From IMG/VR virus record IMGVR_UViG_3300028027_000128, positions 1 to 35,835 of that record: a DNA stretch of 35,835 nt. The stretch is one strand, 5' to 3'. The notes beneath the pieces were generated by a model, which did no database searches, had not been told where the DNA came from, and worked only from the letters and a program-made list of their open reading frames with translations. The translations under genes and the position numbers were made by a program. Origin of the DNA: a virus. This document shows, piece after piece, positions 1-35,835 of this stretch; within the stretch, counting starts at the first letter, position 1, and every line of letters starts with the position of its first letter.

Positions 1-3000
1 ACCACTCCAGTAGCTAGCTGTACTAGCAAATGAAGCACTTGTAGCATTTAAAATGCTACCACTCCAGTAACTAGCTGTAGCTACAGACATTGAAGCTGTC
101 TGATTTGTAAGTATTACATTTGAGTTATTAACTGCTAATGAACCACTTACACTTACTGAACCAGTAAACTGATGAGTGTTTTCTAATATTGTTCCAAAAT
201 GAGTTGAACCTGTAACAAAATCAACACTTGAAGTAATAGTTTGAACTATTAATGTTTGTGCTGTAATTGAGCCTGTTACAACTAAATTGCTGTTTATTGT
301 TTGTACACCTTCAAATATATTGCTACCTGTTGTAGCGAAAGTACCGTTTGAATTGTTTTGAGATGCTGTAAAGTTCAACATTGAAGCACTAAATGCTTGT
401 AATGAAGCTGTTTCAGCATATATAGCACTTATAGTACTATTTACACTTGATGTATAGTTTAATATAGAAGCACTAAATGCATTTAATGAAGAAGTAGCGC
501 TATAAAGCGAAGTAATCACATCATTATTACTTGAAGTATAAGCATTGATAGATGCACTAAATGCGTTTATTGACGCTGTATGCGTTAATATACTAGCAGT
601 TTCTGCGTATATAGCTTGAATAGTAACATTGTTACTTGCTGTATAGTTTAATAAACTAGCTGTTTCAGCATACAATTGAGAAATTGTAGCATTATTAGAT
701 GCAGTATATGATAATACTGAAGCGCTGAAATTGTATAAGCTAGCTGTTGCTGCTTGTAACGATGCTGTTTCAAGTAATATGTCTGCTACAAATTCATTAT
801 TAGATGCTGTATACAACAATAATGATGCACTGAATAAATTCAATGATGCTGTAGCTGCTTGTAAAGATGCTGTTTCAATAAGCATATCAGCTACGAAAGC
901 ATTATTTGATGCAGTGTAGTTTAAGATTGAAGCACTGAAATTATTTAAACTAGCAGTTGCTGCTTCGAAAGATGAGCTTACGTAATGGATTCTTGTATCG
1001 AAAGAAGCACTATCGATTAATGCTGAAGCAGTAAAGCTTAAGATTGAAGCACTGAAAGCATTTATTGATGCTGTATGAGCTACAAAGCTAGAACTTAAAG
1101 CATTTAAGTCAGCATCAGTAGCATATGTGCTATCTAAACTAGAACTAAACGCCTCTAAGTTTACTAATCTCGTACTTACAGAACCTGAATCTATAATTGC
1201 TGATGCTGTATAGCTTAAAATTGAAGCGCTAAATAGATTTAATGATGCTGTTGCAGCATTTAAAGATGCTGTTTCAGAATATAATTTTGTAATTGCAGCA
1301 TTATTAGATGCTGTATAGTTTAAAATACTAGCACTAAACGCTTGCATTGAAGCAGAGTAGTTTTGGAATGAGCTAGTTAATACAAATTGAGTACTATCTA
1401 AACCATCTAATAAATCAGCGTTTGAAGCATAGGATGCAGTTCCTGTTAAGTTACCATTTACATTACCTGTAAGATCACCAACTACATTACCTAATAAGCT
1501 ACCAGTAATACCACTTGTAACATTTAAAGTACCTGTTACAGCAGTATTAATTTCTAATCTAATAAGATTATTATCATCAAATATATTTGAATCGTATAAG
1601 TGATCTCCACCTTGTCCTCTTAATACTCTATTTAATGTTGGGTATTGTTCATCTCCTAATGATCCTGTATTTCTAGGACCTGACATAAACCCACCACCAG
1701 AATATGAAGATCCACTTGCATTTTGGTAAACCCAATGATTTCTTTCAGAATCCCAAACTAATGAAGATGTTGTATTTAATGAACCTGAATCATATATTTG
1801 CAATCCAGCAAATCTAGCTGCTGGTAATTGAGTATTTAATACTATATACTCTTGTCCTACTATAATAGCAGATCCACTTATTGTTTGAACATAATTGAAT
1901 GAAGCTGTTCCATTAACAACCAAATTACCACCTATAGTAGCATTAGAAGCAGTGAATGAAGTAGCATTAATTGAAGTTGCAATTAATGAGCCTGTTAAGC
2001 CATAAGAACCAGTTAGTTGTTTTGAATTAGTCCATACACTTCCACTCTTAATTAATAAATCACCATATGAGCCTGTTGTACTAGAATCTCTAACATCATG
2101 TAGTTCTCCTATTTCGTATCCGTTATCTATACGAACATACATTGAACCATTATTTTGTTGGACTCTTAGAACTTCACCTAATCTAACAGCATGAAGTGGA
2201 GCTAAAGGAGCAGAACCAGTTATAGCACCATTAAGACCTAAGTATAATAATTGTCCAGGTACATAAGCACTTGTATCAATTCCTATCAAAATACCTTCAG
2301 AAATTATATATCCAAAACTATCATTAGGAATATTTTGAGTAGTAATACCTAAAGTATTAGCTGAATTAGCATCATTTGTATAAGAAGCTGTTTGAATTAA
2401 AGGATTATCTCCTACAGCATCTATAATTCTTACAACAGTGCCCTTATTAATTTGAGCACCAGTCATGTTTTTTACATAAACATCTACTTGAGTTGTTCTA
2501 GTAGAAAACTCGGCATTAGTAGAAGCAAAAGCATAAGATGAAGAAATAGCATATGACGAAGTTCCTAATAATGAACCTGTAATTCCGCTAGTTATACTTA
2601 AAGAGCCTGATATTGTTTCGTTTCCTATGAATGTGTTTGAACCAGTAGTTGCAAAAGTACCATTTAAATTCTTTTGTGAAGCTGTAAAGCTTAACATACT
2701 AGCGCTAAATAAATTTAGACTAGCTGTTGTTGCTTCTAATGAAGCTGTTTCTGCATAAATTGCAGATATAGTAATATCATTTGATGCAGTGTATGCTAAT
2801 ACACTTGCACTAAAATTATTAATAGAGGCTGTAGTACTTAAAATACTAGAGCTAAAGTTGTTGAATGACGCTGTATGAGATTCAAATGAAGTACTTACGT
2901 AATGAATTCTTGTATCGAAAGATGCTGAATTCGTTAATGTTGAAGATGTGAAATTCAACATTGAAGCGCTAAATTCATTTAATGAAGCAGTAGCTGCTTG

Positions 3001-6000
3001 TAATGAAGCAGTTTCAAGCAACATATCTGCTACAAACAAATTATTTGAAGCAGTATATAAAAGTATTGATGCACTAAATAAATTTAAACTTGCAGTAGCT
3101 GCTTGTAATGAAGCAGTTTCTGTAAGCATATCCGCTACAAATAAGTTATTTGAAGCAGTATAGTTTAAGATTGAAGCGCTAAATGCATTTAATGATGCTG
3201 TAGCGGCTTCAAATGAAGTGCTTACATACTGTATTCTAGTATCAAATGAAGCTGAATTGGTAAGTGTTGAAGCTGTAAAGTTTAAAACACTAGCACTGAA
3301 GGCATTTAATGACGCTGTTTCAGAGTATAATTTAGCTATTACTTCATTGTTAGATGCAGTATAAGATAAAATTGAACTACTAAAGTTATACAAACTAGCT
3401 GTTGCTGCTTGTAAACTAGCAGTTTCTAATAACATATCAGCTACAAAGGCATTATTAGATGATGTATAAGAAAGTATGGATGCACTAAATAGATTTAATG
3501 ATGCTGTTGCTGCTTCGAATGAAGAACTTACATACTTAATTCTTGTATCAAATGAAGCACTATCTACTAATGCGGATGCTGTAAAACTTAATACACTAGC
3601 ACTAAACAGATTTAATGAAGCTGTTGCTGCTTGTAAAGAAGCAGTTTCTGTAAGCATATCCGCTACAAACTCATTATTTGAAGCTGTATAGCTTAAGATT
3701 GAAGCGCTAAAGTTATTTAAACTAGCTGTAGCCGCTTCGAATGAAGAACTGATGTAGTTTATTCTTGTATCAAATGAACCACTATCAGTAATATAATCTC
3801 TTCCGTTTACTACTAATGAACCACTTACTAATACTGAACCAGTAAATTGATGAGTATCAGTTACTTCATCTCCGAATTTAGTAGAACCAGTAATCTGTGC
3901 TACAGATGAAGTTATAAATTGTACTATTAATCTTTGTGCAGTAATTGTATCTGTAACTGTTAAGTTACCAATAATATTTTGACTACCTGTTAAACTTAAA
4001 GAACCAGTCATTAAGGTAGAACCACTAATAACTTGATTTCCTATAAATGTGTTTGAACCAGTAGTTGCTAAAGTACCATTTAAGTCTTTTTGTGAAGCAG
4101 TAAATGATAACATTGAAGCACTAAATGCATTTATTGATGCTGTTGTATTTAAAATACTAGAGCTAAATGCATTAAAAGATGCTGTAAATAAGTTTAATGA
4201 TGCAGTATTTGCTTCGAATGAACTACTTAAATAGTTTATTCTAGTATCGAAAGAAGCACTGTTTACTAAAGTAGAAGAAGTAAAGCTTAACATGCTAGCA
4301 CTAAACAGATTCATTGATGCTGTATTAGCATTTAATGATGCTGTAGCTGCTTGTAAAGATGCTGTTTCAGTAAGCATATCAGCTACGAACTCATTGTTTG
4401 AAGCTGTATATGATAATATACTAGCGCTAAACAAATTCATTGATGCTGTGTTAGCTAATAAGCTAGAAGTTTCAGCATATAATTTAGCTATTACTTCATT
4501 GTTAGATGCAGTATAAGATAATACACTTGCACTGAATAGATTTAATGATGCAGTAGCAGCTTCGAATGAAGAGCTTACATACTTAATTCTAGTATCAAAT
4601 GAAGCGCTATTAACAAGAGTAGATGATGTAAAGTTTAATACTGAAGAGCTAAATGCGTTCAAACTAGCTGTTGTAGACAACATACTAGCACTAAATGCAT
4701 TCATAGAAGCAGTAAATGAATTTATACTTGCTGTAGATGCATTAAATGAAGAGCTTAAGTAATTTATTCTAGTATCGAATGAACCGCTATCTGTAATATA
4801 GTTTCTACCATTTACTACTAAGGAACCTGTAATATCAACTGAACTAGATAAATTTACATTTCCTGATTGAGCATAAGAACCAGTAAATACAATTGTATCT
4901 ACATTTGCTGTAATAGCTGTACCTGTACTTCCAGAAACATTAACTGAACCAGTTATATTTGTAGTACCATAAATGTTTGTGCTACCACTTACACTTAAAG
5001 AACCAGTTATTGTTTGGTTACCTTTAAAAATGTTTGAACCAGTAGTTGCAAAAGTACCGTTTGAGTTCTTTTGAGATGCTGTAAAGTTTAGCATTGATGA
5101 GCTAAACGCATTTAAGCTAGCTGTTGCTGCCTCAAATGAACTACTAATATATTTTATTCTTGTATCAAACGAAGCTGAATTTACTAGTGTAGATGCAGTA
5201 AAGTTTAATACTGAAGAACTGAATAAGTTTATTGATGCTGTTGTGCTTAAGATTGAAGCACTAAATGCATTCATTGATGCACTATAAGCATTAAATGAAG
5301 CTGTATTTGCCTCAAATGAGCTGCTTAAATAATTTATTCTTGTGTCGAATGAAGCGCTGTTTACTAATGTTGAAGCTGTAAAAGCTAACATTGAAGCGCT
5401 AAATTCTTGTAATGAAGAAGTTGTATTGTTAAATACAGAAGCAGATGTATATAAGGTATTATCTAAAGAGCCATCTCCTTTTACAAAGTCGGCTGCTGTA
5501 GCTCCTCTAGTAATAAAAGATTGAGCAACAATACTGCTTGATACGTTTAATGAACCTGAAATTGAAACTCTAGAAAATATTTTAGTTACTCCATCTACAT
5601 CTAAAATAATAGTTGGAGATAAACTTGAACTGTTAAATATTTTTACTGCTCTACCATCAGTGTAGTTACCAATCCACAAATCATGACCAGTAGAGTATAA
5701 ATAAGCATCATTAGGACCACCAAGAAAACCTGCAAAGTTTTCATTGTTAATACCCATATCAATATAATGAGTTGTTTCATTACCATTGTTTGCTGTAGCT
5801 ACAATATCTGATGATGCACTAACTCCTTGATTGGTATTTTGTATATTTAATTGTAAGTAATTATCTAAATTACCTTTACCACTAATTACATTAAATGAAG
5901 CAGATGATGGTTGCCACACATATAATGCTTCTGGAGCAGCTGTTGTAACAGCATTTTGATTAATAGCAATGCTATTACTTCCATCACCATTAAAGGTTTG

Positions 6001-6705
6001 GTACATAATACTATCCTGCAATACTTGAGATGAACTAAAGTATGGGATATGTGTAGCAGTACCTTGTAAATTGTATAATGAACCACTAAATGAACCAGTA
6101 AATGATACTGCTTCTATTTTACCAGAAGCTGATATACTGTTATTTACTGTTAGAAATCCTGAAACAGATGATGTTGAAGCACCTAATGTTAAAGTACCAC
6201 CATTTCTATCTGTGATTGTATTAACATTAATAGTATCTACATCTAATTCATAACCAGCATTAATACTTTGATTACCAACTAAATTTAATGAACCTGAAAT
6301 ATTAACACTACCCGTGAATGTTTGTGTATCACTAGTAGCATCACCAAATATGTTTGATCCTGAAGAATAAATTACTGATGAAGTAATTGTTTGCACCACT
6401 AAACGTCGTGCTGTAATATCGTTCCCTACAATTAATGAACCAGATATATATTGAGATCCATATACGTCAACAGGTCCTGTTACTGTAAATTTGTCTGAAT
6501 GAGATGAAGTTTGGGCATAAGATGCACTAAAAATTGAACCACTTACATCGGCTAGTTGTACTATAGTTTCGACACCATTATCTTTTTTAAGAAAAACTTT
6601 ACCTTCGTAGGTATTAATTGCTAATTCTCCTAGGGCTAATGATGAGGTAGTAGGCTCTTTGCCTGCAACGGCGCTGCGTTTTAACTGTAGTTTATTAACT
6701 GCCAT
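1..6705 (-). CDS. Giant repetitive tail fibre protein (3' end beyond window)
   Basis: One frame stays open from ATG at 6705 to the left edge, at least 2,235 codons, so the C-terminus is missing. The N-terminus (residues about 1-40) carries LALGELAINTYEGKVFLKK, typical of phage receptor-binding and fibre proteins (Mtd N-terminal type). About residue 225 is IPYFSSSQVLQDSIMYQ, another common fibre motif. Residues about 410-1340 and 1740-2100 are long runs of the heptad [TS][AS]S[LIFM]xx[FYA], probably a trimeric coiled coil. Residues about 1390-1715 form a non-repeat insert with VKNMTGAQINKGTVV, GIDTSAYVPGQLLYL and later ADLLDGLDSTQF, all familiar from phage fibres. TGSxxVSGSL-type beta segments separate the blocks. 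AAGGA lies nine bases before the ATG, and an ATATTTATA box lies further upstream. Expected role: distal tail, host adsorption. The fibre call is firm; the receptor is unknown. Confidence 0.88.
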   Translation of the reverse strand, partial: MAVNKLQLKRSAVAGKEPTTSSLALGELAINTYEGKVFLKKDNGVETIVQLADVSGSIFSASYAQTSSHSDKFTVTGPVDVYGSQYISGSLIVGNDITARRLVVQTITSSVIYSSGSNIFGDATSDTQTFTGSVNISGSLNLVGNQSINAGYELDVDTINVNTITDRNGGTLTLGASTSSVSGFLTVNNSISASGKIEAVSFTGSFSGSLYNLQGTATHIPYFSSSQVLQDSIMYQTFNGDGSNSIAINQNAVTTAAPEALYVWQPSSASFNVISGKGNLDNYLQLNIQNTNQGVSASSDIVATANNGNETTHYIDMGINNENFAGFLGGPNDAYLYSTGHDLWIGNYTDGRAVKIFNSSSLSPTIILDVDGVTKIFSRVSISGSLNVSSSIVAQSFITRGATAADFVKGDGSLDNTLYTSASVFNNTTSSLQEFSASMLAFTASTLVNSASFDTRINYLSSSFEANTASFNAYSASMNAFSASILSTTASINLFSSSVLNFTASTLVNSASFDTRIKYISSSFEAATASLNAFSSSMLNFTASQKNSNGTFATTGSNIFKGNQTITGSLSVSGSTNIYGTTNITGSVNVSGSTGTAITANVDTIVFTGSYAQSGNVNLSSSVDITGSLVVNGRNYITDSGSFDTRINYLSSSFNASTASINSFTASMNAFSASMLSTTASLNAFSSSVLNFTSSTLVNSASFDTRIKYVSSSFEAATASLNLFSASVLSYTASNNEVIAKLYAETSSLLANTASMNLFSASILSYTASNNEFVADMLTETASLQAATASLNANTASMNLFSASMLSFTSSTLVNSASFDTRINYLSSSFEANTASLNLFTASFNAFSSSILNTTASINAFSASMLSFTASQKDLNGTLATTGSNTFIGNQVISGSTLMTGSLSLTGSQNIIGNLTVTDTITAQRLIVQFITSSVAQITGSTKFGDEVTDTHQFTGSVLVSGSLVVNGRDYITDSGSFDTRINYISSSFEAATASLNNFSASILSYTASNNEFVADMLTETASLQAATASLNLFSASVLSFTASALVDSASFDTRIKYVSSSFEAATASLNLFSASILSYTSSNNAFVADMLLETASLQAATASLYNFSSSILSYTASNNEVIAKLYSETASLNAFSASVLNFTASTLTNSASFDTRIQYVSTSFEAATASLNAFSASILNYTASNNLFVADMLTETASLQAATASLNLFSASILLYTASNNLFVADMLLETASLQAATASLNEFSASMLNFTSSTLTNSASFDTRIHYVSTSFESHTASFNNFSSSILSTTASINNFSASVLAYTASNDITISAIYAETASLEATTASLNLFSASMLSFTASQKNLNGTFATTGSNTFIGNETISGSLSITSGITGSLLGTSSYAISSSYAFASTNAEFSTRTTQVDVYVKNMTGAQINKGTVVRIIDAVGDNPLIQTASYTNDANSANTLGITTQNIPNDSFGYIISEGILIGIDTSAYVPGQLLYLGLNGAITGSAPLAPLHAVRLGEVLRVQQNNGSMYVRIDNGYEIGELHDVRDSSTTGSYGDLLIKSGSVWTNSKQLTGSYGLTGSLIATSINATSFTASNATIGGNLVVNGTASFNYVQTISGSAIIVGQEYIVLNTQLPAARFAGLQIYDSGSLNTTSSLVWDSERNHWVYQNASGSSYSGGGFMSGPRNTGSLGDEQYPTLNRVLRGQGGDHLYDSNIFDDNNLIRLEINTAVTGTLNVTSGITGSLLGNVVGDLTGNVNGNLTGTASYASNADLLDGLDSTQFVLTSSFQNYSASMQAFSASILNYTASNNAAITKLYSETASLNAATASLNLFSASILSYTASAIIDSGSVSTRLVNLEAFSSSLDSTYATDADLNALSSSFVAHTASINAFSASILSFTASALIDSASFDTRIHYVSSSFEAATASLNNFSASILNYTASNNAFVADMLIETASLQAATASLNLFSASLLLYTASNNEFVADILLETASLQAATASLYNFSASVLSYTASNNATISQLYAETASLLNYTASNNVTIQAIYAETASILTHTASINAFSASINAYTSSNNDVITSLYSATSSLNAFSASILNYTSSVNSTISAIYAETASLQAFSASMLNFTASQNNSNGTFATTGSNIFEGVQTINSNLVVTGSITAQTLIVQTITSSVDFVTGSTHFGTILENTHQFTGSVSVSGSLAVNNSNVILTNQTASMSVATASYWSGSILNATSASFASTASYWSG

Positions 6706-6766
6706 ATGAATGGGTCCTTATTTAGTGGTATGTACCAGGGTTATAATGTGACTTATGTAAGCCACA

Positions 6767-6775
6767 TATAAATAT
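6767..6775 (-). promoter_or_regulatory. ATATTTATA box upstream of the tail fibre gene
   Basis: Read on the minus strand this is ATATTTATA, 61 bases before the fibre ATG, in the gap after the 75-residue gene. It is one of at least nine near-identical boxes found in intergenic gaps. Downstream the leader can fold as GTGGCTT-ACAT-AAGTCAC. A late-promoter role is inferred. Confidence 0.45.
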
Positions 6776-6780
6776 ACCTA

Positions 6781-7008
6781 CTAATAAGATCCCGCGTCGA
6801 TTATATCGACGTTTATTGAACCGCTTGTATTGAAAGAAGCAGATGCTACATTAGGAGCATCAACGATGAACATTGCACCTGAAACGGCTAATGCATCGAC
6901 ATTTGGATTATCTGTTTTTACTTGTAATGAACCAGACACAGTAAGCACATTGGTGCTTGTGTTGTAACTTATGCTACTATTTATTTGTTTAAATTTAAGT
7001 CTTGCCAT
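6781..7008 (-). CDS. Small virion structural protein (75 aa)
   Basis: A 75-residue protein, beginning MARLKFKQINSSISYNTSTN, with no recognised domain. It is rich in Ser, Asn, Val and Ala and contains VSGSL and TSGSI, the same beta-type idiom as the adjacent giant fibre, so it probably belongs to the fibre or its attachment site. It lies two bases after the 108-residue gene and is the last gene before the fibre's own box, which suggests it is the end of the neck operon. Function is not known; a fibre-associated or decoration role is inferred from position and composition only. Confidence 0.65.
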   Translation of the reverse strand: MARLKFKQINSSISYNTSTNVLTVSGSLQVKTDNPNVDALAVSGAMFIVDAPNVASASFNTSGSINVDIIDAGSY

Positions 7009-7010
7009 TG

Positions 7011-7337
7011 TTATGCGAATTTTCCTATTGCTATTACTTCATCGTCTGTTTCTAAACTAAAACCTACAGATGCCGTATTAAAAGTTACAGATATTCCTCC
7101 CTCATAATTATTGAACGATGCTAAAGATGATGGAATGTTTTGCCCATTTACGTAAAATTCAAAATTAGCTATTGTTGTTGGTGGTAATAATGAAGATGGT
7201 TGTAATATAGCTGCTCCTGAAAATATAAAAGTATCAGGTACAGTTATAATATCAGCTTGTAATTGTTTTTTAGTGTTGATATAAAACAAATCACTTGGTG
7301 ATAACTGTTGTACTATATTGATATAAGCATCTGCCAT
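7011..7337 (-). CDS. Stand-alone copy of the gp15-like C-terminal domain
   Basis: A 108-residue protein that matches the last ~100 residues of the preceding 418-residue gp15-like protein. Shared landmarks in order are ADxITxPxxxxFxGAxILQP, NFxFYxNGQxxP, ASF and finally DDEVIAIGKF. It overlaps that gene by one base (TAATG). The DNA encoding the two C-termini shares 25 identical bases (7024-7048 and 7353-7377), so the copy is either recent or under strong constraint. It is probably a small beta-rich structural module at the head-tail joint or baseplate. The family has no function known to me. Confidence 0.7.
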   Translation of the reverse strand: MADAYINIVQQLSPSDLFYINTKKQLQADIITVPDTFIFSGAAILQPSSLLPPTTIANFEFYVNGQNIPSSLASFNNYEGGISVTFNTASVGFSLETDDEVIAIGKFA

Positions 7338-8593
7338 TATGATACAAATTTACCTATTGCTATTACTTCATCGTCTGCCTCTAAAGTATAGCCAATAGAT
7401 GTAGTGTTAAATTGAACTCTCACTCCAAAAGCATCAGGTACAAATGATGCGAATGCTGTTGGAACATATTGTCCGTTAATATAAAATACGAAATTATTAA
7501 CTGTGGTTACTGGTAATTCTGAAGCACCATCTGGTTGTAATATTACAGCTCCTGTAAATAAAGCTTGGTTTGGTATTGTAATTACATCTGCTTTCTTAGG
7601 TATATTTGTATTTAAATAATTTAAGTCAGCAAGTGCAGCACCCTCAATAGTAACATTTTCTATAATATTTCCATCACCTATAAATGATGTTGAACCTGCA
7701 GTATTGTTAGCAGCCATTTGAGTTGTTGAATCAACAGTAGATAAATCTGATGTTGTTTCTAAACCAAATACTACTTGAGCAGGTGAATATAATAAATCTT
7801 CGTTTGCTAATTGCTTATTAACTGTATCTGGTATTAAATAACCATTTAAAGTCATTGTAAATGTAGTTCTAGCTGCTCTATCATCGCCTTGTTCTACAAC
7901 ATTTGTTACAGCAAAAGTATCAATTCTAGTTCTGAAGTGCCATCTTTTAAAATCACCCCAATATGAATCAGAAGCATATTCAATTGCTTCAATTAAGCTG
8001 TTATTTTGTTCTACAAAGTTTGTAAATAAAACACATTCATAAGTTACAGTAACATAATCTGGGACTACAGAAACATAATATTGTTTTGATGGTTTTCTAT
8101 TAGTTAAAATATCAAACTTATCATAAAAATTTTTAGCATTATATCTAGTTTCAAACACATTAAATAAATGAGCTTGATTACCATCTATTTTACTTCCTAA
8201 TGTTCTATTCTTTTCAACATTAGTACGTTTGTACATGATAAGTGGTGCCATTATTTTACCATCTTTATCACGGTAAAAACCATCGTTTTGGACTGATTTC
8301 CATTTTTCAGCATCACCAAAAATAACTGGTACTGCTACTCTATTTCCATTTTGTATAACATTAGGTTTAATAATATTATCAAAATAATATTGTACTGCAC
8401 CATCTATATCATCTAAACCAATAGAAATATCCTTTATTTTATTACCTTTAAAAGATAAATCTTTACCTCTATTACGCGAAAATACAGTACCCTCATCACT
8501 ATCAGGTTTTCCCTGGCTAGCAAGATAAGGTGTAATTTGTGATTGTTCTACTTGAACAATATTACGCGGTATTGGTTTTAGATCGCGAGGCAT
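7337..8593 (-). CDS. 15: gp15-like tail completion / sheath stabiliser protein with extra C-terminal domain
   Basis: A 418-residue protein. Residues about 65-260 follow the plan of T4 gp15, the proximal tail terminator that caps the tail for head joining: FDNIIKPNVIQNGNRVAVPV near 71-90, a PDYVTVTYECVLFTNFVEQ segment near 178-196 followed by a long helix, and TTFTMTLNGYLIP near 243-255. T4 gp15 is 272 residues; here a linker (about 265-315) and a domain (about 320-418, ending EADDEVIAIGKFVS) are added. That domain recurs as the next gene. Position after gp13- and gp14-like genes matches T4 order. The assignment rests on remembered family pattern, not a search. It overlaps both neighbours by one base. 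Confidence 0.62.
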   Translation of the reverse strand: MPRDLKPIPRNIVQVEQSQITPYLASQGKPDSDEGTVFSRNRGKDLSFKGNKIKDISIGLDDIDGAVQYYFDNIIKPNVIQNGNRVAVPVIFGDAEKWKSVQNDGFYRDKDGKIMAPLIMYKRTNVEKNRTLGSKIDGNQAHLFNVFETRYNAKNFYDKFDILTNRKPSKQYYVSVVPDYVTVTYECVLFTNFVEQNNSLIEAIEYASDSYWGDFKRWHFRTRIDTFAVTNVVEQGDDRAARTTFTMTLNGYLIPDTVNKQLANEDLLYSPAQVVFGLETTSDLSTVDSTTQMAANNTAGSTSFIGDGNIIENVTIEGAALADLNYLNTNIPKKADVITIPNQALFTGAVILQPDGASELPVTTVNNFVFYINGQYVPTAFASFVPDAFGVRVQFNTTSIGYTLEADDEVIAIGKFVS

Positions 8594-8928
8594 TATTTAT
8601 TTTTCTTTTGTAATTCAATCATTTTATCCATAGCAAAAATTAATTGACTTAATTTAGTCATATTAGTATTAATTTCTTTAGCTACTTTAGCTACATTTTC
8701 GTCTGCAGCGAACTTAAATGGTTGAAATTCTTTACGCATTGTAAGAATTTTTCTACGAATATTTTCAAATTCAGGTAAATATGTTACGTCAGTAACACTA
8801 GCTCCTGTTTCAGGATCTACGGTTGCCTTACCTAACTTGAAACCTTGTTTCATAAGGGTTTCATCGCCTTCTTCACCGTCTGGTGTTTGAACGTATACTT
8901 CTTCTAATAAATCTGTTAATTTTATCAT
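8593..8928 (-). CDS. Small protein with capsid-targeting-like N-terminus (111 aa)
   Basis: A 111-residue protein starting MIKLTDLLEE, one of five in the window with an MIKL start, followed by an acidic segment (TPDGEEGDE) and a helical, probably coiled-coil C-terminal half (residues about 50-111, ending MDKMIELQKKNK). It lies between the gp14-like and gp15-like genes with one-base overlaps on both sides. If the tag is a capsid-targeting sequence, cleavage after LLEE would fit the L-x-E rule of T4 gp21. A structural or internal head role is inferred; no named family is recognised. Confidence 0.68.
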   Translation of the reverse strand: MIKLTDLLEEVYVQTPDGEEGDETLMKQGFKLGKATVDPETGASVTDVTYLPEFENIRRKILTMRKEFQPFKFAADENVAKVAKEINTNMTKLSQLIFAMDKMIELQKKNK

Positions 8929-9467
8929 TATAATCTATCTTTTTCTATGCCTAATTTCTCAATACGAGTGTAATGAGCGTTTACTATAATTGAGATTGAA
9001 GAACCAAACCCATCATTATCTGTTGAATATGAATAACCTGGATCTTTACCTACAAATAATTGATTTTCTATAATACCATCTACTTCATAGTAGTTATTTT
9101 GCCACACCATTATATCGCCTACTTCAGGTACTACTCCATAAGCAAATCCTTGACCTCCTCCTGATAATTCTATTGATAAATCAATACCTGCTAGATCATC
9201 TCTTAAAAATCTAACTGTTAAATCTTGTTTAACATCAGGACCAAAGCTATCAGTACTCCAAGTTTGTGGTGTTCTTTCTATAATACAGTTTATTAATACT
9301 GGGTTGTAGTATATTTTAGAGCCGTTTGCTTCACCATACATGTTTGTAGTGGTTTGTTTTAAGTCAAGCTTATAGTAGCCCACTTGTTGCTCAATAATAT
9401 TATTGACCAACTCACGACCAATGTGCCTAACTAAACTTGCGTCACGCGCGGTACCAAATAAACTCAT
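8928..9467 (-). CDS. 14: gp14-like neck protein
   Basis: A 179-residue protein containing KQTTTNMYGEANGSKIYYNP (about 37-56) followed by a beta-rich stretch with VRFLRDDLAGIDLSIELSGG and VPEVGDIMVWQNNYYEVDG. This layout resembles the T4 gp14 neck family, which with gp13 seals the filled head and joins it to the tail. It sits between the gp13-like and gp15-like genes, the T4 order 13-14-15, with one small gene inserted on each side. T4 gp14 is 256 residues, so this form is short. Identification is from motif and context, and another head-completion protein is possible. Confidence 0.52.
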   Translation of the reverse strand: MSLFGTARDASLVRHIGRELVNNIIEQQVGYYKLDLKQTTTNMYGEANGSKIYYNPVLINCIIERTPQTWSTDSFGPDVKQDLTVRFLRDDLAGIDLSIELSGGGQGFAYGVVPEVGDIMVWQNNYYEVDGIIENQLFVGKDPGYSYSTDNDGFGSSISIIVNAHYTRIEKLGIEKDRL

Positions 9468-9468
9468 A

Positions 9469-9807
9469 TTAGTATTCTCCTACTTTTTCTAGTGTATTAA
9501 AACGAGGAATAAATTGTAATAAACCAGGTATTCTAGTAGTTACTAGAGCATCTGTTTTAATAGTATTAATAGCGGCTTTAGGTTCTTCTGAAGCAAGATA
9601 TTTCATCTTAAGTAGTGCAAACTGATGTTTTTCATTACTTTTGGTTTTTAAGAAATCATTTTGCTCAACAGTAACTACTACTATATCTTTTAATCCTCTA
9701 ATTTCATTATAAACATACACCTGATTTTCATCAGTTGATGTTTTGATCAGTACTTCAATTTTATATAGTACAAGACCCTCTAATAGTAAATTTGATAATT
9801 GTGTCAT
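9469..9807 (-). CDS. Small neck-region protein (112 aa)
   Basis: A 112-residue protein beginning MTQLSNLLLEG, a variant of the tag seen on other small proteins here (L-L-E before G). The rest is an alpha/beta mix with alternating hydrophobic strands (VLYKIEVLIKT, DIVVVTVEQNDF) and no Cys or obvious catalytic motif. It overlaps the gp13-like gene by one base and ends one base before the gp14-like gene, so it is translated with the neck proteins. Function is unknown. Confidence 0.66.
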   Translation of the reverse strand: MTQLSNLLLEGLVLYKIEVLIKTSTDENQVYVYNEIRGLKDIVVVTVEQNDFLKTKSNEKHQFALLKMKYLASEEPKAAINTIKTDALVTTRIPGLLQFIPRFNTLEKVGEY

Positions 9808-10982
9808 TAGAATATATAAATTGGAAGTGGAACGTTTGTTAATTGTTTATTAATAAAATCAACTTCATTAGCTTGTTGTTCAAGTTGAGTTTTACGAGAT
9901 GTTTGATCTAACATAGCACGTAATTGTTCTAATAAAGCTGCTTTTTCTGCTCTAGCATCAGTCAATAAATCTTGTTGATTTAATGTTACCTCAGCACCTG
10001 GAATAGGTACAGTAGAGTATTTACCTCTAACGTATGCTAAAATTTCTTTAGCAGTTGCTAAAGTATATTGACGAATCCACTGTTTACCAATTGAATTAAT
10101 TTGAGCGTAAATTGGATTCTGATATGGTACATTTGAAACATTAGTAATTAAACTACCTGATGCTTGAGCCGCAGCTGCTGTTACAGGATTATTTCTTTCT
10201 TCTGTTTTAATGTAATGGAAAAATAATTTATCGTTCATTCCTAACATTACGCTAGTTGGAATAGGGAATACTCTTAATTTGTTATTCACTAAATCAAATG
10301 AATACGCTGACTTTCTAATTTGGTCATTTAATTCAATTGCTTGGATTTTTTGAACATCAAAATAGATAGGCATTAACAAGAAGTTAATACCAGGAGACAT
10401 TTGGCCAAAACCAAATGTTTCAAGTAATGATTGGATACCAGTACCTGTACCAGCATATGGATCAAAATATCTTACAATTGCTGGTGGGTTTTCGTAGAAT
10501 ACTCTTTTAACTTCAACTGAACCTGTATAGCCAATAGATGCAGATATAGCAAGATCAATATCATAATCTTGAACACCATTCTGTAGTACAACAGAACCTG
10601 TATAAATGTTTATATTACCACCAGTTCCTGCTTCTGAAGCATACATTTCGGAAATACGGATTATATTACCCATATTAGGGGTAATCAATTGGTTATTTAG
10701 ATTAGAACCTGTTGAAGATCCTTCTAAATTAAGATAGTTTTCACGAACTTTCCATTGGTAAACTTCGTTACCATATGTAGTAACTGCTTCTTCAAAAGCA
10801 GTAAAAAATGAACCTGATTGTAATTCGACTTCAACTAAAGGATAACCTAAGCGTTGTGCACACCATTGTGATACATTAACAGCATCTGTTCTAAAGGTGC
10901 TATCATTATCATAAAATCCAAAGGGGGTTGAACTGCCCGAAACAAATGTTGATGAGCCGTTATAAATTGCTATATTTGACAT
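9807..10982 (-). CDS. 13: gp13-like neck protein
   Basis: A 391-residue protein. An N-terminal segment VNVSQWCAQRLGYPLVEVEL (about 36-55) and a following long insert precede the conserved core: RVFPIP and DKLFFHYI, then IGKQWIRQYTLATAKEIL and VRGKYSTVPIPGAEVTLN near 315-350, and a coiled-coil tail (about 350-385). That core matches the T4 gp13 neck family (T4: 309 residues), which binds the portal vertex after DNA packaging. It heads a run of neck and tail-completion genes and has an ATATTTATA box 22 bases before its ATG. The N-terminal insertion is Gly/Ser/Thr-rich and may be surface-exposed. Confidence 0.65.
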   Translation of the reverse strand: MSNIAIYNGSSTFVSGSSTPFGFYDNDSTFRTDAVNVSQWCAQRLGYPLVEVELQSGSFFTAFEEAVTTYGNEVYQWKVRENYLNLEGSSTGSNLNNQLITPNMGNIIRISEMYASEAGTGGNINIYTGSVVLQNGVQDYDIDLAISASIGYTGSVEVKRVFYENPPAIVRYFDPYAGTGTGIQSLLETFGFGQMSPGINFLLMPIYFDVQKIQAIELNDQIRKSAYSFDLVNNKLRVFPIPTSVMLGMNDKLFFHYIKTEERNNPVTAAAAQASGSLITNVSNVPYQNPIYAQINSIGKQWIRQYTLATAKEILAYVRGKYSTVPIPGAEVTLNQQDLLTDARAEKAALLEQLRAMLDQTSRKTQLEQQANEVDFINKQLTNVPLPIYIF

Positions 10983-11004
10983 TACTTAAGTAGTATTTAA
11001 CACG

Positions 11005-11013
11005 TATAAATAT
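11005..11013 (-). promoter_or_regulatory. ATATTTATA box before the gp13-like gene
   Basis: The minus-strand sequence is ATATTTATA followed by CG, 22 bases before the ATG at 10982 in a 33-base gap. Spacing is close to that of the boxes at 17867, 19778 and 33537. A promoter role for the neck operon is inferred. Confidence 0.5.
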
Positions 11014-11015
11014 AA

Positions 11016-11684
11016 CTATTTCCCGTATTCGTATTCAAGTATTTTACCTACTAGGTCAGAACGATGGTTCTCCTTCAATTTAATCCACTTGATTTCCTCG
11101 ATTTTTTTAGATAATTCGATAACGTAGCTTAAGCCGTTTATTTCGCCTGTAGATGATTTGATATCGGTTTGTTCATTATCACCGTTGATGACAATTTTAC
11201 CATTTTTACCTAAGCGTGTCAATATGGCTAGCATTTCACCTTTAGTTAGGTTTTGTGCCTCCTCGACTATTAGAATATCATCAATTGTTTTACCACGGAT
11301 AAACTGAACGGGTAATGCTTTAACTTTACCATCTTCGATTAGTTTAGGTACTTCATTTTTGTCTGAACAACATTTAGCTAGGTTTTCAACTAGTGCTTCC
11401 ATGTATGGATCAAATTTACCATTAATGTCACCAGGTAAAAATCCTAAACTTCTACCTACCTCAATAGCTGCGCGGGTATTGTAGATACAGTTAATTTGTT
11501 TTTTCTTAAGGAAATCTAGAGCGGCTTGAGCACATACTAATGATTTACCACTACCTGCTCTACCTGTAATTACTACGATTTGATTTTCTACTATTAACCT
11601 TTTTGCTTCTTTTTGCTCTTCATTTAATTGCAAAGCGTTTATAGACTTAATTTCACTTTTTCTCTCGCGATTAGGTTCTTTCAT
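11016..11684 (-). CDS. phoH: PhoH-like P-loop ATPase
   Basis: A 222-residue protein with a full PhoH-type P-loop NTPase domain: Walker A GRAGSGKS at 41-48, a helicase-like Q/motif I region before it (LNEEQKEAKRL), Walker B ILIVEEAQN at 137-145, sensor segment INGDNEQTDI, and arginine-bearing NHRSD near the end. PhoH genes are common in marine and freshwater T4-like phages; the role is debated (RNA/ATP metabolism, phosphate stress). I place the start at 11684 because a longer reading to 11747 would begin inside the terminator of the capsid gene, and because a variant box (11704) lies 19 bases upstream of 11684. It sits between capsid and neck genes, not in a metabolic cluster. Confidence 0.88.
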   Translation of the reverse strand: MKEPNRERKSEIKSINALQLNEEQKEAKRLIVENQIVVITGRAGSGKSLVCAQAALDFLKKKQINCIYNTRAAIEVGRSLGFLPGDINGKFDPYMEALVENLAKCCSDKNEVPKLIEDGKVKALPVQFIRGKTIDDILIVEEAQNLTKGEMLAILTRLGKNGKIVINGDNEQTDIKSSTGEINGLSYVIELSKKIEEIKWIKLKENHRSDLVGKILEYEYGK

Positions 11685-11703
11685 GTATAACAATTTGGTT
11701 ACG

Positions 11704-11712
11704 TATACATAT
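11704..11712 (-). promoter_or_regulatory. Variant box ATATGTATA before phoH
   Basis: The minus-strand sequence ATATGTATA differs at one base from ATATTTATA and lies 19 bases before the chosen phoH ATG, immediately after the capsid-gene terminator. Its spacing supports both the start choice and the motif. A promoter role is inferred. Confidence 0.38.
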
Positions 11713-11713
11713 G

Positions 11714-11745
11714 CAAAAAGAGACCCGAGCTTGCGCTCGAGTCTC
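11714..11745 (-). terminator. Intrinsic terminator after the major capsid gene
   Basis: On the minus strand GAGACTCGAGC-GCAA-GCTCGGGTCTC forms an 11-bp stem with one T-G wobble and a GCAA tetraloop, followed by TTTTT. It lies about 40 bases past the stop of the capsid gene and before phoH. This is the strongest terminator in the window. Confidence 0.88.
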
Positions 11746-11784
11746 AATTTATAGCCTTACGGGGCTAATTATGTTTAGTTAATA

Positions 11785-13362
11785 CTAGATAGTATTTAAA
11801 CCAGCAACATAGATCTTACCATAGTAATCAGGACGGATCATTTTCTTCGCGTAACGAGTCATTAAACCTTTACGTGGAGTGAAGGTATTTGGATCGTATA
11901 ACAATGGAGTCATGATCAATGGTACATATGGAGCGAATACAGCACCAGCTTCTAAGAACTGAGCACCTTTGTAACCCATTAAGATTACGTTCTCAGTCAT
12001 GTAAGGGTTTTTGTAAACCTTATAACGAGAATTTAAAGTACCAACCTTTTGAACACCGAAGTTGAATTCCATTTTCTCACCGTCACCATCTGAAGCAAAT
12101 CCTGGGATTGATTCTAAGATAGTAGCTACTGTAGGAGAAGTTACTAAGAAATTAGCACCACCTCTTAAAGTTAACTGATGGATTTTGTTAGAAACTTTTT
12201 GTAACTTAGTACCTAAAGTTTGGAACCAACCACCTTGAGTGTTGAAGAACGCTAAGTTAGAGTTAGTAACACCAGTACCATCAACCGCTTGGTTGTTTAC
12301 TGCTGACCAATAATCTACTGTGAAAGCGTTTTGGATTAACATATCCAAGATCTCTAAATCAATCTCCATAGAGATGTATTGAGATAAAACACCAGTTAAT
12401 TCAGCTTCAGCATCAACACTATGGTAAGCGTTTAAGTCTTGAGCGAATTCTGGAGTCCATTGTGCTTTTAATTTTCTTGTCTTAGCAACGATTGCTTCAG
12501 ATTTCAATTGTACATTGATTTCTGGGATAGCGATTGAATTTGCAGGAGCATCTTCGTAATCACCACGAGCAGCTGGAGTTGGTTGGATAGAATATTGTAA
12601 GCTACCAGAGTAAGTAGGTCCACTTACTAAAGGTAATTTAGAACCAGTTACAACGAAAGTTACAGTTGTACCGTTTGTAGAAGTGAATTCTTGTAAGATA
12701 TCAGAAGCAACGATTGAACCTGAAGTCCAAATGAAAGATCTAACAGCGTTAGCATCAGCAGAAGCTGGTAAAGTTACTGTTAAAGTCTTGTAAGTTGTAG
12801 CTGATGCAGAGTAGTCAGCATTCAAGTTGAATGTTGCCCAAGTTGCTGAACCAGTTGTAGCTACGATAGCTAAAGATTGGCTATTGATAGAGTAACCGAA
12901 CTTACCAGCACCATATAATGAAGCTGAAGCGATATCAGTTACGTTTGTAGTACCATTAGCACCATATAAAGAACCACCTGCTGTAAATGGAGCCTTAGTG
13001 TTACCGTATTTGAAGTCAAGATAGAATACAAGACCTGAAGGTAAGTTCATAGGTTGTACACTAACGAATTCTTTAGCAGCGATTTCACCAAATACTCTTC
13101 TTACTAATGGTAAAGCAACACCAGCCCAGTTTTCTGAGTTGTAGCCACCACCTGTCATTGAGTTAGTTCCACCTGTAGAAGATTGCTCAACAATCAATTG
13201 CTTAGCTTGGTTTTCCAATAACATAGCGATTGAATTCTTGTCGTTCTCTCCTTTAAGACCTTCCAAAAGGCCTGATTGAGCCCATTTTGTGCTCAATTTT
13301 TTCGCATCATCACTTACAGTTTTAAACTGATTAGATGATTCTAATAATTGTTGTACGTTCAT
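11785..13362 (-). CDS. 23: Major capsid protein precursor (gp23-like)
   Basis: A 525-residue protein matching the T4 gp23 plan. An N-terminal helical pro-region (1-59) ends in LIVE, fitting L/I-x-E prohead protease cleavage after Glu59; T4 gp23 is cut after Glu65. Then come YNSENWAGVALPLVRRVFGEI (split motif 74-94) and SVQPMNLPSG at 101-110, equivalent to VQPMNSPTG in T4. The core segment TRKLKAQWTPEFAQDLNAYH at 295-314 and DAEAELTGVLSQYISMEID after it are diagnostic of the family. Residues about 125-265 form a Ser/Thr/Ala-rich, probably beta insertion that may project from the capsid surface. No Shine-Dalgarno is visible; a strong terminator follows. It lies directly after the scaffold gene. 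Confidence 0.93.
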   Translation of the reverse strand: MNVQQLLESSNQFKTVSDDAKKLSTKWAQSGLLEGLKGENDKNSIAMLLENQAKQLIVEQSSTGGTNSMTGGGYNSENWAGVALPLVRRVFGEIAAKEFVSVQPMNLPSGLVFYLDFKYGNTKAPFTAGGSLYGANGTTNVTDIASASLYGAGKFGYSINSQSLAIVATTGSATWATFNLNADYSASATTYKTLTVTLPASADANAVRSFIWTSGSIVASDILQEFTSTNGTTVTFVVTGSKLPLVSGPTYSGSLQYSIQPTPAARGDYEDAPANSIAIPEINVQLKSEAIVAKTRKLKAQWTPEFAQDLNAYHSVDAEAELTGVLSQYISMEIDLEILDMLIQNAFTVDYWSAVNNQAVDGTGVTNSNLAFFNTQGGWFQTLGTKLQKVSNKIHQLTLRGGANFLVTSPTVATILESIPGFASDGDGEKMEFNFGVQKVGTLNSRYKVYKNPYMTENVILMGYKGAQFLEAGAVFAPYVPLIMTPLLYDPNTFTPRKGLMTRYAKKMIRPDYYGKIYVAGLNTI

Positions 13363-13390
13363 TTTTAAACGAGTTTGTTTTTATTTAAAT

Positions 13391-14524
13391 TTATTTAATG
13401 TTTGCAAGTTTTTGCATACGAGAAATTACATCATTTGATTCTACGATCACTTTCTTAGGTGCAACACCAGCTGCTTTAGAAGCGAATCCTAATGATTCTT
13501 TAACGATTTCTTTCTTAGCTCCGATTTCAGAGTTTTGGATTGATTCGAATAATTCTTTAGCTTGTGCAGGTGTAGTTGCTTTATCGAAAGATGCAATTAC
13601 TTTTACTTTTTGTGATTCAGTTAAATTCTTAGCTTTGAAGATTTTGTTTACATACAATAACTTAGCATTTAATAAGTTTTGCTCATGTAATTCATTACGT
13701 AATGCTTCGATTGTTTCAATCGCTTCTTTCATTTCGTCTTTTTCGTCTTCTTTAGCTTCTTTTTTCTTAGCTTCGTCCATTTCTTCTTTGTCATCAGCTT
13801 CGTCTAAAGCATCTAATTCTGCTAATAATTCATCTAAATCTACTTCGTCGATTTCTTCTTCAGCGCCCATTTCCATTCCAGCTTCTTCACCGCCTAAATC
13901 TACAGCCATTTCTTCTTCACCACCCATATCTGCCATTTCGTCTTCAGCGCCCATTTCCATGCCCGCTTCAGCACCCATTTCAGCTGAGATGATGTCTTTG
14001 ATAATGTCTTTTAATTCGTCTACAGTTAAATCTGTAATTTTAACATCTTCTTCAGTTTCATCTTCGATTTCAGTTTCTTCAGTTTCAGTTTCTTCTTCAG
14101 ACTCTTCGTCTTCTGTTTCTTCTTCTTCTGCTTCTTCTGTTTCTTCTTTAGCTTCATCGATTTTTTCTTCATCTTCTTTTTTAGCTTCATCAATAGATTC
14201 TTCAGAATCTAATTCTGCTAAAATTGCAGACAAATCAAAATCTTCTTCTAATTCTTCGCCTTCTGACATTTGACCAGCATCGATAGCTCTCTTTCTGATC
14301 ATATCAGAGTCGTTACTTTTGTCATTAGCAGAGATGTAATCTACTTCTTCAAGTTTCTCATCTTCATCATTATCATTCATTTCTTCTAACTTTGCAGCTA
14401 ACATAGAATGTAATTTTGGAGTAAGAGCTTCTTCAAGAGCAGCTTTTGCATTTGCTAATGCGGCTTCGCGTACTTGTTTAGCGTCAGCGATAGCTTCTTT
14501 GAACAAATCTTTGTTTGTACTCAT
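13391..14524 (-). CDS. 22: Prohead core scaffold protein (gp22-like)
   Basis: A 377-residue, extremely acidic, helical protein lying between the prohead protease and the capsid gene, the T4 position of gp22, the main internal scaffold that is later cut to peptides. The N-terminus (MSTNKDLFKEAIADAKQVRE) is a helix; residues about 55-265 are Glu/Asp-rich with GMEMGAE and GGEEEMA repeats; the C-terminal ~100 residues are better conserved in character (NLTESQKVKVIASFDKATTP). The start is set at 14524 because AAGGAG sits at a proper distance before it, rare in this window. An upstream ATG at 14638 would read through a terminator-like hairpin. Confidence 0.85.
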   Translation of the reverse strand: MSTNKDLFKEAIADAKQVREAALANAKAALEEALTPKLHSMLAAKLEEMNDNDEDEKLEEVDYISANDKSNDSDMIRKRAIDAGQMSEGEELEEDFDLSAILAELDSEESIDEAKKEDEEKIDEAKEETEEAEEEETEDEESEEETETEETEIEDETEEDVKITDLTVDELKDIIKDIISAEMGAEAGMEMGAEDEMADMGGEEEMAVDLGGEEAGMEMGAEEEIDEVDLDELLAELDALDEADDKEEMDEAKKKEAKEDEKDEMKEAIETIEALRNELHEQNLLNAKLLYVNKIFKAKNLTESQKVKVIASFDKATTPAQAKELFESIQNSEIGAKKEIVKESLGFASKAAGVAPKKVIVESNDVISRMQKLANIK

Positions 14525-14611
14525 TTTGTGTTTCTCCTTAAATTTAATTTTGGAAATAAGATTATTAAAAAATCTTAATAGATGGGTTTGTAATACCTGA
14601 GTTGCAAAAAG

Positions 14612-14638
14612 ATGGGCAACCCATTTTAGGTTACCCAT
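14612..14638 (-). terminator. Terminator-like hairpin between gp21 and gp22
   Basis: On the minus strand ATGGGTAACC and GGTTGCCCAT pair over 10 bp (one wobble) around a 7-base loop, followed by ATCTTTTTG. It fits an intrinsic terminator for the portal-to-protease unit. Its first bases overlap the box at 14636, so it could also act as a leader hairpin of the gp22 transcript. Confidence 0.7.
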
Positions 14639-14644
14639 AAATAT
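14636..14644 (-). promoter_or_regulatory. Box ATATTTATG between gp21 and gp22
   Basis: The minus-strand sequence ATATTTATG differs at the last base from the usual ATATTTATA. It lies 111 bases before the gp22 ATG, much farther than elsewhere, and overlaps a hairpin. It may give gp22 its own transcript; this is uncertain. Confidence 0.35.
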
Positions 14645-14672
14645 ATGTAGATACGTTAAAACGCGATCCTTT

Positions 14673-15281
14673 CTAGCAAAGAGGACAAACTCCTGTTGCG
14701 TTACAGATAATTTCTGTAATTAATCCATTAACTTTACTATAGTCTGCGTTATCTTGACGTTGCTTGCTTTCAGATAATGTCATATATGCATTAGGTGTTG
14801 ATGGTACTGATACCAAATCCCAACATAATAATTCAAAATCGTCTTGTACTTGTACAGTTTCACCAATTTGCTTAACTGAACCCATACCACGAGATGATAT
14901 ACCTAATGGAATACCTGCTGATACAATTTCTTGTGCAATCTTACCTGATGGTGTGTTTAATAATTCTAATTCACCCATTAAATCATTACCTTCCCACCAC
15001 ACACGCTTTATAACGTGAGATACGTTATTTAAATTAACAATTGTTGATTCAGGATGATCTAATTCACCCATTGCTGTGTTAGATGCTACTGGTCCTTCTG
15101 CATATTTTTTAGCCTCACGAGCTAATACTTCTTTAGGATAAACACGGCCATTACCGTTTTTAACTTCAGATTCTTGTAATTTACCTTTAATACGCATTCT
15201 ACCACCAACTGTTGCTTTTGCTTCAGTTAGAGTTAGTTTAGCAATGTGGAATGGTGTGTGATCTATTAATAATTCTTTCAT
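14673..15281 (-). CDS. 21: Prohead core protein protease (gp21-like)
   Basis: A 202-residue serine protease of the T4 gp21 family (herpesvirus-assemblin-like fold). It processes capsid and core proteins during head maturation. The catalytic histidine is likely His76 in MGELDHP; the nucleophile is likely Ser129 or Ser130 in GIPLGISSRGMGS; the conserved WDLVSVPSTPNA segment follows at 154-165. The early site KLTLTE-A (15-21) fits L-x-E self-cleavage. T4 gp21 is 212 residues. The C-terminus ends CNATGVCPLC, three cysteines not expected for the family. It follows the core protein gene by one base and precedes gp22, as in T4. Confidence 0.9.
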   Translation of the reverse strand: MKELLIDHTPFHIAKLTLTEAKATVGGRMRIKGKLQESEVKNGNGRVYPKEVLAREAKKYAEGPVASNTAMGELDHPESTIVNLNNVSHVIKRVWWEGNDLMGELELLNTPSGKIAQEIVSAGIPLGISSRGMGSVKQIGETVQVQDDFELLCWDLVSVPSTPNAYMTLSESKQRQDNADYSKVNGLITEIICNATGVCPLC

Positions 15282-15282
15282 A

Positions 15283-16308
15283 TTATTTGTTTTCAGCTAA
15301 CGCTTGACGTACTATTTTTCTTAACTGTTCTTTTATCTTTTCGAATGATTTACCCATATCAACTCCTGGTCTAAATTCTGGTTTTCCTGCTTCTAAACCA
15401 TCAATATCAATTCCTCTGTAAAACATTCCAGTGCTATATATAGCTTTAACTTTACCTTGGCTTTCTTCGAATTTAGCTATTTTAATTTCTTCACCATCAT
15501 ATGTTTTAACAACATCTCCTTTTTGAAATTCAACTCCATCAGCGTTTGTTGCTTTAATGATGTAACCTTTGCTATCTCTTACAATTTTATATTTTTCAGG
15601 ATCAGCAGGTAAATCTTTAAAACGCATTGTAGCTTCGTTTTCTAATTCTTCTTTAAGCTTTTTTTTTTCGTCTTTTTTAGGCATTTTAACCTTTTGCATT
15701 TGATTAGCTTTATCAACTAATTCAGTTGTGTCTTTAGCTTTTTTCTCTTTAACTTCTTTAGGTGCTTTAACTTTTGGAGCTGAAGGTGATTCAATACCAG
15801 ACAATTTTAATGCTGTATAGTAGAATGGATTTTCAGCTAAATGATCTAAAGCAATTTTTTTAGCTACATTTAAATCATCAGTATGTTCCATTTCAACTCT
15901 AATACCCATTCTTAATTCACCTGGATGGATTGTGTTTGGATGTAAATCTTTACCTTTACCTTCGTTTAATTGCTCTTCTTCTTCTAATGGTTTGTCTAAA
16001 ACATCAGATTTAACAGCAATTTCACCTGCCATTTCATCTTCAAGTTGCTTTAATATAGCATCAAACTCAGCATCATCGTTAGATTCTTCTGGTTGTTCAA
16101 ATTCTTCTTTAGATAAAACTACTGCTTCATCATATGCTGCTATAGATTCATGTAATAAACCCTTATTCTTAAGGATTCTAACTGAATCTTGGAATGATGT
16201 GATGTTAGTTACGTATTGAGGCATTGTCATGCGTAAATTTCTCATGAAATTCGCTTGTGACATTTTACCTTCTTTTAAGTCGTTGTATTGGTTTTGTATA
16301 CTTTTCAT
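15283..16308 (-). CDS. Putative prohead core protein (341 aa)
   Basis: A 341-residue hydrophilic protein directly before the protease gene, in the place T4 keeps gp67 and gp68 (prohead core). N-terminal part: MKSIQNQYNDLKEGKMSQAN then NFMRNLRMTMPQYVTNITSF. The middle has an acidic stretch (about 75-120), a HPGELRMGIRVEMEHT segment and a Lys-rich stretch (about 190-225). A small beta domain lies at about 230-310. The C-terminus KEQLRKIVRQALAENK repeats the LRKxxRxAxAE helix found at the N-terminus of other proteins here. The start is set at 16308, two bases after the stop of the 44-residue gene; a longer reading from 16404 would overlap that gene. Scaffold or internal head role inferred. Confidence 0.7.
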   Translation of the reverse strand: MKSIQNQYNDLKEGKMSQANFMRNLRMTMPQYVTNITSFQDSVRILKNKGLLHESIAAYDEAVVLSKEEFEQPEESNDDAEFDAILKQLEDEMAGEIAVKSDVLDKPLEEEEQLNEGKGKDLHPNTIHPGELRMGIRVEMEHTDDLNVAKKIALDHLAENPFYYTALKLSGIESPSAPKVKAPKEVKEKKAKDTTELVDKANQMQKVKMPKKDEKKKLKEELENEATMRFKDLPADPEKYKIVRDSKGYIIKATNADGVEFQKGDVVKTYDGEEIKIAKFEESQGKVKAIYSTGMFYRGIDIDGLEAGKPEFRPGVDMGKSFEKIKEQLRKIVRQALAENK

Positions 16309-16312
16309 ATTA

Positions 16313-16447
16313 TTATCTTCCTTGTCCTCTGTAAGCTTTTGGCTTTGGAGTGTGTTTATTAAATGATTTTTGAGCTGAACCTGGTCCTTGTTTGCGTTTA
16401 CCAAAAGAAACTTTATTAGCGTTTCCTGCTGCTTTAGCTTTTGCCAT
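16313..16447 (-). CDS. Small basic protein (44 aa) in the head operon
   Basis: A 44-codon gene in the otherwise unexplained gap between two head genes. Its ATG overlaps the preceding stop as TAATG, and it ends two bases before the ATG of the next gene. The product starts MAKAKAAGNANKVSFGKRKQ and ends KAYRGQGR; about a third of residues are Lys or Arg, with no acidic residue. A protein this basic between core genes could bind packaged DNA or the acidic scaffold. Coding is supported by exact gene-to-gene fit on both sides. The function is unknown; position resembles T4 gp67/gp68 but those are not basic. Confidence 0.72.
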   Translation of the reverse strand: MAKAKAAGNANKVSFGKRKQGPGSAQKSFNKHTPKPKAYRGQGR

Positions 16448-16992
16448 TACTGTTTAAGGTTATTTATTTTAGTGTTTAAATGATTTACCATTTCAGAGAT
16501 TTGAGCAACAGCTTTTTCTGTTCTACCCCAATATTGTACACCATCACCTTCGCTCAATTCTTGTTTCATACGTTGAGTATAATCAACAATACGATCGATT
16601 TCGTTTATTTTTCTTTTTACCTCACGCATTGCTTTATGCAATTGTTCAGCTTTAGTTCTAAACTTAACTTCTTTTTTAAATTGCTTATAAGTTCCCTCAT
16701 TTAACAATTCTTCTTTGATTATATCTTCTAAACTTTCTTTATACATTTTATATGATGGTTTTTCAGCTGATTTCCAAATTGCTTTATAATCTTTAATTTT
16801 AGAATCACTTGGCATACCAGTCGGTGCTAGCTTCATTCCTTGTGATTGAGCAGTTTTAACAGCAGCGTTTGTTTTTTGACCTTTTTTAGCAAAAGCAAAT
16901 GGAGTAGAATAAGCACCAGCATCGCCTGATGTAGATTCTTCATCTAACAATTCACGTACTAATGTTTTAATATATTCCTTTAATTTATCCAT
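16447..16992 (-). CDS. Putative internal head/core protein with two tag-like helices (181 aa)
   Basis: A 181-residue protein. It opens with MDKLKEYIKTLVRELLDEES, an amphipathic helix ending L-x-E, then a low-complexity linker (STSGDAGAYSTPFAFAKKGQ). A second similar helix, SLEDIIKEELLNEG at about 86-99, is followed by a long coiled coil (about 100-180). Both helices fit the L/I-x-E rule for prohead protease cleavage, so processing could leave two mature pieces. It overlaps the preceding and following genes by one base each. Position between portal and protease suggests a prohead core component. No named family recognised. Confidence 0.68.
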   Translation of the reverse strand: MDKLKEYIKTLVRELLDEESTSGDAGAYSTPFAFAKKGQKTNAAVKTAQSQGMKLAPTGMPSDSKIKDYKAIWKSAEKPSYKMYKESLEDIIKEELLNEGTYKQFKKEVKFRTKAEQLHKAMREVKRKINEIDRIVDYTQRMKQELSEGDGVQYWGRTEKAVAQISEMVNHLNTKINNLKQ

Positions 16993-17846
16993 TATTTAAT
17001 GGCTTTTAATTCAGCTATTAATTGGTGATATTGTAAAAGAGAAACAATATTCTCATCCTTTACATTTTGTGTCTTATCTAAAGGTTGTAACAAAGTAGCT
17101 ACTTCAGCTAACTTAATTTGTGTAGTTTTATCAGTTACTGTAGGAATTAATTCAGTTAATGTTTTGTTAATTTGAGAAAATTGTTCATTAACAAATTCTC
17201 TTAATTTAACAGTATTAGTAACGTTGTTAATATATTCTTTTAATACTGATTTTTGAGCTGGGGTTAAGTCACCATACTTCTCATTAAATTTCTCTAACAA
17301 CATTTTGTATGCTAAAATACGTGTACCAGAATCCATTTTACTGTATTCTTCTAACACGCGATCTTTCACGTCTTCAACATTAACTTCTTTACGAGTAATA
17401 TGTTCAAGTAATGTTACTTTGTTATCGATAACTTGAGAAGGCTCAATGAATTCTAACGATCCATGAGCTTCAATTAAATTAGATACAGCGGCGTATTGTG
17501 TATAGTTGCTGATTTTTGCTTTAAAGAATTCTTCGATATCATAATGATTACGAATTTCCTTAATAATATTGTATTTTTCCTTACGTAAAGCCGTTTTATT
17601 TAAACGGGAAGATATATCTAATACTGAATTAATTAATGATTCAGCTTTACCTTCGGTCAAAGCTTTACTTGTAATTAACGCCTGGTATAGTTTGTGTTCT
17701 TTTGTTAATTCGGTTTTACCAAAATATTTTTTAACGATTGCAATTGCTGCAGAATCTTTACCAGATACTGTATCAGATGCAATTTGTCTAACTAAAAGTT
17801 CAAATAGAATACCTGTATTTTTGTATTTGCTGTGTTTAATTTTCAT
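16992..17846 (-). CDS. Conserved head-region protein of T4-like phages (284 aa)
   Basis: A 284-residue, almost wholly helical protein beginning MKIKHSKYKNTGILFELLVR. I recognise the KNTGILFELLVRQ opening from environmental T4-like phage proteins encoded beside the portal, but no function is established to my knowledge. There is no catalytic motif, membrane segment or Cys pair; the C-terminal half looks coiled-coil. It begins the transcription unit that runs to the protease, with an ATATTTATA box exactly 20 bases before its ATG. A core-assembly or portal-associated role is inferred from position. Confidence 0.7.
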   Translation of the reverse strand: MKIKHSKYKNTGILFELLVRQIASDTVSGKDSAAIAIVKKYFGKTELTKEHKLYQALITSKALTEGKAESLINSVLDISSRLNKTALRKEKYNIIKEIRNHYDIEEFFKAKISNYTQYAAVSNLIEAHGSLEFIEPSQVIDNKVTLLEHITRKEVNVEDVKDRVLEEYSKMDSGTRILAYKMLLEKFNEKYGDLTPAQKSVLKEYINNVTNTVKLREFVNEQFSQINKTLTELIPTVTDKTTQIKLAEVATLLQPLDKTQNVKDENIVSLLQYHQLIAELKAIK

Positions 17847-17866
17847 AGTGTATAGTGTGCACTACC

Positions 17867-17875
17867 TATAAATAT
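17867..17875 (-). promoter_or_regulatory. ATATTTATA box after portal gene
   Basis: The minus-strand sequence ATATTTATAGG lies 20 bases before the ATG at 17846, in a 36-base gap. The following GG matches the box at 33537. A late-promoter role is inferred. Confidence 0.5.
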
Positions 17876-17882
17876 GTAGTCG

Positions 17883-19757
17883 TTATATGCCCTTGATATT
17901 ATTTTCATTAAGTAATGATGATTCTTGTTCCTCTTCGAATACTATTTCCTTACGTGGTATTGCAAATCCTTCAAACAATCCTTTGTTTTTCTTTAACTCA
18001 AACATTGCTTTTGGAGAGCCACTACCTTCTTCAGTAGCATTCGCAGTGTATAACGAACCATTTTCTTTACTTCCTAATCTATCTTTACCTAATGGATCTT
18101 TTTGTGTACCAATAATTGATGCTTTTTCTTCAGGACGACCAACAGGACGTTTCTCATCATAACCCGGAGGTATAGGACCATCTATATCCATTCCTGTTCT
18201 ACCTTTACCATATAATGAAGCTAAGTCATGTGGTGTACCGTATGATTTACCAGTTTTAGCTGGGTCATTACCTTCATTTTCAATTTGACCTATTCTAAAT
18301 GTACGTTTTTTATCTTCAAGAACTAAATCACGATACTCATCATATTGATCTTCACTGAATTGGAAGATATTGTGATATATAAAGTCTGAAGGCAATAGGT
18401 TTGTATCTTGGATAGATTTAGCTAAATCAACTTTTTCTTTCCACAATGCTATCTTTTCTTGTTCGTAAACAACAGATGGTGTAGTTAATGATAACTCAAA
18501 GTTAGTTAAAGAAGCACCATCATATCCCTGTGTATATAAGTGTACTAATGCAACTTTATATAATTCAGATAATGCGATACGTTGAATGCGTTCAACAGTA
18601 CGAGCGAAGCGAATATCTTCAGCAGCTAATGTAGCTTTACCTTGTAAATCTTTTTCAAATCCGAAGAATGCTTTAGGTACCTTTAAGGCAGCTAACATCT
18701 CATCACGTAAAAACGCAACGTCTTCTATAGCATTATATTCTAATCCTTTTAAAGTATCAATTTTAGTTGCTGTATCATTACCACGTGTAGGAATATAAAA
18801 ATCCTCCATTAGGTTCTGCATGTTATACTTTAAGTTGTATTCACCTGTTTGTGGATCGATATATGGAGTTTTCTTCATTTTCTGAACCAACTTCTGCATA
18901 TATCCGTCTACTTCATTTGGAGGTATGTTACCAACATTAATGCTAAATACGCGCTTTTCCGGGGCACGGGTAATACGATGCAATAACATCGCATCTTTCA
19001 TCAACACATACTGTTTATAAGTTTTACGTGCTGGTTCTATATACGAACGCCCATAAGGTAGGTAATTAACGTCAGTTAATAGCCTAAAATGCGCTACTTC
19101 ATAGTTTTCAAATTGGACTTTACCATCTTTATCCTTCATACGAGTATTAATACCACCCGCCGCGATTACTGATGGGTCAATTCTGAATACAACTTTAGAT
19201 GGATTTTGAGGATCAGTACCTTCTTCACGCACCATATCGTATACTGATAATGGTGTAACATTATACACACCAAATTGTTCAGCAATTTCTAAGTGTAAAT
19301 AAAAATCACCATACTTACACATATTACGAATCCATAACCATAAATTAAATTCGATATTTAATATATCATAAAATAAGTTATATAGAATACGTTGTGTGTT
19401 TTCGTCTGAGCTTCTAATTTGTAATACCTCTCCAGCTTCGTTTTTCAATGTAGATTCATCAGCAATAATATCTAATGCAGATGCGATAATTGATTCTGTA
19501 TCCATTGCTTCATAGTCAGTATATAACTGAATACGAAGTGTTTGATAATTCATAGTAGGGTTGTATGGCATGTTAGCCCCGTATCTATGTAATTTAGTAA
19601 ATCTGTCTACTAATGCGTTTGTCTTTACGTTACCGTAGGCTTGAATTCGGTCTACGTCTATTGTTTTTAATTGATTACCACCAACGTTTCGGATGATGAC
19701 ATCAGTGCTAAACAATCTTGTTAATCTACTGAAAAGACCAGTATTTTGATCAGCCAT
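17883..19757 (-). CDS. 20: Portal vertex protein (gp20-like)
   Basis: A 624-residue protein (T4 gp20: 524) forming the dodecameric portal through which DNA is packaged. Family marks include YRxxA-like MNYQTLRIQLYTDYEAMDTE (about 69-88), ALDIIADEST, the wing/stem region IRNMCKYGDFYLHLEI, EPARKTYKQYVLMKDAMLLH, RAPEKRVFSINVGNIP, and LKVPKAFFGFEKD with AAEDIRFARTVERIQ. The extra ~100 residues are a C-terminal, Gly/Pro/Glu-rich tail (about 500-624) ending SSLLNENNIKGI, which is not part of the T4 core. The gene follows the terminase by 32 bases and has a box 20 bases before its ATG. T4 places gp18 and gp19 between these genes; here they are missing. Confidence 0.93.
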   Translation of the reverse strand: MADQNTGLFSRLTRLFSTDVIIRNVGGNQLKTIDVDRIQAYGNVKTNALVDRFTKLHRYGANMPYNPTMNYQTLRIQLYTDYEAMDTESIIASALDIIADESTLKNEAGEVLQIRSSDENTQRILYNLFYDILNIEFNLWLWIRNMCKYGDFYLHLEIAEQFGVYNVTPLSVYDMVREEGTDPQNPSKVVFRIDPSVIAAGGINTRMKDKDGKVQFENYEVAHFRLLTDVNYLPYGRSYIEPARKTYKQYVLMKDAMLLHRITRAPEKRVFSINVGNIPPNEVDGYMQKLVQKMKKTPYIDPQTGEYNLKYNMQNLMEDFYIPTRGNDTATKIDTLKGLEYNAIEDVAFLRDEMLAALKVPKAFFGFEKDLQGKATLAAEDIRFARTVERIQRIALSELYKVALVHLYTQGYDGASLTNFELSLTTPSVVYEQEKIALWKEKVDLAKSIQDTNLLPSDFIYHNIFQFSEDQYDEYRDLVLEDKKRTFRIGQIENEGNDPAKTGKSYGTPHDLASLYGKGRTGMDIDGPIPPGYDEKRPVGRPEEKASIIGTQKDPLGKDRLGSKENGSLYTANATEEGSGSPKAMFELKKNKGLFEGFAIPRKEIVFEEEQESSLLNENNIKGI

Positions 19758-19777
19758 TTTTTATAATTTGTTATATG

Positions 19778-19786
19778 TATAAATAT
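19778..19786 (-). promoter_or_regulatory. ATATTTATA box before portal gene
   Basis: The minus-strand sequence ATATTTATAC lies 20 bases before the portal ATG in the short gap after the terminase gene. The portal leader has no Shine-Dalgarno sequence. A late-promoter role is inferred. Confidence 0.5.
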
Positions 19787-19789
19787 TTG

Positions 19790-21370
19790 TTACCCTAAGA
19801 CCCATGACACATCTTCGATCGTTCCATTACCTAAATCTATTTGATAAGGATTAGCCATACCACTTGGCATTGATGGATCTGTAGGCAATGCAGTGCGAAT
19901 AATACCACCAAGAGTTGCTCTGCTTAAATCTACACTTTGTTGAAAGAATTTCATTGCAGTATCTCTTACAAACAATCCCATTCCCAACGCCATTACTAAG
20001 TCATCATTATATCCATTTTGAGATTGTGCTTTACCATTCATCCAAATGAATACACGCAATTCTTCTAACAAACGTTTTGAATGAAAGGTGAATTGTCGTT
20101 CTCGAATATACGCCTCCATTTTGGAGATAACAAGTGGTCTTGTCTTAGCTGATGTAGTAAATCCAGGAACTGTTTGTTCACTGTCCATTTTAGCCATCCA
20201 TTTATCCATTTGCATCTCACCATAAGCACGTGGTGAGTAATATGTGTTAGGGTATCCTTTTTCTATTATTGTATTGATAACATCCCACCCAATATTAGCA
20301 TTCTCTACTACAAGTAAAGCATTGTTGTACTCAGTAGCAACAGATACCAACATATTTCCATAAGTACGGGTATCCACTTGTGATTTGTACTCAGCCACTT
20401 GTTCAAGTGATACAGCATCGATAACGTGAAATGCTGAATAGTCCGCACCGTCACCGCGAGCAACGTCAGCGCACACAACATACTGCTTACTATAATCAGG
20501 ATAAGCCCAAATCCAAAAATCCCCACCCATAAAGCGGCGCTCAATAGGATCGGTGATAAAAGTTTCTTCATAAAATGATAATATATCAGGTTCAATAACT
20601 GAATTTCCAGATCCTAAGAAGTCACAATCATACTCTTGAGCAAATTCACGAGACGACATATTTGCACGCTCTGTTTCTTCCCACTTTTCATCTCTATCAG
20701 GGTGTAAATCCCATTTTAATTTAATTGCTTTAAATTCGTTCTTTCCTATTTCAGCATCGGTATACATTCTATGAAACCAGTTACCTACACCATTTGGAGA
20801 TGATAATGCTATAATTCCTCCACCCGTTGCAATGGTTGGTTTAATACTTGTATAAATTCTATCAATACCTTCAATGAAAGCAGCCTCATCTACAATAAGT
20901 AACGAAACGGCGTACGATCTACCTGCATCTGATGCAGCTGATGTAGCAACAATTTGAGAGTTATTGGCTAGTTTTAGTGATAATTTATTATCTGATATTG
21001 GTTTTATGTTACCTTTTAACCAAGAAGGTAATGAATTGTACATAAATTGTACCTTCTCTACCATTCCTTTAGCTGTTTCTTGTTTTGTTGCAATACACAA
21101 CACAGTTTTATCCTTTTGGAACAACATTGTCCATAATGCAAAACCAGCTGATAGTGTTGATATACCTAACTGTCTTGATTTATTTATAATACTAAATCTA
21201 TTATTTCTAAGATCATTTAATACGTTCTCTTGAAAGGGATATAAATGAAATAATACTCTACCTTTTACAGGGTGAGTAATGTAGCAGTATTTTCTAAAGA
21301 AGTGTACAGGATCGGTAGCACATTTGATGTATTCCGCCTTGATTATTTCTTTAATATTCGCTTGACTCAT
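19790..21370 (-). CDS. 17: Terminase large subunit (gp17-like)
   Basis: A 526-residue packaging motor with ATPase and nuclease halves. ATPase: a shifted Walker A NKSRQLGIST at 63-72 (Lys at the start of the loop rather than before Ser/Thr), Walker B SLLIVDEAAF at 156-165 with catalytic Glu162, and coupling motif LSSPNG at 189-194. Nuclease (RNase H-like): acidic residues Asp302 in CADVARGDGADYSAF, Glu356 in VVENANIG, and Asp456/457 in YNDDLVMALG. T4 gp17 is 610 residues. The N-terminus must include ATDPVHFFRKYCYI, so the ATG at 21370 is used, only three bases from an upstream ATATTTATA box. No small terminase gene is seen next to it. Confidence 0.94.
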   Translation of the reverse strand: MSQANIKEIIKAEYIKCATDPVHFFRKYCYITHPVKGRVLFHLYPFQENVLNDLRNNRFSIINKSRQLGISTLSAGFALWTMLFQKDKTVLCIATKQETAKGMVEKVQFMYNSLPSWLKGNIKPISDNKLSLKLANNSQIVATSAASDAGRSYAVSLLIVDEAAFIEGIDRIYTSIKPTIATGGGIIALSSPNGVGNWFHRMYTDAEIGKNEFKAIKLKWDLHPDRDEKWEETERANMSSREFAQEYDCDFLGSGNSVIEPDILSFYEETFITDPIERRFMGGDFWIWAYPDYSKQYVVCADVARGDGADYSAFHVIDAVSLEQVAEYKSQVDTRTYGNMLVSVATEYNNALLVVENANIGWDVINTIIEKGYPNTYYSPRAYGEMQMDKWMAKMDSEQTVPGFTTSAKTRPLVISKMEAYIRERQFTFHSKRLLEELRVFIWMNGKAQSQNGYNDDLVMALGMGLFVRDTAMKFFQQSVDLSRATLGGIIRTALPTDPSMPSGMANPYQIDLGNGTIEDVSWVLG

Positions 21371-21373
21371 GTA

Positions 21374-21382
21374 TATAAATAT
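21374..21382 (-). promoter_or_regulatory. ATATTTATA box abutting terminase start
   Basis: The minus-strand sequence ATATTTATA ends three bases before the terminase ATG. This is too close for an ordinary -10 element with a leader, so it either serves a leaderless transcript, or shows the box is not simply a -10 element. Confidence 0.42.
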
Positions 21383-21389
21383 ATAAAAG

Positions 21390-21415
21390 TGAGCTCAACC
21401 TTGCGGATGAGCTCA
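21390..21415 (-). terminator. Intrinsic terminator before terminase
   Basis: On the minus strand two TGAGCTCA arms pair over 8 bp, then after one mismatch two more C-G pairs close a GCAA tetraloop. A short T run (CTTTTATATATT) follows and merges with the box at 21374. It ends the unit containing the coiled-coil membrane protein. Confidence 0.75.
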
Positions 21416-21461
21416 GAGCTATAATACAGAGACTATAGCGGGGTATGTTCCTAAGGTAGAA

Positions 21462-22136
21462 CTATTTTGCAACCATCAAATATACTAATCCACCTACTAC
21501 AATACCAGCTCCAATCTTAGTGATTTTGTTCTTAAATTTAAGCTTTTGGTTTTGTAAGTATAATGTTTGGTATTGGTTTTTCCAATCTTTGATTTGTAAA
21601 TCTTGATTGGTCATAATATTTCTATATGTGCCTTCTTTCTTAATATAAACTGAAATAACACTGTCTTTACCATTTACTCTTGATTCAGTTAATGCAATAA
21701 CACTATCTTTAATTGTAATGATTTGTTTTGCACCATCTAATTCTGCTAAATCTTTAGCTGTAGATACTAATACTGGTTGTGCTAAAGGTAATTTGTTAGT
21801 TGTTGTATCTTTAGGGTAACGATTATTAAAAAATGTAATTAATTCGTGTTCGCTATAAGTGTCAACTGCTGCTTTTGATGAATCAACATATTGAACAACT
21901 TTAACTACTTTACCCTTAGCGTGAGCTAATTTGTCTTGTAATTGTACATCTACTAATACTAATGAATCAATCTTAGCACTATCTTTAGCTAAATCTAATT
22001 TCATTGAGTCAACAGCATGTACTAAGCTATCTTGTCTTTGTAAAAATTCTTTTGACAATCCAGCATCACTAACTTTATCAAAAATGATATAAGCTAATAC
22101 TAAAAATGCTAAAATTCCTAAAACTGCTTTTTTCAT
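21462..22136 (-). CDS. Two-membrane-segment coiled-coil protein (possible lysis/envelope protein)
   Basis: A 224-residue protein with a hydrophobic segment at each end: KKAVLGILAFLVLAYIIF (2-19) and IGAGIVVGGLVYLMVAK (about 208-224). Between them is a Lys-Asp-Ser-rich helical region (DSMKLDLAKDSAKIDSLV) with a probable coiled coil. Both ends therefore could sit in the inner membrane, with the middle outside or inside. No lipobox cysteine is present, so it is not a typical unimolecular spanin. A lysis, envelope-contact or tail-length role are all possible; none is proven. It begins five bases after the tagged winged-helix gene and ends before a terminator. Confidence 0.62.
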   Translation of the reverse strand: MKKAVLGILAFLVLAYIIFDKVSDAGLSKEFLQRQDSLVHAVDSMKLDLAKDSAKIDSLVLVDVQLQDKLAHAKGKVVKVVQYVDSSKAAVDTYSEHELITFFNNRYPKDTTTNKLPLAQPVLVSTAKDLAELDGAKQIITIKDSVIALTESRVNGKDSVISVYIKKEGTYRNIMTNQDLQIKDWKNQYQTLYLQNQKLKFKNKITKIGAGIVVGGLVYLMVAK

Positions 22137-22141
22137 ATATT

Positions 22142-23113
22142 TTATTTTATAATTCCTGCGTAATATTTCATTCTGTTAAGATCGTATTGATCAATTTCTT
22201 GTATTGGTTCTTCTTCAGTATCTGGCATTTCTAAATCTTCTGGTTCTTCTTTATTTGCCATCTTTCTAACATATTCAGATGATGCAAGCACATCTGCAAT
22301 ACGTTTTTCTAATGATGCTTTTAAATCACGTAAACGTTGTAATTCAGTAGATGGTTTATCACTGATATCACCGGCAGCTGATTTACCTTTTCTTAATTTT
22401 AGAATGTTAGATTTAGTAGCAGCTAAACGACGCTCTAATTCAGAATATTTTAACGATGCTTCAAAATCAGCATCTGATACTTTACCAACTTGAACTGGGG
22501 CTGCTTTTTCAATTGCATCTTCTTCAGGTTCAATCATATCTTCAGAACCATCAGCATTTGGTTCACCATCAAAATACATTGCTAATGGGTTTTCAGCACC
22601 TCCAACAAACATATCTTCAGCATCAGTTGCTGCTGGAGCTTGTGCTTGAGTACCTGCTGGTTCCTCTTCACCACCTGCACCTAATTTAACTAATACTCCT
22701 GCATCCATTAAACCATTAACGATAGCGTTAGCGATTTGTGGGCGAGCAAAATTAAATTGTGTTTGTAATGCTTTTTTATCAGCACCTGGATTTTCTCTAA
22801 AGTAATTAATAACATCAGCTAATGATGTACCTGAGATTGTTTTAGTGAATCTTGATGTATCAACATTATCATCAGCTAGTCTATAGCCTTTAGCGATACG
22901 AGCTAATTCATCAATATCTCCTTCTTCAACAAACTCAACTGGATCGTCAGCTGTACCTAATTTTGGATTTTTCTTTGCTTGGCGTGCTTTTTGGATCATC
23001 GCTTGTTTTTGAGGATCAGTCAATGCATTTGGATTACTTACATCGATTACTTCTTCAGATAATACTTCAGCGATGGCTTCGCGTATAATTTTGCGTAGTT
23101 CTTTACTTTTCAT
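22142..23113 (-). CDS. Tagged internal protein with winged-helix-like segment (323 aa)
   Basis: A 323-residue protein starting MKSKELRKIIREAIAEVLSE, a basic amphipathic helix with two I/L-x-E sites (IAE, LSE), as expected for a capsid-targeting sequence. Residues about 97-145 (TSLADVINYFRENP, ALQTQFNFARPQIANAIVNG, GVLVKLG) look like a winged helix-turn-helix. An acidic Ala/Pro linker and a coiled coil (about 225-285) follow; the C-terminus is acidic with YYAGIIK. The start at 23113 is chosen since the in-frame ATG at 23140 lies within the ATATTTATA box. If targeted to the head, it would be a DNA-binding internal protein; this is inference. Confidence 0.68.
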   Translation of the reverse strand: MKSKELRKIIREAIAEVLSEEVIDVSNPNALTDPQKQAMIQKARQAKKNPKLGTADDPVEFVEEGDIDELARIAKGYRLADDNVDTSRFTKTISGTSLADVINYFRENPGADKKALQTQFNFARPQIANAIVNGLMDAGVLVKLGAGGEEEPAGTQAQAPAATDAEDMFVGGAENPLAMYFDGEPNADGSEDMIEPEEDAIEKAAPVQVGKVSDADFEASLKYSELERRLAATKSNILKLRKGKSAAGDISDKPSTELQRLRDLKASLEKRIADVLASSEYVRKMANKEEPEDLEMPDTEEEPIQEIDQYDLNRMKYYAGIIK

Positions 23114-23139
23114 TTTGTCGGCGTTCGTGTTGTTCGTCA

Positions 23140-23148
23140 TATAAATAT
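23140..23148 (-). promoter_or_regulatory. ATATTTATA box before the tagged winged-helix gene
   Basis: The minus-strand sequence ATATTTATA lies 26 bases before the ATG at 23113 and overlaps the last base of the kinase gene. Its presence argues against the upstream in-frame starts. Confidence 0.45.
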
Positions 23149-23666
23149 TAAATATTTTGTAAAATTGTAGCAATACGTTGCTCTGTTGTACCTTCCACAG
23201 TAATTAATTTAGATGGTGAAAATTCAGCTAATGATAATTTAATTACTTCATCTATTTTAGCTCTATATTCTAAATCAGTAGTTCTAACACCATTATCTTC
23301 CATCTCAACGCCATTTGGACTAACGTAAACTACTAAATCATATCTGTTACGTAATGTCATAGCAGCTTCAACAAATGAACGCTTATCAAACTGATCAATT
23401 GATTGAGCACCTAATGTAAATGCACAAACATCCCATATTGTTCTATCTGTTAATACATTTTCACGTAATAATTCACTAGCACGTTCTGCTAAGAATACAA
23501 ACTGACCAGCTAATGTAGAATCAGTATTCAATGGAATACCCAAATCACGTAAATACTTGCTACGCTCAGTAGCTACATAATAGTCTTTAAATTGTTCTAA
23601 TTCAGACATTGCTTTTACTAATGTAGTTTTACCTACAGACATTGTACCTGCTAATCCTATTCTCAT
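23148..23666 (-). CDS. NadR-like P-loop kinase / ATPase (172 aa)
   Basis: A 172-residue P-loop protein of the AAA_28/NadR-kinase type, a group acting on nucleosides or nucleotides. Walker A is GTMSVGKTT at 7-15. Later segments fit a kinase LID and substrate site: ATERSKYLRDLGIP, then LTDRTIWDVCAFT around 92-104, and DLVVYVSPNGVE with DNGVRTTDLEYR near 115-140. It lies just after a small gene (ATGA overlap). With the HAD nucleotidase and nucleotidyltransferase further right it suggests a minor nucleotide/NAD-related theme. The substrate cannot be told; NMN-ribose kinase or deoxynucleotide kinase are both possible. Confidence 0.72.
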   Translation of the reverse strand: MRIGLAGTMSVGKTTLVKAMSELEQFKDYYVATERSKYLRDLGIPLNTDSTLAGQFVFLAERASELLRENVLTDRTIWDVCAFTLGAQSIDQFDKRSFVEAAMTLRNRYDLVVYVSPNGVEMEDNGVRTTDLEYRAKIDEVIKLSLAEFSPSKLITVEGTTEQRIATILQNI

Positions 23667-23872
23667 TTGTTTCTTTCGTTTATTTTTTTCATTTGACGAG
23701 CACTACGTCTATCATCCTTAGCTTGTTTAGCTACTTTATTCCAATTTTTAGGTTTATCAGCACCATTCTTATACTTGATTTCGACACTAATAGGTCCATT
23801 TCTGAACTTATCAGTATCGAATGTCCAAGTCTCAGTAGTGTCTTCGTGTTCGTATACTCGTGTAAATTTCAT
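23663..23872 (-). CDS. Small hypothetical protein (69 aa)
   Basis: A 69-residue protein: an N-terminal beta part (RVYEHEDTTETWTFDTDKF, ISVEIKYKNG) and a very basic C-terminal helix (KQAKDDRRSARQMKKINERN). Its stop overlaps the ATG of the kinase gene (ATGA), which supports translation. No family recognised; the basic tail could bind nucleic acid. Confidence 0.6.
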   Translation of the reverse strand: MKFTRVYEHEDTTETWTFDTDKFRNGPISVEIKYKNGADKPKNWNKVAKQAKDDRRSARQMKKINERNK

Positions 23873-23899
23873 ATATTAAATATAAAATTATTACCTTGC

Positions 23900-24136
23900 C
23901 TATACTCGAGCTCCTGTAGATTTAGCAGCAGCTGTTTTGTAGAATGGTACACCATTAACATCTTTCTTTCTATCTTCCCATTGATCTTTAGTGTATTTAA
24001 AACCAAATAACCAATATTCAGCAGCGCGTTTGTTGCCTTGAGGAATATAAGCTGGTCCTTCCCAACAATGCATCTTACCCATCCATGAGTAGATGATTGA
24101 ACCATCTTTTGTTCTAATTTGTTTTGTTTCTGCCAT
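23900..24136 (-). CDS. Small conserved phage protein with HCWEGPAYIPQGN motif (78 aa)
   Basis: A 78-residue protein with the order IRTKDGSIIYSWMGKMHCWEGPAYIP, here split as DGSIIYSWMGKMHC then WEGPAYIPQGNKRAAEYWLF. This is the D-G-x-HRxDGPA-like repeat style found in small phage proteins of unknown function. It starts three bases after the FAD dehydrogenase gene. A second reading of the same DNA at 23869-24105 in another frame lacks these motifs and is discarded. Function unknown. Confidence 0.66.
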   Translation of the reverse strand: MAETKQIRTKDGSIIYSWMGKMHCWEGPAYIPQGNKRAAEYWLFGFKYTKDQWEDRKKDVNGVPFYKTAAAKSTGARV

Positions 24137-24139
24137 ATA

Positions 24140-25441
24140 TTATTTTATTAAAGATTCTGCAACATAAATTCCATGAGCACCACTAACTGTAATACCACGA
24201 GCTGATAGAGCATCACCTACAAAGTGTACATTAGGATATTCTGTTAATGATAAGTCTGTATAGTTAACTAATGGTTCAGGTGATAAGTACTTTACTTCAG
24301 GCACATACATTCCCCAATCATTACCAAATTTAAATATATTATTCATATTATCAATAAAATTAACAATATAAGCTAGATATTCACCGTAAGCTTCAGCTAA
24401 TGGTACTAAAGTATCTATTGGATAGGATGTTACTGTAGTACCTTCTGATGTTAGTCCTGGAGTACGAGTACGGTTAGGTGAATAGTATAATCCTTTTCCA
24501 TTAATTTGTAATTTAGATACTGCGTCTCTGCACCACTTAAATGGATCTTCAATACCCTTAATTTCCATCAAGATACCAAAGTTAGTCATATCATTTCTAA
24601 ATTCCTCACCCTTCTTAGCATGACCATTATAGCTTAAATCACCATATGTTTCTTCTACTGCTACATAAGCCGCATTATTATTAGTACAGAATGAGCGAAT
24701 AGAAACATTATCGTGTTTTTGATATAACTTAAAATCATAAGATACATCAATCAATTTCTGAAAGTATTTTTGTGGTGCTTCAAATCTAACACCAATTTGT
24801 ACTGCTTTAGGTTCAGTTGGTAATTTGTATTGGTCTGATAGTGCTTGAGCAAAATCAATACCTGATTTACCTACTGCAAATATTAATTCATCATAATTAG
24901 TAAAGGCTCCTAATTCTTCTTTGTTATTAGTAGCTGTTATATAATTTTCCTTAAAATTAATACTAGTAACCTCAAAGTTCCAAACAAATGTAACACCTTT
25001 ATCTAATAAATATTGATACCAATTTTTAGCAATCTCATGCAAATAGTTTGAACCGATGTGCCACACAAGCGACATACGTAAGTCGAAATATGGTTTAATA
25101 AAGTCAGGTTCTTGTTTAGGATCAGAACATGAAATATCTTCTGGTTTAGGGTGAAAACGAGTAAAATTAGCTACTACTTCATTCATCAATTCCATAGCTT
25201 TAATTTCACCACAATACTTAGACAATTGTCCACCTTGTACTGTTGATACTACTAATTTACCATCTGACCAACCACCAGCACCTAACATGCCAGTCATTAC
25301 CTCTTCAGGTAAGCGGTTGATTGGGTCGTTACCCTTATCTAAAATAGTGATCAACTCACCAGGGTAACCATTATCTACTAATTTGGTAGCGGCATTAATA
25401 CCTGCTACTCCTGCTCCAACAATTAAAATTTTCTTTTCCAT
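24140..25441 (-). CDS. FAD-dependent dehydrogenase of the COG2509 type
   Basis: A 433-residue flavoprotein. The dinucleotide-binding fold starts at once: ILIVGAGVAGINAA with GxGxxG at 9-14, followed by an acidic strand end ILDKGND. The signature GAGGWSDGKLVVS at 54-66 is characteristic of the uncharacterised COG2509 FAD-dependent dehydrogenases (GGAGxxSDGKL). A C-terminal FAD-contact motif VHFVGDALSARGITVSGAHG lies near 408-427. The full set of FAD motifs is present, so the enzyme is likely active; its substrate is unknown for the whole family. It has its own variant box 15 bases upstream. Such a redox gene is unusual in a phage structural region; codon and base use look like its neighbours. 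Confidence 0.82.
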   Translation of the reverse strand: MEKKILIVGAGVAGINAATKLVDNGYPGELITILDKGNDPINRLPEEVMTGMLGAGGWSDGKLVVSTVQGGQLSKYCGEIKAMELMNEVVANFTRFHPKPEDISCSDPKQEPDFIKPYFDLRMSLVWHIGSNYLHEIAKNWYQYLLDKGVTFVWNFEVTSINFKENYITATNNKEELGAFTNYDELIFAVGKSGIDFAQALSDQYKLPTEPKAVQIGVRFEAPQKYFQKLIDVSYDFKLYQKHDNVSIRSFCTNNNAAYVAVEETYGDLSYNGHAKKGEEFRNDMTNFGILMEIKGIEDPFKWCRDAVSKLQINGKGLYYSPNRTRTPGLTSEGTTVTSYPIDTLVPLAEAYGEYLAYIVNFIDNMNNIFKFGNDWGMYVPEVKYLSPEPLVNYTDLSLTEYPNVHFVGDALSARGITVSGAHGIYVAESLIK

Positions 25442-25456
25442 AAGTTAAATTAAACA

Positions 25457-25465
25457 TGTAAATAT
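25457..25465 (-). promoter_or_regulatory. Variant box ATATTTACA before the FAD dehydrogenase
   Basis: The minus-strand sequence ATATTTACA has one change from the consensus and lies 15 bases before the ATG at 25441. It would give the dehydrogenase-kinase group its own transcript. Inferred. Confidence 0.38.
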
Positions 25466-25496
25466 AATAAAAAATTTTGACATTTCCAAATGTAAG

Positions 25497-25521
25497 GTGG
25501 CCCACCTTTTGGGTGCGCCAC
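25497..25521 (-). terminator. Hairpin, likely terminator, after the nuclease-like gene
   Basis: On the minus strand GTGGCGCACC and GGTGGGCCAC pair at nine of ten positions around a CAAAA loop. Only a weak T stretch follows at once, but TTTTTTATTATA occurs about 20 bases on. A smaller hairpin (GACAG / CTGTC, 25546-25564) lies just before it. The 129-base gap holds no gene. Confidence 0.5.
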
Positions 25522-25570
25522 AGCTGCATAATTTCGTTTCGATGCGACAGGCTATGAATCTGTCTATATT

Positions 25571-26443
25571 TTATTCTTCGTTGTAATCTTCGTCTAATTC
25601 TTCGTTCTTTTTACCTCTTTCTTTACCATATGCTGGTTCAAAATAAATTACAAATCTTACTTTTAATCTGTTACCTATTTTAAAACTAGTTTCTCTATCA
25701 ACAGGGTCTTTTGTAACTAATGAGGTTTTAATCATGTTAGCAAAATCTAATTTAGTTAAGCCATCTTTAATTTGTAATTCTAGTTTATCACCCATTTCAT
25801 CTAAATTACCTGTTGAAGCAAGTTCTTGACCTAATGATAATTCTATTAATATTTTCCCATATACTATTCTTACTTCAATACTATCACTAGAAGTATTAGT
25901 AACAAAAGCATAAAATTTAGTTGGAGAATACCAAGTTGTCTGTAATTGGGTATTAATTGTATTTCCTTTACTTGATTTAATTTCAACTATTTTACCCCCA
26001 ATAATAGCATCTTGACCTCTACCTTTATCAGCAATATCGGATGAAGTTACACCTTTTACTTTACTTGAATAGTTAATTAAGCATGTTTCTACTTCTTTAC
26101 CAATATTACTTTCACGTTCAGGTACTAATTCTTCTCTTCTCCAATTATTAATAGTATTAACTACTTCAGGAAATACAGTCATCAATTCACCCATTTCAGA
26201 TGAAAAATATTTTTGAGTGTATTCTGCTAATTTATCAAATACTTGAATTTTAGTTAATGTTTTATCATTACCCAGATAAGCAAAAATATTTGTTAAATCA
26301 TCGTCTTGATTTTCAGTTAAAACAATACCATTTTCATCAAGTATTTCTTTTAGTATACGTACTTTCTTTGGATCGTTTAAATCAACGATACCATCGTGGC
26401 ATCTAAATGACCACTCATTTAATATTTCGTCTGTAACTTTCAT
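25571..26443 (-). CDS. PD-(D/E)XK nuclease-like protein with tag-like N-terminus (290 aa)
   Basis: A 290-residue protein whose central part fits the PD-(D/E)XK restriction-endonuclease fold: helix IGKEVETCLINYSSK (114-128) offering Glu117/119, then GRGQDAIIGGKIVEIKSSKG at 141-160 with Asp145, Glu154 and Lys156 as the D...ExK triad. The N-terminus MKVTDEILNE ends I/L-x-E, like the capsid-targeting tags. An acidic tail ends DEDYNEE. It sits among tagged proteins and is the last gene before a hairpin. If packaged and injected, it could attack host DNA or aid DNA entry; that is inference. The fold assignment rests on motif spacing only. Confidence 0.6.
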   Translation of the reverse strand: MKVTDEILNEWSFRCHDGIVDLNDPKKVRILKEILDENGIVLTENQDDDLTNIFAYLGNDKTLTKIQVFDKLAEYTQKYFSSEMGELMTVFPEVVNTINNWRREELVPERESNIGKEVETCLINYSSKVKGVTSSDIADKGRGQDAIIGGKIVEIKSSKGNTINTQLQTTWYSPTKFYAFVTNTSSDSIEVRIVYGKILIELSLGQELASTGNLDEMGDKLELQIKDGLTKLDFANMIKTSLVTKDPVDRETSFKIGNRLKVRFVIYFEPAYGKERGKKNEELDEDYNEE

Positions 26444-26444
26444 A

Positions 26445-27005
26445 TTATGCTGCTGGGATTTCTTCTTCAGGTGCTTCTTCTTCAGCTGGGGCTTCAGCGT
26501 CGCCTGTTGCTGCTGCTAAATCAGCTGCTAATTCTTGATCTCTAGATGCTTCTTCAGGTGTTGGAGCTTCTCCACCACCACTGCTTGGAGCTGGTGATGC
26601 TGTAGATGATGGTTCTTTCTCTTCACCTACTGTACCATAATTTAATTCTAATAAATCAGCTATTGCTTGAGATCCTCTTTCTAATTCACCTAAATTAGCT
26701 GGGTAGTATTTTTTGCCTGCTACTTTAGCCATAAATTTACCTTTACCTAGATAGTAAATAGTAAAATCTTGACCATTAATTAAATTAATATTAAATGTAG
26801 TAGGTTTAGGTGCAACTATACTAATATTGGAAACATAGCGACCAAACGCAGGTGACATCAAGTCAATCATAGTTTTTTTCAAACCAGGAAATCGATATAC
26901 TAAATACATCGATTTCTCAGCTCGTTTTTGTGCTGCTTCCTGCTCTTTTAAAGCTTTCTTAACAGCAACCTTAATATATTTTTCTAATAATAGTTTTTTA
27001 TTCAT
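26445..27005 (-). CDS. Tagged hypothetical protein with acidic Ala/Pro tail (186 aa)
   Basis: A 186-residue protein with a basic amphipathic N-terminal helix ([20 protein letters not shown]) ending LKE, a compact domain at about 33-125 ([64 protein letters not shown]), and a Pro/Ala/Glu-rich disordered tail. It overlaps the EF-hand gene by eight bases. No function is known to me. The tag-plus-domain plan is the same as in neighbouring genes, suggesting an internal head protein. Confidence 0.65.
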
Positions 27006-27480
27006 TGTCCATTTGTTGACCTAATGTGGCTTCTTCTTCAGTTAAATACTCAGCTATGCTATGCATATAGTCAGAAGCTAAAGTAATATAACCAGAAACC
27101 CAACCTGGTAATTGTTGATTTGGTTTGATCATCTTATAGATTTTCATTCCATTTTCTACCATATCTCTTATTTCACCCATAGCCATTGCAGCTTCGTGAT
27201 CTTGAGTTGGAGGCCAATTTAAATGAGTTTCATCTATATTTTTAGATATTGCTTTACGACGAGCATTTAAGTACTTATCTGTCTTATCTACTTTACCATC
27301 ATTATTGATGTCGTCATCTTCTTTACCTACTGGATCTAATCCTTCAGCTTTTGAAGCGGCAATAGCATAAAGAGCAGGGTCGTCCTTTTTGAACTTCCCT
27401 GTTTTCTTTAATGCTTTAACTATTTTTTCTTCCTTAGCAGATAAATCGCGTTCGGATAATATATCGGATAATTTAATCAT
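26998..27480 (-). CDS. Tagged protein with EF-hand-like loop (160 aa)
   Basis: A 160-residue protein starting [11 protein letters not shown], a clear tag of the MIKL class. Residues about 57-68, [12 protein letters not shown], form a canonical calcium-binding loop (Asp/Asn at positions 1, 3, 5, 9, 12) as in EF-hand and dockerin repeats, followed by a helix ([12 protein letters not shown]). The C-terminal half is helical ([18 protein letters not shown]). It lies between two other tagged proteins. Calcium binding is predicted; its purpose, such as stability in the head, is not known. Confidence 0.68.
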
Positions 27481-27485
27481 TATGA

Positions 27486-27932
27486 TTATTTTTTATCTTC
27501 AGCTTTTTCAGCTTCTTTTTCTTCTTTTGGTTCTTCTTTCTTGTCAGCTTTTTTAGCGTCTTTCTTAGCTTTAGGAGCTTTAGGAGCTTTTTCGATTAAA
27601 CCAACCATTTCTTTGATCTTTTGTGTTTCAGATTCAATCTTACCACCAACTTCATTGATTTGGCCATCTAACATTTCAGCTAATTTAGCGTGAGCTGCTT
27701 TGATTTTTTCTAATTCGTTAACGAATTTTTGCATGTGAGCATATTCAGCAACGAATGATTGTTCGCCACCTTCAGCAATTTGTAATTGACCTAAAGATTC
27801 TTTCATTTTCTTTAAACCTTCCATTTCTTTCTTAAGGTGCACTAATTTACCGCCTGATTTTGGTAAACCACCTTCAGCTTTAGCTTCCGCTATTACTTGG
27901 CGAATAACTTCGCGTACTTCTGATAATTTCAT
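27486..27932 (-). CDS. Tagged coiled-coil protein (148 aa)
   Basis: A 148-residue protein: tag [20 protein letters not shown] with I-x-E at IAE, short Gly-rich joint, long coiled coil (about 30-115), then a Lys/Glu/Ala-rich tail ([20 protein letters not shown]). It reads like a scaffold or internal head protein. It heads the unit that runs to the nuclease-like gene, with an ATATTTATA box 18 bases before the ATG. No family recognised. Confidence 0.65.
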
Positions 27933-27950
27933 TTTTATGTTGTTTATGTG

Positions 27951-27959
27951 TATAAATAT
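27951..27959 (-). promoter_or_regulatory. ATATTTATA box before tagged coiled-coil gene
   Basis: The minus-strand sequence ATATTTATAC lies 18 bases before the ATG at 27932 in a 33-base gap. Inferred late promoter. Confidence 0.5.
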
Positions 27960-27965
27960 GTTAAT

Positions 27966-29384
27966 TTACATGTTTCCTATTACTACTAATACCTCGCATT
28001 CGTACGTGCCATCTGGGTTTTGATAGTATTTTACATCTTTTTCTTCAATACCCGCTGTGATTTGTTGTTGTCCCATTTTTTTTAATAAATCCGCAGTAGC
28101 ATTTGTTTTAGCTGTTCTATATGCTACACGTTCATCAGGTGATTTAGAATAACCATATCCAGCACCTTTAAAATCTTTAAATTTAGCTAATGCTAATGGT
28201 GTGTCTTTCTGTACCTTAATAGTATCAACTTTTACAGTTGGTTGTAATTTCTTTAAAAAATTACTTACCTTACCTACGATTGGGTTTTGTGCTTGAGCTG
28301 GATTGCCAGCAAACAATGCTGCTGCTAATGCTAATCCTGTTATTGCTTTACCGAATACACCCTCATCTAAATCTTCTAAACCAGTATCATCTTTACCTAA
28401 ATCACTAGCTATATCGTTCATTGTATCTTTAGCCCATTTCTTTTGTAATGGCTGTAATTTATCAGCAATTACATTTTCAATAAATGGGAAAAACTCATCG
28501 TCTGTTAGTTTATATACTTCAGCAAAGAATAATTCACGAACACGAGGATCGTCAATATTACTTTCATTATATAATTTACTAATAGCATCATAAATAAATT
28601 TACCATATTGCAAATCACGAGGTTCATTTGCTAATTTATCTACAGCACCTACAATAGCTTGGTTTTTTTCTTTATCTGAACCAAATCCTTCAGTACCAAC
28701 AATTTCGTACAATCCTTTTACAATTTCATGTACTAACATTGGAAAGCATATTGCTTTAGCTTTAATAACGAATTGTTCTTCTTGCTCATCATATTCCATT
28801 TCACTTTCACCACCTTGCATCTTTTGACCTTGTGCTAACGCAGCTAACATCATTGCAATAGCATTTTCATCATCGTAAATACCAAATGCTAATTTTAATA
28901 TATCATTATATTTGCCTACTAATTCAGGATTAATATCGTCTATATATTCTTTAAATAATAAAAATCCAAAAGCACCTCTAATAGAAGCACCTTGAGTAAT
29001 ACCATTAATAATACGGCGTTTTGCTTTTAATTTTTCAGGATCATCTTCACCAAAATCAGGAGATGCTGGGTCTTCACCTTCTGGTGGATTAGGAATGTCT
29101 AAATCGTTCATATCAACTATTTTGGCATCAATTTTGATGTTTGCATAGTCAATAATAGGATAAGCATCAGTCACCATTTGTGCTGCTACCATTTCTAATT
29201 CATCACGATATCCGTCTTCAGCAGCAACTATTTCATTTAAAACAGTTTGAGATTGTCTCAACACTGTCATTAAATCTTTACTGCCAAGCATTTGACGTAA
29301 AGATTCACCTGATTTATTTTTTAATAAAGCCATAGTTTCAGGTGAAAATATCTTGTCGTATTCTATTTCTATTAGACGTCCCAT
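27966..29384 (-). CDS. Two-part protein with internal signal-peptide-like segment (472 aa)
   Basis: A 472-residue protein. Residues 1-340 are a mostly helical, acidic domain (NKSGESLRQMLGSKDLMTVL near the start, QMQGGESEMEYDE mid-way). Then LEDLDE-G (336-342) fits a prohead-protease site. Directly after it, residues 342-366 (GVFGKAITGLALAAALFAG, then NPAQAQ) have the form of a Sec signal peptide: one Lys, a hydrophobic core and an AxA-like end. The last ~105 residues, with GYGYSKSPDERVAYRTAKTN, resemble small periplasmic/LPP20-like domains. This could be a precursor cut in the head to release a membrane-active or exported domain. The function is unknown. Confidence 0.62.
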   Translation of the reverse strand: MGRLIEIEYDKIFSPETMALLKNKSGESLRQMLGSKDLMTVLRQSQTVLNEIVAAEDGYRDELEMVAAQMVTDAYPIIDYANIKIDAKIVDMNDLDIPNPPEGEDPASPDFGEDDPEKLKAKRRIINGITQGASIRGAFGFLLFKEYIDDINPELVGKYNDILKLAFGIYDDENAIAMMLAALAQGQKMQGGESEMEYDEQEEQFVIKAKAICFPMLVHEIVKGLYEIVGTEGFGSDKEKNQAIVGAVDKLANEPRDLQYGKFIYDAISKLYNESNIDDPRVRELFFAEVYKLTDDEFFPFIENVIADKLQPLQKKWAKDTMNDIASDLGKDDTGLEDLDEGVFGKAITGLALAAALFAGNPAQAQNPIVGKVSNFLKKLQPTVKVDTIKVQKDTPLALAKFKDFKGAGYGYSKSPDERVAYRTAKTNATADLLKKMGQQQITAGIEEKDVKYYQNPDGTYECEVLVVIGNM

Positions 29385-29597
29385 TTATTTTTTAGCTTTA
29401 AATCTTGCTACAATTTTATTTAACATTTCTTCTTCGTTCATTGCCTTTGGATTAGGCTTAACATCAGGATTTCCTAATGGACGACGAGGCTTTGGTTTAC
29501 CAGGAGCTGTAGTTGGAGGAGCTGTTGTTGGTTTGGTTTCTGTTTCAGCTTCAGCAATGGCTTCTCTAACCATTTTACGTAGTAAATCTATTTTCAT
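29385..29597 (-). CDS. Small tagged Pro/Lys-rich protein (70 aa)
   Basis: A 70-residue protein: tag MKIDLLRKMVREAIAE-A, a Pro/Thr/Lys linker (KPTTAPPTTAPGKPKPRRP) and a short helix (NEEEMLNKIVARFKAKK). It lies directly against the 472-residue gene. After cleavage at IAE a basic peptide would remain, like T4 internal proteins IPI-IPIII in style. Inferred internal head protein. Confidence 0.62.
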   Translation of the reverse strand: MKIDLLRKMVREAIAEAETETKPTTAPPTTAPGKPKPRRPLGNPDVKPNPKAMNEEEMLNKIVARFKAKK

Positions 29598-29599
29598 CT

Positions 29600-32203
29600 T
29601 TATTTATTTAAATGTTTTTTTAATAAGTTTTTAACTTCATCCTTTTGTTCAGGATAGTTAGCTAAATATTCATTCATAATATATGAACGGTGTTCTGCCA
29701 ATCCTCGTTGTGTTAATGCTTGAACTAAATCAGATGGTGAGCCTAAAGGTACAACAGCATTACCACTAGTATTAGGGAATAATAAATAGTTACTATTACC
29801 AGGTTGGATATTGATAGATGCTATTATTTGTCCATTAGCTAATCTAATAATGTAAATTTTACTAGCACCAACAGAAATTACTCTACCTACTTGTCCTCTA
29901 TTTCCTAAAAGGTTATTACGACGAGCAGCACCTCTATCTCCATTTGGAGCAACACGAGTAGCATTAGTAACGTTTAATCTTCTTAAAAGAGGTCTTGGTA
30001 AACGTAAAAACGCTACATCTAATCCAATATCTTCCATTTCTTGAGCTACATTAATATCACCTGCTGCTGCTGGAGCGGCTGCAGGACGAGGTGCATTTGG
30101 TTGACCTGCTGGTCTACCTCTTCTACCTGTTGCTGCTTGAGCTACTGCTGCTGGGGCTTCTGTGCCTAACATTCTAGCTGCTGTTGCTGCTGGAATATTA
30201 GCTTGAACTAATTTACCTGTAGCATCAGATACACCATAGCTGTTTCTTGGGCTTCTTACATTAACAATATATGGTTTATCTTGGTATATTACTGGTTTGA
30301 AGTTACTATTTGCTTCTAATGGTACATCTGCTTGTATAATAGCTTTAACTACACCTTGAGGTCTATAAGTATTTCTAACAGCTGCTTTTAATCTATCAAC
30401 TAATTCTTCACCAGTAAAGGTTTTACCTTGTTGTCTTAAATATGCAAATATTGATCTATATACTTCAGGATCATTACTAAAACCACCTCTTCCACCTGTT
30501 GCTCTCCAATTCCCTCCATCTCCATACCATGCTGAAATCTGGAATGATCCCGTACCACGGCCAACACTTTGAACTACAATTGGATGTTCTTCACTTTGAG
30601 TAGTTAATACTACACTAGGAACACCGTTATATTCAACAATTCTTTTATCTAATGGAGTTGCTCTTAATATTGATAAGAAAGCATCTTTATCTATACTTTC
30701 AGGAATTCGATTTCTGTCATTAATTAATGCAAGAGCATTTTGTTGGAATCCTTCATTATCTTTTTGTTCATCAAATATTGCTTGAACTTCTTCATTATCA
30801 AACGGTACTTGTTCAATTTTACCATCTACCATTTTATACGAAGCAAATGAGTTAGAATCTATTATAATATTGTCTTTTACAACAATAGCTGAATTAGGAT
30901 CTGCTTTTGCTTGTTCTAATACTTTATCTAATACACCTTTATCAATTACTTCATCTTGTACTAATTTAATTAAATTTCGTACTGGTATTTTGTCTAAGTC
31001 TGGGTAGTCAAGTAAATATTTTGATGTGCGTTTATTTAATTTAATATTAGGAAAATCATCTTCTGCTTGGTATAAACCAACAATTATATTGTCACCTAAT
31101 TTTAAGTTTACAATAGTAGAACCATCTTTAGTAACATATAATCTTTCGTTTTGATCTAAATCCCATTTACCTAAAACGGTTAATAATTTTTTAACATCAA
31201 ATGAAAGAACATCTGCTGGGAGTTGTTTTGGGCTAAGTTTTCCTCTAAGATTAGATGTAATTGATCTTCTATCTTGAGTTGAAAATTTATCTAAATTTTG
31301 TAACAACACCATAGAATCAATAATACCAGGTGTAATTGCTACAAATTCTGCAATTGCAGGGTATTTTGGAAGATAATCAGAAACAAAAGTTTTTTCATCT
31401 ATATCATCAAATAAATTTCTTGATCTTTGGGATCTGATTACTAAATATTGTTTTTTAGTTTCAAAAGGTAATTTAGTCCATTCTCTAACAGAGATAGAAT
31501 TACGTTCATAAACGTTTGATGCTTTTTCTCTATTTGATAGAGGAATATATTTTAAAATATTTTTTAGATTAGGAATATCTTTTAACCAAGAAACTTTATT
31601 AGTTAATTGATCAAATGACATTTCTTCAGATTCATACGGACTATTTGACCTGTCAGTATAAACGTATTTTTTAGCATCACTGCGGTTATCTCTAACCTGA
31701 ATAGCAAGGAAACTATTTTTATCAGATTGAGATATATTATTGTTTTTAGCTAAATAGAATGTAGGAAAGCCTCTATCTGCATTGTATCTGTAATTACCAA
31801 ATGATCCTCTAGTTATACACCATTTTTCACCAGCACCGTAAGTAATACAGTTACCTTCTTTAGAACCATTCCAAACAGTAATACCATTTTCCTGATAAAC
31901 TACATCTGGTGTTTTATCTTCTTCTTCACCAGGAGCTTCAGCACCTTTAGATGCTGTAACTAATCTTATCAATTGTCCTAAAGAGTATTTACGTAAATCT
32001 TTTTCTTGTACCTTAGGTGAATTTTTTAAAGCATCAAAACGTGTAATGTAAGCTTTTAACTGTTCATCACTAACGTTAATGTTTAAATCGTCTGCCTCAT
32101 CTTTAAACTGAGTCATTAATTTATTAATTTCTCCTTGAGAATATTCATTTAAGGAAAATAAATTATGAACTACATGTAATATAAATTTATCTATGGGTCT
32201 CAT
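29600..32203 (-). CDS. Large protein with KWCITRG motif and AT-hook-like segment (867 aa)
   Basis: An 867-residue protein, the largest complete gene here. The N-terminus (LFSLNE-Y, 15-21) contains an L-x-E site. Residues 121-154 carry YGAGEKWCITRG, then NYRYNADRGFPTFYLAKN, a motif I know from large phage proteins of unknown function. The middle is long and helical/beta mixed. Around 690-730 an Ala/Pro/Arg-rich stretch has GRRGRPAGQ, an AT-hook core that could grip A/T-rich DNA. The C-terminal domain (about 735-867) has beta strands (VGRVISVGASKIYIIRLANG). Size and setting recall T4 Alt, an internal injected protein, but no ADP-ribosyltransferase motif was found. Confidence 0.65.
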   Translation of the reverse strand: MRPIDKFILHVVHNLFSLNEYSQGEINKLMTQFKDEADDLNINVSDEQLKAYITRFDALKNSPKVQEKDLRKYSLGQLIRLVTASKGAEAPGEEEDKTPDVVYQENGITVWNGSKEGNCITYGAGEKWCITRGSFGNYRYNADRGFPTFYLAKNNNISQSDKNSFLAIQVRDNRSDAKKYVYTDRSNSPYESEEMSFDQLTNKVSWLKDIPNLKNILKYIPLSNREKASNVYERNSISVREWTKLPFETKKQYLVIRSQRSRNLFDDIDEKTFVSDYLPKYPAIAEFVAITPGIIDSMVLLQNLDKFSTQDRRSITSNLRGKLSPKQLPADVLSFDVKKLLTVLGKWDLDQNERLYVTKDGSTIVNLKLGDNIIVGLYQAEDDFPNIKLNKRTSKYLLDYPDLDKIPVRNLIKLVQDEVIDKGVLDKVLEQAKADPNSAIVVKDNIIIDSNSFASYKMVDGKIEQVPFDNEEVQAIFDEQKDNEGFQQNALALINDRNRIPESIDKDAFLSILRATPLDKRIVEYNGVPSVVLTTQSEEHPIVVQSVGRGTGSFQISAWYGDGGNWRATGGRGGFSNDPEVYRSIFAYLRQQGKTFTGEELVDRLKAAVRNTYRPQGVVKAIIQADVPLEANSNFKPVIYQDKPYIVNVRSPRNSYGVSDATGKLVQANIPAATAARMLGTEAPAAVAQAATGRRGRPAGQPNAPRPAAAPAAAGDINVAQEMEDIGLDVAFLRLPRPLLRRLNVTNATRVAPNGDRGAARRNNLLGNRGQVGRVISVGASKIYIIRLANGQIIASINIQPGNSNYLLFPNTSGNAVVPLGSPSDLVQALTQRGLAEHRSYIMNEYLANYPEQKDEVKNLLKKHLNK

Positions 32204-32625
32204 TACTTATTAAACTTTACTTTTGCTTTATCTGTATTAGGTACAAATTGTTTACCTTTTTTAGATCCAGCTACTTTTTTACGAGATGTAGCAGCGCGTT
32301 CTGCTTTAGTTAAACTATTTGCTTTAGCGCGAGGCAAACAACGAGTTGTTGCTTTACCTTTTTTCATTGTACCACAAGGGCCAGTTATATTACCTGCTGT
32401 ATCAATACGAACCCAATCTTCTTTTTTAAACCAATCACGAAGTGATTCATGTAAATCTAAATCATCTTCTTCCATTAATCCTTTACACACTTTAACAGCA
32501 CGACCAGAAAGGTAAGCTGAAGGTTTTTCACCAGCAGCTCTACGACGATTATAATAAGCTTTACCTTTAGGGCATAGCTTTTTTTCCATTAAAGCATCAA
32601 GTACTATTTCAGTTAATTTTATCAT
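32203..32625 (-). CDS. DUF5872-like basic protein with MIKL tag (140 aa)
   Basis: A 140-residue protein: MIKLTEIVLDALMEKKL, then CPKGKAYYNRRRAAGEKPSA and YLSGRAVKVCKG, then SLRDWFKKEDWVRIDTAGNI, GPCGTMKKGK, RCLPRAKANSLTKAERAATS and a Lys-rich end. The WFKKExWVRI, GPCG and RCLPxAKA order matches my memory of DUF5872, a family of phages and large viruses with no known activity. Five cysteines might bind metal. The start at 32625 is used: the preceding stop at 32627 and the MIKL opening agree, while the longer start at 32682 would overlap that gene. Confidence 0.72.
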   Translation of the reverse strand: MIKLTEIVLDALMEKKLCPKGKAYYNRRRAAGEKPSAYLSGRAVKVCKGLMEEDDLDLHESLRDWFKKEDWVRIDTAGNITGPCGTMKKGKATTRCLPRAKANSLTKAERAATSRKKVAGSKKGKQFVPNTDKAKVKFNK

Positions 32626-32626
32626 A

Positions 32627-33004
32627 TTACCATTTTCTACAAGACCAATATCTAGCTTTAGTACGTGGTCCTGGGTTTGCACAATTATGTCTTGCTCTGA
32701 AAGCTTTACGTCTTACAGGATTATTTTTCTTGATATTCATCCCTTTAGCACCAAAGTTAACTTTTACAACTTTACCTGTTTTAGGATTTTTAACATATAC
32801 CTTAAATTTCTTACTATCACCACGCATTGGTTTACCTAATGGTACAGTGCGGCCTTGGTACTTAGCTTCAAGTAAACAAGGACAATCAGCTTCGTTAAGC
32901 TCTTGTTGATATGATTCCATAAACTCGATAAATTCTTTTATATCTTGTTCATTTTCTACATCATATTCTTCTATTTCTTCTAGAAGTTCTAATAATTTAA
33001 TCAT
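32627..33004 (-). CDS. Conserved basic T4-like phage protein, ARYWSCRKW family (125 aa)
   Basis: A 125-residue protein with tag MIKLLELLEE, an acidic segment (to about 45), and the conserved body: KYQGRTVPLGKPMRGDSKKF, KVYVKNPKTGKVVKVNFGAK and FRARHNCANPGPRTKARYW with final SCRKW. This body recurs in marine T4-like phages. Just before it, CPCLLE-AKYQG gives a second L-x-E site, as homologues I remember also have, so the mature protein would begin AKYQG. The acidic part would be lost, leaving a basic DNA-compatible product. Function unknown. Confidence 0.74.
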   Translation of the reverse strand: MIKLLELLEEIEEYDVENEQDIKEFIEFMESYQQELNEADCPCLLEAKYQGRTVPLGKPMRGDSKKFKVYVKNPKTGKVVKVNFGAKGMNIKKNNPVRRKAFRARHNCANPGPRTKARYWSCRKW

Positions 33005-33010
33005 AATATT

Positions 33011-33241
33011 TTATTTTGAATGCCACCAATTGCAACAATATTCATCTGCAGCATAAGGAATTTTTGCATCTCCATCATGCCATTTTAACCAATATTTGTT
33101 ATTACATAAATTACCTTCAACTACATGATACTCACAATTACCACACATTGAACCGCCTTTTGTTACGCGCATTCCTGGTTGGTGGTCTGCTGGGTATTCT
33201 GCAGGACCTTCGTTTAACATTAATTCTGATAGCTTTATCAT
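33011..33241 (-). CDS. Tagged Cys-rich protein, probable metal binder (76 aa)
   Basis: A 76-residue protein: tag MIKLSELMLNE-G, then cysteines at 33, 36, 46, 69 and 70 (MCGNCEYHV, GNLCNNKYWLKW, ADEYCCNWW). CxxC-x9-C-x22-C resembles high-potential iron-sulphur or zinc sites, but the spacing differs from classical HiPIP. It overlaps the gene before by four bases (ATGA). Metal binding is inferred; the metal and role are unknown. Confidence 0.68.
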   Translation of the reverse strand: MIKLSELMLNEGPAEYPADHQPGMRVTKGGSMCGNCEYHVVEGNLCNNKYWLKWHDGDAKIPYAADEYCCNWWHSK

Positions 33242-33516
33242 ATACTTCCAGTACGTTTATCTGTTAAGTATTTAATTTCGGTACGTAATGATGCTACCTC
33301 AGATACTAAATCAAGTATCTGTTTGCGCATTTCATCTTTTTCTTGTGATGATCTTTCTAATAATGCTTCTAATTTAGCAATACGATCTTTACAATCGTGA
33401 CGAATAAATTCATCATCACGTTCTTTGCGCATAGCACGTTTTTCGTAAAATCTAAATGCTGAAGTACCGCCAAGAACTGTAACAGCGGTAATGAGTACTG
33501 ACCAGACGTTATCCAT
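33238..33516 (-). CDS. Membrane-anchored coiled-coil protein (92 aa)
   Basis: A 92-residue protein with an N-terminal hydrophobic segment (VWSVLITAVTVLGGTSAF, 4-21), a basic stretch and a coiled coil (about 35-85: CKDRIAKLEALLERSSQEKD). One membrane segment with a soluble coiled coil is the plan of inner-membrane spanins and also of some tail or holin-accessory proteins; no second spanin subunit is seen. It heads the long accessory unit, with a box 20 bases before its ATG. Confidence 0.62.
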   Translation of the reverse strand: MDNVWSVLITAVTVLGGTSAFRFYEKRAMRKERDDEFIRHDCKDRIAKLEALLERSSQEKDEMRKQILDLVSEVASLRTEIKYLTDKRTGSI

Positions 33517-33536
33517 TGAGTAAATTTGTGTTTACC

Positions 33537-33545
33537 TATAAATAT
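33537..33545 (-). promoter_or_regulatory. ATATTTATA box before the long accessory unit
   Basis: The minus-strand sequence ATATTTATAGG lies 20 bases before the ATG at 33516, just after the zinc-ribbon gene. It is the first box of the run of tagged genes. Inferred late promoter. Confidence 0.5.
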
Positions 33546-34135
33546 TAACTATTTACTATATCTTTTAGTTTCTGGATGTGTTCTTGCAGGTCCTGCAATA
33601 TTTTTTGTTTATCTATATTACCACCAACCCAATGCTCAATATCACCCGATTCAGTAACAATAGATTCGTCTTCTGTAGTAGATAGTGATAATTCTAATAG
33701 AGCTTCTTCTAATTCTTTAATATATGTTTCAATACCTCTTCTAGTCATGTTGCGCTCGTATTCTTCAAATTTACCTTCACGCTTTAATTTAGTTTCCATT
33801 GTAATAACACAATCGAAACACATCTTATGAATAGGCCACATCTTTTTATTTAATGTGTCATTTTTCATAGGTTTGGTACAATTAGGACATGTTAAAGGAA
33901 TTATAAGTGATTTTTTAATATTATCTAAACGTGTAATATTTTGTTTAAGACCATTTTTAATAGTCCACTGTTTACCGTTTTCTTCCCAAATATCACCTTC
34001 TTTATGTTCAATTATTTCTTTAGTATAACCAGCTTGTGTTACTGTTTTATCACCGTAATTTTTAGTAATTAGATTTCGCATACGCTGTACATCGCGTTGC
34101 TTAAAATCTTTCTGTAACATTGATTCGTTAGCCAT
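33545..34135 (-). CDS. Zinc-ribbon-like protein (196 aa)
   Basis: A 196-residue protein. Central LIIPLTCPNCTKPM and, about 20 residues later, WPIHKMCFDC give a CxxC...CxxC zinc site, followed by a helix (VITMETKLKREGKFEEYERN). The N-terminal part is basic; a beta piece carries GDIWEENGKQWTIKNG, and the C-terminus is coiled-coil. I know similar proteins from environmental T4-like phages, without a function. It overlaps the HAD nucleotidase gene by one base. A nucleic-acid or late-gene regulatory role is possible, unproven. Confidence 0.68.
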   Translation of the reverse strand: MANESMLQKDFKQRDVQRMRNLITKNYGDKTVTQAGYTKEIIEHKEGDIWEENGKQWTIKNGLKQNITRLDNIKKSLIIPLTCPNCTKPMKNDTLNKKMWPIHKMCFDCVITMETKLKREGKFEEYERNMTRRGIETYIKELEEALLELSLSTTEDESIVTESGDIEHWVGGNIDKQKILQDLQEHIQKLKDIVNS

Positions 34136-34602
34136 TATAACCCTAATTTTTTAAGTTCTTTTATTGTATTAGCCGCTGATGTATGTAATATTCCTATGCC
34201 ACCTGCATTATTCCATTCTCTAATAGTTTGTTCCATATCATCAATTAGTATTTTACCTTCAGCAGCAAATAACATTTTTTGTGCTCTTGGATATAATAAT
34301 AGTTTTCTATACTCACCAGGCATATGCATTTTAACCCAAGCGTCTTTACCTACTCGAGATGATTGTTCCATTGAAGGAGCTGAAAGGATATATGGTTTAT
34401 ATTTTTTAATATAGTTCCAAAGTTGTTGACCATCAGACATCCAATCTAAATTAGCCCAAAATGATGCACCTGCATCCGATATTGGTTGCCAAAAATCTTT
34501 TTTGTTATTAAATGTTCTAGAAGGCTTTGTGTTTGTTAACTCAGCATAACCTTTTTCAAAATCGGCAAGGACTCCGTCCATGTCGCAATAAATTGTGTAC
34601 AT
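34135..34602 (-). CDS. HAD-family 5'(3')-deoxyribonucleotidase-like phosphatase
   Basis: A 155-residue HAD hydrolase. Motif I is YCDMDGVLADF at 5-15, with nucleophile Asp7 and acid/base Asp9. A Ser-rich motif II follows at PYILSAPS, a Lys in the KKxx/VGKDAWV region serves as motif III, and motif IV is ILIDDMEQTI. This set matches 5'(3')-deoxyribonucleotidases (NT5C type), which remove phosphate from deoxynucleotides. T4-like phages use such enzymes to tune nucleotide pools. It is close to a nucleotidyltransferase-like domain in the next gene. Substrate inferred from family. Confidence 0.8.
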   Translation of the reverse strand: MYTIYCDMDGVLADFEKGYAELTNTKPSRTFNNKKDFWQPISDAGASFWANLDWMSDGQQLWNYIKKYKPYILSAPSMEQSSRVGKDAWVKMHMPGEYRKLLLYPRAQKMLFAAEGKILIDDMEQTIREWNNAGGIGILHTSAANTIKELKKLGL

Positions 34603-34604
34603 AA

Positions 34605-35835
34605 CTATTTTTTGTGTTCGTAAATACCATCGTTTACCTTACCGAAATCTCTTAATAACACACCAGCCATAGCATTTGCTTCGTTTTCAATAGTAGATCC
34701 TGTATCACCACTATTAATATCAAGCATTCCTAATTCAGCCTGTCTGCGATGTACTAATTCATGAGCTAATGTTCTTAAAATATCAGCCATGTTTCTGTTT
34801 TTAACATAAACCCATATTTTATTATCATTAGGATCAAAGTAACCAAAACTACGTTTTGATTTTGCTTGATCATTATCGTAAGAGAATGTTAAATTACGTG
34901 GAGGGTTTTGAATTGCCAAGTTTTTAATAGCATATTTAATAAACTCACCAATAGTAGCCGTTTGGCTTTCTGTTAATTTAATTTTATTAAGATCAAATAC
35001 TTCTGATTCTTCCTTAACTGTTAAATCTAGTGAACCCATTAATACAATTGGTTGTACACCTAATGCTTTATATATCATTAAACGTGTGTTACCTGCTACT
35101 AAATAATACTTACCTGGTCCATAATTTAAAACCATTGGCATTGGTAATTGTTCTTCGTTTTGTATTGCTCTAACAATTGACTTCCAATCTTTTTTATATT
35201 TGTTTGCTATTTTAACAGCTTGTTCTAAATTTTGAATTTGATATGAATCACTATTTTCTAACTTAGACCATATATCATCTGTTAGTAAATTTTCTCTACC
35301 TTTTTCAAATGCAAATTGAATATCTGGGATTGGTGTGTTAAATTCTTGTGCTGTACGATCAATTTCACCTAATTCATCTAATACTAAATCATGATATGGA
35401 CTAACATAACCTTCTGTACTTTCCATAACTGGTTCAGGAGGACCTTGAGGAATTACTGGGGGTGGAGGGTTTTGAGTGCTTGGTCTACCTATTGCATTTA
35501 AAAAATCCATTGGTGAAATACCATTAGGTAAATATTTTTGTATTGCTGTTTCATCTTTAGAATCTAACGCTTGTCTTAATTGAGTAGCATTAGCATCTTG
35601 AATATAACCACCGTCAAATACTTTTACATTAGGGTAATTAGCCATTGCTTTAAAACGCTCAGCCTCACCTTTACCAAAGGCAACTATAAAATTAGTATCA
35701 GGATTAGTTTTAACAATATCGTAAGTTTCTTTAATTGGACTTGCGGCTGCAACTCTTATTTCGGTAGGACCATCTAATAATGTTTTATACAATTCCCATA
35801 CAGCAACACTTTCATCAGCATCTATACCATCACGT
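34605..35835 (-). CDS. Nucleotidyltransferase-ParB-like-HExxH fusion (5' end beyond window)
   Basis: The frame is open to the right edge, so the start is missing; the TTG at 35792 is not the start because coding sense continues (DGIDADESVAVWELYKTLLD). Visible parts in order: (1) the C-terminal half of a nucleotidyltransferase-like domain (EIRVAAASPIKETYDIVKTN, NFIVAFGKGEAERF), similar to phage NadM/cytidylyltransferase-like proteins; (2) a Pro-rich linker; (3) a ParB/Srx-like segment YYLVAGNTRLMIYKALG; (4) a zinc metallopeptidase-like site LAHELVHRRQAE. At least 410 codons. Each motif is clear; their joint job is unknown. It leads into the nucleotidase gene after two bases. Confidence 0.75.
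   Translation of the reverse strand, partial: RDGIDADESVAVWELYKTLLDGPTEIRVAAASPIKETYDIVKTNPDTNFIVAFGKGEAERFKAMANYPNVKVFDGGYIQDANATQLRQALDSKDETAIQKYLPNGISPMDFLNAIGRPSTQNPPPPVIPQGPPEPVMESTEGYVSPYHDLVLDELGEIDRTAQEFNTPIPDIQFAFEKGRENLLTDDIWSKLENSDSYQIQNLEQAVKIANKYKKDWKSIVRAIQNEEQLPMPMVLNYGPGKYYLVAGNTRLMIYKALGVQPIVLMGSLDLTVKEESEVFDLNKIKLTESQTATIGEFIKYAIKNLAIQNPPRNLTFSYDNDQAKSKRSFGYFDPNDNKIWVYVKNRNMADILRTLAHELVHRRQAELGMLDINSGDTGSTIENEANAMAGVLLRDFGKVNDGIYEHKK

Follow-up and report, generated by a model that had tools for sequence, protein, structure and literature searches.

Synteny, conservation and phylogeny show that a gene for a COG2509-type flavoenzyme, carried by a 35.8-kb virus record, is an ancient core gene of a large T4-like phage clade from aquatic habitats, with Immutovirus as its sister group. 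We refer to this whole 35.8-kb stretch of DNA as the window; it also carries T4-like terminase, portal, prohead protease, major capsid protein and PhoH genes. The FAD gene is neither a relic nor an assembly error nor a recent capture. The enzyme may carry out a redox step in the replacement of guanine in phage DNA, a role that we put forward tentatively. The phage gene family had already been annotated; we found no description of its extent, its age or a possible link to guanine modification. The hypothesis of a link between the COG2509-type phage gene and a 7-deazaguanine DNA-modification cluster is new here.

The FAD gene and its protein

The gene is open from ATG to stop without interruption, and its length is far above chance. 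The gene, its motifs and its leader are as follows.

24140..25441, (-) strand: COG2509-type FAD-dependent oxidoreductase gene, 433 aa (open reading frame; phrog_12409, 6e-23; fold match to 3NLC, Z 31.5)
25400..25417, (-) strand: GAGVAG, FAD-binding GxGxxG (residues 9-14); G9 and G11 invariant in phages, Fletchervirus and cells
25253..25282, (-) strand: GAGGWSDGKL (residues 54-63); G54, G56, S59, D60 and K62 invariant
24191..24217, (-) strand: GDALSARGI (residues 409-417); G409 and D410 invariant
25457..25464, (-) strand: TATTTACA, one mismatch from the late-promoter-like box TATTTATA (sequence)
25497..25521, (-) strand: predicted hairpin in the FAD leader (fold z-score -1.7, weak)
33537, 27951, 23140, 21374, 19778, 17867, 11005 and 6767: intergenic copies of TATTTATA, coding strand

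Only Pyr_redox_2 passed in a Pfam search with the window protein, and the PHROGs match, phrog_12409, is named 'dehydrogenase'. As a single sequence the protein gave no match in the PDB. A profile of FAD proteins, which contained one cellular row, was then used in hmmsearch against the PDB, and the best match was 3NLC (VP0956, COG2509; 2.3e-18). A first AlphaFold model, built from phage sequences alone, had a pLDDT of 76 and matched 3NLC with Z 21.2. With cellular homologues in the alignment the pLDDT was 89.6, and the model matched 3NLC with Z 31.5 and an rmsd of 3.0 Å over 382 of the 433 residues. The second-best fold family, HI0933/aminoacetone-oxidase, reached Z 19.4-19.8 over about 230 residues, and membership in it was rejected on this difference. 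The profile and fold matches agree with the first-pass annotation, which had called the protein a COG2509-type flavoprotein.

An alignment of phage, Fletchervirus and cellular rows contained 34 invariant residues, including K62, H128, R219, E221, Y235, K238, R249, F251, C252, N254, E263, N272-G273-H274, Y379, E382, K384 and G409-D410. The motifs FC.N, NGH and Y..E.K, as well as GxGxxG, SDGK and the C-terminal GD, are common to all three groups, with one exception: Fletchervirus has N in place of the final G of GxGxxG. The enzyme is predicted to bind FAD. The Pfam family FAD-depend_C (PF21688) matched cellular copies (L098, L150); no match was obtained in the window protein at E<=0.01 or in Fletchervirus gp8 at E<=0.001. 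The missing PF21688 match, together with the absence of a cysteine-rich insert found in Bacillota copies, indicates a divergent COG2509-type protein and no typical member; by profile and modelled fold, its identity is firm. COG2509 is widespread in bacteria and its structure has been solved. Our literature search on COG2509 or VP0956 found nothing on function, and we know of no cellular COG2509 protein that modifies DNA. The neighbourhoods of cellular COG2509 genes gave no conserved partner as a functional hint (best 9 of 75 loci, positions mixed).

Comparison with six close relatives gave a dN/dS of 0.18-0.24, indicating that the gene is under purifying selection. It was uninterrupted in 155 of 157 relatives, loci that had been picked by similarity, which favours intact copies. 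With all three motifs present as well, the earlier claim that the gene is intact and not a relic stands.

The FAD gene of two phages, G287 (155 kb) and G291 (97 kb), is split into two free-standing ORFs (L473 2767-5105; L474, (-) strand). The split point lies at residues 173/183, in a variable loop, in both phages, and inserted genes are the cause. One insert matched homing endonucleases (phrog_314, NUMOD3); the other is GIY-YIG-like by eye, with no family match, and an acetyltransferase comes after it. T4-related phages are known to contain genes that homing endonucleases have split. An intron or intein was rejected as the cause, as no Rfam intron was found and both halves are free-standing ORFs. 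All invariant residues are kept across the two halves, suggesting that the two-piece enzyme still works.

The first-pass annotation had also placed the gene in a phage late region, with a box-like element of its own. Its neighbours, the terminase, portal, prohead protease and major capsid protein genes, bear out the first point, and TATTTACA is present as the element. On the coding strand, TATTTATA occurs nine times in the window, and eight of the nine copies fall in the 2% of the sequence that is intergenic. Judging from this placement, it is likely a late-promoter element; read as its reverse complement, it gives T4's TATAAATA. The box was not enriched ahead of the FAD gene in relatives (13 of 146, about 11 expected). 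The leader hairpin is possibly a terminator of the upstream genes; its z-score is weak, and the leader matched no Rfam family of structured RNA.

Synteny, distribution and age

The order FAD gene, 78-aa protein, P-loop kinase, terminase (and portal) was found in most of the 157 loci examined, and among the 155 aquatic loci nearly all kept it where the contig reaches. In the window, the remaining members of this block are the following.

23900..24136, (-) strand: 78-aa protein; adjoins the FAD gene in most relatives
23663..23872, (-) strand: 69-aa protein between the FAD gene and the kinase; 44 matching ORFs among 80 loci
23148..23666, (-) strand: P-loop AAA_28 kinase, 172 aa, phrog_2107 'thymidylate kinase'; near the FAD gene in nearly all loci
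19790..21370, (-) strand: terminase large subunit, end of the syntenic block (phrog_2, 1e-51; synteny)

The 78-aa protein had no Pfam or PHROG match.

A scan of IMG/VR with the window FAD protein identified at least 534 stretches that encode close relatives. A second scan added more copies with 62-80% identity, and many of these belong to phages whose terminase is quite different. Among GenBank phages, the COG2509-type gene was found in Campylobacter Fletchervirus (38 Campylobacter phage records), the only other phage lineage found with such an enzyme. The remaining GenBank phage matches are gut 'Bacteriophage sp.' records; all three that were examined (L083, L084, L085) carry bacterial housekeeping genes, indicating pieces of chromosome, and were rejected as phage copies. 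Phage copies had earlier been described as unexpected, a view that phrog_12409, the Campylobacter records, the annotated phage protein A0A6J5M0P4 and the more than 500 IMG/VR stretches contradict.

In a tree with cellular COG2509 proteins, the aquatic phage copies formed one clade on a very long stem, and a well-supported branch parted the cellular copies from this clade. The Fletchervirus row was on a very long branch, and its placement is unsure. The single clade on a long stem and the fixed synteny indicate long phage residence and not recent capture, an alternative that the first-pass annotation had wished to see decided by phylogeny. The SDGKL signature is kept, and the gene is present in related phages. 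Conservation of the FAD protein exceeded that of the terminase in 82 of 110 loci and that of the kinase in 135 of 147, a ranking that is favourably biased because the loci were chosen by FAD similarity. Within that sample, the comparisons show it to be among the best-conserved proteins of its neighbourhood.

The designation 'auxiliary metabolic gene' holds in part. The gene does encode a phage redox-type flavoenzyme; the recent host capture that the term implies is contradicted by the 25-31% identity to the nearest cellular copies found, the uniform synteny and the single clade.

The 7-deazaguanine cluster and the QueF contrast

The 35.8-kb window contains no que or dpd genes, and their presence in this phage is inferred from near-complete relatives. 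QueC was found in 7 of 7 records of at least 133 kb in a first set and in 5 of 6 aquatic records of at least 120 kb in a second; taken together, 12 of the 13 aquatic records of that size found through the FAD gene have it. DpdA, the Immutovirus 'DNA guanine transglycosylase', has a homologue that adjoins QueC in all seven records of the first set and was present in 5 of 5 further FAD-found records tested. The order QueD-DpdA-QueC-QueE-FolE is conserved in the six genomes compared. A phosphoribosyltransferase gene and a dCTP-deaminase-like gene mostly accompany the que cluster, and a ribonucleotide reductase (RNR) gene is nearby. In the reverse direction, 7 of 9 large records found via DpdA carry the FAD gene, two of them in split form. 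From this gene content, the phages of the FAD clade are predicted to place a 7-deazaguanine in their DNA through a transglycosylase of the DpdA type. The FAD gene itself is among the late structural genes, outside the que/dpd cluster, and is co-inherited with it, in what amounts to a single phylogenetic contrast.

Two other types of modification were considered and rejected. Thymidine or cytosine hypermodification did not fit, as thymidylate-synthase/hydroxymethylase (PF00303) was found in just 1 of 10 relatives. The canonical TGT (PF01702) was found in none of 20 records; the transglycosylase there belongs to the distant DpdA family. In the record of L052, a relative of 179 kb, a Pfam scan detected GTP cyclohydrolase I, QueD and QueC. 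This relative (L174-L182) also carries carbamoyltransferase, nucleotide-sugar enzyme, galactosyltransferase-like and GroEL genes, and possibly these extra genes serve further decoration of DNA or surface.

The DpdA family shared by the aquatic clade, Immutovirus and Firehammervirus is phrog_19058, which we take to correspond to a DpdA subfamily described later. It is listed as 'unknown function'; the DpdA genes lie at L182 17570-18355, L287 6370-7146 and L190 34089-34883. A small P-loop kinase was observed next to or near the phrog_19058 DpdA in several lineages. In Bacillus phage BSTP12, a phrog_761 kinase stands beside a DpdA-like gene. BSTP12_038 (L288 6683-7471) is annotated as NadR; it matches the DpdA family and lies in a FolE-QueD-QueC cluster, and the NadR label is a probable misannotation.

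By terminase, the closest cultured relative of the window is Flavobacterium phage immuto (53%), in which no FAD gene was found. No FAD gene-bearing record tested contained QueF above the cut-off, and the one sub-cut-off match that was checked proved to be the FolE (T-fold) gene. Among the large Immutovirus-like records, 4 of 6 carry a DpdA of the aquatic family and QueF, and have no FAD gene; the other two, G295 and G297, have neither QueF nor the FAD gene, and their DpdA is more distant. The FAD gene was found at none of 80 Immutovirus-like terminase loci in the available flanks; at 37 of these loci the flank upstream of the terminase is longer than 3.5 kb. A terminase tree placed the FAD-positive phages on one side of a single branch and the FAD-negative phages on the other, so the complementarity of QueF and the FAD gene amounts to one evolutionary contrast.

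The kinases of the window, Immutovirus and Firehammervirus have phrog_2107 in common. In Firehammervirus CPt10 the kinase is the next gene after DpdA, and in Immutovirus-like records it is flanked by a formyltransferase and QueF, close to DpdA. In the FAD clade it lies near the FAD gene and not in the dpd cluster. These neighbourhoods form a chain of association from DpdA to the kinase and from the kinase to the FAD gene. The window and Immutovirus kinases are 25% identical, compared with about 60% for QueC and 53% for the terminase, and they may therefore be paralogues. The Streptomyces phages with the kinase had no match to the DpdA of Immutovirus or the aquatic clade.

Possible roles and comparison with known systems

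The co-occurrence of the COG2509 gene with a guanine-replacement gene set suggests that the enzyme may help make the modified base. In the pathway we propose, FolE, QueD, QueE and QueC, with the DpdA-type transglycosylase, would put a 7-deazaguanine into phage DNA. The FAD enzyme would perform a two-electron redox step, with the 7-substituent or the modified nucleotide as its target, filling the position that QueF holds in the sister clade, and the P-loop kinase would act in the same pathway. An active COG2509-fold enzyme with this task, in QueF's place and with the kinase as partner, is possible and is our working proposal; we infer its substrate, which way the redox step would run and that the DNA is modified at all. 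Co-inheritance with the modification cluster, presence complementary to QueF and a kinase of a DpdA-associated family speak for it. In addition, Fletchervirus, the other lineage with the enzyme, also substitutes guanine, its guanosine being replaced by deoxyinosine (Crippen 2019, as cited in PMC8713573). Against it stand the single QueF/FAD contrast, the place of the FAD gene outside the que/dpd cluster, the two Immutovirus-like records with neither gene, the absence of QueC from Fletchervirus, the same active-site residues in cellular COG2509 and the low identity of the kinase to that of Immutovirus. A more specific version is doubtful: that the enzyme replaces QueF or acts after preQ0, yielding an unreported guanine replacement together with a dedicated nucleotide kinase, the kinase being a general partner of the DpdA subfamily.

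Three rival roles were weighed, in the order general redox, guanine nucleotide pool and virion protein. About as probable as our proposal, and not separable from it by sequence data alone, is that the enzyme performs the cellular COG2509 reaction, tuning the NAD(P)H, quinone or flavin state late in infection with no tie to DNA modification. Its active-site residues are identical to those of cellular COG2509, its gene is placed among late genes, and its co-inheritance with dpd/que could be a passive effect, since one clade has both among its core genes. However, the long stem and the 25-31% identity to cells suggest a changed task; a COG2509 copy of this type (E<=1e-20) was found in just 1 of 247 genomes from the phylum of a Prolixibacteraceae genome (Bacteroidota); and the pairing with a kinase of the DpdA-associated family is fixed. 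The genomic context suits DNA base modification at least as much as general redox metabolism.

It appears unlikely that the enzyme instead acts on free guanine nucleotides, for example by reductive removal of the 2-amino group or by removal of dGTP, keeping dG from new DNA while the kinase phosphorylates the replacement. We know of no flavoenzyme that acts in this way, the cellular homologues have the same active site, and identity between the Fletchervirus and aquatic proteins is only about 27%. The kinase is nonetheless of the nucleotide-kinase type; RNR, the dCTP-deaminase-like protein and the phosphoribosyltransferase surround the que cluster; and Fletchervirus gp8 is encoded two genes from dUTPase. 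Such an activity would fit both Fletchervirus and the aquatic clade, lineages that have, or are predicted to have, substituted guanine, as far as PMC8713573 summarises it.

Less probable still is a role in the virion or its assembly, in which the protein would be packaged or would work at the portal/terminase stage, as a thiol oxidase, for instance, or through structural reuse of the fold: the gene lies beside the terminase and portal genes and has its own late-type box in the window, but the catalytic-type residues are all kept, also in the two phages with a split gene. Recent host capture, contamination or assembly error, which the out-of-place look of a phage COG2509 gene and the chromosomal origin of several gut 'Bacteriophage sp.' matches might bring to mind, is refuted by more than 150 syntenic phage loci and by a single aquatic phage clade far from the cellular copies.

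COG2509 would gain its first assigned function if the proposed guanine role is true. T4-like phages of freshwater and the sea would then carry an undescribed guanine chemistry, which bears on restriction evasion by abundant phages. If the link fails, the gene should still be regarded as an ancient core gene of phages and no longer as a recent auxiliary metabolic gene. The small phage gene sets, the fixed FAD-kinase pair and the predicted modification cluster offer a concrete place to seek the function of COG2509.

Among known systems, cellular COG2509 (VP0956, 3NLC) has the whole-length fold and the GxGxxG, SDGK and GD motifs in common with the window protein, at 25-31% identity. Bacillota members have a CPI..C..C..C cysteine-rich insert and a QR.GDL..GRR stretch, both of which the window protein lacks. 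The uncultured Caudovirales phage protein A0A6J5M0P4, annotated 'COG2509', is close to the window protein (TM 0.92, 46% identity); it is known from a named database entry that gives no function. Fletchervirus gp8, annotated 'NAD(FAD)-utilizing dehydrogenase' (phrog_12409), belongs to the same family and has nearly all invariant residues, at 27% identity to the window protein. Its gene occupies a different place in the genome, near the clamp loader as well as dUTPase. As no QueC was found in Fletchervirus, its FAD enzyme cannot act on phage-made preQ0. In Firehammervirus, guanosine is reported to be replaced by deazaguanosine (as summarised in PMC8713573), and high dADG was reported in Campylobacter phages in which no DpdA was then known (PMC6884629). 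Immutovirus has a 7-deazaguanine system with DpdA, formyltransferase, kinase and QueF, and shares the DpdA and kinase PHROGs with the FAD clade. It differs in having QueF and no FAD gene, and its kinase gene is part of the dpd cluster and not a neighbour of the terminase.
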